From NCBI RefSeq assembly GCF_003008515.1, contig NZ_CP027668.1:2410001-2474000 (forward strand): DNA of 64,000 bases, read 5' to 3'. The notes under the pieces were generated by a model. The model did no database searches. It worked only from the letters and a program-made list of their open reading frames with translations, and was not told the DNA's origin. Below are positions 1 to 64,000 of this stretch, piece by piece. This stretch comes from Phreatobacter cathodiphilus (GTDB taxonomy: Bacteria > Pseudomonadota > Alphaproteobacteria > Rhizobiales > Phreatobacteraceae). Within the stretch, counting starts at the first letter, position 1. The number at the start of each line of letters is the position of its first letter. A program made the position numbers and the translations under genes.

Positions 1-804
1 CACGGGCTGCACGGCCGCCGCCGCGCCGGATCGGGTGAGAATTTCTGGCAGTTCCGGCGCTTCTCCAGCGGCGAGCCGGCGAGCCGCATCGACTGGCGCC
101 GCTCGGGGCGCGACCAGCACCTCTACGTCCGCGAGCGCGAATGGGAGGCGGCCCACACCGTCTGGATCTGGCCGGACTGCTCGGCCTCCATGCAGTTCGT
201 TTCGCCCCTCGCCTGGGAGACCAAGCGCGACCGCTGCATCGTCCTCGCCTTCGCCCTGGCCGAGATCATGGTGCGCGGCGGCGAACGCGTCGGCATTCCC
301 GGCATCATGAGGCCGACCGCGAGCCGCGCCATCATCGACCGCATGGCCGATGCCCTCCTCGCCGTGCCCAACCTCGCCGCCGCCAGCCTGCCGCCTCGCG
401 CGCCGGTCTCGCGCCTCTCCGAGGTCGTCATCCTCTCCGACTGCCTGGTGCCGCTGGAGACCTTCCGCGACGAGATCAAGAGCCTCGCCTCCGCCGGGTC
501 CCGCGGCCACGTGCTGATGATCAACGATCCGATCGAGGAGACCTTCCCGTACAAGGGTCGTGTCGAGTTCGAGGAGCTGGAGGACAGCCTGACCATCACC
601 GCGGGCCGCGCCGAAACCTGGCGGGACGACTACGTGGCGCGCCTCGCCGCGCACCGCGCGGCGCTGCGCCAGGACTGCGACAGCCGCGGCTGGAGCTTCG
701 GCATTCACCGCACCGACCAGCCTCCGGCGACCGCCATCCTCGCCCTGCACCAGCGCATGGGGCCGGGTTCGCGCGATGCGGCTCCGCGGATCGGGGGCGC
801 CTGA
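1..804 (+). CDS. DUF58 domain protein (5' end outside window)
   Basis: The last 267 residues of a DUF58 protein; the reading frame is open at base 1, so the start lies upstream. The family signature is visible: IDWRRSGR near residue 30, then LYVRERE, then a VWA-type metal site DCSAS at residues 59-63. DUF58 proteins normally follow a MoxR-type AAA ATPase and act with it at the envelope, probably in assembling or maturing partner complexes; their exact role is unknown. The MoxR gene would be expected just left of the window. Its TGA stop shares bases with the next ATG (ATGA), so the two genes are probably translationally coupled. The family call is secure, the function is not. Confidence 0.88.
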   Translation, partial: HGLHGRRRAGSGENFWQFRRFSSGEPASRIDWRRSGRDQHLYVREREWEAAHTVWIWPDCSASMQFVSPLAWETKRDRCIVLAFALAEIMVRGGERVGIPGIMRPTASRAIIDRMADALLAVPNLAAASLPPRAPVSRLSEVVILSDCLVPLETFRDEIKSLASAGSRGHVLMINDPIEETFPYKGRVEFEELEDSLTITAGRAETWRDDYVARLAAHRAALRQDCDSRGWSFGIHRTDQPPATAILALHQRMGPGSRDAAPRIGGA

Positions 805-3653
805 TGCTCGGCCTGCCCCTCGCCTTCGCCTCGCCCCTGGTGCTCTTCGCCCTCGCTGCGCTGCCGGCGCTCTGGTGGCTGCTGCGCCTCGTGCCGCCGC
901 GCCCGCGCCGCGTCCGCTTTCCCCCGACGCGCATCCTCATGGACATCGCGCCGAAGGAGGAAACGCCGTCGAACAGCCCCTGGTGGCTGACCTTGCTGCG
1001 GCTGCTGCTCGCCGCGATCATCATCCTCGCCATGGCGGGTCCCCTGTGGAACCCGCCGGCGGCGACCTCCGGCGGCCGCGGTCCCGTTCTTCTGTTGATG
1101 GACGACGGCTGGCCCTCGGCCGCCTCCTTCGAACAGCGCCAGCGGGTGGCCGGCGAGATCGTCGCCTCTGCCGAAAGCGCCGGCCGTGCCATAGCGCTCG
1201 TGCCCACCGCCCGCCCGGTGATCGACATCGCGCTGGAGACGCCCTCCTCGGTCCGCGAGCGTCTGCGCTCCCTCGAGCCGCAGCCCCATACGCCGGATCG
1301 CACCGCCATCCTGCCGGCGCTGCAGAAGTTCCTCGGCGCCCAGCCGGAGGCGGAGATCGTATGGCTCTCCGATGGCACCGATACCGGCCGCGGCGAAGCC
1401 TTCGTTAGCCAGCTCGCACCGCTGGTGCGGGGCCGCAGCGTCACCGTCTTCGAGGGCGGCACGCCCCCTCCCCTCGCACTCGCCGGTGCCACCAACACCG
1501 CCGGCGGCTTCAACGCCAAGGTCCTGCGCCCGGAGGGCGGTCCCGCCCGGCCGGGCCGCGTCCGCGCCCTCGACAGCCGCGGCCTGCCGCTCGGCGAGGC
1601 GGCCTTCGCCTTCGAGGACGGCAAGACCGAGGCCGACGTGCGCTTCGAACTGCCGGTGGAGATCCGCAACGAGATCACCCGGATGGACATCCTCTCCGAG
1701 CGCTCGGCCGGCGCGGTCCAGCTCGTCGATTCGCGCTGGGCCCGGCGCACCATCGGCGTCGTTTCGGGCGCCAGCACCGACGTCGCCCAACCGCTCCTGT
1801 CGCCGACCTATTATCTCGGCCGCGCGCTCGACCCCTTCGCCGACATCCGCACCGTCGAGGGCGCCTCGCCTTCAGAGGCCATCATCCGCTTCATCGAGGG
1901 GCGCGTGCCGATGATCGTGCTGACCGACGTCGGCACGGTGACCCCCGTGGCGCGCGACGCCCTCAATCGCTTCATCGACAACGGCGGCATTCTGCTGCGC
2001 TTCGCCGGCACGCGCCTCGCGGGAGCCCAGAACGACGACCTCGTGCCGGTCCGGCTGCGGCGCGGCGGCCGCCAGCTGGGCGGCGCCCTGTCCTGGGAGA
2101 CGCCGCAGGCCCTCGCCCCCTTCGGCCGCGAGAGCCCCTTCGCCGACATTGCGGTGCCGGCGGACGTGCGCGTGCGCCGCCAGGTGCTCGCCGAACCCGA
2201 CGGGCTCCTGGCCGACAAGACCTGGGCGCAGCTCGCCGACGGCACGCCCCTGGTCACCGCCGAGAAGCGCGGCCAGGGCCTGCTCATCCTCTTCCATGTC
2301 ACCGCGGACACGTCCTGGTCCGACCTGCCGATCTCCGGCGCCTTCGTCGACATGCTGAAGCGCATCGCCGGCCTCTCCGCCGCCGGCCGCCCGGCCGCCG
2401 AGGGCCTCGCCGCCGTGCCCGGCCAGCCCCGGGCGAGCGAGCGGGTCGCCCCCACCCGCGTGCTCGACGGCTTCGGCGGCTTCGTCCGCCCGCCCGCCAC
2501 CGCCCGGCCTATCCCCGCCGACTGGCGCGAGCCCGCCACCTTCGACTATCCGCCGGGCTTCTACGGGCCGCAGGAGGGCACCATCGCCGTCAACACGCTG
2601 GGGCCCGAGGAGCGGTTGAAGCGGCTCGACGTCGGCCCCCTCAACGCCACGATCGAGCGGTATCGTCTGGGTGAACCCGTCGATCTCCGTTCCCCGCTGG
2701 TGGTGACCGCCCTGATCCTGCTTCTCGCCGACGGCCTGATCGTCCTTCTCATCGCCGGCGGCCTCGCCCAGCTCATGGCCGGCCGGCGCGGCCGCACGGC
2801 CGCCTGGCTCCTCCTTGCCGGCGGCGCCCTCGCACTCGCCGGCCAGCCGGCCGAGGCGCAGACCCGCCGCAGCCAGGAGCGGCCGATCATCTCCACCGGC
2901 AATCCGGCGGACGACGCCGCCATCCGCGCCACCCAGTCCACCCGCCTCGCCTATGTCGTCACCGGCTCGCGCGAGGTCGACGACGTCTCCCGCGCCGGGC
3001 TGGAGGGCCTCACCCGCTTCCTCTCGGCGCGCACCGCGCTGGAGCCGGCCCAGCCGCAGGGCGTCGACATCGCCCGCGACGAACTCGCCTTCTTCCCCGT
3101 CCTCTACTGGCCGGTGGTGGCGGGGGCCGAGGAGCCGGCGCCCCAGGCGCTGCTGAAGCTCGACGCCTACATGAAACAGGGCGGCATGGTGATCTTCGAC
3201 ACCCGCGACGCCCTCACCGCGCGCCCCGGCCAGGCGAGCCCGGCCCAGGCGACGCTGCGCCGCATCCTCGCCGGCCTCGATATCCCCGAGCTCGAGGCGG
3301 TGCCGCGAGACCACGTGCTGGCGCGCGCCTTCTTCATCCTGCGCGAGTTTCCCGGCCGCTATGCCGACGGCGTCACCTGGGTCGAGGCCATCCCGCCGGC
3401 GGGCGACGACGAGGCGGCGCGTCCGGCACGGGCCTCCGACTCGGTCTCGCCCATCGTCATCACCGCCAACGACCTCGCCTCGGCCTGGGCCATCGACCGC
3501 CAGGGCAATCCGCTGCTCCCCGTTCAGGGCGAGGCGCGCCAGCGCGAGCTGTCCTTCCGCTTCGGCGTCAACCTCGTCATGTATGCCCTGACCGGCAACT
3601 ACAAGACCGACCAGGTCCACGTCCCCGCCCTGCTCGAACGACTGGGGAACTGA
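804..3653 (+). CDS. BatA-N / DUF4159 membrane protein
   Basis: A 949-residue membrane protein. The N-terminus is BatA-like: two hydrophobic segments (about residues 7-28 and 57-80) flank a basic stretch, followed by a VWA-like periplasmic region. A second pair of membrane segments lies near residues 629-675, and the last 240 residues form a DUF4159 domain (starts near LAYVVTGS, about residue 711; DUF4159 resembles the amidotransferase fold). The start is the ATG overlapping the DUF58 stop. This DUF58-BatA/DUF4159-amidotransferase order behind MoxR is a conserved alphaproteobacterial operon of unknown function. An envelope stress or assembly role is inference from the general MoxR/VWA pattern. 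Confidence 0.85.
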   Translation: MLGLPLAFASPLVLFALAALPALWWLLRLVPPRPRRVRFPPTRILMDIAPKEETPSNSPWWLTLLRLLLAAIIILAMAGPLWNPPAATSGGRGPVLLLMDDGWPSAASFEQRQRVAGEIVASAESAGRAIALVPTARPVIDIALETPSSVRERLRSLEPQPHTPDRTAILPALQKFLGAQPEAEIVWLSDGTDTGRGEAFVSQLAPLVRGRSVTVFEGGTPPPLALAGATNTAGGFNAKVLRPEGGPARPGRVRALDSRGLPLGEAAFAFEDGKTEADVRFELPVEIRNEITRMDILSERSAGAVQLVDSRWARRTIGVVSGASTDVAQPLLSPTYYLGRALDPFADIRTVEGASPSEAIIRFIEGRVPMIVLTDVGTVTPVARDALNRFIDNGGILLRFAGTRLAGAQNDDLVPVRLRRGGRQLGGALSWETPQALAPFGRESPFADIAVPADVRVRRQVLAEPDGLLADKTWAQLADGTPLVTAEKRGQGLLILFHVTADTSWSDLPISGAFVDMLKRIAGLSAAGRPAAEGLAAVPGQPRASERVAPTRVLDGFGGFVRPPATARPIPADWREPATFDYPPGFYGPQEGTIAVNTLGPEERLKRLDVGPLNATIERYRLGEPVDLRSPLVVTALILLLADGLIVLLIAGGLAQLMAGRRGRTAAWLLLAGGALALAGQPAEAQTRRSQERPIISTGNPADDAAIRATQSTRLAYVVTGSREVDDVSRAGLEGLTRFLSARTALEPAQPQGVDIARDELAFFPVLYWPVVAGAEEPAPQALLKLDAYMKQGGMVIFDTRDALTARPGQASPAQATLRRILAGLDIPELEAVPRDHVLARAFFILREFPGRYADGVTWVEAIPPAGDDEAARPARASDSVSPIVITANDLASAWAIDRQGNPLLPVQGEARQRELSFRFGVNLVMYALTGNYKTDQVHVPALLERLGN

Positions 3654-3657
3654 CGCG

Positions 3658-5739
3658 ATGACCCTCGGCATCGTCTGGTCCCCCATCGTCCCGCTCTGGG
3701 CCCTCGCCCTCGCCGCCCTCGCCGCGATCCTCGTCGCGGGCCTGCTCGTCGCCTCGCGCTCCCGCGGCGCCTGGTGGCGCGTCGCCGCCATGGCCCTGGC
3801 GCTGATGGCCCTGGCCAATCCCGTCTTCACCCAGGAGGACCGCGACCCGCTGCAGTCGGTGGTCGCCGTCGTGCTCGACCGCTCGGCGAGCCAGTCCCTC
3901 GCCGACCGCACCCGCATGACGGAGGAGGCCAAGGCCGCCATCGAGCGCTCCTTCGCCCGCTCGCCCGGCTTCGAGGTGCGCTGGATCGACGCCGGCGCCT
4001 CCGACGGCCAGACCGACGGCACCCACCTCTTCGAGGCGCTGCGCCAGGGCCTCTCCGACGTGCCGGCCGAGCGCATCGGCGGCGCCATCCTCGTCACCGA
4101 CGGCCAGGTCCACGACGTGCCCGCCCAGGCCTCCGCCATCGGCTTCACCGCGCCGGTCCACGCCCTCGTCACCGGCCGCTCCACCGACCGCGACCGCCGC
4201 GTCGTGCTGACCCAGACGCCGCGCTTCGGCATCGTCCAGCAGAGCCAGACCGTCGGCTTCCGCATCGAGGACAACGGCACCGGCGGCGCGGTGGCCCAGG
4301 CCGCCGTCACGATCAGCCGCGACGGCGAGGTGGTCGAGCGGCGCACCGTCACCACCGGCACCACGACCAACGTCTCGGTCCAGATCACCCATGCCGGCGC
4401 CAACATCGTCGAGATCGAGGTGGACGGCCTGCCGGGCGAGCTCACCCCCATCAACAACCGCGCCGTCGTCGTCATCGACGGCATCCGCGAGAAGCTGCGC
4501 GTGCTGCTCGTCTCCGGCGAGCCCCATGCCGGCGAGCGCACCTGGCGCAACCTCCTCAAGTCCGATGCCGGCGTCGACCTCGTTCACTTCACCATCCTGC
4601 GTCCGCCGGAGAAGCAGGACGGCACGCCGATCAACGAGCTGTCGCTCATCGCCTTCCCGACGCGGGAGCTCTTCCAGATCAAGATCCGCGAGTTCGACCT
4701 CATCATCTTCGACCGCTACGCCCAGCAGGGCGTGCTGCCGCTGATCTATTTCGAGAACATCGCCCGCTACGTGCGCAACGGCGGCGCCCTGCTCATCGCC
4801 GCAGGTCCCGAACACGCCACCTCCGCCTCCATCAACGACACGCCGCTGGAGAGCATCCTCCCCGCCGCCCCCACCGGCGAGGTGATGGAGCGCCCCTTCC
4901 ACGCCCGCGTCTCCGACCAGGGCCGCCGCCATCCCGTCACGCGCTCGCTGCCGGGCATGGTCGCCGAGGGCAATCCACAATGGAGCCGCTGGTTCCGCCT
5001 GATCGAGAGCCGCCAGCCGGCGCAGGGCGCCACCACTGTCATGGACGGCCCGGACCAGCGCCCGGTCCTCATGCTGACGCGGCAGGGTGAGGGGCGCGTC
5101 GCGCTCCTCCTCTCCGACCACATCTGGCTCTGGGCGCGCGGCTACGAGGGCGGCGGGCCGCATCTCGAGCTGCTGCGCCGCCTGTCGCACTGGCTGATGA
5201 AGGAGCCGGAGCTGGAGGAGGAGAGCCTGCGCCTCGCCGTGCGCGGCCGCCAGCTCGCCGTCGAACTGCAGACCATGGCCGAGCGGCCCGAGACCGTGAC
5301 CCTGACGCGCCCCTCCGGCGACAGCCTCACCGTCTCCATGCAGGACGCCGAGCCGGGCCTGTGGCGCGGCCAGGTCGACATCACCGAGCTCGGCCTCTGG
5401 CGCGCCCAGGCCGGCCGGCTCACCCGCCTCATCAACGTCGGCCCGCCCAATCCGCGCGAGTTCACAGACGTGACCTCCACCACGCGGCTGCTGGAGCCGC
5501 TGGTGCGCGCCACCGGCGGTGGCCTCTGGCGCATTTCCGAGACCGGCAGCCTGTCCATCCCGCGCATCGTGCCGACGCGCTCGGCGAGTTCGCTGCGCGG
5601 CGAGGATTGGATGGGCATCCGCCAACGCGACGCGTCGGTCGTCCGCGGCATCGGCATCCTGCCGGCCTTCGCCGGCCTGCTCGGCCTCGTCCTGATGCTC
5701 GGAGCCCTCACCGCCGTCTGGGCCCGCGAGGGGCGCTAG
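3658..5739 (+). CDS. VWA / glutamine amidotransferase-like membrane protein
   Basis: A 693-residue protein four bases after the DUF4159 gene, third visible member of the operon. Two N-terminal membrane segments (about residues 10-33 and 39-56) are followed by a VWA-like metal site, DRSAS at residues 74-78. A class I amidotransferase-like region begins near residue 278 (EKLRVLLVSGE), and a final membrane helix lies near residue 665. The likely topology is a large periplasmic body held by terminal helices. I see no clear Cys-His-Glu triad, so amidotransferase activity should not be assumed. Function is unknown; partnership with the two genes before it is inferred from spacing and shared domains. 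Confidence 0.8.
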   Translation: MTLGIVWSPIVPLWALALAALAAILVAGLLVASRSRGAWWRVAAMALALMALANPVFTQEDRDPLQSVVAVVLDRSASQSLADRTRMTEEAKAAIERSFARSPGFEVRWIDAGASDGQTDGTHLFEALRQGLSDVPAERIGGAILVTDGQVHDVPAQASAIGFTAPVHALVTGRSTDRDRRVVLTQTPRFGIVQQSQTVGFRIEDNGTGGAVAQAAVTISRDGEVVERRTVTTGTTTNVSVQITHAGANIVEIEVDGLPGELTPINNRAVVVIDGIREKLRVLLVSGEPHAGERTWRNLLKSDAGVDLVHFTILRPPEKQDGTPINELSLIAFPTRELFQIKIREFDLIIFDRYAQQGVLPLIYFENIARYVRNGGALLIAAGPEHATSASINDTPLESILPAAPTGEVMERPFHARVSDQGRRHPVTRSLPGMVAEGNPQWSRWFRLIESRQPAQGATTVMDGPDQRPVLMLTRQGEGRVALLLSDHIWLWARGYEGGGPHLELLRRLSHWLMKEPELEEESLRLAVRGRQLAVELQTMAERPETVTLTRPSGDSLTVSMQDAEPGLWRGQVDITELGLWRAQAGRLTRLINVGPPNPREFTDVTSTTRLLEPLVRATGGGLWRISETGSLSIPRIVPTRSASSLRGEDWMGIRQRDASVVRGIGILPAFAGLLGLVLMLGALTAVWAREGR

Positions 5740-5772
5740 CCTGCCGCGGCCCCCGTGCCGGGTCCGGGGCGC

Positions 5773-6933
5773 CTATCGTGCCGCCGCAGGGACGGTGCGC
5801 GTCGCTGCGGCGTGAACCGCGAGACCGATCAGGCAGAAGGCGAGGAAGCCGGCCGCCGCCAGAAGCGGTGCGCCGGCTGACCCTGTGAGGTCACGCACCC
5901 AGCCTGCGACGGGCGGCAGCAGCGCCAGCCCCAGATAGAAGAGCGTGTAAAGAACACCCATTCCGAAGGCGCGCGTCTCGGCCGAAAGGACCTTGCCGGC
6001 GAACACCATGATGAGGCTGGAGGGTGGCGCCGCCAGCAGGCCGAACAGCGGCAGCGTCAGCCAGGCCGGCGCACCGAGGGCGGTCGCGGCGAGGGCTGCG
6101 ACCATGCCGACGATACAGGCGACGGTGGCGAGCATCGGCCGGCCGAGACGCTCCGCCAGGGCGCCACCGAACGGCTGAAGCGGCAGGATGGAAAAACCGA
6201 TCAGCGAGGCGAGCATGCCGGCTTCGGCGCGGCTCGCCCCGCCGGCGACCAGAAAGGCCGGAGTGAAGCCGACGGCCACGGCGAAGGCGGCGTTGTAGCC
6301 GGCCCACACGACGCCGAGTGCCAGCAGCGGCAGCCATTCGTGCCGGTGCAGGGACAGTCGCGGCGGCTGCCCCGCCACCGTGCGGGAACGACGGATCGTC
6401 ACGACCAGCAGGAGAAAGGCGAGGATGCAGAAGCCGGCCGACCACCACAGGCCGAGCCGCCATTCCTCGCCGAAGAGCGGAATGACGAGCAGGGCGAGGC
6501 CGATGCCGAAAGGCCAAGCCATGAGCATCATGCCCATCGCCATGGCCACGGCGGGCCCCGTGAAACGGTCGAGCACCATCTTGGCGCCGGCGATGGTCAG
6601 CAAGGTGCCGCCGACGCCGGATACGAGGCGTCCGGCGATGGCGGTGCTGAAATCAGGGGAGATGGCGAGGATCATCCCGCCGAGGCCCATGAGGCCCACT
6701 CCCGCCAGGACGACGGGCCGGTCGCCGAGACGCGCCAGCAGCATCCCCGCCGGAAGTGCCATGACGATACCGGCGAGCGAATAGGCGCCGATCAGCGAAC
6801 CGAGCGCCGCCCAGTCCGCGGCGAGCGTCCCGATCAGCAGCGGCCCGAGCGCGCCGACGACCTGCAACTGCGCGCCCATCGACATGCGGGCGACCGCCAG
6901 CACGCCCACCTCGCCCCAGCGACCCATGCCCAT
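5773..6933 (-). CDS. MFS transporter
   Basis: A major facilitator superfamily permease of about 386 residues, with some twelve hydrophobic segments. The loop between helices 2 and 3 carries the MFS motif A form GMLLARLGDRP. The substrate cannot be read from sequence; the closest general resemblance is to CynX/NimT-type and other drug or anion exporters. It converges on the DUF58-type operon, with only 33 bases between stop codons. The start is uncertain: I chose the ATG at 6933 just before the first membrane segment, but an in-frame ATG at 6993 would add 20 residues. Neither has a convincing ribosome binding site. Confidence 0.8.
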   Translation of the reverse strand: MGMGRWGEVGVLAVARMSMGAQLQVVGALGPLLIGTLAADWAALGSLIGAYSLAGIVMALPAGMLLARLGDRPVVLAGVGLMGLGGMILAISPDFSTAIAGRLVSGVGGTLLTIAGAKMVLDRFTGPAVAMAMGMMLMAWPFGIGLALLVIPLFGEEWRLGLWWSAGFCILAFLLLVVTIRRSRTVAGQPPRLSLHRHEWLPLLALGVVWAGYNAAFAVAVGFTPAFLVAGGASRAEAGMLASLIGFSILPLQPFGGALAERLGRPMLATVACIVGMVAALAATALGAPAWLTLPLFGLLAAPPSSLIMVFAGKVLSAETRAFGMGVLYTLFYLGLALLPPVAGWVRDLTGSAGAPLLAAAGFLAFCLIGLAVHAAATRTVPAAAR

Positions 6934-7142
6934 CTGCCCGAATTCGTCCTGTCCGTTCCGGCCGCCCGTTCGGCCGGGAAGGACAGACGCCATATTCGCC
7001 GCAGCCGAGCCAGCCCGGCGGCGGCCGGCAGACCTGCACGGTCACGCCGGCGGAAACAGCCGATGGCGTCGCGGAGAACGAGGCCGGGCGGCCACTGTTC
7101 GCCGTAGACGAGAGTCTGCCGGCGCCATCCGACCGCGGTTCC

Positions 7143-7403
7143 TCAGCGGCGCGGCCTCCCGAACACCCGGCGCGCCACCCGGCGCTCCCCGCGCGAGACA
7201 TTCCGGCGGGTGCGCCGCGAGCCGAGGCCGACGGCGCGGCCGGCACGCGTGACGCCGCGGTTGGCGGCGCGACCCGTGCGGGTGACGGCGCGGCCGGCGC
7301 GGCGCGCGCCCTGGCTCAGCCACGAGGCTTCGGCCTCCGGCGCGGCGACGGCGACGACGGGAAGGCTCGCCAGGGCGATGAGAAAGGCGCGGCGCAACAT
7401 CAT
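7143..7403 (-). CDS. small secreted Arg-rich protein
   Basis: An 86-residue protein with a signal peptide (hydrophobic core about residues 6-22, likely cut after AEA) and a short, very basic mature part built of loose repeats around AGRAV / NRGVTRAG. I recognise no domain. The first of two adjacent ATG codons is taken as the start because GGGAGAG lies a few bases upstream. Arg/Gly composition is typical of uncharacterised small cationic periplasmic proteins in this order. It could be a by-product of GC-rich sequence, but the clean signal peptide and ribosome binding site argue for a real gene. Confidence 0.6.
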   Translation of the reverse strand: MMLRRAFLIALASLPVVAVAAPEAEASWLSQGARRAGRAVTRTGRAANRGVTRAGRAVGLGSRRTRRNVSRGERRVARRVFGRPRR

Positions 7404-7589
7404 GGGTCTCTCCCGAAGCAGGAATGGCCGCCACCTCGCGGGGCGGGGCGGCAGCCTGCGCGCCGGGGGACCGCCTGGCAATGCCCGCTCCGCATGCCTG
7501 CCGTCCGACGACCACGACCTGTCGGGCGGAACTCGAGCGCCGCCGGGCGGTTGATCCCGTAAGGCTGAGGGACAATGGAGGAAACGACA

Positions 7590-7757
7590 ATGACCAACCC
7601 CAATCAGCAGAACCCGAACCAGGGCGGCCAGAAGGATCAGGGCCACGGCTCCGAGCGCGGCGGCCAGCAGCAGCAGCAGGGCGGCCAGAAGGGCCAGCAG
7701 GGCGGTCAGCAGAACAACGAGCAGGGCCAGCGCACCGACAAGGGTCGGGGCATGTGA
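7590..7757 (+). CDS. small Gln/Gly-rich disordered protein
   Basis: A 55-residue hydrophilic protein made almost only of Gln, Gly, Asn and charged residues, including a run of five Gln and repeats of GGQKGQQGGQ type. There is no hydrophobic core, signal peptide or cysteine, so it should be soluble and disordered. The ATG at 7590 is preferred over an in-frame ATG at 7575 because GGAGGAA sits just upstream of it. The composition recalls stress-induced KGG-repeat proteins, but the repeat is not a clean match. No function is proposed. Confidence 0.6.
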   Translation: MTNPNQQNPNQGGQKDQGHGSERGGQQQQQGGQKGQQGGQQNNEQGQRTDKGRGM

Positions 7758-7879
7758 GCCCGCCGGCGGCCATGACGCCGCCGATCGAACATCGGGATCC
7801 GCCGTCACCCCTGCGGGTGGCGGCGGATTTCGCATGACCGGGGCCGATATTCGGCGCCGGTGGTTACAAGGAGAGCACG

Positions 7880-8131
7880 ATGAACAGACGAAACCTCTTG
7901 GCTGCCCTGGCGGCGGCGGTCACCGTCGCGGCTGTGGCCGGTCCGGCCATGGCCCAGGGCCGCGGCCGGGGTCCGGACGGCATGGGCCCGCCGGGCCAGC
8001 GCCGCCGCGGCTGGGACTCCGGTCGGCCCGGTTTCGGTCCGGGCTGGCGCGGCGGTCCGCCCCCCGGTCGGGGCTGGCGCCGCCGTGGACCGCCTCCGGG
8101 CCGCGGCTGGCGCCGCCGCCGCTGGGATTGA
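7880..8131 (+). CDS. small secreted Gly/Arg/Pro-rich protein
   Basis: An 83-residue protein with a clear signal peptide (MNRRN start, Ala-rich core, cleavage after AMA near residue 25). The mature part contains almost only Gly, Arg, Pro and Trp and ends in a near-exact tandem repeat of PPPGRGWRRR. AAGGAGAG precedes the ATG. It is a cationic, probably periplasmic or surface-bound, disordered protein of unknown function. It sits 122 bases after the Gln-rich gene on the same strand. The repeat unit makes slippage and length variation likely. Confidence 0.65.
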   Translation: MNRRNLLAALAAAVTVAAVAGPAMAQGRGRGPDGMGPPGQRRRGWDSGRPGFGPGWRGGPPPGRGWRRRGPPPGRGWRRRRWD

Positions 8132-8153
8132 TCGTCCGGCCTGACTGACGGCT

Positions 8154-8185
8154 CACCCTCCCCTCGCTTCGGCGGCGGGAGGGTG
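8154..8185. repeat. CACCCTCCC inverted repeat / possible terminator
   Basis: Perfect 9-base arms, CACCCTCCC (8154-8162) and GGGAGGGTG (8177-8185), with a 14-base loop, 22 bases after the preceding stop codon. No T-run follows. The arm sequence recurs in the larger element at 38227-38376 and in part at 62785-62814, which suggests a dispersed genomic repeat rather than a simple terminator. Confidence 0.55.
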
Positions 8186-8394
8186 ACGTGTTCCAGGGTT
8201 TCGCCGCAGGTCCAGCCGAACTCGCCCGCAGCAGCCGGAGGCCGGACGCGTCCGGCATGACTGGCGGTTTCGCGAGACCCTGTTCTCTCGAGGCCGGGCG
8301 CGACGCGGTAGTCCCGGGTTCCGTCGCAGCTCGAGCCGAGCGCGACCGCTCGATTTGTGCGGCCCGCGATCGATCGGCTGAAACCCGCCCCGCC

Positions 8395-8907
8395 TTAGGC
8401 CGGAACGCGGCCGCCCCGCACCCGGCCGGCGACGCCGTCGAAGGCGCCCGGCACCAGTTCCGCCACCAAAAGGCGGCCGGGATCGACCGGACCGGGAAGG
8501 GCGAGCCTTCCGGGCTGGACGACGATGAAGCCGAAGCGCTCGTAATAGGGCGCATCCCCCACGAGCATGACGAGGCGGTGGCCCTCGCGCCGCGCGGTCT
8601 CCATGGCACGCCGCATGAGAGCGCCGCCGATGCCCTTGCCCTGGAAGGCCGGGTCGATGGTGATGGGCCCGAGCAGCACAGCCGCCACGCCGCGGCCGAT
8701 CTCGACCGGCGACAGGCGGATGGAGCCGACCAGCAGCGTGCCGACCCGCGCCGTGAAGCAGAGCGAATGATAGGGGTCCACGCCCTCGCGCAGGCGGAAG
8801 GCGGTGCGCGCGAAGCGGCCGGGGCCGAAGGCGCGTTCGTGGAGCCGCTCGATGGCGGCGTGATCGGAGGGTGTCTCGAGGGCGAGGTCGAGCGACAGGT
8901 CGGTCAT
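8395..8907 (-). CDS. GNAT family N-acetyltransferase
   Basis: A 170-residue acetyltransferase of the GCN5 fold, YhbS-like. The acetyl-CoA binding motif is visible as DPAFQGKGIGGALMRRA (Q/R-x-x-G-x-G/A), followed by the typical beta-bulge and YYERFGFIVV, a pattern common in this family. The acceptor is unknown. The ATG at 8907 is chosen; a TTG five codons upstream is the only extension. It is divergent from the MFS gene at 9160 and separated from it by about 250 bases with no other gene. Confidence 0.85.
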   Translation of the reverse strand: MTDLSLDLALETPSDHAAIERLHERAFGPGRFARTAFRLREGVDPYHSLCFTARVGTLLVGSIRLSPVEIGRGVAAVLLGPITIDPAFQGKGIGGALMRRAMETARREGHRLVMLVGDAPYYERFGFIVVQPGRLALPGPVDPGRLLVAELVPGAFDGVAGRVRGGRVPA

Positions 8908-9159
8908 GGAGCGGGCGTCCAACGGCAGCGGGCGAACGGAATCAGGGGCTTCAGGCAGTCATGCCGGCCGTCGTCGTCGCTCGATCCGCGGAATTTCTCT
9001 GCCCATGCGAAGGCGCTTAGCATGGCGCAGGCGGGCCGTCACCCTCCTGCGCCCGCATCGGGGCCCGCCATCCGCCGCACCGCTTTTCGTGGCAAGCTTC
9101 GATGGGCACCGAACCGTCCCGCCGGCCCGCTCGGGCAGGGTGGCGGGCGTTCGGTGGGG

Positions 9160-10419
9160 ATGGGCGGCATGCAGGACGTGGCGAAGCGGGGTTTTTTCGG
9201 CTGGACGGTGGTCTGGGGCGCTTTCACGCTCGCCGTCTGCGGCTGGGGTCTCGGCTTCTATGGGCCGCCCATCTATCTCCACGTCATCCATCAGACCCGC
9301 GGCTGGCCGCTCGGCCTCGTCGCCGCCGCCGTCACGACCCATTACCTCGCCGGCGCGCTGACGGTCGCCAACCTCCCGGCGCTGCATGCCCGCTGGGGCC
9401 TCGCCCGCGTGACGCGGGCGGGCGCCGTCGCCCTCGCCCTGGGCGTCCTCGGCTGGAGCCTGGCGAGCGCCCCGTGGCAGCTCTTTCTCGCCGCCCTCGT
9501 CAGCGGCCTCGGCTGGGCGACCCTCGGCGCCGCGGCGGTCAACGCCATCGTCGCCCCCTGGTTCTCGCGGAACCGGCCGAAGGCACTCGCCTGGGCCTAT
9601 AACGGCGCCAGCTTCGGCGGCATCCTCATGTCGCCGCTCTGGGTGCTCGCCATCCAGGTCGCAGGCTTTCCGCTCGCCGCCGCGATCATCGCCGCGCTGG
9701 TGATCGCCATCCTCTGGATCCTCGCCGGCCGGGTCTTCGTGCATTCGCCCGGTTCGCTCGGCCAGCGCCCGGACGGCGACGGCGAAGCCGCGGCCGAGGC
9801 CGCCTTAGCGGCGCCCGACCATCCCGCCCTGCCCGCCGCCGCGCTGTGGCGGGACCGCCGCTTCATCAGCCTCGCCGCAGCCACGGCGCTCGGCCTCTTC
9901 GCCCAGGCGGGCCTGCTCGCCCATCTCTTCTCGCTCGTCGTACCGGCTCTGGGGGAAGTCAGGGCCGGCATCGCCATGGCCGCCTCCACCCTCGCGGCCG
10001 TCGCCGGCCGCACCGTCCTCTCCTGGGTGATGCCGGCCGATGCCGACCGCCGACTCGTCGCCGCGGCAAGCTATGCCGTCCAGGTCGCCGGCTGCGGCGC
10101 CCTCCTCCTGTCCCGCGGCACCGATCCCTGGCTGATCTGGAGCGGCGTCGCCCTCTTCGGCCTCGGCATCGGCAATCTCGTCTACCTGCCGCCGCTCATC
10201 GCCCAGACCGAATTCGCCCGCGTGGACGTGCCGCGGGTCGTCGCGCTGACGGCCGCCCTCGGCCAGGGCCTCTATGCCTTCGCTCCCGCCCTGTTCGGCC
10301 TGGTGCGTGAACTCGCCCCGGCGGGTTCCGGGGCGGGAGACGCGCCCTTCGTCCACGGCCTGGCGGCGCTGGTCTTCGTCGCCGCCATCGCGGCGCTGCT
10401 GGCCGGTCGGCCGCGCTGA
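9160..10419 (+). CDS. MFS transporter
   Basis: A 419-residue major facilitator with twelve predicted helices in two halves, joined by a loop near residues 205-225 rich in Glu, Ala and Asp. The start WTVVWGAFTLAVCGWGLGFYGPPIYL resembles oxalate/formate antiporter-like and monocarboxylate MFS carriers (OFA/MCT type), but the substrate is not determinable. The ATG at 9160 follows GGTGGGG; a second ATG three codons later is possible. Upstream sequence in the same frame stays open as far as 8188, but it overlaps the GNAT gene and is not plausible coding. Confidence 0.8.
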   Translation: MGGMQDVAKRGFFGWTVVWGAFTLAVCGWGLGFYGPPIYLHVIHQTRGWPLGLVAAAVTTHYLAGALTVANLPALHARWGLARVTRAGAVALALGVLGWSLASAPWQLFLAALVSGLGWATLGAAAVNAIVAPWFSRNRPKALAWAYNGASFGGILMSPLWVLAIQVAGFPLAAAIIAALVIAILWILAGRVFVHSPGSLGQRPDGDGEAAAEAALAAPDHPALPAAALWRDRRFISLAAATALGLFAQAGLLAHLFSLVVPALGEVRAGIAMAASTLAAVAGRTVLSWVMPADADRRLVAAASYAVQVAGCGALLLSRGTDPWLIWSGVALFGLGIGNLVYLPPLIAQTEFARVDVPRVVALTAALGQGLYAFAPALFGLVRELAPAGSGAGDAPFVHGLAALVFVAAIAALLAGRPR

Positions 10420-10422
10420 GTC

Positions 10423-10911
10423 TCACCAGTGGGGACTGCGCGGGCGGCCGTCGAACAGTTCGGCCATGCGCTCGCGCGTGCCGCGGGTGACGCCCTCCGG
10501 CAGCCCGTCGCGCGGAAAGAACGCCGCCTCCAGGATTTCCCGCGTCGGCACGAAGGGCGAGGTCTGTTCGAAGGCCTCGACCCGGAACAGCGCGACATGG
10601 TCGCGCGGCGATGTCCGGGCGTTGAGGTAGAGCCCGACGAAGGCCGGATCGCCCCGCAGGGCCACATGGGCCTCCTCCCGCAATTCCACCGCCAGCGCCT
10701 CCTCTACCGTCTGGCCGACTTCGACCCCGCCGCCGGGAAAGTGCCAGCCGGGGGTGTAGCTGTGCCGGACGAGCAGGATGCGTCCCCCTGCATCGACGAC
10801 GCAGGCGCGCACCCCCAGCGTCATGCCGCGGGTGAAGCGCCAGTAGAGATGGAGCAAGGGTGTCAGCGGGGAGCGCCGGTCGGGGCTGAGCAGGAACATC
10901 GGCGTTTCCAT
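10423..10911 (-). CDS. Nudix hydrolase, degenerate Nudix box
   Basis: A protein of about 162 residues. The Nudix box spans residues 61-83 and keeps the metal-binding part VELREEAHV, but has Gln at position 67 where the consensus has Glu, Val at 75 for the usual Arg, and His at 82 for Gly. The retained E76, E79 and E80 are the main metal ligands, so activity remains possible. The substrate (nucleoside diphosphate derivative or other) is unknown. Start codons at 10911 (ATG), 10899 (ATG) and 10989 (GTG) are all possible. It ends four bases from the convergent MFS stop. Confidence 0.78.
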   Translation of the reverse strand: METPMFLLSPDRRSPLTPLLHLYWRFTRGMTLGVRACVVDAGGRILLVRHSYTPGWHFPGGGVEVGQTVEEALAVELREEAHVALRGDPAFVGLYLNARTSPRDHVALFRVEAFEQTSPFVPTREILEAAFFPRDGLPEGVTRGTRERMAELFDGRPRSPHW

Positions 10912-11071
10912 CACTGTCGCGAATGAAACATTGCGGAACCATGAAGGACCGCGATCAAAAATGCATGGCTGGCCTTGCGGCGCAAGCACTTCAAAAGGGC
11001 GGCCTCGAAGCCTATTTCCGCATCATGTTGCGCTGCACACTTGGGCAGCGCGCCCAATTCGGGAGCGTTCC

Positions 11072-11194
11072 ATGCTCATTTCCCTCCTCACCTCGCTGTT
11101 GAAGCGTCGTCCGACCTTCCACTGGCAGCCTTCGCTCGAGATCCGTGACGGCGCCACCGCCGCCGCCCTCGGCATCTGGTACGCCCGCAGCTGA
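11072..11194 (+). CDS. possible 40-residue small protein
   Basis: A short reading frame with GGGAGCG just before its ATG. The product starts with a short amphipathic segment (LISLLTSLLKRR) and ends at a tyrosine-rich tail, with no known domain. It lies alone between the divergent Nudix gene and the metallophosphoesterase. Only the ribosome binding site and codon pattern support it; it may be spurious. Confidence 0.35.
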   Translation: MLISLLTSLLKRRPTFHWQPSLEIRDGATAAALGIWYARS

Positions 11195-11269
11195 GCCGCA
11201 CCCGTCTCTGACCGCGCTCCCTACGGGGCCGCTGGACAGGCACCGCACCGCTCACGCATAGGGTGAGGC

Positions 11270-12118
11270 ATGTTCCGCCTCGCCCATCTCTCCGACCCGC
11301 ATATCGGCCCGCTGCCGGAACCCGGCTGGCGGGCGCTGATGAACAAGCGCCTGACCGGCTATCTCAACTGGCGGCGCAACCGCGCGACCCATCACCGGAT
11401 GGACGTTCTCGACCGGCTGCTCGACGACGTCGTCCGCGCTGGGGTGGACCATGTCGCGGTCACCGGCGACCTCATCAATCTCGGCCTCCCCGATGAATAT
11501 ACGGCCGCCCGGACGCTGCTCTGGCGCATCGGGCCGCCGGAGCGGGTCAGCTTCGTGCCGGGCAATCACGACGCCTATATGCGCGAGACGGTGCCCGGCA
11601 TCGTCCATCACTGGCGGCCCTGGTTTCTCGGTGACGGCGTCGCCGAGACGGACGGCGGCTATGCCTTCCCCTACACGCGGGTGCGCGGGCCCGTGGCCCT
11701 CGTCGGCGTCAACAGCGGGGTGCCGACGCCGCCCTTCCTGGCAACCGGCCTCCTCGGGCACCGGCAGATCGCGGCGCTCGCGGACGAGCTGGAGACGCTT
11801 GGCCGGCAGGGCCTCGCCCGCCTCGTCCTCATCCACCACCCGCCCTTCGAGATCGGCTTCCAGAAGCGCCTCGGCGACCACCGGGAGCTCGCGGCCATGC
11901 TGGCGAAGGTCGGCGCTGAGGCGGTGCTCCACGGCCATACCCACCAGGGCACACTGCGCGAGATCCGCGGGCCGGCCGGCCCCATTCCGGTCATAGGCGT
12001 GCCCTCGGCCTCCGCCGCGCCGGGCGGGCGGGCCGAGCCGGCCGCCTGGAACCTCGTGACCGTGAAAGGCGAGCCCGGCGCCTTTCAGGTTGCGGTGGAG
12101 CGGCGCCCCGTCGCCTGA
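11270..12118 (+). CDS. calcineurin-type metallophosphoesterase
   Basis: A 282-residue phosphoesterase with all the dinuclear metal motifs in order: SDPHIG near residue 8 (D-x-H), GDLINL, GNHDAY and HGHTHQG. The arrangement is that of class III cyclic-nucleotide phosphodiesterases and related CpdA-like enzymes, but true substrates in this family vary widely. No signal peptide is visible, so it should be cytoplasmic. GGTGAGGC precedes the ATG. A 9-base hairpin follows the stop codon and separates it from the convergent fliJ. Confidence 0.85.
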   Translation: MFRLAHLSDPHIGPLPEPGWRALMNKRLTGYLNWRRNRATHHRMDVLDRLLDDVVRAGVDHVAVTGDLINLGLPDEYTAARTLLWRIGPPERVSFVPGNHDAYMRETVPGIVHHWRPWFLGDGVAETDGGYAFPYTRVRGPVALVGVNSGVPTPPFLATGLLGHRQIAALADELETLGRQGLARLVLIHHPPFEIGFQKRLGDHRELAAMLAKVGAEAVLHGHTHQGTLREIRGPAGPIPVIGVPSASAAPGGRAEPAAWNLVTVKGEPGAFQVAVERRPVA

Positions 12119-12134
12119 CCTTCTGGACATGCGA

Positions 12135-12158
12135 AAGGCGCGGCTTTCACCGCGCCTT
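12135..12158. terminator. hairpin between convergent genes
   Basis: AAGGCGCGG (12135-12143) pairs perfectly with CCGCGCCTT (12150-12158) around a 6-base loop. The T-run is minimal on the plus strand. Its place between the convergent phosphoesterase and fliJ genes suggests a two-way terminator. Confidence 0.5.
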
Positions 12159-12184
12159 GCGCAAACCCGCCATATCCCGGCGTC

Positions 12185-12604
12185 TCAAGCGCCGAGATAG
12201 GCGCCACGTCTGGAAAGACCGATGCGGTCCATTTCCGCCTGCTCGCGCACCGCGTCGGCGGCACGGTCGCGGGCGCTCTCGCGCTCGTCGAGGATCTCGA
12301 CCTTCTTCAGCTCCTCGAAGGCCTCGGCGAGCGCCGCCTTGGCGTCGTCGAGCTGGCCCTTCAGTTCGCCTGCCGAGCCCATGAGATTGTCGCGCCGCTG
12401 GCGCGCCGCCTTGGCATAGGTCGGATAGGCGTAGTGCGCCGGGTCATGCACATTGGCCCGGGTCTGCTCGGCCACGATCTCACGGTCGAGTTCGTTCGCC
12501 ATGCGCTCGAACTCGGCGATCATCATCTCGATCTGCGCGACCTGGCGGCGCTTTTCGTCGACCTGAAAGCGCTTCAGGCGGATCAACGTCTCTCGCGACT
12601 TCAT
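12185..12604 (-). CDS. fliJ: flagellar export protein FliJ
   Basis: A 139-residue, highly charged, almost entirely alpha-helical protein with heptad spacing along its length, typical of FliJ. FliJ is the coiled-coil stalk that couples the FliI ATPase ring to the FlhA gate of the flagellar type III export apparatus. The identification rests on this form, on the start MKSRETLIRLKRFQ, which is typical of alphaproteobacterial FliJ, and on fliI lying directly upstream on the same strand. The ATG follows GGGAG. The gap of about 205 bases between fliI and fliJ is unusually wide for this pair. Confidence 0.82.
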   Translation of the reverse strand: MKSRETLIRLKRFQVDEKRRQVAQIEMMIAEFERMANELDREIVAEQTRANVHDPAHYAYPTYAKAARQRRDNLMGSAGELKGQLDDAKAALAEAFEELKKVEILDERESARDRAADAVREQAEMDRIGLSRRGAYLGA

Positions 12605-12790
12605 CGACTCGTACTCCCAGAAGTCCCCTTATTCCGCGGGACACACACATGCCCCACGGTCGTCCGCGGCACCCGGAAGCCGGCTGCCTTACCCCTAATG
12701 AAAACTGAAGCTAGGCCCACGAGGTTGAGATTCCGTTTCCGGAAAGCACGATTCATGGTAAACAAGCGTTCATAAGTCGCGCCATTCATT

Positions 12791-12803
12791 GGGGAATTTC
12801 CCC
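12791..12803. repeat. GGGGAATTTCCCC palindrome
   Basis: A 13-base near-perfect palindrome in the fliI-fliJ gap, seven bases after the fliI stop codon. It could be an operator or chance; no T-run follows. Confidence 0.3.
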
Positions 12804-12809
12804 GACCCA

Positions 12810-14168
12810 TCACGCCGACGCACCGTCCAGGATCTGGGCGAGCCGGCGATAGCCCTCGCCGATATGGGCGACCTCCTCCTTGCGCTGGCCGAGAAAGGCC
12901 TCCAGCGCCGGCTGCAGGCGGATCGCCTCGTCGACCTCGGCGGAGGAGCCCTGGCGATAGGCGCCGAGCCGGATCAGCTCCTCCATGTCGGCATAGGTGG
13001 CGAGGGTCCGCTTGGCCTTCTGGATCACCGGCCAGTATTGCGGATCGGCCGAGCGCGGCATGGTGCGCGACACGCTCTTCAGCACGTTGATGGCGGGATA
13101 GCGCCCGCGCTCGGCGATGGAGCGCTCCATGACGATATGGCCGTCGAGAATGCCGCGCACCGCGTCCGCCACCGGTTCGTTGTGGTCGTCGCCGTCGACC
13201 AGCACGGTGAAGATGGCGGTGATGGCGCCCTCCCCCGGACCCGGCCCGGCGCGTTCCAGCAGCCGCGGCAGTTCGGAGAAGACGGTGGGCGTATAGCCCT
13301 TGGCGGTGGGCGGCTCGCCGGCGGAGAGGCCGATCTCGCGCTGAGCCATGGCGAAGCGCGTCACCGAATCCATCATCAGCATGACCTGCTGGTCCATATC
13401 GCGGAAATATTCGGCGATGGACAGGGTGAGATAGGCCGCCTGCTTGCGCATCAGTGCCGGCTCGTCCGAGGTCGCGACGACGACGACGGAGCGGGCGAGG
13501 CCCTCCGCGCCGAGATCCTCCTGCAGGAACTCCTGCACCTCGCGGCCGCGTTCGCCGATCAGCCCGATCACCGAGACGTCGGCCTCGACGTTGCGGGCGA
13601 TCATCGACAGCAGCACCGACTTGCCAACGCCGGAGCCGGCGAAGATGCCCATGCGCTGGCCCCGGCAGCAGGTGAGGAAGGTGTTGAGCGCCCTCACCCC
13701 GAGGTCGAGCGGGGCGCCGACGCGCCGGCGCGTGTGGGCCGAGGGCGGATCGGCGCGGAACGGCATGGGAAAGCCGCCCTGCGGCAGCGGGCCCTTGCCG
13801 TCGATAGGCTCACCCAGCGCATTGACCACCCGGCCGAGCCAGCCCTGGCTGGGCCTCACCGCAGCGGGGGCCAGCGACACCATGGCCTTGCAGCCGCGTC
13901 TGACGCCCTCGAGCCCGGCGAAGGGCATGAGCAGCGCCTGGTCGCCGGCAAAGCCCACGACCTCACAAGGGATCGGCCGGGAGCCCGTCTCCACCGTGAC
14001 CCGCGCGCCGACCGACATGGCGTGGATCGGCCCCGCCGCCTCGATCATCAGGCCGCGCACGCCCGAGACGCGGCCGTAGATGGAGACGGAATCGATGTCG
14101 GCGATGTGGTCGGCGAGGGCGCGCATGAATGAGAAATCCGTGACGGGCCCCCACATTCCCGCCGTCAT
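12810..14168 (-). CDS. fliI: flagellum-specific ATP synthase FliI
   Basis: The ATPase of the flagellar type III export apparatus, related to F1 beta subunits. Walker A is GSGVGKS, followed by [15 protein letters not shown]; Walker B is [10 protein letters not shown]; the C-terminal helical domain has the usual QLEEL-like arrangement. Length is 452 residues from the ATG at 14168, within the family range. An ATG at 14126 (438 residues) is equally plausible because no start has a strong ribosome binding site. It is divergent from ctrA, and a CtrA-like box lies 115-130 bases upstream, which fits the early-class flagellar genes CtrA controls in Caulobacter. Confidence 0.95.
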
Positions 14169-14282
14169 GGTCAATGAAGCGTTAACGGACGGGCTCCGGT
14201 AAACACCATGCGGCAGATTTTGCCGGGTCCGCCGCCGCCCGCTACCAACGATGTGGCGAATTGCGAGGATCCCCCGGCAATC

Positions 14283-14298
14283 TTTACCCGCCGTTAAC
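14283..14298. promoter_or_regulatory. CtrA-like box TTTA-N7-TTAAC
   Basis: TTTA, seven bases, TTAAC matches the CtrA consensus TTAA-N7-TTAAC with one mismatch. The right half is extended to TTAACCATG, a half-site form seen in rhizobial CtrA targets. It lies between fliI and ctrA and could serve either gene. Confidence 0.6.
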
Positions 14299-14468
14299 CA
14301 TGACCCCGGTAGAACCTGCCCATCGTCAGCGCCTGTCCCTTCCCCGGAGAGCTGCCGATTGGGGCCCCTTGCCGCCGCGATGGGCCCGAAAAGCCGCCGA
14401 AGTTTAACGATCACGGGCCAATGCGAGTCAAAGTAAAGGCAACCGGCGCCCGCATTGCGCCCTCGCGG

Positions 14469-14484
14469 GTAACCCTTCCTTAAC
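14469..14484. promoter_or_regulatory. CtrA-like box GTAA-N7-TTAAC
   Basis: GTAA, seven bases, TTAAC: a second one-mismatch match to the CtrA consensus in the same intergenic region. A further TTAA follows at 14493. It lies about 360 bases upstream of the ctrA start, consistent with a distal, autoregulated promoter. Confidence 0.55.
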
Positions 14485-14616
14485 CCGCCCCGTTAATGAT
14501 CCCTATCAGCCGATTAAAGGCATCCGCGGCCGCCGAGGGTTCATTTGGAACGACCCACGATGGGCCCTGGCCGCGGGATGGCAGGAACCGGAGACGACGA
14601 GACGGCCGAAATGGTC

Positions 14617-14715
14617 GATTCGGCAGAGGGTTGGAGTGAGTCGCAGAAATATTTTGCGAGGACTCTTGCCCCTGCGAATCACAGTTTGTTAACCATTAGG
14701 GCGTAACGTCGAATC
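14617..14715. promoter_or_regulatory. ctrA promoter region with five GANTC sites
   Basis: GANTC, the CcrM methylation site, occurs at 14617, 14638, 14661, 14676 and 14711, five times in 99 bases, with a sixth upstream at 14425. At this base composition about one per 340 bases would be expected. A TTAACCAT half-site (14689-14696) lies inside the cluster. In Caulobacter, methylation state of a GANTC site controls a ctrA promoter, so similar control is a reasonable inference. The rest of 14169-14840 holds no reading frame I would call a gene. Confidence 0.6.
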
Positions 14716-14840
14716 AGTGAACGGGGACGGATCCCAAGCGCCCTCCGCGCGGCGGCGGAGGCACGGGATCGCTTTGCCGAGCGGCTGTTTCGTCATCTGT
14801 GGCGGAATGGCCGGTTTTGGGTCAGCGGAAGGGGATGGGC

Positions 14841-15542
14841 ATGCGCGTTCTGTTGATCGAAGATGACAGCGCCACCGCGAAGAGCATCGAACTGATGCTC
14901 AAGTCCGAGAGCTTCAACGTCTACACGACGGACCTCGGCGAGGAAGGCATCGACCTCGGCAAGCTCTACGACTACGACATCATTCTTCTTGACCTCAACC
15001 TTCCCGACATGTCGGGCTACGAAGTGCTGAAGTCGCTTCGGGTCGCCAAGGTCAAGACGCCGATCCTGATTCTCTCCGGTCTCGCCGGCATCGAGGACAA
15101 GGTGCGCGGCCTCGGTTTCGGCGCCGACGATTATCTGACCAAGCCCTTCCACAAGGACGAGCTCGTCGCCCGCATCCACGCCATCGTGCGCCGCTCCAAG
15201 GGCCACGCCCAGTCGGTCATCACCACCGGCGACCTGCTGGTCAACCTGGACCAGAAGACGGTCGAGGTCTCCGGCCAGCGCGTCCACCTGACCGGCAAGG
15301 AGTACCAGATGCTGGAGCTCCTCTCGCTGCGCAAGGGCACGACCCTGACCAAGGAAATGTTCCTCAACCACCTCTATGGCGGCATGGACGAGCCCGAGCT
15401 GAAGATCATCGACGTCTTCATCTGCAAGCTGCGCAAGAAGCTCGCCAACGCCTCCGACGGCAAGAACTACATCGAGACGGTCTGGGGCCGCGGCTACGTG
15501 CTGCGCGAGCCCAACGAGGCCGAGGAGCGCATCCCCGCCTGA
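14841..15542 (+). CDS. ctrA: cell-cycle response regulator CtrA
   Basis: The master cell-cycle regulator of alphaproteobacteria, 233 residues, OmpR-type. The receiver domain (residues 1-115) has acidic residues at 8-9 and the phosphate acceptor D51 in [11 protein letters not shown]. The C-terminal winged helix contains the near-invariant CtrA stretches [19 protein letters not shown] and [20 protein letters not shown]. The ATG at 14841 follows GGAAGGGG and matches the usual MRVLLIEDD start. Phosphorylated via CckA and ChpT (chpT is at 35158-35814), CtrA controls division, DNA methylation and flagellar genes. A rho-independent terminator follows at 15658. Confidence 0.98.
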
Positions 15543-15657
15543 GCGGGCGCGGCGCAATAATTTCGCCGCAACCACGTCACAAGCCCGTCACCACCGACTG
15601 GCAAACAGCATACCGATAGTCTGGCGAGTACGGATGAAATGCCGCCAGACGACGAGG

Positions 15658-15687
15658 GCCCCGCCGGGAAACCGCGCGGGGCTTTTT
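15658..15687 (+). terminator. rho-independent terminator of ctrA
   Basis: GCCCCGC (15658-15664) pairs with GCGGGGC (15676-15682) and is followed directly by TTTTT. It lies 115 bases after the ctrA stop codon, in its orientation. Confidence 0.8.
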
Positions 15688-15746
15688 GTCGTCTCGGGGC
15701 CGGCGGCGGCACCTGACAGGGCACGATCCGCCGACGCCCCCCGCCG

Positions 15747-16229
15747 TCAATAGGGCGTGCCGTCCTTGTGGGTGAACACCCAGCGGCCGTCCGGCGCCAG
15801 GGTGGCGGCGATGTCGTCGTCCGGATAGGTCACCACGTCGTCGGGGCTGCGGTCGCCGATCTCCAGATAGCTCGCCTCCCCCGCCGAGCGGTTGGCGAGG
15901 TGATGGGCCGTGCCGCCTTTCGGAAAGCCGGCGCACATGCCGGACGTGAGGCGCGTCTCCCCCGCATCGGTGACGAGGATGATCTCGCCTTCCACCACGT
16001 AGATGAACTCGTCCTGGGTCGTGTGGCGGTGGTGGAGCGCCGACACGCCGCCGGGCGCGAGCGTCGTCAGGTTCACCCCGAAATTGGTCAGGCCGAAGAG
16101 GTGGCCGAGCTGGCGCTTGGATCGACCCGCCATGCGGGAGAAGAATGGCTCGGGATAATTGGAGGGCTTGGTGCGCGGCGGAACATCGGTGGCGCGCACG
16201 GCGTTGGGCCGTGAATGCGTGTCGGTCAT
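15747..16229 (-). CDS. cupin domain protein
   Basis: A 160-residue single-domain cupin. The metal-binding motif 1 reads HHRHTTQDEFIYVVEGE (G-x5-HxH-x3,4-E-x6-G type), and motif 2 is represented by GFPKGGTAHHLAN. The start at 16229 is fixed by GGAGG just upstream; an upstream in-frame extension to 16367 has no ribosome binding site. Cupins of this size are often small-molecule isomerases, dioxygenases or sensors; no substrate can be assigned. It converges with ctrA and is divergent from cysK, with 235 bases of spacer containing no gene. Confidence 0.8.
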   Translation of the reverse strand: MTDTHSRPNAVRATDVPPRTKPSNYPEPFFSRMAGRSKRQLGHLFGLTNFGVNLTTLAPGGVSALHHRHTTQDEFIYVVEGEIILVTDAGETRLTSGMCAGFPKGGTAHHLANRSAGEASYLEIGDRSPDDVVTYPDDDIAATLAPDGRWVFTHKDGTPY

Positions 16230-16464
16230 GGACGAACCTCCTCGACCACGAATGTGGCGGCGGCTGCCGCTGGCGTCGAGAAGCCGCAGGGAAGACCACC
16301 CATGCGAGAGACGGACCTGCTCCGCCGCACCGAATCGAGATGAAATCCTTCCAAGAAGCCCCGCCATGGAGAAACAGTCGCCCTTATTTGGTGATGACAG
16401 GCCTGTCTCGTAGAAATTCCTTCTTATGGGGGCTAGATTTGGGGCCTAGCAGAGGGAGCCCTCC

Positions 16465-17442
<978 letters not shown>

Positions 17443-17461
17443 GCGCGCCCTTCCCTGCCGG

Positions 17462-18082
17462 CTATTCGGTCGGCAGGCCGAAAGGCAGCGAATCCACGGC
17501 ACCGCCCGGTGGCAGGATCTGTTCCAGCCGCCAGCGGCCATGGGCTGCCTGCACCATGCGGAACACGACGGGCGACCGGTAGGCCTGCAGCGGCACCGAA
17601 AACTCCACTTTGCCGTCCGTCAGCTGGATTCGGTTGCCGAGCCGCGGCATGTTGGCAGGCGACATGTCCTCCGGCATGCCCGCGAGATTGAGCGGCATGA
17701 GATCGAGTCGCCGCGCCACGGTCATGGCGTGGGCGAAGACGAAACTGATGTCCGTCTGGTCCATCTGGCTGGGGGCGGGGATCATCTCGGCCGCGTGCAT
17801 GTAGGCGCTGGAGGCCGGCACACGCGCCACCCGGCTGAGATCGAACCGCGCGAGATGGGTGTAGAAGGCGGTCTGGCTGATGGGCGTCAGCACCCAGAAG
17901 GCCGTGACGTAATCGCCGCGGCGATAGGCGGTCAGGAAGGTGCGCAGCGCCGATTCCGGCGTCTTCAGATCGAGCCGGTCATAGGCGGCGCTGCCGCTCG
18001 ACGGCGCCGGCCGCTGTGCAGCGGCAGGGGCGGCGGCGAAGAGGACGCAGGCCAAAACCGCGCCGCGCAGAGACCACCGCAT
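17462..18082 (-). CDS. secreted protein of unknown function (DUF4864-like)
   Basis: A 206-residue protein with a signal peptide (hydrophobic about residues 8-20, cleavage near AAAQ). The mature part has an NTF2-like look, with TPESALRTFLTAYRRGDYVTAFWVLTP near residue 43, a pattern seen in DUF4864 and related secreted proteins, and ends in a basic/aromatic strand RWRLEQILPP. The start is the ATG at 18082, preceded by GGAGGG. Function is unknown. Its stop codon lies 20 bases from the convergent cysK stop. Confidence 0.7.
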   Translation of the reverse strand: MRWSLRGAVLACVLFAAAPAAAQRPAPSSGSAAYDRLDLKTPESALRTFLTAYRRGDYVTAFWVLTPISQTAFYTHLARFDLSRVARVPASSAYMHAAEMIPAPSQMDQTDISFVFAHAMTVARRLDLMPLNLAGMPEDMSPANMPRLGNRIQLTDGKVEFSVPLQAYRSPVVFRMVQAAHGRWRLEQILPPGGAVDSLPFGLPTE

Positions 18083-18156
18083 GCAACCCTCCGATTCGGA
18101 TGGCATCGAGCGTGCAGCAGCCGCCGGTATTTGTCATCTGCGTCGGCGACGCCTCC

Positions 18157-20064
18157 TCAGCGCCTGTCCTTCAGTGCCTCCTCGATCTCGGCCAGCACGG
18201 CGGGGTCGTCGATGGTCGCCGGCATGGACCACTCGCCGCCGTCGGCGATCTTCTTCATCGTGCCACGCAGGATCTTGCCCGAGCGCGTCTTCGGAAGGCG
18301 CGAGACGGCGATGGCGAGCTTGAAGGCGGCGACCGGGCCGATCTTCTCGCGCACCAGCGCGACGAGCTCCTTCTCCACCTCGTCGGGCCGCTTGTTGACG
18401 CCCGCCTTGAGCACCACGAAGCCGCAGGGCACCTCGCCCTTGAGCTGGTCGGCCATGCCGATGACGGCGCATTCGGCGACGTCGGGATGGGAGGAGAGCA
18501 CCTCCTCCATGCCGCCCGTCGACAGGCGGTGACCGGCGACGTTGATGATGTCGTCGGTGCGGCCCATGATGTAGAGATAGCCGTCGTCGTCGACGAAACC
18601 GGCATCCGAGGTCGAGTAGTAGCCCGGGAACTGGGCGAGATAGCTCTCGCGGAAGCGCTCCTCCTGCTGCCACAGGGTTGGGAAGGAGCCGGGCGGCAAC
18701 GGCAGCTTCACCACGATGGAGCCCATCGTGTTCGCCGGCAGGTCGCGCCCGCCCTCATCGACGATGCGCACGTCGTAGCCCGGCATGGGCACCGTGGGCG
18801 AGCCCGGCTTCACCGGCAGCGCGCCGAGGCCGACCGGGTTGCCGGCGATGCACCAGCCCGTCTCCGTCTGCCACCAGTGGTCGATCACCGGCACGCCGAG
18901 AATCGTCTCCGCCCAGACCACCGTGTCGGGATCGGCCCGCTCGCCCGCCAGGAACAGGGTGCGGAAGGTCGGCAACTGGTAGCGCTTCAGGTGCTCGGCG
19001 TTGGGATCCTCCTTCTTGATGGCGCGGAAGGCGGTCGGGGCCGTGAACAGCGCGTTGACCCCGTGCTCGGAGATCACCCGCCAATAGGCGCCGGGGTCGG
19101 GCGTGCCGACGGGCTTGCCCTCGTAGAGGATGGAGGTGACGCCGGCGATCAACGGCGCATAGACGATGTAGGAATGGCCCACGACCCAGCCGACGTCGGA
19201 GGCTGCCCAGAACACGTCGCCGGGCCGCATGCCGTAGAGGTTCGCCATTGACCAGGCGAGCGCCACCATGTGCCCGCCGTTGTCGCGCACCACGCCCTTC
19301 GGCTTGCCCGTGGTGCCGGATGTGTAGAGCACGTAGAGCGGGTCGGTGGCGGCCACCGGCACGCAGTCGGCCTGCCGCCCGGCGGCCCGGGCATGGGCGA
19401 CGAGCCCGGCCCAGTCGTGGTCGCGACCCGGCACCAGGGAGGCGTCGGCCTGCGGCCGCTGCAGGATCACGCAGGCCTGCGGTTTGGCGACGGAGAGGTC
19501 GATGGCGCCGTCGAGCAGCGGCTTGTAGGCCACGACCTTCGACCCCTCGATGCCGCAGGACGCGGAGACGATGACCTTCGGGTGGCAGTCGTCGATGCGG
19601 GTGGCGAGCTCCTTGGCCGCGAAGCCGCCGAAGACCACGGAATGGATGGCGCCGATGCGGGCGCAGGCGAGCATGGCGATCGCCGCCTCCGGCACCATCG
19701 GCATGTAGACGATGACGCGGTCGCCCTTCTCCACGCCGAGGTCCTGGAGCACGGCGGCGAAGGTCGCCACCTCCTCCTTGAGTTGGGCGTAGCTGATGCG
19801 GCGCTTCGTGCCGGTGACCGGGGAATCGTAGATGATGGCGGCCTGGTCGGGGCGGCTCGCGGCGTGGCGGTCCACGGCGTTGTGGCAGGTGTTGCAGACG
19901 CCGCCGACGAACCAGCGGCCATAGGCGCCCTGGTCCGGATCGAACACCGCCCGCGGCGGCGTGATCCAGTCGACGGCCTTGGCCTGTTCGCCCCAGAAGC
20001 CGGCAGGATCGGCCTTCCAGGCGGCATAGACCTCACCGTAGCGGGAGGGGGCTCGGGCATCCAT
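18157..20064 (-). CDS. prpE: propionate-CoA ligase (acyl-CoA synthetase)
   Basis: An AMP-forming ligase of 635 residues in the acetyl/propionyl-CoA synthetase group. Visible motifs are YTSGTTGKPKGVVRDNGG, WWQTETGW, the hinge region GRTDDIINVAGHRLSTGGMEE and the catalytic lysine in RSGKILRGTM. The sequence is closer to PrpE/ACSS3 than to Acs: GVCNTCHNAVDRH near residue 54 is typical of propionyl-CoA synthetases. It would activate propionate (or acetate) to its CoA ester. The ATG at 20064 follows GGAGA. No other propionate gene is adjacent, so substrate choice is inferred from family only. Confidence 0.88.
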   Translation of the reverse strand: MDARAPSRYGEVYAAWKADPAGFWGEQAKAVDWITPPRAVFDPDQGAYGRWFVGGVCNTCHNAVDRHAASRPDQAAIIYDSPVTGTKRRISYAQLKEEVATFAAVLQDLGVEKGDRVIVYMPMVPEAAIAMLACARIGAIHSVVFGGFAAKELATRIDDCHPKVIVSASCGIEGSKVVAYKPLLDGAIDLSVAKPQACVILQRPQADASLVPGRDHDWAGLVAHARAAGRQADCVPVAATDPLYVLYTSGTTGKPKGVVRDNGGHMVALAWSMANLYGMRPGDVFWAASDVGWVVGHSYIVYAPLIAGVTSILYEGKPVGTPDPGAYWRVISEHGVNALFTAPTAFRAIKKEDPNAEHLKRYQLPTFRTLFLAGERADPDTVVWAETILGVPVIDHWWQTETGWCIAGNPVGLGALPVKPGSPTVPMPGYDVRIVDEGGRDLPANTMGSIVVKLPLPPGSFPTLWQQEERFRESYLAQFPGYYSTSDAGFVDDDGYLYIMGRTDDIINVAGHRLSTGGMEEVLSSHPDVAECAVIGMADQLKGEVPCGFVVLKAGVNKRPDEVEKELVALVREKIGPVAAFKLAIAVSRLPKTRSGKILRGTMKKIADGGEWSMPATIDDPAVLAEIEEALKDRR

Positions 20065-20391
20065 GGGGCATCTCCTCGCCTCGAGGCGGCTCTGGCCGGA
20101 CCCTGAGGTCCGTTCCGGCCGCTGTTCGTCTCGGGGGTTCGCGCATTTGCCACCGGCGACCGGCGCGACGCAACTACCTTGCCCCCGGACGAGGGACACA
20201 GGCGGCGGCAGACTTTCGTCGGACGGCGGCGCTCCGTAGCGGAACGGATCGGCTGCCGCAGAGTCAAGGCGATTGCAGAATCCAGCCATGCAACCGCGGG
20301 ATACCGCAGCGCACCATTCCGTATGGAAACGTTAACCCTGCCGGCCTCATGTCCTGATGGTCGTCTCATCTGCGCCACAGGGCCAACTTCC
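20065..20391. other. intergenic region between prpE and chemoreceptor gene
   Basis: A 327-base divergent spacer. It must hold both promoters, but I see no convincing -35/-10 pair. A single TTAACC (20332-20337) is the only CtrA-type half-site. An in-frame ATG at 20323 could extend the chemoreceptor by 23 residues. Confidence 0.5.
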
Positions 20392-22098
20392 ATGTCGATA
20401 CTCGGACGTTTCAGCATCTCGGCCAAGGTTCTCGGCCTGGTGATGTCGCTCAATATCATCACCATCGTGATCGGAGCGCTGGGCTACTACGCCATCGAAC
20501 AACTGCAGACGGAGAGCGCCCAGGCTGCGACCGTCTCCAGCCGGGCCTTCGATGCCGTGGTGGTGAACCGCGGCCTCGCCGCCCTGTCGAGGGCACAGTT
20601 CTACATCGCCACCGACCCCAAGCGGGAAACCATCGCAACCAATGCTGCGATCGTCGAGGAGGACCTGAAGGCGATCCAGACCCGCCTGGCGGCTCTCCGG
20701 CAGGCGACGAACCCGGCGATCCTCGCCTCCGTCGCCAAGGCCGAGGCGGCGCTGCAGAAATACCTGCCGATGGTCCAGCAGACCATGGAACTCGCCGCCC
20801 GCGTGACCGGCATGCCCACCCTGGAGCAGCAGGATGATATCGCCCGCTCGGCCCTCGCCTCGGCGGACGCCTATATGGCCGCGCGCGTCGCCCTGCGGGA
20901 GCTGACCCAGCTGCAACAGGCCCGGGCGGAGGAGACCTCCAAGGCCGCCTACGCGATGGCCGACCAGATGCAGACGCTGCTCCTCGGCATCGCCGTGGCC
21001 GCCCTCGTCATCGGCGCGGTCTTCGGCCTCCTGATCGGCCGCATGGGCATCTCCTCGCCGATCCGCCAGCTCACGAACTGCCTCGACGACCTCGCCAATG
21101 CCCGCTTCGACGTCGCCATCCCCGGCACCCAGCGCAAGGACGAGGTGGGCGACATCGCCCGCGCCGCGGAAACCTTCAAGGCCAACGGCCTCGAGGCCCT
21201 GCACCTGCGCGAGGAGCAGGAGGCCGCCAAGGCCCGCAGCGAGGAGGAACAGAAGGCTCTGATGCACCGCATGGCCGAGGATTTCGACCGCGCCGTCGGC
21301 GGCATCGTCACCCATGTCTCCTCCGCCGCGGCGCAGCTGAAGGGCGCGGCCCAGACGCTCTCCAACGCCGCCGAGGAGGCGTCGGGTCAGGCCGGCGCCG
21401 TCGCCGCCGCCTCGGAGGAAGCCTCCACCAACGTCCAGACCGTCGCCTCGGCCACCGAGGAGCTTTCGGCCTCGGTGCGGGAGATCGGCAGCCGCGTCGA
21501 GCAGTCGGCCGGCATGGCGACCAGCGCCGTCGCCAAGGCCGACTCCTCGGCCCAGATGATCCAGGAACTCGCCGCCAAGTCGCAGAAGATCGGCGAGATC
21601 GTCGAACTCATCAACAACATCGCCTCCCAGACCAACCTCCTCGCACTCAACGCCACGATCGAGGCGGCGCGGGCGGGCGAGGCCGGCAAGGGCTTCGCCG
21701 TGGTCGCAGCCGAGGTGAAGAGCCTCGCCGACCAGACCGCCAAGGCGACCACCGAGATCGCCTCGCAGATCAGCGGCATCCAGCAGGCCACCGGGCAGTC
21801 CGCCGAGGCCATGAACGGCATTGCCAGCGTCATCCGCGAGATCAGCGCCGTCTCGGCCACCATCGCCAGCGCGGTGGAGGAGCAGAACGCCGCGACGCAG
21901 GAGATCGCCCGCAACGTCCAGCAGGCCTCGGCCGGCACCGGCGAGGTCTCCACCAACATCGTCGGGGTCTCCCATGCGGTGTCGGAGACGGGCGCCGCGG
22001 CCAGTCAGGTCCTGTCGGCGGCCGACACGCTCTCGGCCCAGGCCGGCTCGCTCAAGACCGAGCTGGACAAGTTCCTGGCGACCATCCGCGCCGCCTGA
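20392..22098 (+). CDS. methyl-accepting chemotaxis protein
   Basis: A 568-residue transmembrane chemoreceptor. A first membrane helix (about residues 10-32) is followed by a periplasmic helical sensor domain of about 160 residues, a second helix (about 195-218), a HAMP domain, and the signalling domain, whose tip hairpin runs through [20 protein letters not shown] near residues 402-421. The ligand is unknown; the small helical sensor resembles four-helix-bundle types. The C-terminus lacks the NWETF-type pentapeptide for CheR/CheB docking. It would signal to a CheA-CheW complex such as the one encoded at 31.8-35 kb. Confidence 0.92.
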
Positions 22099-22121
22099 TC
22101 TGTCTTCCTCCACGAAGCCGG

Positions 22122-22149
22122 AAGGCCCTCCCCCGCGGGAGGGCCTTTT
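22122..22149. terminator. bidirectional rho-independent terminator
   Basis: GGCCCTCCC (22124-22132), CCGC loop, GGGAGGGCC (22137-22145), then TTTT on the plus strand and AA before the stem on the other side. It separates the chemoreceptor gene from the convergent LysE-type gene. Confidence 0.8.
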
Positions 22150-22154
22150 GCATT

Positions 22155-22784
22155 CTAGCGCTCGGCCAAGGCCAGACGGATGCCGAGGCCGAGGAACAGG
22201 GCTCCGAGAACGCGGTCAAGCCAGGCGCGGACCGCGGTGAAGGCCGAGAGCCGCGCCATGCGCGAGGCAGCCCAAGCGACAGCCAGGTTCCATCCGGTCC
22301 CGGTCAGATTGAACACGAGACCGAGCGCGATGAAGGCTGCGGCCTTGGACGGCGCGGCAGGGTCGATGAACTGGGGAAGAAACGCGAGGAAGAACAACGC
22401 GACCTTCGGGTTCAGCACGTTGGTCAGAAACCCCTGCAGAAAGACGGTCCGCAGCGATGACGGCGGCAGATGCGTCGCCCCCATCACCCCGGCCGCCGGG
22501 GTTGCCAGCAGCATCCTCAGGCCGACGACGACGAGATAGGCAGCACCGAGCCATTTGACGACGGTGAAGGCGAGGGCCGAACTCGCGATCAGTACCGACA
22601 GCCCCACGGCCGCCGAGGCGATATGGACGAAGGCGCCGGCACCGATGCCGAGGGCCGCCACGGCGCCGGCCCGGGCGCCGTCTCGCATGGCACGACCCAT
22701 GACCAGGGCCATGTCGGGACCGGGCGTGACGTTGAGCAGCAGGCCGGCGAGAACGAAGAGCCAAAAGTCGTGGATGCCGTGCAT
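22155..22784 (-). CDS. LysE/RhtB family amino acid exporter
   Basis: A 209-residue inner-membrane exporter with about six hydrophobic segments. The N-terminal signature NVTPGPDMALVMGRAMRDGARAG is the conserved LysE/RhtB motif, and FLTNVLNPKVALFFLAFLPQF is the second conserved block. Members export lysine, homoserine, threonine or related amino acids; the substrate is not decidable here. The ATG at 22784 is used. It converges with the chemoreceptor gene and follows the FAD dehydrogenase gene on the same strand at 38 bases. Confidence 0.88.
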   Translation of the reverse strand: MHGIHDFWLFVLAGLLLNVTPGPDMALVMGRAMRDGARAGAVAALGIGAGAFVHIASAAVGLSVLIASSALAFTVVKWLGAAYLVVVGLRMLLATPAAGVMGATHLPPSSLRTVFLQGFLTNVLNPKVALFFLAFLPQFIDPAAPSKAAAFIALGLVFNLTGTGWNLAVAWAASRMARLSAFTAVRAWLDRVLGALFLGLGIRLALAER

Positions 22785-22822
22785 GTGGGGTTCCGGTTGA
22801 AAGGAATCGGCGAGCGCCCAAC

Positions 22823-24472
22823 CTATGCCACCGCCCTCGCGATCGCCCGCCCGGCGGTGCGGCCCGAGAACAGGCAGCCGCCGAGGAACGTGCCTTCCAG
22901 CGCCCGGTAGCCGTGGACCCCTCCCCCGCCGAAGCCGGCCACCTCGCCGGCCGCATAGACGTTGCCGAGGGCGTCGCCACCGTCCTGCAGCACCCGCCCG
23001 TCGAGATCGGTCTGCAGGCCGCCCAGCGTCTTGCGGGTGAGAATGTTGAGTTTCACCGCGATCAGCGGCCCGTTCCGGGGGTCGAGGATCTTGTGCGGAG
23101 GGGCGGTCCGCATCAGCCGGTCGCCGCGATAGCCGCGCATGCCGCGGATGGCGATGACCTGCATATCCTTGGCGAAGGGGTTGTCGATCTCCCGGTCGCG
23201 CGCGGCGATCTCCCGCTCCAGCGCCTCGGGATCGATGAGATCGGTGCCGACGAGGGCGTTCATCCGCCGTCCGAGCGCGCGGATGTCGGTTTCGACGATG
23301 AAGTCGGCGCCCTTGTCCATGAAGGCCTGGACGGGAGGCGGCAGGCCCTTGCCGAGGCGCGACAGGATGCCGGTGATCGACTTGTTGGTGAGATCAGGGT
23401 TCTGCTCCGAGCCGGAGAGCGCGAACTCCTTCTTGATGATGGCGCGCGAGAGCACGAACCACGAATAGCCGTGGCCGGTCTTCACGATGTGTTCGAGGCT
23501 GGAGAGCGTGTCGAAGCCGGGGAAGTTCGGCGCCGGCAGGCGCCTGCCCGTCGCGTCCAGCCAGACCGAGGAGGGGCCGGGGAGGATGCGGATGCCGTGG
23601 TGCGGCCAGATCGGATCGTGGTTCCGGATGCCCTCGACATAGTGCCACATGCGGTCGCGGTTTACGATCCGCCCGCCGGCGGCTTCGGTAATGAGCTGCA
23701 TGCGGCCGTCGACATGGGCCGGCACGCCGGAGACGAGAAAGTCCGGCAGGGTGCCGAGGCGAGCCGGCCAGTTCTTGCGCACGAGGTCGAAATTGCCGCC
23801 GATGCCGCCGGAGGTGACGAGGATCGCCTGGGCCCTCAGCGCGAAGGAGCCGACCGGCTCGCGTGAACTCTCGGCCCCCCGCGCCACGGTCGTCGGCGCG
23901 AGGATCTCGCCCGCGACGCCGTCCGGCACGCCGCCGCTGGTCGTCAGCGCATCGACCTTGTGGCGGAACCGCATGTCGACGAGGCCGCGCGCCTGCGCCG
24001 CCCTCACCCGCCGCTCGAAGGGTGCGATGACGGCCGGGCCCGTGCCCCAGGTGACGTGGAAACGCGGCACCGAATTGCCGTGGCCGGTGGCCAGGCCCCC
24101 GCCCCGCTCCGCCCAGCCGACCAGCGGGAACCAGCGCATGCCCTGGGCGTGGAGCCAGGCGCGCTTCTCGCCATGAGCGAAGTCGAGATAGGCCTCGGCC
24201 CAGCGCCGCCCCCATTCGTCCTCGGGCCGGTCGAAGCCGGCCGAGCCCTCCCAGTCCTGCCGGGCGAGGTCGAGGCTGTCGCGGATGCCCATCCGCCGCT
24301 GTTCGGGGCTGTCGACGAAGAACAGGCCGCCGAAGGACCAGAAGGCCTGCCCGCCGATGTTCTGCTCGCCCTCCTGGTCGAGGAGGATGACCCGCTTGCC
24401 GGCATCGGCGAGTTCGGCGGTCGCGACGAGGCCGGCGAGCCCCGCCCCCACGACGATGACGTCGGCATCCAT
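22823..24472 (-). CDS. FAD-binding dehydrogenase (fumarate reductase flavoprotein family)
   Basis: A 549-residue flavoprotein. The ADP-binding fold is at the extreme N-terminus (VVGAGLAGLVATAE, residues 7-20) followed by an acidic residue ending strand 2. The C-terminal flavin motif is YAAGEVAGFGGGGVHGYRALEGTFLGG. The family groups with succinate/fumarate flavoproteins and 3-ketosteroid delta1-dehydrogenase-like enzymes; this subgroup is usually annotated only as FAD-binding dehydrogenase and its substrate is unknown. There is no signal peptide. GGGGGAAACGC precedes the ATG at 24472. The LysE-type gene follows on the same strand. Confidence 0.85.
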   Translation of the reverse strand: MDADVIVVGAGLAGLVATAELADAGKRVILLDQEGEQNIGGQAFWSFGGLFFVDSPEQRRMGIRDSLDLARQDWEGSAGFDRPEDEWGRRWAEAYLDFAHGEKRAWLHAQGMRWFPLVGWAERGGGLATGHGNSVPRFHVTWGTGPAVIAPFERRVRAAQARGLVDMRFRHKVDALTTSGGVPDGVAGEILAPTTVARGAESSREPVGSFALRAQAILVTSGGIGGNFDLVRKNWPARLGTLPDFLVSGVPAHVDGRMQLITEAAGGRIVNRDRMWHYVEGIRNHDPIWPHHGIRILPGPSSVWLDATGRRLPAPNFPGFDTLSSLEHIVKTGHGYSWFVLSRAIIKKEFALSGSEQNPDLTNKSITGILSRLGKGLPPPVQAFMDKGADFIVETDIRALGRRMNALVGTDLIDPEALEREIAARDREIDNPFAKDMQVIAIRGMRGYRGDRLMRTAPPHKILDPRNGPLIAVKLNILTRKTLGGLQTDLDGRVLQDGGDALGNVYAAGEVAGFGGGGVHGYRALEGTFLGGCLFSGRTAGRAIARAVA

Positions 24473-24592
24473 GCGTTTCCCCCGTCGCGGGCGCCCTTGC
24501 CCCGGGCGCTCTCGATCACGGAAGCCTGCGCGGGCGGGCGCCGCGATTCAAGGGGGGCCGGGCAACTGAACAAATACGCCTCGCCGAGACGA

Positions 24593-25561
24593 TCACCTTG
24601 CTCTGCACACAGTATCGGTTCTTTGCCGCAGGGATAAGTATCGACGACAGTATAGCGTGGCTGCCAGATCGATCGAACCGCGCACCTCACAATCCGATCT
24701 CAGCCGGCACGCTAGTGTAGTCCGCATAATTCCGGCGGCGAGCCGCTCCATCGAGTGTTGAAACTCGCCACGCGTGCTCGCATTCATTCTATACCTAAGG
24801 ACCGGCCCTTGATTGTCCGATTTTGACGACAGGAATGAAAAGACGTCGTTATCCTCGTAGATTTGCACCACCGTGGGCTTGATGCCGCCAAAGAGCAGGT
24901 CATTGGTGACAAACGACGAGTTGAAAACGACGGCAGATACACACGGATAACGCCCGGCTATGTGCTGGGCAAGGCCGCCACCCAAGGAATGTCCGGTTGT
25001 AATGAATGCCAGAGGACGTCCACCTGAATGTCGATGCGCTGCAGCTACAATGGATGCGAAACGTACGCGTGCCAACCTGTACTGATCATTGACGTTGAAC
25101 CACTGTGTGAGCCAAGAGAAATTGGCGATCCAGTCTCTAACACCTTCCGTACCTCGATAAGCCACGAGATATAAAACTCGGTTTCCTTCATCCTTGTAAT
25201 ATACGTCATAGACAAGACCGCTTCGGTTGTTGTCGTCATATCGTTCGACAAACTGCCATCCGGTTTGCCCGAAATTGCCACGGACGGCGCTGTCATTGTC
25301 GGCGACGACGAAACGTCTCCGCTGTCCCGTTGCTTGGTCCACGTAGACATCGTAGCTGGCAGCGGCAAATACTGGATAGGATTGTCCCACCTTCTCGCGG
25401 TTGAAGTTTCTGCCGTTGGAGAACACCTCGTCGATGCCTGCTACGACACCAGCTGAGCAACGAAATGCCGGGGTTTCTTGAGCCTGGGCTCCAGTCGCCA
25501 ACATCGCGGCCCATACGACGAGCAAGCAGAGCCCGGCTCGCACGGAACAATACACACGCAT
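24593..25561 (-). CDS. secreted lipase-like protein (class 3 lipase fold), low GC
   Basis: A 322-residue protein with a signal peptide (hydrophobic about residues 9-25, cleavage after AQA). The nucleophile elbow is TTGHSLGGGLAQHIA, and an upstream strand ends in LVAYRGTEGVRDWIANF, which is the class 3 lipase oxyanion region. It likely hydrolyses lipid or ester in the periplasm or outside the cell. The ATG at 25561 follows GAGAGGGG. Base composition is strikingly lower than its neighbours: five 60-base lines counted by hand gave 144 of 300 G+C (48%). Foreign origin is likely. The last 40 residues are Cys- and Arg-rich. Confidence 0.8.
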   Translation of the reverse strand: MRVYCSVRAGLCLLVVWAAMLATGAQAQETPAFRCSAGVVAGIDEVFSNGRNFNREKVGQSYPVFAAASYDVYVDQATGQRRRFVVADNDSAVRGNFGQTGWQFVERYDDNNRSGLVYDVYYKDEGNRVLYLVAYRGTEGVRDWIANFSWLTQWFNVNDQYRLARVRFASIVAAAHRHSGGRPLAFITTGHSLGGGLAQHIAGRYPCVSAVVFNSSFVTNDLLFGGIKPTVVQIYEDNDVFSFLSSKSDNQGPVLRYRMNASTRGEFQHSMERLAAGIMRTTLACRLRSDCEVRGSIDLAATLYCRRYLSLRQRTDTVCRAR

Positions 25562-25624
25562 TGGCGCCCCTCTCACCAGAGGCCGCTATTTTTACGTGCA
25601 CCGCATCAAGGCGCAACTATAAAG

Positions 25625-27247
25625 TCACGCCCCCTTCGCCATCTCCCTGAGCACGAACTTCTGGATCTTGCCGGTGCTGGTCTTCGGCAGTTCGGTGAAG
25701 ATGACCGTCCGCGGGCATTTGAAGGCGGCGAGGTTCTGCCGGCACCAGGCGATGATCTCCTCGGCCGTGGCGCTCATTCCCGGCTTCAGCTCGACGAAGG
25801 CACAGGGCGTCTCGCCCCACTTGTCGTCGGGCTTGGCGACGACGGCGGCCGCCTGCACGGCCGGGTGCTTGAACAGCACGTCCTCCACCTCGATGGAGGA
25901 GATGTTCTCGCCGCCGGAAATGATGATGTCCTTGGAGCGGTCCTTGAGCTGGATATAGCCGTCGGGATAGAGCACGCCGAGGTCGCCGGAGTGGAACCAG
26001 CCGCCGGCGAAGGCCTCGTCCGACGCCTTGCGGTTCTTGAGATAGCCCTTCATCACCACGTTGCCGCGCATCATCACCTCGCCGAGGGTGACGCCGTCGG
26101 CCGGCACCGGCTCCATGGTCTCCGGGTTCATCACCGTCATACCCTCGAGAACCGGATAGGGCACGCCCTGCCGCGCCTTCTTGGCCGCATAGTCGGCGCT
26201 CGACAGGCCGTCCCAGTCGCGGTTCCAGTCGTTGATCACCGAGGGCCCGTAGGTCTCCGTGAGGCCGTAGAGGTGGGTCACGTCGAATCCCGCCGCCTTC
26301 ATCGCCGCGAGCACCGCCTCCGGCGGCGGCGCGGCGGCGGTGAAGAAGGAGACGGTGCGGCCGATCTCGCGCTTCTCCGCGGCCGGCGCGTTGAGCAGCA
26401 GGCTCATGACGATCGGAGCGCCGCAGAGATGCGTCACGCCCTGGTCGGCGATGGCGTCGTACATGGCCTTGGCCCGCACCCAGCGCAGGCAGACATGGGT
26501 GCCCGCCACCGCGGAGATCGACCAGGGGAAGCACCAGCCGTTGCAGTGGAACATGGGCAGCGTCCACAGATAGACTGGGTGCTTGGCCATGCCGCACGTG
26601 ACGATGTTGCCCAGCGCCAGGAGATAGGCGCCGCGGTGGTGGGAGACGACGCCCTTCGGATTGCCGGTCGTCCCCGAGGTGTAGTTGAGCGCGATGGCGT
26701 CCCACTCGTCGGCCGGCCGCTGCCAGGCATAGTCCGGATCGCCGCCGGCGATGAAGTCCTCGTACTCGACGGAACCGATGCGCTCGCCCGGCCCGTCATA
26801 TTCGGGATCGTCGTAGTCCACGACGAGCGGCTTCACCTTGGCGAGGGCCAGGGCCTCCTTCGCGAGCTTGGAGAACTCCCGGTCGACGATGAAGACCTTG
26901 GCCTCGCCGTGGTCCAGCGAAAAGGCGATGATGGGCGCGTCCAGGCGGGTGTTGAGCGTGTTGAGCACGCCCCCGCACATGGGCACTCCGTAATGGGCCT
27001 CCAGCATGGCCGGCGTGTTGGCGCAGATCACCGCCACCGTGTCGTTCTTGCCGACCCCCGCCTTCGCCAGCGCCGAGGCGAGGCGCCGGGACCGGGCGTA
27101 GAAGTCGCGATAGCTGCGACGGATGCGGCCATGGACGATGGCGGGATGATCCGGAAAGACCCGCGCCGACCGTTCCAGGAAACTGAGCGGGGTCAGCGGC
27201 TGGTAGTTTGCGGGATTCTTGTCGAGGTCGCGATCATAGGCGCTCAT
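25625..27247 (-). CDS. AMP-dependent acyl-CoA ligase
   Basis: A 540-residue fatty-acyl-CoA synthetase-type enzyme. Motifs in order are NYTSGTTGNPKGVVSHHRG, YGLTETYGP, GWFHSGDLGVLYPDGYIQLKDRSKDII and the C-terminal lysine in KTSTGKIQKF. The substrate-pocket region, with MFHCNGWCFPW, is typical of the medium-chain/methylmercaptopropionate (DmdB-like) subgroup, but substrate specificity is not certain. The start at 27247 is set by GAAGGAGG six bases upstream. It stands alone, with the lipase gene 63 bases downstream and a long divergent spacer upstream. Confidence 0.88.
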   Translation of the reverse strand: MSAYDRDLDKNPANYQPLTPLSFLERSARVFPDHPAIVHGRIRRSYRDFYARSRRLASALAKAGVGKNDTVAVICANTPAMLEAHYGVPMCGGVLNTLNTRLDAPIIAFSLDHGEAKVFIVDREFSKLAKEALALAKVKPLVVDYDDPEYDGPGERIGSVEYEDFIAGGDPDYAWQRPADEWDAIALNYTSGTTGNPKGVVSHHRGAYLLALGNIVTCGMAKHPVYLWTLPMFHCNGWCFPWSISAVAGTHVCLRWVRAKAMYDAIADQGVTHLCGAPIVMSLLLNAPAAEKREIGRTVSFFTAAAPPPEAVLAAMKAAGFDVTHLYGLTETYGPSVINDWNRDWDGLSSADYAAKKARQGVPYPVLEGMTVMNPETMEPVPADGVTLGEVMMRGNVVMKGYLKNRKASDEAFAGGWFHSGDLGVLYPDGYIQLKDRSKDIIISGGENISSIEVEDVLFKHPAVQAAAVVAKPDDKWGETPCAFVELKPGMSATAEEIIAWCRQNLAAFKCPRTVIFTELPKTSTGKIQKFVLREMAKGA

Positions 27248-27640
27248 GGCGGCCTCCTTCATGCTGCAGGCGTTTCCGGCCTGAGACGGTAGGCGGCGAG
27301 TCGCCGGGGTTCAACGCCCTCCGTTCGGCACGGAGATACCGCGCCCCGGCCCGCCCGATTTTCGCCATATTGTCAAAAGGTTGCATCATGATACCGCCTT
27401 CCGTAACGGCAATTGTTGCAGCCAGGACACAGCCGAGCGCCGCGTGCGTGCCACCGTGTTGGAAGCCCCCGCGTTCACACGGATGGGAGTTGATTTGTAA
27501 CCATTGGCCTGTATCCCGAGGTCATCGTTAAACGCGATGTCGCGGCGAAGGAGGGGGTCGCCGGGGCATCGCAGACAACGGCATCGAGAGGCATGGCAGT
27601 GGGTCGCCCACGGCCGAAAATGACACAAGGAACTGTCCCC
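27248..27640. other. divergent intergenic region before outer membrane protein gene
   Basis: 393 bases with no credible gene. It should hold the promoters of the ligase and outer membrane protein genes. A weak plus-strand candidate is TTGATT (27490-27495), 16 bases, TATCCC (27512-27517). I see no riboswitch-like fold or clear operator. Confidence 0.35.
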
Positions 27641-28351
27641 ATGAAGAAATTCCTCCTTGCGAGCGCCGCTATCGCCGCTCTCGCCACCGGCGCCCAGGCC
27701 GCCGACCTCGGTGCCCCGCGCGCTCCGGTCGCCGCCGCCGTCTACGCCCCGTCCTTCTCCTGGACCGGCTTCTACCTCGGCGCCCACGTCGGCTTCGGCT
27801 GGGGCCAGGCCCGCTACACCGACTTCACGGGCACCTTCGCCAACGGCAGCACGACCGCCAACGGCGTGTTCGGCGGCATCCAGGGTGGCTACAACTGGCA
27901 GATGAACCAGTTCGTCTTCGGTCTCGAGGCCGACGTCGCCGCCAGCGGCATGCGTCGTACCTACGACCTCGGCGGCGGTGACACCTACCGTGCTTCGATC
28001 CCGTTCCTGTCGTCGGTTCGTGCCCGCGCCGGCTTCGCCGCCGACCGCGCCCTGTTCTACGTCACGGGCGGTCTCGGCATCGCGACCTTCCAGGACCGCG
28101 TGTTCGACGCGTCGGTGCCTGCGACGTTCTCGGCGTCTTCCACGCGCGCTGGCTACACCCTCGGTGCCGGCGTCGAGTACGCCTTCACCCCGAACTGGAC
28201 CGCCAAGGTCGAGTACATGTACTACGGCTTCGGCGATCGCCGGAACGTGATCACGGCCAACGACCGTGTCCGCACCGACATCCACACGGTGAAGCTCGGC
28301 ATCAACTACCTGTTCTCGACCGGCCCGTCGGCTGTCGTCGCTCGCTACTGA
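27641..28351 (+). CDS. outer membrane beta-barrel protein (Omp25/Omp31-like)
   Basis: A 236-residue outer membrane protein. The signal peptide (MKKFLLASAAIAALATGAQA) is followed by ADLGAPRAPVAAAVYAPSFSWTGFYLGAHVGFGWG-type sequence (only part quoted), the usual N-terminus of small porin-like proteins in Brucella, Bradyrhizobium and relatives. Alternating aromatic strands and the end in KLGINYLF fit an eight-stranded barrel. AAGGAA precedes the ATG. The codon use is strongly biased and a strong terminator follows, both typical of abundant surface proteins. Its role (structural, adhesin or antigen-like) is not resolved by sequence. Confidence 0.9.
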   Translation: MKKFLLASAAIAALATGAQAADLGAPRAPVAAAVYAPSFSWTGFYLGAHVGFGWGQARYTDFTGTFANGSTTANGVFGGIQGGYNWQMNQFVFGLEADVAASGMRRTYDLGGGDTYRASIPFLSSVRARAGFAADRALFYVTGGLGIATFQDRVFDASVPATFSASSTRAGYTLGAGVEYAFTPNWTAKVEYMYYGFGDRRNVITANDRVRTDIHTVKLGINYLFSTGPSAVVARY

Positions 28352-28380
28352 TCATCCGGTCCGCAAGGACCGATCACGGA

Positions 28381-28407
28381 AAGGGCCGCCTTCGGGCGGC
28401 CCTTTTT
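28381..28407 (+). terminator. strong rho-independent terminator
   Basis: GGGCCGCC (28383-28390), TTCG tetraloop, GGCGGCCC (28395-28402), then TTTTT. It lies 30 bases after the outer membrane protein stop codon. The convergent permease gene ends a few bases beyond and may use the other strand. Confidence 0.9.
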
Positions 28408-28418
28408 CGTTGCCGCCC

Positions 28419-29171
28419 TTAGAGCACCGCCCTCACCCCGCCGGCGAGCAGCACGCAGCCGACGACGAAGGTGAGGATATAGATGATCCGGTAGAACAGC
28501 CCGGTCGGCATCCGCCGGACCAGCCAGATCCCGCCCATATTGGCGAGCACGGCCAGCGGGAACAGGGTTGCCGCCGTGGCGAGGTTGCCGGGCGTGAGCT
28601 GGCCCAGCGCCACGAAGGGCGCGACCTTGACGAGGTTCACCGCGGCGAAGAACAGGCCGGCCGTCCCGACGAAGACGTCGCGGGGCAGGCCGCGGGCCAG
28701 GGCATACATGTTGAAGGGCGGGCCGCCCACATGGATCACGAAGCTCGTATAGCCGCTCAGCGTGCCGAGCAGGGTCCCCGAGAGCCAGTTCTGCGGCCTG
28801 GCGCCGCCGGCGGGGTGAGGCCGCAGCCAGCGGTCGAGGCAGAAGGCCACCGCGATCACCCCGACGATGATGCGGACCGCCGGCTCCGAAACCTGCGCGG
28901 CGAAGAGATAGCCGGCGAGGATACCGACGAGCGCTCCCGGGGCGAGATGGATGAGCGTCGCCCGGTCCCAGGTGCGCCGGTAGCTCCAGACGGTCACCAC
29001 GTCTTGGACCATCAGCACCGGCAGCATGATGGCGGCGGCCTGGATTGGCGAGATCGCCAGCGACAGCAGCGGCATGGAGAGGATGGCGACGCCGCCGAAC
29101 CCGCCCTTCGACAGGCCGTAAAGAATGACCGCCGGCACGGCGACGACGTAGAAGAAGGGATCGCTGATCAT
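28419..29171 (-). CDS. TauE/SafE family sulfite-exporter-like permease
   Basis: A 250-residue inner-membrane protein with about seven to eight hydrophobic segments, TSUP family. The start MISDPFFYVVAVPAVILYGLSKGGFGG is the conserved first repeat, and GTLSGYTSFVIHVGGPPFNMY is the matching second repeat. Family members export sulfite, sulfoacetate or other organosulfur anions; the substrate here is unknown. The ATG at 29171 is chosen because it fits family starts. ATG codons at 29219 and 29222 would extend it by 16-17 residues. Confidence 0.85.
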   Translation of the reverse strand: MISDPFFYVVAVPAVILYGLSKGGFGGVAILSMPLLSLAISPIQAAAIMLPVLMVQDVVTVWSYRRTWDRATLIHLAPGALVGILAGYLFAAQVSEPAVRIIVGVIAVAFCLDRWLRPHPAGGARPQNWLSGTLLGTLSGYTSFVIHVGGPPFNMYALARGLPRDVFVGTAGLFFAAVNLVKVAPFVALGQLTPGNLATAATLFPLAVLANMGGIWLVRRMPTGLFYRIIYILTFVVGCVLLAGGVRAVL

Positions 29172-29286
29172 GTCGTCCGACTGCCTGGCGCCGCCGCGGG
29201 CGCGGCGGACGAGCTCCATCATCGACCGGCACCAAGACGAAGGGCGCCTCGCGGCGCCCTTGGTCACGTTCCGGTTGCGGAGCCGG

Positions 29287-30165
29287 TCAGACCGGCCGGC
29301 CGCCCGCCACCGCGAAAACCTTGCCGGCCGCCGCCGGGGCCGCCGCGGGAGCCTTGACCGCCGGCGCGTAGAGACCGCGACGGTCGGCGATGGGCTTGAA
29401 CGAGTCGGTGAGGCCCACCACCGTCTCCGCCGCACCGAGGAGCAGGTAGCCGTCCGGTGCGGTGATGCGCGCGGTGCGGTTCAGCACGTCGATCTTGGTC
29501 GGCTGGTCGAAATAGATCAGCACGTTGCGGCAATAGACGATGTCGAACTGCCCGAGCGCCGAAAAGTCGTTCAAGAGGTTCAGCGTCCGGTAGTGCACCA
29601 TCGACCGGATCTCCGGCGAGATGGTCCACTGGTCGCCGTTCTGGACGAAATACTTCAGCAGCATCTGGATCGGCAGACCGCGCTGCACCTCGAACTGGCT
29701 GTAGACGCCGGCCTTGGCGCGCTCCAGCACCTCACCCGAGAGGTCGGTGCCGATGATCTCGAACCGCCAGCCGGCGACCTGCGCGCCCATCTCCTTGAGG
29801 ATCATCGCCAGCGAATAGGGCTCCTGGCCGGTCGAGGCGGCGGCGCACCAGATGCGCACGTGGCGCTTGGCGGCGCGTGCCTTCAGCATGGCCGGCAGCA
29901 TGACCTCCTTGAAATGATCGAAGGGGGTCTTGTCGCGGAAGAAGAAGCTCTCGTTGGTGGTCATCGCCTCGGTGACCTTGGCTGCCAGCGACTCGGCGCC
30001 GGGCGCCTTGAGCTTCTGGACGAGGTCGCCGATTCCGGTCATCCCGTGCTTGCGCACGATCGGCATCAGCCGGCTCTCGATCAGATATTGCTTGTCGTTG
30101 GACAGGACCAGGCCCGACCGGCTCTTCAGGAAGCCACGCAGGAAGTCGTAATCGAGCGGGGTCAC
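29287..30165 (-). CDS. cheR: chemotaxis protein methyltransferase CheR
   Basis: A 292-residue S-adenosylmethionine-dependent glutamate methyltransferase acting on chemoreceptors. The N-terminal helical domain is followed by TTNESFFFRD, the SAM-binding region (RIWCAAASTGQEPYSLAM), GTDLSGEVLERAKAGVYSQ and VYCRNVLIYFD, which are hallmarks of CheR. The start is GTG at 30165, preceded by GGAGA; GTGA overlaps the cheB stop codon, so the two are translationally coupled. The C-terminal tail is Ala/Pro-rich. It is the last gene of the che operon. Confidence 0.95.
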   Translation of the reverse strand: MTPLDYDFLRGFLKSRSGLVLSNDKQYLIESRLMPIVRKHGMTGIGDLVQKLKAPGAESLAAKVTEAMTTNESFFFRDKTPFDHFKEVMLPAMLKARAAKRHVRIWCAAASTGQEPYSLAMILKEMGAQVAGWRFEIIGTDLSGEVLERAKAGVYSQFEVQRGLPIQMLLKYFVQNGDQWTISPEIRSMVHYRTLNLLNDFSALGQFDIVYCRNVLIYFDQPTKIDVLNRTARITAPDGYLLLGAAETVVGLTDSFKPIADRRGLYAPAVKAPAAAPAAAGKVFAVAGGRPV

Positions 30166-31349
30166 GACCGGTCTCCGGAGAAAACACGCATGATCTTCGG
30201 GGCGATCTGGTCGATCGGCAGCACCGCCGAGGCATGGCCGCCCTGGGCGACCGCTCCCGGCATGCCCCACACGACGCTCGTCGCCTCGTCCTGGGCGATG
30301 ACGCTGCCGCCGGCGGCGACGATGTCGCCGGCGCCGTGCGCGCCGTCATGGCCCATGCCGGTCAGCACGCAGGCGAAGGTCTGGGCACCCCAGGCCTGGG
30401 CCACCGAGGTGAACAGCGGGTCCACCGCCGGCTTGCAGAAATTGACGGGCGGACCGTCCTCCAGATGGATGACGGTGGTGCCGCCGGTCTTCTTGACCAC
30501 CATGTGCTTGCCGCCCGGCGCCACATAGATGCGGCCGGCCAGGACCGGCTCGCCGTCGCGCCCCTCGGCGGCGGGGCGCCCCGAGGCCTTGGAGGCATGT
30601 TCGGCGAGGATGGTGGTGAAGGTCGGCGGCATGTGCTGGGTGATGAGCACGGGCACGCGGTCGAGGAAGGAGCCGAGCGCCTTGAGCACGGTCGTCAGCG
30701 CCTGGGGCCCGCCGGTCGAGGACCCGATGGTGAGCACCTTCGGGATGGTCGTGCCGAAAGGCCGCAGCTTGAAGTTCGGCTCGTTGAAGCCGATCGACTG
30801 CGGGGCGATGGAAGGCGCGGCGACGCGGCCAGGCGCCGCCGGAGCGCTGCCCCCCGAGGAAGCGGCGCGAAACACCTTGCCGGCAATCTTGCGGCGGCGG
30901 CCGAGGGCGCGGACCTTGTCCAGGATCTCGCGCTTGAAGGCCGGCGAGGTGGTGACGCCGGCATTGGTCTCAGGCTTCGGCACGTAGTCGGCGGCACCGA
31001 GGGAGAGACACTTCAGCGAGATCTCGGCGTTGCGGCGCGTCAGCGTCGAGGCCATCAGCACCATGACGTCGCGCTTCTCCGCGATGATCAGCGGCAGCGC
31101 CGTCAGGCCGTCCATGTCCGGCATCTCGATGTCGAGGATGACGACGTCGGGGCTTTTCTTCGCGATGTCGGCGACGGCCTCACGCCCGGAGCGGTGCGAG
31201 GCGACGAGCGTCATGTCGCTCTCGTCGGCGATCCAGCGACCGACCAGGCCGCGGACGACGACCGCATCGTCGACCACCATCACCTTGATGGGGTCGCTGG
31301 CAGTGGGCACCGCCCCTCCTGGGGCTGCCTTGAATGACGCGAGACTCAT
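30162..31349 (-). CDS. cheB: chemotaxis methylesterase/deamidase CheB
   Basis: A 395-residue two-domain protein. The receiver domain (about residues 20-140) has its phosphate acceptor at D73 in VVILDIEMPDMDG. After an Ala/Pro-rich linker comes the methylesterase domain with Ser in IGSSTGGPQAL, His in THQHMPP-like QHMPPTFT and Asp in GMGHDGAHG. It removes methyl groups from receptor glutamates when phosphorylated by CheA, giving adaptation with CheR. The ATG at 31349 is preceded by a short N-terminal extension before the receiver. It ends overlapping cheR. Confidence 0.95.
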   Translation of the reverse strand: MSLASFKAAPGGAVPTASDPIKVMVVDDAVVVRGLVGRWIADESDMTLVASHRSGREAVADIAKKSPDVVILDIEMPDMDGLTALPLIIAEKRDVMVLMASTLTRRNAEISLKCLSLGAADYVPKPETNAGVTTSPAFKREILDKVRALGRRRKIAGKVFRAASSGGSAPAAPGRVAAPSIAPQSIGFNEPNFKLRPFGTTIPKVLTIGSSTGGPQALTTVLKALGSFLDRVPVLITQHMPPTFTTILAEHASKASGRPAAEGRDGEPVLAGRIYVAPGGKHMVVKKTGGTTVIHLEDGPPVNFCKPAVDPLFTSVAQAWGAQTFACVLTGMGHDGAHGAGDIVAAGGSVIAQDEATSVVWGMPGAVAQGGHASAVLPIDQIAPKIMRVFSGDRS

Positions 31350-31403
31350 AACGCCGGTACTCGGAACTTGAACGCGGGAGTGGACGGCTTGCGCCGCGAC
31401 GGA

Positions 31404-31769
31404 TCAGATCAGGCCGACTTCGGCGAACTTGGCTTCGACGATGTCCTTGTCGAAGGGCTTCATGATGTATTCGTTCGCCCCCGCATGCATCGCCCGGGCG
31501 ATATGGGCAACGTCGTTCTCGGTGGTGCAGAAGACCACCTTCGGCGCCTGCCCGCCGGGCAGTTTGCGCAGCTCCCTGAGGAACTCGTAGCCGTCCATGA
31601 CCGGCATGTTCCAGTCCAGGAGGATCGCCTCCGGCATGGTGCCGTAGCAGAATTCCAGCGCCTTCTGCCCGTCTTCGGCCTCCTCGATGGCGAAGCCGAG
31701 GCCTTCCAGGATGCGCCGGGCGACCTTGCGGATCACCGAGCTGTCGTCGACCACGAGGCAGGTTTTCAT
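31404..31769 (-). CDS. cheY: CheY-type response regulator
   Basis: A 121-residue single receiver domain. Acidic residues at 8-9, the acceptor D52 in ILLDWNMPVMDG, Thr in FCTTEND and Lys in YIMKPFDKD form the full CheY active site. It most likely shuttles phosphate from CheA to the flagellar motor or acts as a phosphate sink; alphaproteobacteria often encode several CheY proteins, and sequence alone does not decide which role applies. AGGACC precedes the ATG. It lies between cheW and cheB. Confidence 0.93.
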   Translation of the reverse strand: MKTCLVVDDSSVIRKVARRILEGLGFAIEEAEDGQKALEFCYGTMPEAILLDWNMPVMDGYEFLRELRKLPGGQAPKVVFCTTENDVAHIARAMHAGANEYIMKPFDKDIVEAKFAEVGLI

Positions 31770-31796
31770 CGGCTTGGTCCTACGCTTTGAACACTA

Positions 31797-32255
31797 TCAG
31801 GCAGCCATCTGCTCGCCGCCCATGGCGAGCACGGAATCGACGTCGAGAATGACCATCAGCTGGCCGTCCAGGCGATGAACGCCGGCCGACACGCGGGACC
31901 AACGAGGGTCGAGGTTGATCGGGTTCTGCTCGCGGCTCTCGGGCGAGAGTTTGAGCACTTCGCCGACCGAGTCGATCAGCAGCCCGTAGCTCTCGCCGCG
32001 CGACTCGATACCGACAGCCATGGCGGGCTTGGCGTCCTTCTCGCGCGCCAGGCCGAGGCGGATGCGCATGTCGATGGCGGTGACGATGCGGCCGCGCAGG
32101 TTGAGCACGCCGGCAATGTCCGGGTGGGACAGCGGCACGCGCGTCAGCCGGTCCGGCATGAACACGTCCTGCACGCGGGAGATGGGCAGGCCGAACAACT
32201 GGCCGCCGATCAGCACGGTCACATATTCCGTGACGTCGTCGCTGGTGGTCTGCAT
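31797..32255 (-). CDS. cheW: chemotaxis coupling protein CheW
   Basis: A 152-residue CheW-fold adaptor linking receptors to CheA. Diagnostic stretches are YVTVLIGGQLFGLPISRVQDVF near residue 11 and GVLNLRGRIVTAIDMRIRLGL. The ATG at 32255 follows GAGGAT; a TTG six codons upstream is the only extension. It lies 24 bases after cheA and is followed by cheY, so it is an ordinary member of the operon. Confidence 0.95.
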   Translation of the reverse strand: MQTTSDDVTEYVTVLIGGQLFGLPISRVQDVFMPDRLTRVPLSHPDIAGVLNLRGRIVTAIDMRIRLGLAREKDAKPAMAVGIESRGESYGLLIDSVGEVLKLSPESREQNPINLDPRWSRVSAGVHRLDGQLMVILDVDSVLAMGGEQMAA

Positions 32256-32279
32256 GGACAGATCCTCACGCAAAGTGAC

Positions 32280-34976
32280 TTACGCCGCCTGGGCGATTTC
32301 GTTGGAGGTTTCCTTCAGCGCCGCGATGAGGCCCTGACGGTCGAATTTGGCGACATAGTCGTGGAAGCCGGCCACCCGCGCCCGCTCGATGGCGGCCGGG
32401 TTGGTGAGCGACGACAGCGCGATGACGGGGGTGGAGGCGAAGCGCTTGTCCGAGCGCATGGCCTCGGCGAACTCGAAGCCGTTCATCTCCGGCATTTCGA
32501 TGTCCGAGACGACGACGTCGAACTTGTCGCCGTTCTTCAGGATGTCGAGCCCTTCCGAGCCCCCCGCCGCAGTGACCACGTCGTAGCCGGCCGCCTTCAG
32601 GACGGGCGTGAGCATGTTGCGGAAGAAGGGAGAGTCGTCGACGAAAAGCAGCTTGCGGGTCAGCGCCTCGATGCGCATCTCCTTGCGCTTGAACCAGTCC
32701 TCGAAGGCCAGCGGCAGGTAGTGGCCGATGTCGAGGATTTCCGTCGCCTGGCCCTTGATGACCGCCGAGCCGAGCAGGCCCGGAACGTCGGCCGAGACTT
32801 CGATGTTGAGGGCGTCCTCGACGATGTCGACGATCTCGTCGACGACGAGGCCCATGGAGCGGCCGGAGTCGGAGAAGACCAGGAGAGGCTGGCTGCCCTC
32901 GGTCTTGAGCTCCATGTAGCCCGACACCGAAACCAGCGGCATGAGGGCGCCGCGGTACTGGACGAGGTGTCGGCCGTGAGCCTGCTCGATCTTGTCCACC
33001 GCCACCTCTTCAAGGCGGGTGACGAGGGAGAGCGGAACGGCCTTCTGCTCGCGCGAGCCGGCGCGGAAGACCAGCATGGAGATGAGCTGGCGCTCGTTGC
33101 CGCGGCGGGCGTCGGCCTCGGTCTCGTTGGTGGCGGCCGACACGTCGGTGCCGATGGCCGAGGCGATGCCGTTGGGGTCGATGATCATGATCACCGAGCC
33201 GTCGCCGAGGATGGTCGTGCCGGAGAACATGGTGATGTGCCGCAGCTTCGACGACATCGGCTTCACGACGATTTCCTCGGTGTGGAACACCTGGTCCACC
33301 ACGATGCCGAAGGTCTGGCTGCCGACCTGGGTGACGACGATGAAGCCGGCCGTCTCGTCCAGCGGCTCGCCGCCGGCGATGCCGAGGAGCTGGCGCAGGT
33401 GGACGAGCGGCAGCAGCTTGTTGCGCAGGCGCAGGACCGGGGTGTCCTTGATCCGCTCGATCCGATGCTCCGAGTTCTGCTGGGCGCGGACGAGCTCGAT
33501 GACCGAGAGCTGCGGGATGGCGAAGCGGTCGCCGGCGCTCTCGACGATCAGCGCCGAGACGATGGCGAGCGTCAGCGGGATCTTGATGGTGACGGTCGTG
33601 CCCTCGCCGGGCACCGACTTCAGGTCGATGGTGCCGCCGATCTGATCGATGTTGGTGCGGACCACGTCCATGCCCACGCCGCGGCCGGAGACCGAGGTCA
33701 CGGCAGCAGCGGTCGAGAAGCCGGGCGCGAAGATGTACTTGTGGATCTGCGCTTCCGTCATCTTCTCGAGCTCGGCCTCGCTGGCGAGGTTCTGCTCGAT
33801 GATCTTCTTGCGGATGCGGTCGGTGTTGAGGCCGCGGCCGTCATCGGAGATGGCGATGACGATGTGGCCGCCCTCGTGATAGGCGGAGAGCTTGATCGTG
33901 CCCTTCTCCGGCTTGCCGGCAAGGCGGCGCTGCTCGGTCGGCTCCAAGCCGTGATCGGCGGAGTTGCGCACCATGTGGGTGAGCGGATCCTTGATCAGGT
34001 CGAGCACCTGGCGGTCGAGTTCGGTCTCGGCGCCGTGCATCTCCAGGTCGATCTGCTTGCCGAGTTCGTTGCCGAGGTCGCGGACGATGCGCGGCAGCTT
34101 CTGCCAGGCATTGCCGATCGGCTGCATGCGGGTCTTCATCACCCCGTCCTGCAGCTCGGCGGTGACGTTGGAGAGCCGCTGCAGCGGCACCTTGAACTCG
34201 GAATCCTCGTGGCGGCGGACGATCTCGAGGAGCTGGTTGCGCGTCAGCACCAGTTCCGAGACCATGGTCATCAACTGCTCGAGCGTGTCGACGTTGACGC
34301 GCAGCGTCTGCTGGCCCTTGACGCCCTCGCCGTCTTCCTCGCCGGCGGCGGCGGCCGGCTTGGCGGCGCGGGCCGCCGGCTTCTTGACCTCGACCTTGGC
34401 CGGCTCGGGAGCGACGGGCGGGGCGGCGACCTCGGGCAGCGGCGCGGCCGCCACTTCGGCCTCGGTCTCGCGGAAGGCGCGCTCCAGCTCGTCCAGGGAC
34501 ACCTCGCCCGGCCTCAGGGCGCGCTCCAGCGTCTGGCCCGAGGCGGCGGGGGCTGGGGCGGGCGCCGGCTCCGGCGCCTTCTGGGCGGCGGGGGCGGTCT
34601 CGGCGGCCATCGACATGGCTTCGAGCTGGGAGATCAGGTCGCCGTCGTCGCCTTCAGGCTCGGCGCCGGCGCCTTCGAGATCGCCGAGGATCTCCTTCAG
34701 GCGGTCGATGGTGAAGAGGATGAGGGTGACGCCCTGCTGGGTCACCGGGGCGCCGTCACGGTACTTGCCCATGAGGGTCTCGGCGGCGTGGGCGAGCGCT
34801 TCCAGACGGGGAAGACCCAGGAATCCGCAGGTTCCCTTGATGGTATGGACGAGGCGGAAGATGTTGCCGAGGATAGCGGCGTTGTTCGGGTCCTGCTCGA
34901 ACCGGACAAGCTCGACGTCCACCACATCGAGGCTCTCGTTGGTTTCCGTCAGGAATTCGCGCAGCAAGTCATCCAT
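32280..34976 (-). CDS. cheA: hybrid chemotaxis histidine kinase CheA with two CheW domains and a receiver
   Basis: An 898-residue kinase. Domain order: Hpt with phospho-His H44 (RLVHTIKGTCGF); a Pro/Ala-rich linker (about 125-220); dimerisation (about 222-320); HATPase with N-box HMVRNSADHG (334-343) and DDGRG at 378-382; a first CheW-like domain (about 470-610); a second one (about 628-765); and a receiver (about 775-890) with D780/D781, acceptor D825 and K877. Ordinary CheA has one CheW domain and no receiver. The ATG at 34976 matches the usual MDDLLREFLTET start. First gene of the che operon. Confidence 0.95.
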   Translation of the reverse strand: MDDLLREFLTETNESLDVVDVELVRFEQDPNNAAILGNIFRLVHTIKGTCGFLGLPRLEALAHAAETLMGKYRDGAPVTQQGVTLILFTIDRLKEILGDLEGAGAEPEGDDGDLISQLEAMSMAAETAPAAQKAPEPAPAPAPAASGQTLERALRPGEVSLDELERAFRETEAEVAAAPLPEVAAPPVAPEPAKVEVKKPAARAAKPAAAAGEEDGEGVKGQQTLRVNVDTLEQLMTMVSELVLTRNQLLEIVRRHEDSEFKVPLQRLSNVTAELQDGVMKTRMQPIGNAWQKLPRIVRDLGNELGKQIDLEMHGAETELDRQVLDLIKDPLTHMVRNSADHGLEPTEQRRLAGKPEKGTIKLSAYHEGGHIVIAISDDGRGLNTDRIRKKIIEQNLASEAELEKMTEAQIHKYIFAPGFSTAAAVTSVSGRGVGMDVVRTNIDQIGGTIDLKSVPGEGTTVTIKIPLTLAIVSALIVESAGDRFAIPQLSVIELVRAQQNSEHRIERIKDTPVLRLRNKLLPLVHLRQLLGIAGGEPLDETAGFIVVTQVGSQTFGIVVDQVFHTEEIVVKPMSSKLRHITMFSGTTILGDGSVIMIIDPNGIASAIGTDVSAATNETEADARRGNERQLISMLVFRAGSREQKAVPLSLVTRLEEVAVDKIEQAHGRHLVQYRGALMPLVSVSGYMELKTEGSQPLLVFSDSGRSMGLVVDEIVDIVEDALNIEVSADVPGLLGSAVIKGQATEILDIGHYLPLAFEDWFKRKEMRIEALTRKLLFVDDSPFFRNMLTPVLKAAGYDVVTAAGGSEGLDILKNGDKFDVVVSDIEMPEMNGFEFAEAMRSDKRFASTPVIALSSLTNPAAIERARVAGFHDYVAKFDRQGLIAALKETSNEIAQAA

Positions 34977-35054
34977 GTCGCCCAACCCGGACTGTAGAAC
35001 ACCGGCCAGCCACATCACGGCTTGCCTCATGTTCCCGAGTGTCGGGGAAAAGGG

Positions 35055-35069
35055 TTAAGGCTTGCTGAA
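35055..35069. promoter_or_regulatory. CtrA-like box TTAA-N7-TGAA upstream of cheA
   Basis: TTAA, seven bases, TGAA: one mismatch to the CtrA consensus, 79-93 bases upstream of the cheA start in a locally AT-rich spacer (34977-35157). Single-mismatch sites occur by chance, so this is a candidate only. Confidence 0.35.
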
Positions 35070-35157
35070 GCGAAATTACCGTCGGAACGAATGTACAGAC
35101 GGAAGAAGCGTTTGCCTCACAAGAGGTTAATCAATTTACAGAAAATTCGGCGCATTC

Positions 35158-35814
35158 TCAGGAGGCGCTGATCTCGACCCGGTCCTCGACCTTTTCGATA
35201 CGCACCGTCATGCCCGCGGCACGGGCCAGGAGACCGGCGTAATAGGGTTGGATCGCATGGGCGTCGATGGTGCCCTGCTCGTTGGCGGGGATGCCGGCGA
35301 GCAGCTCGGCGGCATGCGGGGGCACGCGCGCGTTGAGGCCGGTGACGAGGATGGCGAAGCCGGCGGTGTCGCCCTCGCCCGTCATCTCCACCTTGATCAC
35401 GCCGCCGCGCGGAATGGCCCCGGCCGCCAGCATCAGCAGGTTGAGCAACAGCTTCACCCGGTTCTTCGGCAGGAAGGCCGGGGGGATGTGCCAGTCGATG
35501 CTGGTGCGGTCGTCGTTGAGGAAGTTCGTCGCCACCTGGTGGGCGTCGCGCGTGTCGATGGCCGACCCCGCCGAACCCGCCGCGCCGAAGGCGATACGGC
35601 AGAACTGCAGGCGGGCCGAGGCGGTCTTGGCGCTCTTGCGGATGAGGTCGAGGGCGAGTTCCGTCGTCGCCTGGTCGGCCCCGTCCTCCATCAGTTCGAG
35701 GCCGTTGACGATGGCGCCCACCGGCGAGATGACGTCGTGGCAGACGCGGCTCGCCACCAGGGCGGCGAGGTCGAGCCCTTCGAGCGAGATCGGGCTGCGT
35801 GCTGCATCGGCCAT
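35158..35814 (-). CDS. chpT: histidine phosphotransferase ChpT
   Basis: A 218-residue protein with the ChpT fold: a helical-hairpin dimerisation domain carrying SRVCHDVISPVGAIVNGLE, with phospho-His H26, and a degenerate GHKL-like C-terminal domain without ATP-binding boxes. It relays phosphate from the hybrid kinase CckA to CtrA and CpdR. Placement directly upstream of cheA, rather than of another cell-cycle gene, is common in this order. The ATG follows GGAGA. CtrA, its terminal target, is encoded 20 kb away in this window. Confidence 0.92.
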   Translation of the reverse strand: MADAARSPISLEGLDLAALVASRVCHDVISPVGAIVNGLELMEDGADQATTELALDLIRKSAKTASARLQFCRIAFGAAGSAGSAIDTRDAHQVATNFLNDDRTSIDWHIPPAFLPKNRVKLLLNLLMLAAGAIPRGGVIKVEMTGEGDTAGFAILVTGLNARVPPHAAELLAGIPANEQGTIDAHAIQPYYAGLLARAAGMTVRIEKVEDRVEISAS

Positions 35815-35903
35815 GGATCGGTCTCCGGAATGCGAATCGTGCCCGCCCCGGAAGGTGGGGCGAACCCGGTTACAACGTCGGGCGCGGCGGGAAAAGGGAG
35901 GTC

Positions 35904-36605
35904 TCAGCCCTCGTCGTCGTCGTCGCGCAGGGACTTGAGGTTCGCGAAGACCTTCTCGGCGTCGTAGCGCTCCTCGCGCTTGGGCGCCTCGTCACGCTCG
36001 AAGGGATCGTACTTGGCCGGCGCCGACGTCGTCTGGTCGGCGGGCAGCAGGGTCTGCTCGGGCGTGGTGTCGACAGGGCCGCGCTCCTTGGCGGCACGGT
36101 TGACCTCGAAGTCGAGGTCGATCTGCGAGCACAGGCCCAGCGTCACCGGGTCCATCGGAGTCAGCGTCTGCGAGTTCCAGTGGGTGCGGTCGCGGATCGC
36201 GGCGATGGTCGGCTTGGTGGTGCCGACGAGGCGCATGATGGCCGCGTCCTTCAGCTCGGGATGGTTGCGCACCAGCCAGAGGATGGCGTTCGGACGGTCC
36301 TGGCGGCGCGACACCGGCGTGTAGCGCGGGCCCTTCTTCGACTTGACCTCCGGCAGCTTCACCTTGGGCGGGGCGAGCTTCAGGCGATAGGCCGGATCCT
36401 TCTCCGCCTTGGCGATCTCCTCGCGGGTCAGCTGTCCCGTGATGATGGGATCGGCACCCTTGATGCCCTGGGCGGCCTCGCCGTCGGCGATCGCCTTCAC
36501 CTCGAGCGGATGCAGGGTGCAGAAGGCGGCGATCTGCTCGAAGGACAGCGCGGTGTTGTCGACGAGCCAGACGGCTGTCGCCTTGGGCATGAGAAGCTGG
36601 GTCAT
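35904..36605 (-). CDS. trcR: DUF1013 cell-cycle transcriptional regulator (TrcR family)
   Basis: A 233-residue protein almost entirely of the DUF1013 family, conserved across alphaproteobacteria. It opens with MPKATAVWLVDNTALSFEQI, and contains the long invariant stretch around NAILWLVRNHPELKDAAIMRLVGTTK and TIAAIRDRTHWN. Members named TrcR associate with RNA polymerase and affect cell-cycle gene expression; that is family knowledge. The acidic C-terminus (about residues 190-233) is variable. The ATG at 36605 is two codons into the usual family start. It lies just upstream of chpT on the same strand. Confidence 0.85.
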   Translation of the reverse strand: MTQLLMPKATAVWLVDNTALSFEQIAAFCTLHPLEVKAIADGEAAQGIKGADPIITGQLTREEIAKAEKDPAYRLKLAPPKVKLPEVKSKKGPRYTPVSRRQDRPNAILWLVRNHPELKDAAIMRLVGTTKPTIAAIRDRTHWNSQTLTPMDPVTLGLCSQIDLDFEVNRAAKERGPVDTTPEQTLLPADQTTSAPAKYDPFERDEAPKREERYDAEKVFANLKSLRDDDDEG

Positions 36606-36925
36606 GGCGTGCCTCTTGTGGGTCGATCGGACGGAGGCTGCGGCCGGGGCGGGAGCGTGAGGGCTCCCGTGCCCGGGCCTTGGGGTCCGGGCCGAGGCGA
36701 CCGCCTCGTATCGATCAACGGATCGGGAAATCACGACCGATATAGCCGCGCCGCTTCCCCGACGCAAACGAGGACTTCAAAATTCGGCGGAAAGCTCGAA
36801 AGACCATGGACAGCGCGAGCGGATTCTGTTACGCGCCTGTCTTCTTTGGGCATGATGTCTCCGCACGGGTCCTCCGTGGGGGTCTTGCTCGACCTCGAAT
36901 CCAGATGGCTTGAAGGATCATCGGC
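36606..36925. other. divergent intergenic region trcR-rpsU
   Basis: 320 bases. It must carry both promoters; I see no reading frame worth calling. A GC-rich stretch near 36668-36696 has repeated CCCGGG/CCGGGCC blocks but no clean hairpin with a T-run. No TTAA-N7-TTAA box is present. Confidence 0.4.
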
Positions 36926-37174
36926 GTGCAGGTTCTTGTTCGCGACAACAATGTCGATCAGGCGCTCAAGGCGCTCAAGAAGAAGATGCAGCGTGAAGGC
37001 ATCTTCCGCGAGATGAAGCTGCGCGGCCACTACGAGAAGCCGTCCGAGAAGAAGGCGCGCGAGAAGGCCGAGGCCGTGCGCCGCGCCCGCAAGCTCGCCC
37101 GCAAGAAGGCCCAGCGCGAGGGTCTGATCCCCGCCAAGCCGGTGAAGGTCCGCGCCGCCGCCGGCGCCCGCTGA
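36926..37174 (+). CDS. rpsU: 30S ribosomal protein S21
   Basis: An 82-residue, very basic protein of the small ribosomal subunit. The first 60 residues are the conserved S21 core ([20 protein letters not shown], then [17 protein letters not shown]), with a Lys/Arg/Ala-rich tail of alphaproteobacterial type. The start is GTG at 36926, preceded by AAGGAT, and is not a usual ATG. It appears monocistronic. S21 contacts the 16S 3' end and mRNA during initiation, so its expression level can affect which messages are translated. Confidence 0.95.
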
Positions 37175-37209
37175 CCGAACTGACCTTAGGCTCCGCCGTA
37201 TTTTTGACA

Positions 37210-37237
37210 GGCCCGCGACGAAAGATCATCGCGGGCC
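37210..37237. terminator. 9-bp hairpin after rpsU
   Basis: GGCCCGCGA (37210-37218) pairs perfectly with TCGCGGGCC (37229-37237) around a 10-base loop. TTTTT (37201-37205) lies just before it rather than after, so on the plus strand it is not a canonical terminator. It may be a 3' stabilising hairpin for rpsU. Confidence 0.5.
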
Positions 37238-37304
37238 GGTTCGATTCCGGGCCCGCCTGTGGCGGACCGCCTCGCCGCTCAGGCCGATGATAGGACGATG
37301 GGAC

Positions 37305-38189
37305 ATGACACGTTCGGCCCACGCGACGGCCCACCTTCCGCGGCTCCTCGTTCTCGCCGCGGGCCTTGCCCTCGGCGGCTGCAGCTCGACCGGTGGCGTC
37401 ACCTCCGTCGGTTCTCAGACCGGCGGTGACGACGTGGAGTCGAGCTATATCGGCTCGACCGCCAACCTCGCCTCGCTGGGCGACGTGGTGCAGCGCAACC
37501 CCAACGATCCCCAGGCCTTCAACATGCGCGGCACGGTCCTCGCCCGCACCGGCCGCCGGGCCGAGGCGCTGGCCGACTTCTCGCGCGCCATCCAGATCGA
37601 TCCGAACTACGCCCAGGCGCTGTCCAACCGCGCCCTCGTCCATCGCCAGAGCGGCCGCGCCGACCTCGCCCTCGCCGACTACAACCGGGCGATCGCCGCG
37701 GACGCCAACTACGCCGCCGCCTATATCGGCCGCGGCAACGTCTACCGGACGCAGAACCGCCACGCCGAGGCGCTGGCGGACTACAACCGCGCCATCCAGA
37801 TCAACGGATCCAACGCGCAGGCCTATCACAACCGCGCCCTGGTCTGGGCGGCGCAGGGCAACCACCGCCAGGCGGTGGAGGACTTCACCACGGCCCTCGG
37901 CCTCGCCCCCAACAATGCCGAGCCCTATTACGGCCGCGGCCTGAGCTATCTCGCCCTGAACGAGAACAAGCTCGCCCTCGACGATTTCAACGAGGCGGTG
38001 CAGTTCGACCAGCGCAATCCCGACCTCTGGGTCGCCCGCGGCCAGGCGCTGGAGCGCACCGGCGACACCGAGCGGGCCCTCGGCTCCTACACCAAGGCGA
38101 TCAGCGTCGAGGAGAACCATCCCGGCGCCCGCGAGGGCTTCGCCCGCCTCGGCGGTCGCGCCGGACAGACCTACCGCCTGTTCAACTGA
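37305..38189 (+). CDS. TPR-repeat lipoprotein
   Basis: A 294-residue lipoprotein. The lipobox LGGC places the lipidated cysteine at residue 26. The rest is a run of about six tetratricopeptide repeats of 34 residues, with signature residues in patterns such as ADFSRAIQIDPNYAQALSNRAL and ADYNRAIQINGSNAQAYHNRAL (parts shown). TPR lipoproteins scaffold protein complexes at the envelope; no partner is suggested by neighbours. The ATG at 37305 is preceded by AGGACG; an ATG six codons upstream is possible. It stands alone. Confidence 0.85.
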   Translation: MTRSAHATAHLPRLLVLAAGLALGGCSSTGGVTSVGSQTGGDDVESSYIGSTANLASLGDVVQRNPNDPQAFNMRGTVLARTGRRAEALADFSRAIQIDPNYAQALSNRALVHRQSGRADLALADYNRAIAADANYAAAYIGRGNVYRTQNRHAEALADYNRAIQINGSNAQAYHNRALVWAAQGNHRQAVEDFTTALGLAPNNAEPYYGRGLSYLALNENKLALDDFNEAVQFDQRNPDLWVARGQALERTGDTERALGSYTKAISVEENHPGAREGFARLGGRAGQTYRLFN

Positions 38190-38191
38190 TC

Positions 38192-38211
38192 GAGCGGGTT
38201 TCTGCCCGCTC
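38192..38211. terminator. GAGCGGG/CCCGCTC hairpin
   Basis: Perfect 7-base arms (38192-38198, 38205-38211) with a 6-base loop, directly after the TPR gene stop codon. No T-run follows, so termination is only possible. Confidence 0.45.
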
Positions 38212-38226
38212 CGGGAATCGGGAATG

Positions 38227-38376
38227 CCCCACCCTCACCCTCCCCTCGCTGCCGCGAGGAGAGGGGGACTACGGCGCCGCGCCAGATCGTCAACCCTCGT
38301 GCCTGGCGCACCCGCTGCGGATCAGCCGCGGGAGTGGAAGGCCCCTCCCCGCGCGGCGGGGAGGGTGCGGGTGGGG
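38227..38376. repeat. 150-bp palindromic intergenic element
   Basis: Outer arms of 19 bases match at 18 of 19 positions: CCCCACCCTCACCCTCCCC (38227-38245) and its complement at 38358-38376. Each end also folds on itself (CTCGC with GCGAG at the left; CCCTCCCCGC with GCGGGGAGGG at the right). The element carries no coding frame. It looks like a REP/MITE-type dispersed repeat of the kind found between genes in rhizobial genomes. Related arms occur at 8154 and 62785. Confidence 0.65.
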
Positions 38377-38404
38377 TATTGCCTGAATCAAGCGTTGCCC
38401 GACC

Positions 38405-38884
38405 TCATTCCAGGTCCTTCGCCAGCTCCATCACCGCCGGCCGGAACCCGAAACGCTCATAGGCCTTGCGCGCGATCGTGTTGCCGACGATGGCGCCGAT
38501 CATCAGCCGCCTGACGCCGTGGCCGCGGGCGAGCCGCTGGGCCTCCTCGAGCAGGGCCGTGCCGATCCCCTGCCCCCGGTATCGCTCGTCGACGACGAGT
38601 TCCGTCACCCAGCCGACCCGGCCGAGATCGGCCCGGAGATAAGGCTGCGGCGGCTCCAGCACGAAGCACATCATCCCCACCGGCTCCGCCCCGTCGAGCG
38701 CCACCATCAGCGCCCCCCCGTCGCGTCCCACACGCCTGAGGTCGCTCTCCAGACAGGCCTCCGCCGCCTTGAGATCGCGCGCCCGGTCGGCCGAGATGCC
38801 GTCCTCGAAGAGGTTGAGTTGATGCACGAGGCCGATCACCGCCTGGCGGTCGGCGGGCGCATAGGGGCGGATGGCGATGCTCAT
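38405..38884 (-). CDS. GNAT family N-acetyltransferase
   Basis: A 159-residue GCN5-fold acetyltransferase. The acetyl-CoA site is VDERYRGQGIGTALLEEAQRLARGHG (R-x-x-G-x-G), followed by NTIARKAYERFGFRP, the typical motif B. The acceptor is unknown. Its ATG shares bases with the stop codon of the DUF3303 gene (ATGA), so it is translationally coupled to it. A substrate shared with the DUF3303 protein is possible but not shown. Confidence 0.85.
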   Translation of the reverse strand: MSIAIRPYAPADRQAVIGLVHQLNLFEDGISADRARDLKAAEACLESDLRRVGRDGGALMVALDGAEPVGMMCFVLEPPQPYLRADLGRVGWVTELVVDERYRGQGIGTALLEEAQRLARGHGVRRLMIGAIVGNTIARKAYERFGFRPAVMELAKDLE

Positions 38885-39171
38885 GGAACGGCGCCGTCGA
38901 GGTGGGGCGCGACGACCGCGCGGGTCTCGTCGCTCGACACCACCGGAACGATCTCGAAAGTGATGCCGGAACCGCGCCAGGACAGCACCCATTCCTGCAG
39001 CAGGCGCAGGTCGTCGCATTGCATGAGCTGGAAGCAGCGGTCGAAGTTCGGTTCGATCCAGCTCCCCACATAGATGAGCCCTTCGGGCAGCGAACGCCCG
39101 CTGTCGCGCACCCGCCGGTAGACCGGGACCGGATCGCAGCCGGCGAAGCGCTCGATGACCATGAAGAGCAT
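38881..39171 (-). CDS. DUF3303 domain protein
   Basis: A 96-residue protein of the DUF3303 family: MLFMVIERF at the start, then SWIEPNFDRCFQLMQCDD with two cysteines spaced six apart, which is characteristic. The fold is probably a dimeric alpha/beta-barrel-like small protein. Function is unknown. The ATG at 39171 is preceded by GGGAGG. It overlaps the following GNAT gene by four bases. The terminator of the transhydrogenase operon lies immediately upstream, partly in this gene's leader. Confidence 0.75.
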   Translation of the reverse strand: MLFMVIERFAGCDPVPVYRRVRDSGRSLPEGLIYVGSWIEPNFDRCFQLMQCDDLRLLQEWVLSWRGSGITFEIVPVVSSDETRAVVAPHLDGAVP

Positions 39172-39181
39172 GGTGCCTCCC

Positions 39182-39211
39182 AAAAAAGAAGCGGGGCCCG
39201 ACAGCCCCGCT
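39182..39211 (-). terminator. rho-independent terminator of the pnt operon
   Basis: Read on the minus strand: AGCGGGGC, 6-base loop, GCCCCGCT, then TTCTTTTTT. It lies 49 bases after the pntB stop codon. Its T-run ends close to the DUF3303 ribosome binding site, so readthrough would feed that gene. Confidence 0.85.
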
Positions 39212-39259
39212 CCGATCCTAGATCATCCGGCGGCGGCCCCTCAACCGAGGGGCTGGAGG

Positions 39260-40663
39260 TCAATGCCCCAGGGCCTTGACGATGCTCTCCACCATCTTCT
39301 TGGCGTCGGCGAGCAGCATCATCGTGTTGTCGCGATAGAACACGTCGTTGTCGATGCCGGCATAGCCGACGCCGCCCATGCCGCGCTTCACGAACAGGAT
39401 GTTGCCGGCCTTCTCGACGTCGAGAACCGGCATGCCGTAGATCGGCGAGGTCTTGTCGGTCTTCGCCGCCGGATTGGTCACGTCGTTGGCGCCGATCACG
39501 AAGGCGACGTCCGCCTGGGCGAATTCGGAGTTGATGTCCTCGAGCTCGAAGACCTCGTCATAGGGCACGTTGGCTTCCGCCAGCAGCACGTTCATGTGGC
39601 CGGGCATGCGGCCGGCGACCGGATGGATGGCGTATTTCACCTCCACCCCCTCCTTCTTCAGGAGGTCGGCCATCTCGCGCAGGGCGTGCTGCGCCTGGGC
39701 CACCGCCATGCCGTAACCCGGCACGATGATGACCTTCTGGGCGTTCTTCATGATGTAGGCGGCGTCCTCGGCCGAGCCCGCCTTGTAGGGCCGCGCCTCG
39801 GCCGAACCGCCGGCCGCCGCATCCTCGCCGCCGAAGCCGCCGAGGATGACGGAGATGAAGGAGCGGTTCATCGCCTTGCACATGATGTAGGACAGGATGG
39901 CGCCCGACGAGCCCACCAGCGCGCCGGTGATGATCAGCGCCGTATTGCCCAGCGTGAAGCCGATGCCCGCCGCCGCCCAGCCCGAATAGGAGTTGAGCAT
40001 CGACACGACCACCGGCATGTCGGCGCCCCCGATGGGGATGATCAGCGTCACGCCGACGACGAAGGAGAGGATGACGATCAGCCAGAAGGCGAGCGTGCTC
40101 TCCGTCCGCATGAAGACGATCATCAGCACGACGATGGCCGCGGCCAGCGCGATGTTGATGAGGTGGCGCTGCGGCAGCATGATCGGCTTGCCGCTCATCC
40201 GCCCGTCGAGCTTCAGGAAGGCGATGACCGAGCCAGTGAAGGTGATGGCGCCGATGGCGGCGCCGAGGCCCATCTCGAACAGCGACAGGCCCTTGATGCC
40301 GCCCCGCGAGCCGATGTCGAAGGCCGTCGGCGCATAGAGCGCGGCGGCCGCCACGAAGACGGCGGCGAGGCCGACGCCCGAGTGGAAGGCGGCGACGAGC
40401 TGCGGCATCGAGGTCATCGGCACCCGGCGGGCAATGACCGCGCCGATGCCGCCGCCGATGCCGAGGCCGGCGAGGACCAGGATCCAGGCGCCGATGCCCG
40501 CGGGCCGCGCATAGGCCAGCGTCGTCAGCACGGCGATGGTCATGCCGACCATGCCCATGAGGTTGCCCTGCCGCGAGGTGGACGGGCTGGACAGGCCGCG
40601 CAAGCTCAGGATGAAGAGGACGCCCGAGACGAGATAGAGGAGGGCTGCGAGGTTCGCCGACAT
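39260..40663 (-). CDS. pntB: NAD(P) transhydrogenase subunit beta
   Basis: A 467-residue subunit. The N-terminal part has about eight to nine membrane helices forming domain II with the alpha partner; the C-terminal 180 residues are domain III, the NADP(H)-binding domain, with VPGYGMAVAQAQ, HPVAGRMPGHMNVLLAEA and NDVTNPAA, all conserved. The enzyme couples inward proton movement to NADPH formation from NADH. The start at 40663 is four bases after the pntAB stop codon. It is the last gene of the operon, before a strong terminator. Confidence 0.96.
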   Translation of the reverse strand: MSANLAALLYLVSGVLFILSLRGLSSPSTSRQGNLMGMVGMTIAVLTTLAYARPAGIGAWILVLAGLGIGGGIGAVIARRVPMTSMPQLVAAFHSGVGLAAVFVAAAALYAPTAFDIGSRGGIKGLSLFEMGLGAAIGAITFTGSVIAFLKLDGRMSGKPIMLPQRHLINIALAAAIVVLMIVFMRTESTLAFWLIVILSFVVGVTLIIPIGGADMPVVVSMLNSYSGWAAAGIGFTLGNTALIITGALVGSSGAILSYIMCKAMNRSFISVILGGFGGEDAAAGGSAEARPYKAGSAEDAAYIMKNAQKVIIVPGYGMAVAQAQHALREMADLLKKEGVEVKYAIHPVAGRMPGHMNVLLAEANVPYDEVFELEDINSEFAQADVAFVIGANDVTNPAAKTDKTSPIYGMPVLDVEKAGNILFVKRGMGGVGYAGIDNDVFYRDNTMMLLADAKKMVESIVKALGH

Positions 40664-40667
40664 CGGT

Positions 40668-41150
40668 TCAGCCCTTGCTCGTCGCCGGCTTGTCCTTCGC
40701 CTTGTACATCGCAAGCATGCGCTGTGTGACGAGGAAGCCGCCGAAGATGTTGATCGCCGCGAGGACCAGCGCGATGAAGCCGAAGATGCGGGCCATCACC
40801 GTGCCGGAGTCCATGACCTGCACGCCGACCGCGAGAAGCGCGCCGACGACGATGACCGAGGAGATGGCGTTGGTGACCGACATCAGCGGCGTGTGCAGGG
40901 CCGGCGTCACCGACCACACCACGTAATAGCCGACGAAGACGGCGAGGGCGAAGATGGTGAGGCGGAAGACCGTCGGGTCGATCGCCCCGCCGGTGGCGCT
41001 GTGGACGGCGGCGCCGGCCACGGTGGCGATCTGGTCGGCGACCGCGGTGGCCTGTTCGGAGGCGAGCCGCGCCTGTTCGGCGGCGATGCGCGCCGCCTCG
41101 GCTGCGGCGCGGGCCCGTTCGAGGGCCTGGTCTGGCGTCAGCGTCGTCAT
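40668..41150 (-). CDS. pntAB: NAD(P) transhydrogenase alpha subunit, membrane part (PntAB)
   Basis: A 160-residue protein carrying the membrane helices that in Escherichia coli form the end of one PntA chain. About residues 10-50 are an Ala/Glu-rich helix ([20 protein letters not shown]), followed by three to four membrane segments including [28 protein letters not shown]. The split alpha subunit is standard for alphaproteobacteria such as Rhodospirillum rubrum. GAGGGGAAACGA precedes the ATG. It lies between pntAA and pntB with minimal spacing. Confidence 0.92.
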
Positions 41151-41165
41151 TCGTTTCCCCTCGGA

Positions 41166-42389
41166 TCAGGCCTTGGTGGACTTCTTCGGCGCCGGCTTCG
41201 GCTTGGCCGGCGCCGGGTCCTCGCCCGCCGGTGCGGCGGCGGCGGGGGCCGGCGGCGGAGGCGCCGCGGACTGGAAGTTCGGATGCACCACCGCCCCGTC
41301 GCGGGTCAGCAGCGTCGCCTTCACCAGTTCGTCGTCCCACGGCACGACGAGGGCCTTCGCGGCCTTGTCGATCATGATTTCGAGGAAGGCGAAGAGGTTC
41401 TTGGCATAGAGCGAGGAGGAGGTCGCGGCGAGGCGGCCGGGCACGTTGGCGTGGCCGACGATCTTCACGCCGTTCTCCGTCACCACGATCTCGCCGGCCT
41501 TGGCGCCCTCGACGTTGCCGCCGCGCTCGACGGCGAGGTCGACGATGACCGAACCCGCCTTCATCGAGGCGACCATGGCGGCGGTGACGAGCCGCGGCGC
41601 GGCACGGCCCGGGATCAGCGCCGTGGTGATGACGATGTCCTGTTTGGCGATGTGCTCGGCGACCAGGGCCGCCTGCTTGGCCTGATATTCCGCCGACATC
41701 GGCTTGGCGTAGCCGGCGGCGGTCTCGGCCTGCTTGAACTCGTCGTCCATCACGGCGACGAATTTGGCACCGAGGCTCTCCACCTGCTCCTTGGCGGCGG
41801 GGCGCACGTCGGTGGCGGTGACCACGGCGCCGAGCCGGCGGGCCGTGGCGATGGCCTGGAGGCCGGCGACGCCGGCGCCCATCACGAAGATCTTGGCGGC
41901 GGGAACGGTGCCCGCGGCGGTCATCATCATCGGCAGGGCGCGGCCGAACTCGCCGGCGCCGTCGATCACGGCACGATAGCCGGCGAGGTTCGCCTGGCTC
42001 GACAGCACGTCCATGACCTGGGCACGGGTGATGCGCGGCATCAGCTCCATGGCGAAGGCGGAGACGCCGGCCGCGGCCATGGCGCCGAGTGCCGCCTCGT
42101 TGCCGTAAGGGTCCATGGTGGCGAGCACCACGGCGCCCGCCTTGTAGCCCTTGAGCTCGGCGGCGGAGGGACGGCGCACCTTGAGGACGACGTCCGCGCC
42201 CTTGACCGCATCGGCGGAGAGACTGGCGCCGGCGGCCGCATAGTCCGCGTCGATGATGCCGGAGGACAGGCCCGCGCCGGGTTCCACCACGACCTCGGCG
42301 CCCAGCGCCATCAGGCGCTTCACCGTGTCGGGCGTGCCGGCGACGCGCGGCTCGCCGCCTTCCGTCTCCCTGGGGATCGCGATCCGCAT
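41166..42389 (-). CDS. pntAA: NAD(P) transhydrogenase alpha subunit, NAD-binding part (PntAA)
   Basis: A 407-residue soluble domain I. The start MRIAIPRETEGGEPRVAGTPDTV is diagnostic, the NAD-binding fold includes FVMGAGVAGLQAIATARRLGAVVTATDVR (partly quoted), and the mobile-loop/RQD-type contact region ends before an Ala/Pro-rich tail of about 35 residues. The tail (AAPPPPAPAAAAPAG) is less conserved and longer than in many relatives. The ATG at 42389 follows GGAGGA; a TTG one codon earlier is the only alternative. First gene of the pnt operon. Confidence 0.95.
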   Translation of the reverse strand: MRIAIPRETEGGEPRVAGTPDTVKRLMALGAEVVVEPGAGLSSGIIDADYAAAGASLSADAVKGADVVLKVRRPSAAELKGYKAGAVVLATMDPYGNEAALGAMAAAGVSAFAMELMPRITRAQVMDVLSSQANLAGYRAVIDGAGEFGRALPMMMTAAGTVPAAKIFVMGAGVAGLQAIATARRLGAVVTATDVRPAAKEQVESLGAKFVAVMDDEFKQAETAAGYAKPMSAEYQAKQAALVAEHIAKQDIVITTALIPGRAAPRLVTAAMVASMKAGSVIVDLAVERGGNVEGAKAGEIVVTENGVKIVGHANVPGRLAATSSSLYAKNLFAFLEIMIDKAAKALVVPWDDELVKATLLTRDGAVVHPNFQSAAPPPPAPAAAAPAGEDPAPAKPKPAPKKSTKA

Positions 42390-42490
42390 CAACTGCTCCT
42401 CCGGTCCGCCCTGCGCGGGGCCGCTCCGAGGGGCGTCATGTCAACCTGTGCGGCACCCGCTGCCCCCCGGAAACGGGCGTGCCTCGCCCG

Positions 42491-42637
42491 TCAGAGCAGG
42501 AAGATCGCCATCAGGATCATCAGGATGACGAGAGAGACCGTGCCCCACTTCGTCAGCCCGGTGAAGAAGGCGTAGGTGCGCTCGTGCTCGGCATAGTCCA
42601 TCGGTGCGATGCCGTCGACGCGCGGTTCGGAGGCCAT
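42491..42637 (-). CDS. aa3-type cytochrome c oxidase subunit IV
   Basis: A 48-residue protein. Its N-terminal MDYAEHERTYAFFTGLTKWG and the single C-terminal membrane helix (VSLVILMILMAIFLL) are the signature of the bacterial aa3-oxidase subunit IV family (COX4_pro_2). The subunit sits at the surface of the cytochrome c oxidase complex, without redox centres. AGGAG lies seven bases before the ATG at 42637. It lies upstream of pntAA on the same strand, 101 bases away, and may share its transcript, although the other oxidase genes are not here. Its shortness makes it easy to miss. Confidence 0.88.
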   Translation of the reverse strand: MASEPRVDGIAPMDYAEHERTYAFFTGLTKWGTVSLVILMILMAIFLL

Positions 42638-42731
42638 GGTTCAACTCCTGAAAGACAGCCACTTCTCACCGCTTGGGGTAGCGCATGGATCGTGGTCTTG
42701 CAACGCACCCGAAGCGCCTAATTTCGCCGCA

Positions 42732-43349
42732 TCAGCGGGGCGCGGTGAAGGCGGGAACGCCGCCCTGGACGGCGGCCCCGCCGCCACCCGATCCGGCCGG
42801 CGCATTGGGCAGCGGCGTCGGGCGCGGGCCCGAGGAGGCCGGTGTCGGGTCGGGCCGGCGCTGCGGGCTGGCGGGAGGGACCGGCGCCGCCATGGGCGGC
42901 GCGGACTGCGGCGGACGCTGGCTGTCGTCGGTGAGCTGCACCGTCCATTGCCGCTGGTCCTGGGTGTCCACCTCGAAGAAGCCGAGACGGTCGTAGCCGC
43001 GCGCCAGGCACTGCTCGATGCCGCGGATGGTGAACTCCTTGTCGCGCGAGCACATGAAGGCCCGGCCCGACCACTCGCCGCCCTGGTCGTAGTCGACGGC
43101 GTAGAGGTAGTAGTAGCGCGCCACCAGGGGCCCGCGCAGGATGGTCTCGCAGGACCTGGCCGGCACGTTCCACCAGCCCTCGGTGGTCCAGCCCTCGCCG
43201 TCCTTGTAGCCGATGGCGACGCCCACCCGGCTTCCCGTCGTGTTGCACAGGCGCAGGTCCGCGGCGGCGGGCGCCGTGCCGCCGAGCCATATCGCGCCCG
43301 ACGCCAGGGCGGCGAGGAGGCAGAATGCGCGGGGGGAGAGACGAGTCAT
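42732..43349 (-). CDS. secreted DUF1036 protein
   Basis: A 205-residue protein with a signal peptide (hydrophobic about residues 9-23, cleavage near AAAD). The mature domain is DUF1036: LRLCNTTGSRVGVAIGYKDGEGWTTEGWW near residue 32, with four cysteines likely forming disulfides (CNTT, SCET, MCSRD, QCLARG). The last 70 residues are Pro/Ser/Gly-rich and disordered. DUF1036 is a periplasmic domain of unknown function widespread in alphaproteobacteria. The ATG at 43349 has a weak ribosome binding site. Confidence 0.8.
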   Translation of the reverse strand: MTRLSPRAFCLLAALASGAIWLGGTAPAAADLRLCNTTGSRVGVAIGYKDGEGWTTEGWWNVPARSCETILRGPLVARYYYLYAVDYDQGGEWSGRAFMCSRDKEFTIRGIEQCLARGYDRLGFFEVDTQDQRQWTVQLTDDSQRPPQSAPPMAAPVPPASPQRRPDPTPASSGPRPTPLPNAPAGSGGGGAAVQGGVPAFTAPR

Positions 43350-43445
43350 CAGCGCCTTGTCATCCAGCTCTTTGGCTTTTCCTTGATACCACCGGCACTG
43401 TCAACGAAACGGCCGGCCGCAAATCCAGCCGTCCACCGCGGCGCG

Positions 43446-44306
43446 TCAGTTGCGCAGCACGATGCAGGCGCCTCCCGCCGCCCGGATGCGGTTGCAGAGG
43501 GCGTCCGCCGCCGGCCGCGTCTCGACCGGCACCCTGACCCGGAAGAACAGCGCGCGTCCGCGGCTGCGCAGGCGCTGGCCGAGCACCAGCGGTTGCACGT
43601 CGCCGAGCACGCCTGAGAGCCGCCCCTTCGCCCGCTGGTAGCCGGCGAGCGCCACCGCCCGCGAGAAATTGCCCGCGAGCTGCACGCCCCAGGGCGCGAA
43701 GGGCCCCTGGATGCCCGCGAGGAGCTCGCCCGGCCGCCGGAGCAGTGCCGTCACCATCAAGCAGTTCTGCGGCGGCTGGTCCTGCAGCCCGGCTTGCGGC
43801 ACCACGCCGCGGCGGCGATCCTCGGCCCAGTCCTCGGCCGTGCGCGCCGTGATCTGGAAAACGTAGTTCTGGGTTTCGAGCGGCAGCCCTCCCCGCCCGT
43901 CGAGGAAGGTCTGCACCCGCGTCGGCCCGCCGTTGTAGGCGGCCGCGGCGAGGCCGAGATTGCCGAACTGGCGGCGGAGGTCGGCGAGGAGCGCCGCCGA
44001 CGCCGCGATCGCCTGTTCGGGATCGAAGGGGTCGGCGAGGCCCCGTTCGCGCGCCGTCCCCGGCATGAACTGGGCGACGCCCTGCGCCCCGGCCGGGCTG
44101 ACGGCGCGGATGCGGAAGCGGCTCTCCACCCAGATCAGCCGCGTGAAGAAATGGACCGGCAGGTCGTGCCGGCGGGCGCCGGCCTCGATCAGCCGGCAGA
44201 TCGCCTGTTCCAGGGTCTCGACGGTGGCGGGCTGTGCCCTTGCCGGCAGGGCGGTGGCGCAAGCGAGCGCCGCCAGAAGAGCCCCCGTCGCCGGCCGGCT
44301 TCTCAT
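43446..44306 (-). CDS. lytic transglycosylase with SLT domain
   Basis: A 286-residue periplasmic muramidase. After a signal peptide (hydrophobic about residues 7-18) comes the SLT catalytic core: the glutamate in RLIWVESRFRIRAVSPAGAQGVAQFMPGTA, and the AAAAYNGGPTRVQTFL motif. The last 80 residues form a SPOR-like fold (RALFFRVRVPVETRPAADALCNRIRAAGG), which would bind denuded septal glycan. It cleaves peptidoglycan glycan strands. The ATG at 44306 overlaps the EamA stop codon by four bases, so the two genes are coupled. Confidence 0.9.
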   Translation of the reverse strand: MRSRPATGALLAALACATALPARAQPATVETLEQAICRLIEAGARRHDLPVHFFTRLIWVESRFRIRAVSPAGAQGVAQFMPGTARERGLADPFDPEQAIAASAALLADLRRQFGNLGLAAAAYNGGPTRVQTFLDGRGGLPLETQNYVFQITARTAEDWAEDRRRGVVPQAGLQDQPPQNCLMVTALLRRPGELLAGIQGPFAPWGVQLAGNFSRAVALAGYQRAKGRLSGVLGDVQPLVLGQRLRSRGRALFFRVRVPVETRPAADALCNRIRAAGGACIVLRN

Positions 44307-45208
44307 CGCGGCCGCGCCACCCAGATGCCCAGCATGATCGCGGCGCCGCCGGCGACCTGCGCCAGGCTCAGCGCCTCGCCCAGCACCGCCCAGGCGAAGA
44401 GCGCGGCGATCACCGCCTCGAGGAAGATCACCAGCGAGGAGAAGACGGTGGGCAGCGTGCCGAGTGCCACCGACAGGAGCCCCTGCCCCGCCGCATGGGT
44501 GAGCATGCCGAGCGCCAGCACCGCGAGCCAGCCCTGCATGCTCTGCGGCAGGATGCGCGGCTCCAGTACCAACGCGACGGCGAAGAGCACGAGGGCCGTC
44601 ACGGCAGTGGAGTGGAGGGTCAGCCGCGCCGCCCCGTGGGTCGTCCGCCCGGCCCGGATGGCGTGGAAATAGAGGCCGAAGAAGACGCCGGTCGCGAGGC
44701 CATAGAGGTCGCCGGACAGGCGCGAGCGGTCGACCTGCAGGCTGTCGCCGACGAGCGCCGCGCCGCCGGCGATGCACAGGGCGAGGCCCGCGAGAGTCGC
44801 CCCGGAGACGCGGTCCTTGAACCACAGCCAGGCGACGAGGATGACCCAGACCGGGGCGGTCGTGGCGAGGAAGGTCGAGTTGGCGATGGAGGTGTTGAGG
44901 ATGGACAGGTGCCAGAAGAACAGGTCGCCGGCGAAGAACAGGCCGGCGAGGACGCCCGGCAGGGTCAGCCCGGCGCGCTCCTTGCCGCCGCGATCCCCGA
45001 TCCGCATCCACAGGTAGAGGACGGGCAGCGCCAGCGCCGCGCGCCAGAAGGCCGAGGCGAAGGGGCCGACATCGGCGAGCCGCACGAAGACCGGCGAGAC
45101 CCCGAGCGCCGTCGCCCCCGCCAGGAGCGCCAGGAAGGCGCCGGCCCGGGAGGTGCCGGCACGGGAGGCGCCCGGCGCGGGCGTGAGCGTGGGAAGCGGG
45201 GTTGTCAT
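44303..45208 (-). CDS. EamA/DMT family transporter
   Basis: A 301-residue inner-membrane transporter with ten hydrophobic segments in two EamA repeats. Typical family stretches are FVRLADVGPFASAFWRAALALP and LFAWAVLGEALSLAQVAGGAAIMLGI. Members export small metabolites, often amino acids or nucleotides; the substrate is unknown. The ATG at 45208 is used; ATG at 45232 is possible. It overlaps the lytic transglycosylase gene by four bases. Whether a transporter and a peptidoglycan enzyme act together is not clear. Confidence 0.82.
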   Translation of the reverse strand: MTTPLPTLTPAPGASRAGTSRAGAFLALLAGATALGVSPVFVRLADVGPFASAFWRAALALPVLYLWMRIGDRGGKERAGLTLPGVLAGLFFAGDLFFWHLSILNTSIANSTFLATTAPVWVILVAWLWFKDRVSGATLAGLALCIAGGAALVGDSLQVDRSRLSGDLYGLATGVFFGLYFHAIRAGRTTHGAARLTLHSTAVTALVLFAVALVLEPRILPQSMQGWLAVLALGMLTHAAGQGLLSVALGTLPTVFSSLVIFLEAVIAALFAWAVLGEALSLAQVAGGAAIMLGIWVARPR

Positions 45209-45333
45209 GTCACGGGCTCGTCCCCGTTCCATAGGGGCCGGCGGGCCTGTGGACAAGCGCCGCGCCGCTTGACCGGGCGGCGCGAATTCGCGAACGAGTG
45301 CGGCTCCCTCCGCCCTCGCCCCTGGAGCCGCAC

Positions 45334-45579
45334 ATGGTCGATACCCAAAGCGTCGCAGCCGATCAGCTCAAATCCATCATCGAGCGCATCGAGCGCCTCG
45401 AGGAGGAGAAGAAGGCGCTGTCGGACGACATCAAGGACGTCTACGGCGAGGCCAAGGCCAACGGCTTCGACACCAAGGTGCTGCGCAAGATCATTTCCCT
45501 GCGCAAACAGGACCGCGACGAGCGCATGGAGGAGGAAGCGATCCTCGAGCTCTACAAGCAGGCCCTCGGCATGGCCTGA
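45334..45579 (+). CDS. gapR: DUF2312 protein GapR
   Basis: An 81-residue protein that is almost entirely the DUF2312/GapR domain: a long N-terminal helix with heptads ([23 protein letters not shown] near residue 11), then [22 protein letters not shown], a pattern highly conserved in alphaproteobacteria. GapR is a nucleoid-associated protein that forms a dimer-of-dimers clamp around overtwisted AT-rich DNA and aids replication in Caulobacter. GGAG precedes the ATG. It is flanked by EamA transporter genes on the opposite strand; no other nucleoid gene is near. Confidence 0.92.
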
Positions 45580-45588
45580 GGCCGGCCT

Positions 45589-46455
45589 TCAGGCCCGCTT
45601 CGGTCCGAAAGTGGCAAGGCCCGCCGCGGCGATGACCGCGGCGAAGCCGACATAGTCGAGCAGGCCGGGCCGGTCGCCGACCAGCACCATGGCGCCGACG
45701 ACGCCGACCACCGGAATGGCGAAGGTGGTCATCGAGGCGGCTCCCACCGTCAGCCGGTCGAGCAGCGTGAACCACAGCACATAGGCCAACGCCGTCGCCC
45801 CGACGACGTGATAGGCGATGGCGAAGGCCGTCCACGCCGACAGGCTCCCCGGCAGGGTCTCGCCGCTGACGACGAAGCCGACCGCCGCGACGCTTCCCGC
45901 CAGCAGCAGTTGATAACCGATCGCCACCATGCGGTCCGCCCGGTACGGCCGGCGCTTGAGATAGACTGAGCCCGCCGCCCAGCTCAGCGCCGCCACTACC
46001 GGGAACAGCACGCCGAGCGGATTGACCGTGCCGGTGAAGATTGGCGAGGCCAGCACCGCGATGCCGGCGAGGCCGACGACCAGCGCCGTGACGCGCGTGC
46101 GGTCGAGCTTTTCCCCCAGCACCCAATAGGCGAGCACGATGGCCCAGAGCGGCGTCGTGAAGGTGAGGATGGCCGCCCGCGAGGTCGTGGTGGCGAGCTG
46201 GGCGAAGACCACGGCGAGATTGAAGACGGTGATGTTGAGGAGGCCGCCGACCAGCAGCGGCACCACGTCGCTCCGCGCGAACCGCAGGGAACGGCCGGTG
46301 AGGAGCGCCGCCGCCAGCAGGATCAGCCCGCCGGCGCCCATGCCGCCCATGCGCAGCGCGAAGGGCGGCACTTCCGACAGGCCGATCTTCACGGCGGGCC
46401 AGTTGAGGCCCCAGAGGATGGCCAGGGCCGGCGGAATGAGGCGAATGGGGTCCAT
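45589..46455 (-). CDS. EamA/DMT family transporter
   Basis: A 288-residue transporter with ten membrane segments in two repeats. LAILWGLNWPAVKIGLSEVPPFALR near the N-terminus and LAYVLWFTLLDRLTVGAASMTTFAIPVVGV in the second repeat are typical. It is not close in sequence to the other EamA protein at 44303. The substrate is unknown. The ATG at 46455 follows GGGACGCC. It converges with gapR with only nine bases between stop codons. Confidence 0.82.
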   Translation of the reverse strand: MDPIRLIPPALAILWGLNWPAVKIGLSEVPPFALRMGGMGAGGLILLAAALLTGRSLRFARSDVVPLLVGGLLNITVFNLAVVFAQLATTTSRAAILTFTTPLWAIVLAYWVLGEKLDRTRVTALVVGLAGIAVLASPIFTGTVNPLGVLFPVVAALSWAAGSVYLKRRPYRADRMVAIGYQLLLAGSVAAVGFVVSGETLPGSLSAWTAFAIAYHVVGATALAYVLWFTLLDRLTVGAASMTTFAIPVVGVVGAMVLVGDRPGLLDYVGFAAVIAAAGLATFGPKRA

Positions 46456-46605
46456 GGCGTCCCGTCTCGTCCGGGGCGCGCGGCCGGTCCGGCACTGTGA
46501 TCGGCTCCGGCCGGGGGCCGGAGGGGCGCGGACCATGCAACGGATGGGCACGCCCCGCCATGGTGCGGCGTGCAGGTCAGGGGCGCATCGGCGCCCGCGG
46601 CCGGA

Positions 46606-48435
46606 TCAGCGGGAGAGGAAGGCGCCGCGCTGCGGCGTCGGCGCGGCGAAGTCGATCGTCCGCAGCGTGGAAACCGCCTGACCCGAGAAGCGCTGGGTCG
46701 GCACGGTAGCCGGGGCCGAGGCGGAGAAGGTCATGGCGACCACCTGGACCGGCTGCTGGATCAGGCGCTGGGCCCGCGGGTCGGGAGCATGCATGGCCGC
46801 GACGGCCGCGGCGCGCTCGGCCGGCTGGCGGGCGAAGACCACCGTGCCGCCGGCGCTCTCGGCATTGGGAGCCACCATGGCCGGCGCCGGGGCCGGACGG
46901 GCGGGACGTGCCGCCTGGCGGGCGGGCGGAGCGGCGGCGGTCCGCTGCACCGGCGCCGGACGCGCCTGGGGTTGCGGGTGCTGCGGCTGCGGGCCCTGCA
47001 GGGCCGGAGCGGCCGGCAGGGTGACGGGCTGCGACGGCGAGGCGAAGGCCAGCGCGATGGCCGGGGCGCCCTCGGCCGGGGCACGGCCGCGCTGCTCGCC
47101 GGTGGTGATGAGCGGCGGCAGCGCCGGGGCGGAAGCCGGGGCCGGTGCGGCGCTGGCGAGGACCTGCGGACGGGCGGGCGGCAGCGGCGCCTGCGCCACC
47201 GTCGCGGGCTCGGCAAGGACGGCGGGCCGGGCGGCGGGCTGCGGGGCGAGCGCGGCGACGGCCGTGGCCGGGGCGGGAGCCTCGCCCGGAATGGCGGGGC
47301 GGGCCGCCGGCAGCGGCGCGGCGACGAGGCGCTCGGCGGCGTCCTCCTCCTCGGCCGAGCCGCGCATGCGCTCGGCGGCGGGCGGCGCGCGCAGCGGCAC
47401 GGGCGCCTGGGCGATCAGCATTCGCGGCGGCGGGTTGGAGACGATCTGCACCGGGCGGCCCGGCGGCGGCTGGTTGATCGTGGTCGGGACGGGGGCGGCG
47501 GGCGCCGCGACGGCCGGAGCCGGCTGCGGGGCTGCGGCGACGGGCGGCGCCTGGACCGGCGCGGCCGCCGGCGGCGGTGCGGCCGGGCGGCGCTGCTGCT
47601 CGCCACCGCCGAACAGGCCGGCGAAGAGGCCCATCGAGTTGCTGCGCTGGCGGATCACGCCACCGCGTTCGCTGTCGTCGTCGAAAGTGGCGCTCTCGTC
47701 GGCGCGCGAATTGTAGAAGCGCGAGGCGGTGCCGCCGCGCGAGCGCACCATGGCGAGGGCCGTGTCGAAGCCGGCCATCGGCCGGCCGTCGGCGGGAATG
47801 TGGACCGTGCGGCCGTCGGGGAAGAGGCGGGCGAGATAATCGCGCGAGACCTTCGGCCAGTGGCGGACGGACCCGGTGTCCATGTGGACGAACTGGTTGG
47901 CCGAGCCAGGATAGAAGCCGACGCCGCCGCGCTGGAGCAGCATGCCCGCCTCGCGCACCCGCGTCATCGAGGCGCCGGGAATGTAGAAGTCCATCGCCTG
48001 GCCGCTGATGTGGCGCGACTGCTGGGCGACGGCGCGGGAGCGGCGGCGCAGCATGGCGTTGGTGCCGGCGGAGCGATAGGCCGAGACGACGTGGATCTGC
48101 GACTGGGCGCCGACCGAGCGATAGACCTCCCAGACGATGTCGAAGAGATGCGGATCCATCCGCGTCGGCTCGTCGCGGCGCCAGTCGCGCAGGAACCAGT
48201 TGAGCTTGTTCAGCGCGTCCTGGTCATAGCGGCCGTTGCGCTTGAAGGTGACGAGGATCTGCTCGCCCGTATGCTTGTGCAGCATCGACAGGGTGCGCGT
48301 GTCGCCGTTGGCGACGACCGTCTGGGTCGAGTTGCTGATGGTGATGAGGCAGCCGAGGCTCAGGGCGAAGGTAGCGGCCGTGCGCAGCGTGACGCGCGAC
48401 AGACGGCCGGGAACTGAGCGTTGGGCTGAGGACAC
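46606..48435 (-). CDS. DUF882 (M15-like) cell-wall protein with long Pro/Ala tail
   Basis: A 609-residue protein. An N-terminal membrane anchor or signal (about residues 17-35) precedes a DUF882/YcbK-type domain (about 50-220) with the zinc-peptidase-like motifs SAYRSAGTNAMLRRRSR, SRHISGQAMDFYIPG and FVHMDTGSVRHW, which resemble VanX/M15 D-Ala-D-Ala peptidases. The remaining nearly 390 residues are Pro/Ala-rich, low-complexity and probably disordered. The start is GTG at 48435. A role in peptidoglycan or outer membrane attachment is inferred from the domain. It follows the L,D-transpeptidase gene on the same strand. Confidence 0.82.
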   Translation of the reverse strand: MSSAQRSVPGRLSRVTLRTAATFALSLGCLITISNSTQTVVANGDTRTLSMLHKHTGEQILVTFKRNGRYDQDALNKLNWFLRDWRRDEPTRMDPHLFDIVWEVYRSVGAQSQIHVVSAYRSAGTNAMLRRRSRAVAQQSRHISGQAMDFYIPGASMTRVREAGMLLQRGGVGFYPGSANQFVHMDTGSVRHWPKVSRDYLARLFPDGRTVHIPADGRPMAGFDTALAMVRSRGGTASRFYNSRADESATFDDDSERGGVIRQRSNSMGLFAGLFGGGEQQRRPAAPPPAAAPVQAPPVAAAPQPAPAVAAPAAPVPTTINQPPPGRPVQIVSNPPPRMLIAQAPVPLRAPPAAERMRGSAEEEDAAERLVAAPLPAARPAIPGEAPAPATAVAALAPQPAARPAVLAEPATVAQAPLPPARPQVLASAAPAPASAPALPPLITTGEQRGRAPAEGAPAIALAFASPSQPVTLPAAPALQGPQPQHPQPQARPAPVQRTAAAPPARQAARPARPAPAPAMVAPNAESAGGTVVFARQPAERAAAVAAMHAPDPRAQRLIQQPVQVVAMTFSASAPATVPTQRFSGQAVSTLRTIDFAAPTPQRGAFLSR

Positions 48436-48653
48436 TATGACGGGGCTCTATCGTTGAACGAAGGACGGTACGTGAGCCCTTCCGGCGCGGCTCATGGTGA
48501 ACGTATCATCGTCAGGATCGGTTAAAGAACCCTGAGTTTCGTCAACGGATCGACAACCACGACGCCGCTCACGGATGCGTGACCGGTAGGCAGGAAAAGT
48601 GGCGAAATCATGCCAACTCCCCCGGCTCCGTTGCCGTCGTGGTCAATCGACCC

Positions 48654-50300
48654 TTAACCGCGCCCGCCTGAAAGCGCGGCCCTGACTCGCGCATTGTGGC
48701 CGTAGACGTCGGGAAGCTCAACCAGCGCGCCGGTCGAATCCACCGTCATCGTGAAATAGACGAGATGGATCGGAATCGCCTGGCGGAAGCGCACGGAGCG
48801 CTCGCCGCCGCCATAGAGGCTGCGCATCCGGCCGATCGTCCAGTTCTCCCCGGGCAGGGCGATGCCGAGCAGCAGCGCCGCCAGCTCCTCGGGATTCTGC
48901 ACCCTGACGCAGCCGTTGGAGAGCGTGCGGTTGGACCGGCCGAAATCGCCGCGCGAGGGCGTGTCGTGCAGGTAGATCGCGTGGCGGTTCGGGAACATGA
49001 ACTTCATGCGGCCGAGGGCGTTGGCCGTGCCCGGCGGCTGGCGGAACGTGTAGCGGCCGACATTGGCCGAGGCCCAGTTGATGGTCGAGGCGTCGACGAC
49101 CCGGCCGCCCTGCGTCACCTGGATGCCGCGGCGGGCGAAATAGCCGCCGCCGTTGCGGCTGGCCGGCCCGAGCATGGAGCGCCGCACGATCGAGATCGGC
49201 ACGTGCCAGGACGGATTGAGCACGATGAAGCTCATCGCGTCGGAGAAGACGGGCGTCTGGGTCTCCGGTCGCCCGACCACGGCGCGGGTGCTGTGGACGA
49301 CCTGCGTGCCCTGCACGACGTTGACCTGCGCCTCGGTGGAATTGACCCAGATATGGGTCTCGCCGAGTTGGCGCGGCAGCCAGCGCCAGCGCTCCAGGTT
49401 GGCGATGAGGTCGCGCTCGCGCAGCGCGTGGCGGCGCGTCGCCTCGGTGGTGGTCATCTCGCGCCGCTCGCCGCGCATCTCGACGAGCTTGGCGCGCAGG
49501 CGGCGGAAGCCGGGATGGGGCGGATTGAAGCCGTCGATGGCGGCGGTGACGTTCTCGGCGCGGGCGACGCTCTCCAGCGCCGCGGTCGTCTCGATGCGCG
49601 GCGGCGACACGTCGAAATAACCGGACAGGCGCTTCGGATCGGTGCGGCCGCCCGAGGCGTGGGAGGCGTAGAGCGCCACGGCACGGGCCAGCGCCAGTTC
49701 GAGCCGAGCGACGCTCTCGGCGGTGCGCGGGCCGGTGGGAAGCTGGATGCGGTAGGCGGCGGGATCGAGACCGTCCTCGCCGGCCTGGCCGAGCCGGGTC
49801 AAGGCCGCCTGACCGCGTTCCGCGACCACGCCGTCGCGCACGAAGAGCGGCTGGTAGCCGCGGCCGGCATAGAAGGGGTTGAGCTGCTGCTGCAGGGCGC
49901 GGTCGCCGCCGGGACGCGCCAGGATGATGCGCAACTGCTGGGCGACGCGCTCCACCGTGATGGCGGGGTCGGGCTGGCCCTCCTCGAGGAGGCTCGGCGG
50001 ATCGTCGGGGATGGCGGCGAAATCGGCTTCCGTCGGCTGCGGCACCTCGGGGGCGCGCGCCGTCTCGGGGGCCTCGTCGTCGGCGTTGGGAGCTTCGGCG
50101 AGGATCGGCGAGGGCGGGAAGGCTTCAAGGCCGAAGTCACGCGCCGCCACCGGTCCGACCGCGTCGAGCGGCGGGCGCGGGATGGCCTGTTCGACCTCCC
50201 AGTCGGCGAGACGGAAGCGCTGGGCCGGTTCGGCCTGTGCCGTTGCCAGCGATCCTGAGCCGATCAGGGCGCAAGCAAGGAAAGCCGACTGCCAATGCAT
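48654..50300 (-). CDS. L,D-transpeptidase (YcbB/LdtD type)
   Basis: A 548-residue periplasmic transpeptidase. A signal peptide (residues 1-23) is followed by a scaffold with a peptidoglycan-binding-like region (about 85-200) and the YkuD catalytic domain. The active site reads HDTPSRGDFGRSNRTLSNGCVRV: His, Ser and the catalytic Cys near the C-terminus. It forms 3-3 crosslinks or anchors proteins to meso-diaminopimelate. The ATG at 50300 follows GAGGGGACC. It lies between the response regulator and DUF882 genes, all on the same strand. The AT-rich spacer to DUF882 (218 bases) may hold a separate promoter. Confidence 0.9.
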   Translation of the reverse strand: MHWQSAFLACALIGSGSLATAQAEPAQRFRLADWEVEQAIPRPPLDAVGPVAARDFGLEAFPPSPILAEAPNADDEAPETARAPEVPQPTEADFAAIPDDPPSLLEEGQPDPAITVERVAQQLRIILARPGGDRALQQQLNPFYAGRGYQPLFVRDGVVAERGQAALTRLGQAGEDGLDPAAYRIQLPTGPRTAESVARLELALARAVALYASHASGGRTDPKRLSGYFDVSPPRIETTAALESVARAENVTAAIDGFNPPHPGFRRLRAKLVEMRGERREMTTTEATRRHALRERDLIANLERWRWLPRQLGETHIWVNSTEAQVNVVQGTQVVHSTRAVVGRPETQTPVFSDAMSFIVLNPSWHVPISIVRRSMLGPASRNGGGYFARRGIQVTQGGRVVDASTINWASANVGRYTFRQPPGTANALGRMKFMFPNRHAIYLHDTPSRGDFGRSNRTLSNGCVRVQNPEELAALLLGIALPGENWTIGRMRSLYGGGERSVRFRQAIPIHLVYFTMTVDSTGALVELPDVYGHNARVRAALSGGRG

Positions 50301-50441
50301 CGTGGTCCCCTCGGTCCTGCGAGCGAATCCGGCACGGACCGCCCCCTTCTGCACGTAGCGTTTTTCGATCATGCGCCTCGGTTCCGATCAAGCCACGTTC
50401 GCCTCATCGCCGCGAATATCGGGCTCTGCGAGGATTTGCAG

Positions 50442-51923
<1,482 letters not shown>

Positions 51924-51980
51924 GGCATGCACTCCCGGGGATGCGGATGTCTCGATTCGGGAGAGGGTGGTGGGCGCCGC

Positions 51981-51996
51981 TTAAGGGCCGGTTAAC
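51981..51996. promoter_or_regulatory. perfect CtrA box TTAA-N7-TTAAC
   Basis: TTAA (51981-51984), seven bases (GGGCCGG), TTAAC (51992-51996): an exact match to the CtrA consensus. It lies in the 102-base gap upstream of the sigma-54-type regulator (start 51923) and downstream of the convergent-side glycosyltransferase stop. Chance occurrence in GC-rich DNA is very low. Confidence 0.75.
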
Positions 51997-52025
51997 GCCG
52001 CTCTAACGGGTTGCCCCCCGACGGA

Positions 52026-53042
52026 TCAGGCGGCGCGGGCGGCGGCGGCGAAAGGGGCGAGCGCGGCGGCGAACTGGCGGGCGGCGGCGTCCCAGGTGCG
52101 GGTTTCGGCAACCGCGCGACAGGCGCGGCGATCGAGGACGAGGGCGCCGGCGATCGCCGCCGCGAGATCCTCGTCGAGCACGCCGACGGCCGGATCGGTG
52201 ACGACGTCGAGGGGTCCGGGCACCGGGAAGGCCGCCACCGGCACGCCCGAGGCCATCGCCTCCTGCATGACGTTGCCATAGGTGTCGGTGCGGCTGGTAA
52301 AGACGAAGACGTCGGCGGCCGCATAGGTGGCCGCGAGGTCCTCCCCCGTCTTCACGCCGAGGAACACCGCCTCGGGGAACCGCCTCTCCAGCTCGGCGCG
52401 CTGCGGGCCGTCGCCGACCACGACCTTGGTCCCCGGCACGTCGAGCGACAGGAAGGCCTCGAGGTTCTTCTCCACCGCCAGCCGTCCGACGCTGAGCATG
52501 ACCGGCCCCGGCAGGTCCAGGCTCGCGCGTTCCCGCGGCCGGAACAAGGTGGTGTCGACACCGCGCGACCAGATTGCCAGGTTGGCGAAGCCCCAGCCGG
52601 CGAGCTCCCGCCGCATCGTCTCGGTCGGCACCAGGGTGCGCGTCGCCGCGCCGTGGAAGCGGCGCAGCCAGGCATAGGTCAGCGCCTCCGGGATCGGCGC
52701 CCGCGCCCGCACGTATTCGGGATAGCGGGTGTGATAGCTGGTGGTGAAGGGAAGCCCCCGCGCCAGCGCCCAGCGCCGCGCCGCGTGGCCGACCGGCCCT
52801 TCCGTCGCGATGTGCAGCGCTTGCGGGCTCATGGCGTCGAGCCGCGCGGCGATGGCGGGTCCCGCGCCGATCGCCAGGCGGATGTCGGGATAGGTCGGCA
52901 AGGGCCAGGTGGGCAGGCCCTCCGGCGTCACGAACTGCGCCGAGACCCCGAGCCCCGCCAGCGCCGCGGCGGTCTCTGTGAGCGAGCGCACCACCCCGTT
53001 GACCTGCGGCGCCCAGGCGTCGGTGGCGATGGCGAGACGCAT
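52026..53042 (-). CDS. glycosyltransferase family 4 (GT-B)
   Basis: A 338-residue GT-B enzyme. The N-terminal domain opens with MRLAIATDAWAPQVNGVVRSLT; the donor domain has RGVDTTLFRP, LSVGRLAVEKN and the E-x7-E motif TDTYGNVMQEAMASG. Family 4 enzymes of this type glycosylate diacylglycerol or other lipids, using a retaining mechanism. Here it follows, by 13 bases, a phosphoesterase that resembles PlcP, and a methyltransferase for lipids lies upstream. A lipid substrate is therefore likely but inferred from context. The ATG at 53042 is used; one at 53063 is possible. Confidence 0.85.
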   Translation of the reverse strand: MRLAIATDAWAPQVNGVVRSLTETAAALAGLGVSAQFVTPEGLPTWPLPTYPDIRLAIGAGPAIAARLDAMSPQALHIATEGPVGHAARRWALARGLPFTTSYHTRYPEYVRARAPIPEALTYAWLRRFHGAATRTLVPTETMRRELAGWGFANLAIWSRGVDTTLFRPRERASLDLPGPVMLSVGRLAVEKNLEAFLSLDVPGTKVVVGDGPQRAELERRFPEAVFLGVKTGEDLAATYAAADVFVFTSRTDTYGNVMQEAMASGVPVAAFPVPGPLDVVTDPAVGVLDEDLAAAIAGALVLDRRACRAVAETRTWDAAARQFAAALAPFAAAARAA

Positions 53043-53055
53043 CGGGGCCTCCGGA

Positions 53056-53880
53056 TCAGGCATTCACCCGCGAGCGGCCCGGCAGGACGACGGGGATGTC
53101 CGGCTCGGCCCGGTCGTTGTCGACAAGTGCCGGGGCGGCGACGAGCTCCGTCCAGCGGATGATCTCGAAGCGGCCGTCATAGCCCTCCACGAGGGCGGTG
53201 CAGCTCTCCACCCAGTCGCCGCAGTTCATGTAGCGGATGCCCGACTGGTCCTTGATGGCGGCGTGGTGGATGTGGCCGCAGATGACGCCGTCGACCTTCT
53301 GCCGCCGTGCCTCGACCGCCAGAGCCTCCTCGAAGGCGCCGATGAAGTTCACAGCCTTCTTCACCTTGAACTTGGCCCAGGCGGAGAGCGACCAGTAGGT
53401 CAGGCCCATGCGCCGGCGCACGAAGTTGAGCCAGCGGTTGCAGTAGAGCGCCGCGTCGTAGGCCCAGTCGCCGAGATGGGCGAGCCAGCGCGCATGCATG
53501 ACCACCACGTCGAAGGCGTCGCCGTGGATGACCAGGAACCGGCGCCCGTCCGCCGCCTCGTGGACGATCTGGTCCATGACCTCGATGCCGCCAAAATGCG
53601 TGCCGAAATAGTCGCGCATGAACTCGTCGTGGTTGCCGGGCAGATAGGTGATCTGGCTACCCTTGCGCACCGCCCGGAGCAGCTTCTGCACCACGTCGTT
53701 GTGAGCCTGCGGCCAGTACCAGCCACGCCTCAACTGCCAGCCGTCGACGATGTCGCCGACGAGATAGATGACGTCCGCGTCGTTGTGCCGGAGGAAATCG
53801 ATGAGGAGGGCCGCCTGCGAACCCCGGGCGCCGAGATGGACATCCGAGATGAAAATGGCCCTGTGCCGCTTCTGCACCAT
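53056..53880 (-). CDS. metallophosphoesterase, LpxH/PlcP-like
   Basis: A 274-residue phosphoesterase with a complete active site: ISDVHLGARGS, VGDIVDGWQ, GNHDEFMR, HGDAFDVVV and CGHIHHA. Databases usually name this group UDP-2,3-diacylglucosamine diphosphatase (LpxH), but the alphaproteobacterial subgroup includes PlcP, a phospholipase C that acts under phosphate starvation. The AHNDVVQKLLRAVRKG segment between motifs fits the PlcP-like subgroup. The immediate downstream gene is a lipid-type glycosyltransferase, which favours PlcP; LpxH remains possible. The ATG at 53880 has a weak ribosome binding site. It is divergent from the methyltransferase gene. Confidence 0.75.
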   Translation of the reverse strand: MVQKRHRAIFISDVHLGARGSQAALLIDFLRHNDADVIYLVGDIVDGWQLRRGWYWPQAHNDVVQKLLRAVRKGSQITYLPGNHDEFMRDYFGTHFGGIEVMDQIVHEAADGRRFLVIHGDAFDVVVMHARWLAHLGDWAYDAALYCNRWLNFVRRRMGLTYWSLSAWAKFKVKKAVNFIGAFEEALAVEARRQKVDGVICGHIHHAAIKDQSGIRYMNCGDWVESCTALVEGYDGRFEIIRWTELVAAPALVDNDRAEPDIPVVLPGRSRVNA

Positions 53881-54077
53881 CGTCCGGCTCCCGGCCGCTG
53901 ATCCCCTTTGGTGCGGGCAGCAAGACCAGATTCGCCTTGCGCTTTTGTGACAGGCGCGGCGACGCGACGCCGGCCGCTGTCGTCCAACCGTCGTGGAGCC
54001 TTGCTAGCCCTCGCTGGATGCCGGCCCGGCACCGCGATTCGGAACCCGCCGGCCCGACGAGCAGACGGAGGCGCCGG

Positions 54078-54758
54078 ATGGCCGGAGATCTCGACCGCGA
54101 CACCATGGAACGGGCCTATGCACGATGGGCGCCGATCTACGACGCCGTCTGCGGGCCCGTCTTCGAGAAGGGCCGCCGCGCCGCCACCGCCGCCGCGAAG
54201 CAGGCCGGCCGGCGCATCCTTGAGGTCGGCGTCGGCACCGGCCTGTCCTTTCAGGACTACGACGCCCGCCACGAGGTCTACGGCATCGACCTCTCCGAAC
54301 CGATGATCGCCAGGGCGCGCGAGCGCATGGCCTCGGGCGCCTTCCCCCATGTGAAGGAGGTGAACGTCATGGACGCCCACCACCTCGCCTATCCCGACGC
54401 CATGTTCGACGCTGTCGTGGCGCAGTTCGTCATCACCCTGGTCGAACGGCCCGAGCGGGTGCTGGACGAATGCGCCCGGGTGCTGAAGCCGGGCGGCGAG
54501 ATCATCCTCGTCAACCACCTCTATTCCGAGCGGGGCCTCGCCGCCGCCGTCGAGCGCTGGTTCGCCAAGCACGCCCACACCTTCGGCCTGAGGCCGGAGT
54601 TTCCCTTCCAGCGGCTGCAGGCCTGGGCCGAGGCCCATGGCGGGGTGGAGGTGGCCGAGCGCCGCCGCGTCGCGCTGCTCGGCGTCTATACCCTCGTCCG
54701 CTTCCGCAAGCTGGCCGAGGGCGATCGCGCCGCTACCCGTTTCGCCGCGGCGGGGTGA
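54078..54758 (+). CDS. pmtA: phosphatidylethanolamine N-methyltransferase-like (PmtA, Rhodobacter type)
   Basis: A 226-residue class I methyltransferase. The N-terminal YARWAPIYDAVCGPVFEKGRR is typical of the Rhodobacter-type PmtA that makes phosphatidylcholine from phosphatidylethanolamine. SAM motifs are LEVGVGTGLSFQDY, YGIDLSEPMIARAR, and RVLKPGGEIILVNH. The ATG at 54078 follows GGAGG. It is divergent from the phosphoesterase-glycosyltransferase pair, which again points to phospholipid work. Related ubiquinone-type methyltransferases cannot be wholly excluded. Confidence 0.8.
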   Translation: MAGDLDRDTMERAYARWAPIYDAVCGPVFEKGRRAATAAAKQAGRRILEVGVGTGLSFQDYDARHEVYGIDLSEPMIARARERMASGAFPHVKEVNVMDAHHLAYPDAMFDAVVAQFVITLVERPERVLDECARVLKPGGEIILVNHLYSERGLAAAVERWFAKHAHTFGLRPEFPFQRLQAWAEAHGGVEVAERRRVALLGVYTLVRFRKLAEGDRAATRFAAAG

Positions 54759-55000
54759 GGGACCACTCCCCGCGCTGAATGGCACGCGCGCCGCGCCCAG
54801 ATGGCACCGGCTCTCGTGACGTCGGCGCGGCACGATCGGCCTCGGATGGCGCCGGCCCCCGGCCGCCGGTATCGGCCTGCGGCGTTGCTCATGCGCAACG
54901 GCCGTGGCCCGGATCGCCCGTTCGACGAAGCGCCACGTTGATCCTGCCGGTGGCATTGCCCATACCAGCCTCACGAGGGTTCGACCGCCAGGAGGCTTCC

Positions 55001-56845
55001 ATGCGCCGTTCAGTCAACGACGCCGGCTCGAAGAACGCGGCCGCACGCGACAAGCGCGGGGAAGCGCTCGGCGCCCTGCCCGAATGGGACCTGACCGCGC
55101 TCTATGCCGGCATGGATGCGCCCGCCCTTGCCGACGACCTCTACCGCGGCGAGACCGAGGCCCTCGCCTTCGAGGCCGCCTACAAGGGCCGGCTTGAGGA
55201 GATCGCCCGCGGTGCCGGCGCCGCCGCCGGCCTCGCCGAGGCCGTCACGCGCTTCGAGGCGCTGGAGGACCTGCTCGGCCGCATCGCCTCCTATGCCGGC
55301 CTCGTCTATGCCGGCGACACCACCGATCCGGCGCGGGCGAAGTTCTACGGCGACATCCAGGAGAAGATCACCGCGACCTCGTCGCACCTGCTGTTCTTCA
55401 CCCTCGAGCTGAACCGCATCGAGGATGCGCTGATCGACCAGGCGCTGACCGTGCCTCCCCTCGCCCGCTACCGGCCCTGGCTGGAGGACATCCGCAAGGA
55501 CAAGCCCTTCCAGCTCGACGATCAGACCGAGAAGCTCTTCCACGAGAAGAACATGACCGGGCGCGCCGCCTGGAACCGCCTGTTCGACGAGACCATGGCG
55601 AGCCTGCGCTTCGAGATCGACGGCGAGAAGCTGCCGCTGGAGCCGGCGCTGAACCTGTTGCAGGACACCGCCGAGGACAATCGCCGCAAGGCCTCGGAAG
55701 CCCTCGCCGCGACCTTCAAGGAGAACCTGCGCACCTTCGCGCTGATCACCAACACGCTGGCCAAGGACAAGGAGATCTCCGACCGCTGGCGCGGCTTCGA
55801 GGACGTGGCGGATTCCCGCCACCTCGCCAACCGCGTCGAGCGCGAGGTGGTCGACGCCCTCGTCGCGGCAGTGCGCGAAAGCTATCCCGCCCTGTCCCAC
55901 CGCTACTACAGGCTCAAGGCACGCTGGTTCGGCAAGGAGTCCCTGCCGCACTGGGACCGCAACGCGCCGCTGCCGAAGGTCGAGCAGCGCACGATTCTCT
56001 GGACCGAGGCGCGCGACACGGTGCTGTCAGCCTATGCCGGCTTCTCGCCGCAGCTCTCCGGCATCGCCCGCCGCTTCTTCGACGAGGGCTGGATCGACGC
56101 GCCGGTCAGGCCCGGCAAGGCACCGGGCGCCTTCGCCCACCCGACCGTTCCCTCCGCCCATCCCTTCGTACTGCTCAACTACCAGGGCAAGCCGCGCGAC
56201 GTGATGATCCTCGCCCACGAGCTCGGCCACGGCGTGCACCAGGTGCTCGCCGCACCGAACGGCGCCCTGATGGCGCCGACACCGCTCACCCTCGCCGAGA
56301 CCGCCTCGGTCTTCGGCGAGATGCTGACCTTCAAGGCGATCCTGAAAGCCACCACCGACCCCGTCCAGAAGAAGGCGCTGATCGCCTCCAAGGTCGAGGA
56401 CATGATCAACACGGTGGTGCGCCAGATCGCCTTCTATTCCTTCGAGCGGAAGATCCACTCCGCCCGCCGCGACGGCGAACTCACCGCCGACGCGATCTCC
56501 GAGGCCTGGATGAGCGTTCAGGCCGAGAGCCTGGGACCTGCCATCGAGCTGAAGCCGGGCTACGAGACCTTCTGGGCCTATATCCCGCACTTCATCCACT
56601 CGCCCTTCTACGTCTATGCCTATGCCTTCGGCGATTGCCTGGTGAACTCTCTCTATGCGGTCTACGAGAAGGCCGATGCGGGCTTCGCCGAGCGCTATCT
56701 CGCCATGCTCGCCGCCGGCGGCACCAAGCACCATGCCGAACTGCTGGCGCCCTTCGGGCTGGACGCCCGCGATCCCGCCTTCTGGCAAGGCGGCCTCGGC
56801 GTCATCGCCCGCCTGATCGACGAACTCGAAGCCATGGAAGCCTGA
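55001..56845 (+). CDS. pepF: M3 family oligoendopeptidase (PepF type)
   Basis: A 614-residue zinc peptidase. The catalytic site HELGHGVHQ lies near residue 405 and the third zinc ligand is in TLAETASVFGEM. The long helical N-terminal part, including DLTALYAGMDAPALADDL, is typical of the PepF/M3B branch. It degrades short peptides in the cytosol. GGAGG precedes the ATG at 55001. The stop codon overlaps the next ATG (ATGA), so the NTF2-like gene is translationally coupled to it. Confidence 0.92.
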   Translation: MRRSVNDAGSKNAAARDKRGEALGALPEWDLTALYAGMDAPALADDLYRGETEALAFEAAYKGRLEEIARGAGAAAGLAEAVTRFEALEDLLGRIASYAGLVYAGDTTDPARAKFYGDIQEKITATSSHLLFFTLELNRIEDALIDQALTVPPLARYRPWLEDIRKDKPFQLDDQTEKLFHEKNMTGRAAWNRLFDETMASLRFEIDGEKLPLEPALNLLQDTAEDNRRKASEALAATFKENLRTFALITNTLAKDKEISDRWRGFEDVADSRHLANRVEREVVDALVAAVRESYPALSHRYYRLKARWFGKESLPHWDRNAPLPKVEQRTILWTEARDTVLSAYAGFSPQLSGIARRFFDEGWIDAPVRPGKAPGAFAHPTVPSAHPFVLLNYQGKPRDVMILAHELGHGVHQVLAAPNGALMAPTPLTLAETASVFGEMLTFKAILKATTDPVQKKALIASKVEDMINTVVRQIAFYSFERKIHSARRDGELTADAISEAWMSVQAESLGPAIELKPGYETFWAYIPHFIHSPFYVYAYAFGDCLVNSLYAVYEKADAGFAERYLAMLAAGGTKHHAELLAPFGLDARDPAFWQGGLGVIARLIDELEAMEA

Positions 56846-57258
56846 TGTCCCACCAGATCGCCGTCGTCACCCGCTTCTACAAGGAGATGTGGGACCACGC
56901 GGACAAGAGCCTCATCCCCGGCATCTTCCACAAGGACTTCACCTTCCGGGGATCGCTGGGGCCGGTGCTGGTGGGGCACGAGCAGTTCGCCGGCTATGTC
57001 GACTTCGTCACCGGCGCGCTCGGCAGCTACACCAGCGACATTCTCGACCTGGTCGAGCAGGGCGACAAGGTCGCCGGGCGCCTGCGCTTCCACGGCTATC
57101 ACCGCCAGGAGATGTTCGGCTTCGCGCCGACCGGCAAGCATGTCGCCTGGGCCGGCGCCCCCTTCTTCACCTTCGAGGGCGACAAGGTGCGCGACCTCTG
57201 GGTACTCGGCGACGTCCACGGGCTCATTGAGCAGTTGAAAGCGAACGCATCGGGGTAG
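56845..57258 (+). CDS. NTF2-like / SnoaL-type ester cyclase-like protein
   Basis: A 137-residue single-domain protein with the cone-shaped NTF2 fold. The pattern VTRFYKEMWDHADKSLIPGIFHKDFTFRG near the N-terminus and the central GHEQFAGYVDFVTGALGSYTSDI are usual for SnoaL-like/ester cyclase family proteins. Many of these bind small hydrophobic molecules, some are isomerases or hydrolases; no reaction is assignable. The ATG overlaps the pepF stop codon by four bases, indicating coupling. Confidence 0.78.
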   Translation: MSHQIAVVTRFYKEMWDHADKSLIPGIFHKDFTFRGSLGPVLVGHEQFAGYVDFVTGALGSYTSDILDLVEQGDKVAGRLRFHGYHRQEMFGFAPTGKHVAWAGAPFFTFEGDKVRDLWVLGDVHGLIEQLKANASG

Positions 57259-57288
57259 TGGAGGCCGGGTGACCCGGCTGCCTTTCCC

Positions 57289-57311
57289 GTGTTATACATT
57301 CTGTACAACAC
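57289..57311. promoter_or_regulatory. operator palindrome of the toxin-antitoxin operon
   Basis: GTGTTATACA (57289-57298), TTC, TGTACAACAC (57302-57311): 10-base arms that match at nine positions. The palindrome overlaps TATACA, a plausible -10 element, and ends 11 bases before the antitoxin ATG. Antitoxins of the AbrB/MazE type bind such sites to autoregulate. Confidence 0.75.
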
Positions 57312-57322
57312 GGGAGGATGCC

Positions 57323-57583
57323 ATGAACGAACAGCCGCGGAAGGTGGAGCAGGAAGGCTTCGTCCTGCAGGTTCGCAAGATCGGCAATTCCATCGGCGTG
57401 ATCCTGCCGAAGGAATTGCTTGCGCGTACCAACCTGCAGGAGGGGGATAAGCTGCACGTGATCGAGCAGACGGAGCGGACGATCAAACTGTCGCCCTATG
57501 ATCCCAAGCACGTGAAGGCCATGGGCATCGCCCGGAAGGCTTTCCGGGACTATGCCGACACCTTCAAGGCGCTCGCCAAATGA
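57323..57583 (+). CDS. AbrB/MazE-type antitoxin
   Basis: An 86-residue antitoxin with a swapped-hairpin AbrB DNA-binding fold: FVLQVRKIGNSIGVILPKELLARTNLQEGDKL near residue 14. The C-terminal half, with KAMGIARKAFRDYADTFKALAK, would wrap the toxin. It should bind the palindrome just upstream and neutralise the Doc-like toxin. GGGAGGATGCC precedes the ATG. It overlaps the toxin gene by four bases (ATGA), so the two are translationally coupled. Confidence 0.88.
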   Translation: MNEQPRKVEQEGFVLQVRKIGNSIGVILPKELLARTNLQEGDKLHVIEQTERTIKLSPYDPKHVKAMGIARKAFRDYADTFKALAK

Positions 57584-57960
57584 ACGAGCCGGTCTGGCTG
57601 GACGTCGACATCATCGATGTTCACGCCGAGCAACTGGCGCTGTTCGGTGGGCCGGAAGGTATTCGCGACCTCGGCATGCTCGAATCGGCGCTCGGCCGTC
57701 CGGTCAACAAGTTCGGCTACGGGGAGGAGGATTTCGCGGCGCTCGCAGCGGCCTACGCCTTCGGCATCGCCCGCAATCCCCCGTTCGTTGACGGGAACAA
57801 GAGGGCGGCCTTCGCGGCAATCATCGTGTTTCTCGGCCTCAACGACATCGCCTTCGCCCCGCCTCCGGCAGAGGCGACCGCCATCATCCTAGCCCTCGCC
57901 GCCGGCGAGGTCGGTGAGGACGGCCTGACGCGCTGGATCCGCGACAACTGGCCGACCTGA
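57580..57960 (+). CDS. Doc/Fic-type toxin with substituted motif histidine
   Basis: A 126-residue protein of the death-on-curing (Doc) branch of the Fic family, full length for Doc. The motif normally reads HPFVDGNKR; here residues 66-75 are NPPFVDGNKR, with Pro67 in place of the catalytic His. The change is one base (CAC to CCC, codon at 57778). Phe69, Asp71, Gly72, Asn73 and Arg75 are kept. Doc phosphorylates EF-Tu; the histidine is essential in known members, so toxicity is doubtful. The paired antitoxin lies just upstream. Confidence 0.88.
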   Translation: MNEPVWLDVDIIDVHAEQLALFGGPEGIRDLGMLESALGRPVNKFGYGEEDFAALAAAYAFGIARNPPFVDGNKRAAFAAIIVFLGLNDIAFAPPPAEATAIILALAAGEVGEDGLTRWIRDNWPT

Positions 57961-58031
57961 CCGGCCGCCCCCTCGAAACCCGGCACCTGCCGCACTATCT
58001 CAGGCTCTCCACCTCTTCCCCGGGAGCCCGC

Positions 58032-59396
58032 ATGCCGCCGCGCGACGATGAAGCCAATCGCCTGACCGGTCGCCTGTCGCGCTACGCCCGTGTCGGCACC
58101 AACGTGGCGGGCGCCGCCGCCTCCATCGCCGCCGCCCGGTTCTTCGGCGCCGGCCTCGACCGCGAGAAGAACGCCGCCGACCTCACCCGCGCGCTTGGGG
58201 GCCTCAAGGGGCCGATCATGAAGGTCGCCCAGCTCCTCGCCACCATTCCCGAGGTGCTGCCGCCCGAATATGCCGAGGAGTTGCAGAAGCTGCAGTCGGA
58301 AGCCCCGCCCATGGGGCCCGCCTTCGTCAAGCGCCGCATGATGGCCGAGCTCGGCCCCGACTGGGAGAAGCGCTTCGCCGCCTTCGACAAGATGCCCGCC
58401 GCCGCCGCCTCCCTCGGCCAGGTCCACCGCGCCACCGCCCATGACGGCATGGCGCTCGCCTGCAAGCTCCAGTACCCCGACATGCAGTCGGCCGTGGAGG
58501 CCGACCTCGCCCAGCTCGAAGTGCTCTTCGCCATCCACCGCCGCATGGACCCGGCGGTGGACACCCGCGAGATCGTCAAGGAGATCGGCGCCCGCGTCCG
58601 CGAGGAGCTCGATTACCGCCGCGAGGCCAAGCACGCGGCGCTCTACCGGGAGGTTCTCGCCGACGAGCCGCTGGTGCGTGTGCCGGACGTGCGCGACGAG
58701 CTCTCCACCGGCCGGCTCCTCACCCTCTCCTGGCTCGACGGCACCAAGATGCTGTCCCATGTCGACCGGCCGCTGGACATCCGCAACCGGCTGGCCACCG
58801 CCATGTTCCGCGCCTGGTGGCATCCCTTCACCGCCATCGGCGTCATCCACGGCGACCCGCACCTCGGCAATTACACTGTCTTCGATCAGGACGGCGAACC
58901 CGGCGGCATCAACCTTCTCGACTACGGCTGCGTGCGCATCTTCCCGCCGCGCTTCATCGGTGCCGTCATCGACCTCTACAAGGGACTCGAGGAGAACGAC
59001 GAGGCCCGCGTCGTCCACGCCTACGAGACCTGGGGGTTCAAGAACCTGAGCCGCGACCTCGTCGACATCCTCAACATGTGGGCCCGCTTCATCTACGGGC
59101 CGCTGCTCGACGACCGCGTGCGCTCCATCGCCGACGGCGTCGCGCCGGGCCAGTACGGTCGCCGCGAGGCCTTCACCGTCCACAAGGCGCTGAAGGAGAA
59201 GGGGCCCGTCACCATCCCGCAGGAATTCGTGCTGATGGACCGCGCCGCCATCGGTCTCGGCGGCGTCTTCCTGCATCTCAAGGCCGAGCTGAACTTCTAC
59301 CGGATGTTCAACGAGGAGATCGACCGGTTCAGCCTGGAGGCCGTCACCGCCCGCCAGCAGGCCGCCCTCGGCTCCGCCGGCCTTCTCGCCGCCTGA
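58032..59396 (+). CDS. AarF/ABC1/UbiB family kinase
   Basis: A 454-residue atypical kinase. The KxGQ-like motif is [25 protein letters not shown], the Ala-rich loop is [12 protein letters not shown], the nucleotide lysine is in [10 protein letters not shown], the catalytic loop is [14 protein letters not shown] and the metal motif is NLLDYGCVR. Members support ubiquinone synthesis as UbiB or act on lipids. The KxGQ motif has K-V-A-Q rather than K-x-G-Q, a variation seen in this alphaproteobacterial subgroup. The ATG at 58032 is used. It is followed by DUF4031, ispH, thrB and rnhA at short spacing. Confidence 0.88.
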
Positions 59397-59404
59397 GGCG
59401 CGCC

Positions 59405-59704
59405 GTGGCGGTCTATGTGGACGACCCGATCTGGCCCTGGCAGGGGCTCAAGTGGTGCCACCTCCTCGCCGACAGCGAGGAGGAACTACACCGCTTCGCC
59501 CGCGCCATGGGCGTTCACCGGCTGATCTACCAGGGCCCGCCGAAGACCAGCGCGCCCCATTACGACCTCACCGGCTTCGAGCGCCGCCGCGCCATCGCGC
59601 TCGGCGCCATTCCCTGCACAAGGCACGAGATCGTCGCCGTCTTCCGCCGCGTGCGGCTGCCGCGTCCCCAGGCCCGCGCAGGCCGCCTGAGGCCGTCGCC
59701 TTGA
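59405..59704 (+). CDS. DUF4031 domain protein
   Basis: A 99-residue protein of the DUF4031 family: [23 protein letters not shown] at the start, then HRFARAMGV, and [20 protein letters not shown] near the end. The His and Cys spacing suggests a small metal- or nucleotide-binding fold, but function is unknown. The start is GTG at 59405, nine bases after the kinase gene; the family usually starts M-x-VYVDD, which fits. The next gene, ispH, begins 50 bases later. Confidence 0.78.
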
Positions 59705-59754
59705 CAGGCGCGGCGCTTCCCCCGAAACCGGGACACCCCGATCCGGAGAGCTGT

Positions 59755-60714
59755 GTGTCCAAGCCCCTGCTCACAATCCTTCTGTGCTCGCCGCGCGGCT
59801 TCTGCGCCGGCGTCGTGCGCGCCATCGACGCCGTCGAGCAGGCGCTGAAGCTCTATGGGCCGCCCGTCTATGTGCGCCACGAGATCGTCCACAACCGCTT
59901 CGTCGTCGACGGGCTGAAGGCCAAGGGCGCCATCTTCGTCGAGGAGCTGGACGAGATCCCCGACACCGCCGCCCCCGTCATCTTCTCCGCTCACGGCGTG
60001 CCGAAATCCGTGCCGGCGAGCGCCCAGGAGCGCAACTTTCTCGCCATCGACGCCACCTGCCCGCTGGTCACCAAGGTGCATCGCGAGGCGGAGATCCACC
60101 ACCGCCGCGGCCGCGAGGTGGTGCTCGTCGGCCATGCCCGCCATCCCGAAGTCGTCGGCACCATGGGCCAGCTCCCGCCCGGCGCGGTCACCCTGATCGA
60201 GACGCTGGAGGATGCCCGCGCCTTCACCCCGCGCGATGACCAGGCTCTCGCCTTCGTCACCCAGACCACCCTGTCGGTGGACGACACCCGCGAGATCGTC
60301 GACTGCCTGCGCCAACGCTTCCCGGCCATCGTCGGCCCCCACAAGGAAGACATCTGCTACGCCACAACCAACCGCCAGGAGGCGGTGAAGCGGGTCGCCC
60401 CCCTGGTCGAGGCGATGATCGTCGTCGGCGCGCCAAACTCCTCCAATTCCCAACGCCTGCGCGAGGTGGCAGAGCGGGAGGGTTGCGCCGTCTCCGACCT
60501 GGTCCAGCGCGCCGCCGAGATCGACTGGACGCGCTTCGGCGCCATCGCCTCCCTTGGCATCACCGCCGGCGCCTCGGCCCCGGAAGTGCTGGTGGAGGAG
60601 ATCATCGAGGCCTTCGCCGAGCGCTACACCGTCTCGGTCCAGACCGTCTCCACCGCCGACGAGAGCGTCTTCTTCCCCCTGCCCCGCCAGCTGCGCCCCG
60701 ACGCGGCCGCCTGA
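59755..60714 (+). CDS. ispH: 4-hydroxy-3-methylbut-2-enyl diphosphate reductase
   Basis: A 319-residue iron-sulfur enzyme, last step of the methylerythritol phosphate pathway to isopentenyl and dimethylallyl diphosphate. The three cluster cysteines are in [23 protein letters not shown] and [13 protein letters not shown], and SAHGVP is the conserved loop. The start is GTG at 59755, preceded by GGAGAG. Spacing to thrB (11 bases) suggests one transcript. Isoprenoid supply also feeds ubiquinone, which the AarF kinase upstream may serve. Confidence 0.95.
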
Positions 60715-60725
60715 AAGCCTTCCCC

Positions 60726-61688
60726 ATGGCCGTCTATACCGATGTCACCGCCGAGGAGCTCTCGGCCCATCTCGCGCGCTACGACATCGGGGAGCTCCTG
60801 TCCTTCAAGGGCATCGCCGAGGGGGTGGAGAACACCAACTTCCTGCTCCATACCACCGGCGGCAGCTTCATCCTGACGCTCTACGAGAAGCGCGTCGATC
60901 CGGCCGACCTGCCCTTCTTCATCGGCCTGATGGAACATCTCGCGGCACGCGGCCTCACCTGCCCGCAGCCGGTGCGGATGAAGGACGGCGCCACCCTCGG
61001 CGAGCTCGCCGGCCGCCCCGCCGCCATCGTCACCTTTCTCGACGGCATGTGGATCCGCCGCCCGCAGGTCCACCATTGCGCCGCCGTCGGCCGGGCCCTC
61101 GCCCAGCTCCACCTCGCCGGACAGGGCTTCGCGCTCACCCGCGTCAACGCTCTCTCCGTGCCGGGCTGGAGGCCGCTCGCCGAGAGGGCCGGCGCGCGCG
61201 CCGACACGGTCGCGCCTGGCCTTGCCGCCACGATCGCCGCCGAACTCGACCATTGCGAGCGATCCTGGCCGAAGAGCCTGCCGACCGGCGTCATCCACGC
61301 CGACCTCTTCAACGACAACGTCTTCTTCCTGCACGACCAACTGTCCGGGCTGATCGACTTCTACTTCGCCTGCAACGACATCCTCGCCTACGACCTGGCC
61401 ATCTGCCTCAACGCCTGGTGCTTTTCGGCCGATTTCGAATTCGACTTCGCCAAGGGCTCGGCCATGATCGCGGCCTATCAGGCGGTGCGCCCGCTCAGCG
61501 GCGATGAGACGGCGGCGCTGCCGCTGCTCGCCCGCGGCTCGGCCCTGCGCTTCCTGCTCACCCGTCTGGTCGACTGGCTCTACGTGCCGCCCGGCGCCGT
61601 GGTGACGCCGAAGGACCCCATCGAATATCTGAAGAAGCTGCGCTTCCATCAGAAGGTCGCCTCTCCCACCGAATATGGCCTGGCATGA
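60726..61688 (+). CDS. thrB: homoserine kinase (ThrB, APH-like)
   Basis: A 320-residue kinase of the aminoglycoside phosphotransferase-like fold that phosphorylates homoserine in threonine synthesis; it is the alphaproteobacterial form, not the GHMP type. Motifs are [34 protein letters not shown] (catalytic Asp) and [11 protein letters not shown]. The end [19 protein letters not shown] is typical. It ends by overlapping rnhA by four bases. ThrB next to ispH and rnhA is a conserved order in this group. Confidence 0.95.
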
Positions 61689-62155
61689 ACAGTCTGGTGA
61701 AAGCGGCCCCCCGCCGCGTCGAGATCTTCACCGACGGCGCCTGCTCGGGAAATCCCGGGCCCGGCGGCTGGGGCGCCATCCTGCGCTTCGGCGAGACGAT
61801 GAAGGAACTCAGCGGCGGCGAGGCGGTCACCACCAACAACCGCATGGAGCTGATGGCCGCCATCAGCGCCCTCGAGGCGCTGAAGCGTCCCTCCCAGGTC
61901 GATCTGCACACCGACAGCCAATATGTGAAGAACGGCATCATGACCTGGATTCATGGCTGGAAGCGCAACGGCTGGCGGACCGCCGACAAGAAGCCGGTGA
62001 AGAACGCCGAGCTCTGGCAGCGGCTCGACGACGTCGCCGACCTCCACGAGATTACCTGGCACTGGGTCAAGGGCCATGCCGGCCATCCCGAGAACGAGCG
62101 GGCCGACGAGCTCGCCCGCGAGGGCATGGCCCCCTTCAAGCCGGTCCGGCGCTGA
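61685..62155 (+). CDS. rnhA: ribonuclease HI
   Basis: A 156-residue RNase H. The catalytic acidic residues are in [18 protein letters not shown] (Asp17), [10 protein letters not shown] (Glu), [12 protein letters not shown] (Asp) and [10 protein letters not shown] (Asp), and [12 protein letters not shown] provides the conserved His. It cleaves RNA in RNA:DNA hybrids in the cytosol. The ATG overlaps the thrB stop codon (ATGA). It is the last gene of the run that starts at the AarF kinase; the cupin gene follows after 85 bases. Confidence 0.97.
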
Positions 62156-62240
62156 TCACGGGGACGTGAGAATCGGCAGGTATTTTGCAACTCTGTGTTT
62201 CGACCGGGGGACACGTCCCGGATTGACACAGGAGACGACC

Positions 62241-62741
62241 ATGACCAGGCCGCCTTTCTCCGCCGCGAGCCTCGCCGATCTCGACCTCGACGCCGCCCCG
62301 ATCCGCCCCGAATGGGTGCTGGAGGGCCGCCCCGTCGCCCGCTGTCGCCACTGGTCGGATTCCTCCGACGGCACGACCTCGGCCATGGTCTGGGACTGCA
62401 CGGCCGGCACCTTCCGCTGGTATTTCGGCGGCGACGAGATCGTCCACATCATCGAGGGAGAGGTCGTCGTCTCCGGCGACGGCGCGCCCGCCCGCACCCT
62501 GCGTCCCGGCGATGCGGCCCTGTTCCGCGCCGGCACATGGGCGACCTGGCATGTGCCCCATTACGTGCGCAAGCACGCCATCTGCCGCGACAGCCTGCCC
62601 TCGGCCATCACCTTCCCGCTGAAGGCGACGCGCAAGGTGTTCGGCCTCGCCCGCCGCGTCCGCGAAACCGTCGCCGCTCGCATCGGCCTCACGGCTCAGC
62701 AGACGATCCCGCTGGCGCTCATGCTGGTGGTCGGGGTCTGA
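62241..62741 (+). CDS. cupin domain protein (DUF861/cupin_3 type)
   Basis: A 166-residue protein with one cupin fold of the cupin_3 type: CTAGTFRWYFGGDEIVHIIEGEVVVSGDG, then LRPGDAALFRAGTWATWHV. The set of metal-type residues is incomplete: there is no HxH, as is usual in this subgroup. A C-terminal hydrophobic stretch (about residues 146-166) may contact the membrane. Function is unknown. GGAGACGACC precedes the ATG at 62241. Confidence 0.75.
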   Translation: MTRPPFSAASLADLDLDAAPIRPEWVLEGRPVARCRHWSDSSDGTTSAMVWDCTAGTFRWYFGGDEIVHIIEGEVVVSGDGAPARTLRPGDAALFRAGTWATWHVPHYVRKHAICRDSLPSAITFPLKATRKVFGLARRVRETVAARIGLTAQQTIPLALMLVVGV

Positions 62742-62762
62742 ACCGACGCCGGACGTCTTCTA

Positions 62763-62814
62763 GAGGGCGCGACGCCCTCAAATGCCCTCCCCACCGCAAG
62801 CGGGGGGGGAGGGG
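62763..62814. repeat. paired GC-rich hairpins after the cupin gene
   Basis: GAGGGCG/CGCCCTC (62763-62769, 62773-62779) is followed by CCCTCCCC (62785-62792) and GGGGAGGGG (62806-62814). The second pair shares its arm sequence with the elements at 8154 and 38227. No T-run follows either hairpin. Confidence 0.5.
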
Positions 62815-62870
62815 AAGGAGCCTTACAGTGGAGGCGATCGCAGGGGGCGAGAGGGCCCGCCTTCGCTGGA

Positions 62871-63356
62871 TCAGAGTTGCTTCAGCAGGGCCTCGGCGCC
62901 CGACACGTCGGCCTTGCCCGGACCGTCCTCGATGTTCAGCGAGGTGACGACGCCGTCCTTGACGATCATCGAATAGCGCTTGGTGCGCATGCCCATGCCG
63001 AAGCCCGACATGTCGTTCTCCAGGCCCACCGCCTTGGCGAAGTCGGCGCTGCCGTCGGCGAGGATGCCGACCTTGTCCACCGCGCCGGTCGCCTTCTGCC
63101 AGGCGTCGAGCACGAAGACGTCGTTGGTCGAGGTGACGTAGATGCCGTCCACACCCTTGGCCTTGATCGCCTCGGCGTTGGAGACGAAGCCCGGCAGGTG
63201 GTTCTTGTGGCAGGTGGGCGTGAAGGCGCCCGGCACGGCGAAGAGAACGATGGTCTTGCCGGCGAAAACCTCCGCGGTGGTGCGGGCGGCGGGGCCGTCC
63301 GCGGTCATGGTGCGGAAGGTCGCTTCCGGCAGCTTGTCGCCGACCTGGATCGTCAT
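62871..63356 (-). CDS. peroxiredoxin (Prx5 type, one-Cys)
   Basis: A 161-residue thiol peroxidase. The peroxidatic cysteine is C49 in FAVPGAFTPTCHKNHLPGF, the full Prx5 signature. It is the only cysteine in the protein, so no internal resolving cysteine exists; glutathione/glutaredoxin or another thiol must regenerate it. GGAGTTCCCC precedes the ATG at 63356. It reduces hydroperoxides in the cytosol. It lies downstream of a DsbD-like gene on the same strand, 101 bases away, an interesting thiol-redox neighbour. Confidence 0.93.
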   Translation of the reverse strand: MTIQVGDKLPEATFRTMTADGPAARTTAEVFAGKTIVLFAVPGAFTPTCHKNHLPGFVSNAEAIKAKGVDGIYVTSTNDVFVLDAWQKATGAVDKVGILADGSADFAKAVGLENDMSGFGMGMRTKRYSMIVKDGVVTSLNIEDGPGKADVSGAEALLKQL

Positions 63357-63457
63357 GGGGAACTCCTGAAGATTCGTGCGTGGAACCGGCGGCCCGAAAC
63401 CGCACGGAATACCACCCACACTTAGTGCCTCGCCCGCCGGGCGTCGAGGGCGCGGCG

Positions 63458-64000
63458 TCAGCGCGGCGTCAGCCGCGTCTCCAGCGCCCGTGCCCCGGAG
63501 ACGAGGGTGAAGGTGAGTTCCTGGCCGAGGGGCTCGGTGCCGCGCGGCGCGCCGTCCATGACGAGGCGGAAGCGCCGCTCAGGCCCCGCCGTGTCGACCG
63601 GCTCCGGCAGCGGCAGCACCCAGCGGCTGTCCGGCCCCTCGACGAAGAGGTCCGCCGCCGCCGCCGCGTCAACCCCGGCGCGCAGCACGACGACGGGATG
63701 GTCGCCGCCGCGCTCGACGCGCTCCACGGCGAGCGACAGCCCCTCGGCGCCCGGCCGCGGCACCCGAGCCTCGAACTCCGCGAGCTTCGCCGCCATGGCG
63801 GGTTCGGCGGGGCCGGGCGGGAGGGCGAGCCGGGCCTCCGCCTTGGCGGGGATGCAGATCTGGTCGCAGACCGCGTAGTCGAGCTTGAGGGCGAGCCGCA
63901 CCGGGCGCGCCGCCTCCCGCGGCGTCACCCGCAGCGGGAAGACGACCGCGGACTTGTAGCCGATGGAGAAGCCGTTGCCGTCCGGAAAGCGCATCGGCGC
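63458..64000 (-). CDS. DsbD N-terminal-domain protein (start outside window)
   Basis: The C-terminal 180 residues of a protein whose frame runs open through the window end. LKLDYAVCDQICIPAKAEARLALP is the disulfide-interchange DsbD/DsbDalpha motif with its pair of cysteines (C-x3-C). The visible part has no membrane helix, so this looks like a soluble periplasmic DsbD-alpha-only protein. Such proteins are frequent near cytochrome c or thiol genes in alphaproteobacteria. The N-terminus and any signal peptide are outside the window. Confidence 0.75.
   Translation of the reverse strand, partial: APMRFPDGNGFSIGYKSAVVFPLRVTPREAARPVRLALKLDYAVCDQICIPAKAEARLALPPGPAEPAMAAKLAEFEARVPRPGAEGLSLAVERVERGGDHPVVVLRAGVDAAAAADLFVEGPDSRWVLPLPEPVDTAGPERRFRLVMDGAPRGTEPLGQELTFTLVSGARALETRLTPR

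Follow-up and report, generated by a model that had tools for sequence, protein, structure and literature searches.

The doc-type operon in the 64,000-nucleotide stretch of Phreatobacter cathodiphilus DNA analyzed here (the window) raises the question of what becomes of a toxin-antitoxin module when the catalytic histidine of its toxin is replaced by a proline. The toxin gene, which opens with ATG and closes with TGA, is matched by Pfam Fic PF02661 (48.5 bits against a cut-off of 24) and by the NCBIfam death-on-curing family TIGR01550 DOC_P1 (49 bits, or 48.4 in the genome search, against 38.65). Its motif reads N66-P67-P68-F69-V70-D71-G72-N73-K74-R75 and departs from the full motif HxFx[D/E][G/A]NKR in carrying proline at the site of the catalytic histidine. 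A sequence-only reading of this DNA had proposed a His-to-Pro change by one base, CAC to CCC, with the other motif residues and the full length retained, and both points hold: the codon is CCC, a single A-to-C difference from the CAC of the sister species, and F69, D71, G72, N73, K74, and R75 are all kept in a 126-aa product. A phmmer alignment pairs P67 with His66 of P1 Doc (3k33) and with the tyrosine of the 3dd7 mutant chain. Protein and family searches of the window's own genome (both at E ≤ 0.001) found no Doc besides this one, and redundancy through an intact second copy was rejected on that ground. A compensating histidine elsewhere in the toxin was likewise rejected, since the only other one, H15, is invariant across the 21-protein alignment. 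PADLOC gave weak PDC-S23 matches only (18 to 19 bits).

Table 1. Features of the doc-type operon, with positions counted from the first letter of the window
Feature	Position	Strand	Basis or remark
Inverted repeat resembling an operator, TCCCGTGTTATACA-TTC-TGTACAACACGGGA, ahead of the antitoxin gene	57285..57315	.	Repeat search; putative operator
Antitoxin, 86 aa, MazE/AbrB-type (PF04014; TIGR02609 "doc_partner")	57323..57583	+	Profile matches
Doc-family (Fic-fold) toxin, catalytic His replaced by Pro	57580..57960	+	126 aa; profile matches, alignment, model
Codon 67, CCC (Pro) replacing CAC/CAT (His) of the Fic/Doc motif	57778..57780	+	

That the motif histidine is essential in Fic and Doc enzymes, as stated in the sequence-only reading, agrees with the relevant passages of PMC2686095 and PMC5651007, in which it is needed for activity. 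According to the former, VopS requires its motif histidine for AMPylation. The latter describes Campylobacter Fic2, whose wild type is toxic despite a degenerate motif that keeps the histidine and whose toxicity is abolished by a His-to-Ala exchange, and Fic3, whose filamentation is reversed by the same exchange. A literature search joining death-on-curing, catalytic histidine, and proline found no paper, and proline is not mentioned in PMC4454073. The passages found on Phreatobacter and toxin-antitoxin systems concern another genus and HicAB only, and those of an S. pneumoniae phd-doc paper hold no mention of histidine.

The Fic/Doc fold of the toxin seems to be kept. An AlphaFold model based on a 21-sequence alignment has a pLDDT of 88.7 (mean of 78 for residues 61 to 70) and a pTM of 0.86. 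Its best PDB matches are Phd-Doc (3k33), DocH66Y (3dd7), and Doc F68S (3kh2), with TM scores of 0.80 to 0.83, the five matches obtained in the PDB at E ≤ 0.001 all being Doc chains. Retention of the fold is suggested by these matches of a predicted structure, in which the effect of one substitution is not visible.

The remainder of the operon is in good order. Directly upstream of the toxin, the antitoxin gene scores 65.8 bits against TIGR02609 (cut-off of 55.9), and its TGA overlaps the toxin ATG as ATGA. The inverted repeat in front of it is near-perfect, with 14-nt arms separated by a 3-nt gap and 13 of 14 positions paired (93% complementary). In agreement with the earlier claim that antitoxin and operator are intact, the antitoxin shares 83 of its 86 residues with that of the sister species (3 differences), and the 13/14-pair repeat, a putative operator, is kept there as well. 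A pattern built from the repeat matched once in the window and in none of 100 shuffles. At up to two mismatches, its core has a single site in the window's own genome. G003, G007, and G008 each contain one as well (with two mismatches), upstream of their doc operons; none was found in the other 8 of the 11 further same-genus genomes, among them G004, G005, and G011, in which a full doc homologue is present. We infer that the repeat acts as the operator of the module. The antitoxin itself has a single match in the genome, and a role for it as a wider regulator was rejected, as no further operator-like site occurs in that genome at up to two mismatches. A scan of positions 57200 to 58080 for promoters and terminators gave no matches.

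Comparison within the genus indicates on which branch the histidine was lost. A Doc match is present in 9 of 12 genomes, the window genome included. All same-genus homologues with a full motif (L002 to L007 and L010) have His, as does the weak match L008; L009 and L011 span the C terminus alone, where the motif cannot be read. The sister-species orthologue, with 94% protein identity and CAC as its motif codon, lies in a locus of the same gene order that is 91% identical in DNA over 3.7 kb. The codons beside codon 67 likewise differ between the window and the sister (AAT/AAC and CCG/CCC). His in the sister and in the other readable same-genus homologues makes Pro67 a state derived on the window's own branch. 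Whether Pro67 is fixed in relatives, a check proposed along with the sequence-only reading, can thus be answered: it is not, the sister and the readable genus homologues having His and Pro being rare and scattered elsewhere.

The two genes have nevertheless changed little in protein sequence since the split from the sister. For doc, dS is 0.477 and dN is 0.025 (ratio of 0.052); dN/dS is 0.081 for the antitoxin over 86 codons and 0.060 for the upstream neighbor, a SnoaL gene. The ABC1 gene was left out because the sister frame stops 36 codons after the matching ATG. Near the start of this ABC1-kinase gene, the sister contig (L012:1636-1672) has a 23-base gap relative to window positions 58113 to 58172 that breaks the frame and is either real or a MAG assembly error. 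With L017 as the outgroup, synonymous and nonsynonymous changes in doc number 12 and 3 on the window branch and 11 and 3 on the sister branch, with 10 and 1 assignable to neither; with L059, the counts are 11 and 3, 13 and 1, and 9 and 3, respectively, all of them omitting a one-residue indel near the toxin N terminus. The nonsynonymous changes on the window branch (outgroup L017) are H67P and the conservative I14V and E114D. Free drift over the whole window branch would be expected to leave about 36 nonsynonymous changes (12/93.5 × 284.5). Besides H67P there are 2, or up to about 5 if the unassigned ones are included, so drift fills at most about one-fifth to one-third of the branch. Either His was lost recently or constraint on the protein persists. 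The strength of purifying selection appears equal on the window and sister branches, as a recent change would lead one to expect; retention of a Pro protein in a noncatalytic role would fit as well.

Relaxed constraint after His loss was also sought in other trios and rejected as a general trend, there being no consistent pattern. The synonymous:nonsynonymous counts of the His-less branch versus its His sister are 6:4 versus 1.5:6.5 or 22:3 versus 17:1 for L028, 26.5:18.5 versus 21:14 for L015, and 30:21 versus 30:10 for L019; for the Arg rows, they are 9:5 versus 21:5 (L049) and 10:5 versus 11:8 (L052). L019 and L049 lean toward relaxation.

Proline at this position recurs well beyond the genus. 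A homologue scan seeded with the window motif yielded 29 relatives, 19 with Pro, 9 with His, and 1 spanning the C terminus only, a set enriched for Pro since NPPFVDGN was among the seeds. The record titles of the Pro set name Alpha-, Beta-, and Gammaproteobacteria, Planctomycetota, Armatimonadota, and Actinomycetota. The 19 Pro codons are CCC (10) or CCT (9), each one base from CAC or CAT, and never CCG or CCA, which is what repeated single-base changes from His codons would give. At the next proline of the motif, all four codons (CCC, CCG, CCT, and CCA) are in use within this set, and it therefore seems unlikely that the seed kept CCG and CCA out. A gene similar to the window antitoxin lies upstream of 13 of the 19 Pro homologues, and an open frame of at least 60 codons precedes the other 6. 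In Xanthomonas, where one Pro gene belongs to X. cissicola, His is present in all of the 27 other loci whose motif could be read (the 30 loci taken comprise these 27, 2 without a pattern match, and the Pro gene itself; 7 weaker matches lie outside the count). An Ectothiorhodospiraceae MAG (L031:698-1356) carries tandem Doc-like stretches, the first with His and the second reading NPPFVDGN and then a stop; this second stretch is a decayed copy that has Pro as well.

A tree was built from 87 of 94 readable rows; L021, whose Doc is identical to L004 of G008, and six rows outside 110 to 175 aa were dropped, the Pro row L032 among the latter, which leaves 18 of the 19 Pro homologues plus the window. 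On this tree, flagged by the program for its few columns and long branches, Pro requires 11 changes, 7 of them forced by well-supported branches, and the two Arg rows (L049 and L052) require 2, from separate origins. The window Doc pairs with its His sister (100/94) inside a seven-row clade made up of six His rows and itself. The Pro label is clustered, with 11 changes against a mean of 17.4 after shuffling (as low in 0 of 500 shuffles), and there are five well-supported Pro-only pairs (L023/L024, L025/L027, L026/L036, L029/L030, and L033/L034). Since Pro rows were sought and nearby His rows mostly were not, the clustering may stem from sampling. Some Pro lineages may nonetheless have lasted, which counts against a purely tip-wise reading. 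A conserved "NPPF" subfamily, as the share of 19 Pro in 29 might suggest, was rejected: the scan was seeded with NPPFVDGN, and pattern surveys, codons, and tree all speak against one origin. To judge from these comparisons, Pro67 is one of many separate losses rather than the mark of one fixed subfamily, though some Pro rows cluster.

A less biased view of the position comes from surveys with a DNA motif pattern that allows any codon in place of the histidine; they find only genes in which the remaining motif is intact, and the places counted are DNA motifs, confirmed as Doc genes only at translated loci. Within the order (397 genomes), 107 places comprise 101 His, 4 Arg, and 2 Pro, the window included. 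The phylum sample (398 genomes) has 50 places, 18 of them already counted and the 32 new ones all His. For the class (385 genomes), 59 places include 10 already counted and 49 new (46 His, 2 Gln, and 1 Tyr). The class of the Pro-bearing G752 (321 genomes) has 33 places, which without G752 are 31 His and 1 Gln. Pooled without the window and G752, 219 places hold 210 His, 4 Arg, 3 Gln, 1 Tyr, and 1 Pro. Nine of 219 places thus lack His, or 6 of 216 with the Gln type set aside, which gives a rough idea of how often Doc-type motifs that are intact elsewhere lose their catalytic site. Conservation of the histidine at 210 of these 219 places, all in other genomes, exceeds chance, and a backward-pattern control matched once (G1282, in the class of G752), so chance matches are few. 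Among viral contigs, searched with a pattern that also required Pro after the His position, 71 of 73 places have His, 2 have Gln, and none has Pro. A plasmid search returned 217 records with a relative, one of which has at least 60% identity.

In the pattern surveys, where numbers are small, Pro does not occur more often than Arg. On the sequences compared, Doc-type genes have lost this residue separately several times, to Pro, Arg, and Tyr. With the rest of the motif intact, Arg (CGT or CGC) occupies the position in G295, G323, G108, and G199, and Tyr (TAC) does so in G934. At G255:C1:6102370-6102398, the motif is NPAFVDGNKR with CCA as the Pro codon, two steps from a His codon and possibly an older loss. 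Gln motifs (NQPF, NQLF, and NQSF) occur in the viral contigs L076 and L120 and in G839, G955, and G1238, and perhaps belong to a published His-to-Gln clade of Doc proteins.

P1 Doc phosphorylates EF-Tu. In the reading that we favor, and hold to be probable, the toxin of a chromosomal doc operon was recently inactivated by the A-to-C change His67Pro, with fold, antitoxin contact, and repression kept, and the module is in early decay. One base change would have swapped the catalytic base His67 (His66 of P1 Doc) for proline, probably recently. Without it, a Fic-fold enzyme would lack the means to activate its target's hydroxyl (that of EF-Tu in the case of P1 Doc), leaving the toxin dead or nearly so; an inactive toxin is the likeliest reading of the gene as it stands. 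The fold and the antitoxin contact would persist, and Doc would remain able to complete the complex that represses its own operon, while the module would cease to addict the cell and would stand at an early stage of decay. Antitoxin binding and autoregulation are probably kept. Rather than the gained binding role suggested by the sequence-only reading, antitoxin binding and corepression would be ancestral traits of Doc that were kept. The passages concerned report that nontoxic Doc H66Y still binds Phd (PMC2686095), that Phd-Doc is a good repressor and Phd alone represses only weakly (PMC3920265), and that chromosomal toxin-antitoxin systems are known to decay, as are toxin mutants without activity (PMC7167474).

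It seems unlikely to us that the His-less Doc is instead a pseudo-toxin under selection, kept as an antitoxin-binding corepressor or for anti-addiction against plasmid or phage Doc toxins. Such a role would suit the strength of constraint seen in toxin and antitoxin genes alike, the preservation of antitoxin and palindrome, the antitoxin-like genes upstream of most other Pro homologues (13 of 19), and the five Pro-only pairs of the tree. His-less Docs can also persist, as the passages on the His-to-Gln clade D2, with its 45 sequences, indicate (Khater and Mohanty 2015, PMC4454073). A recent change explains the constraint equally well, however, and Pro is absent even from the sister species; the lack of CCG and CCA among the 19 Pro codons gives no sign of a long-kept Pro, and the unbiased counts show it no commoner than Arg. 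A sequencing or assembly error at one base of a C-rich stretch (AATCCCCCG) is very improbable. Read otherwise, the base would be a single A surrounded by C's, and the substitution is confined, within the genus, to the window genome, but this genome is a single contig scored as 100% complete, the frame is intact, the adjoining codons also differ from those of the sister, and several records not titled MAG have the same substitution, some via CCT. Very improbable too is a toxin still toxic because Pro67 is tolerated via another residue, substrate-assisted chemistry, or a changed target or reaction: Asp71, Asn73, Lys74, and Arg75 are all kept, the clade D2 authors hold in the passage concerned that the His-to-Gln proteins may not be dead (PMC4454073), and Fic2 (PMC5651007) and IbpA, which by that account retains residual activity after His-to-Ala exchange (PMC4454073), indicate that activity can survive a motif change and so count against a dead toxin, but the invariant H15 is no new substitute and Doc H66Y is described as nontoxic in the passage on it (PMC2686095).

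With recent inactivation as the preferred reading, the window case is mostly ordinary in kind, related genes showing such loss repeatedly. Unlikely is the wider idea that one-base His loss is a recurrent, perhaps selected, disarming of chromosomal Doc modules, whose toxin fold, antitoxin, and operator would be kept for regulation or anti-addiction, while phage and viral-contig copies keep the catalytic site (71 of 73, the other 2 being Gln). The window Doc and its His-bearing sister orthologue at the same place form a matched pair on which to ask if a toxin, once disarmed, remains of use to its operon.

Among known systems, P1 Doc and its H66Y variant (3k33 and 3dd7) are the closest in design: they share with the window protein the Fic fold, the Doc-type motif, a length of 126 aa, and the second place in a two-gene operon. 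The P1 module differs in its antitoxin, which is Phd rather than MazE/AbrB-type, and the toxins are 26 to 27% identical. The window Doc is substituted at the same residue as Doc H66Y, of which it is a natural counterpart, although the laboratory change is His to Tyr and the natural one His to Pro. With clade D2, whose members are usually single-domain, it shares being a natural Doc without the catalytic histidine; unlike that clade, which has Gln (Qx[FY]x[DE][GV]NKR), the window Pro sits at a tip inside a His clade, on a tree built without D2 rows. The operon also resembles decaying chromosomal toxin-antitoxin modules such as ccdO157 of E. coli (PMC7167474) in being a chromosomal addiction module whose toxin has probably lost its function, but where the review passage describes deletion and nonsense mutations, in the window toxin one missense mutation has replaced the catalytic residue.
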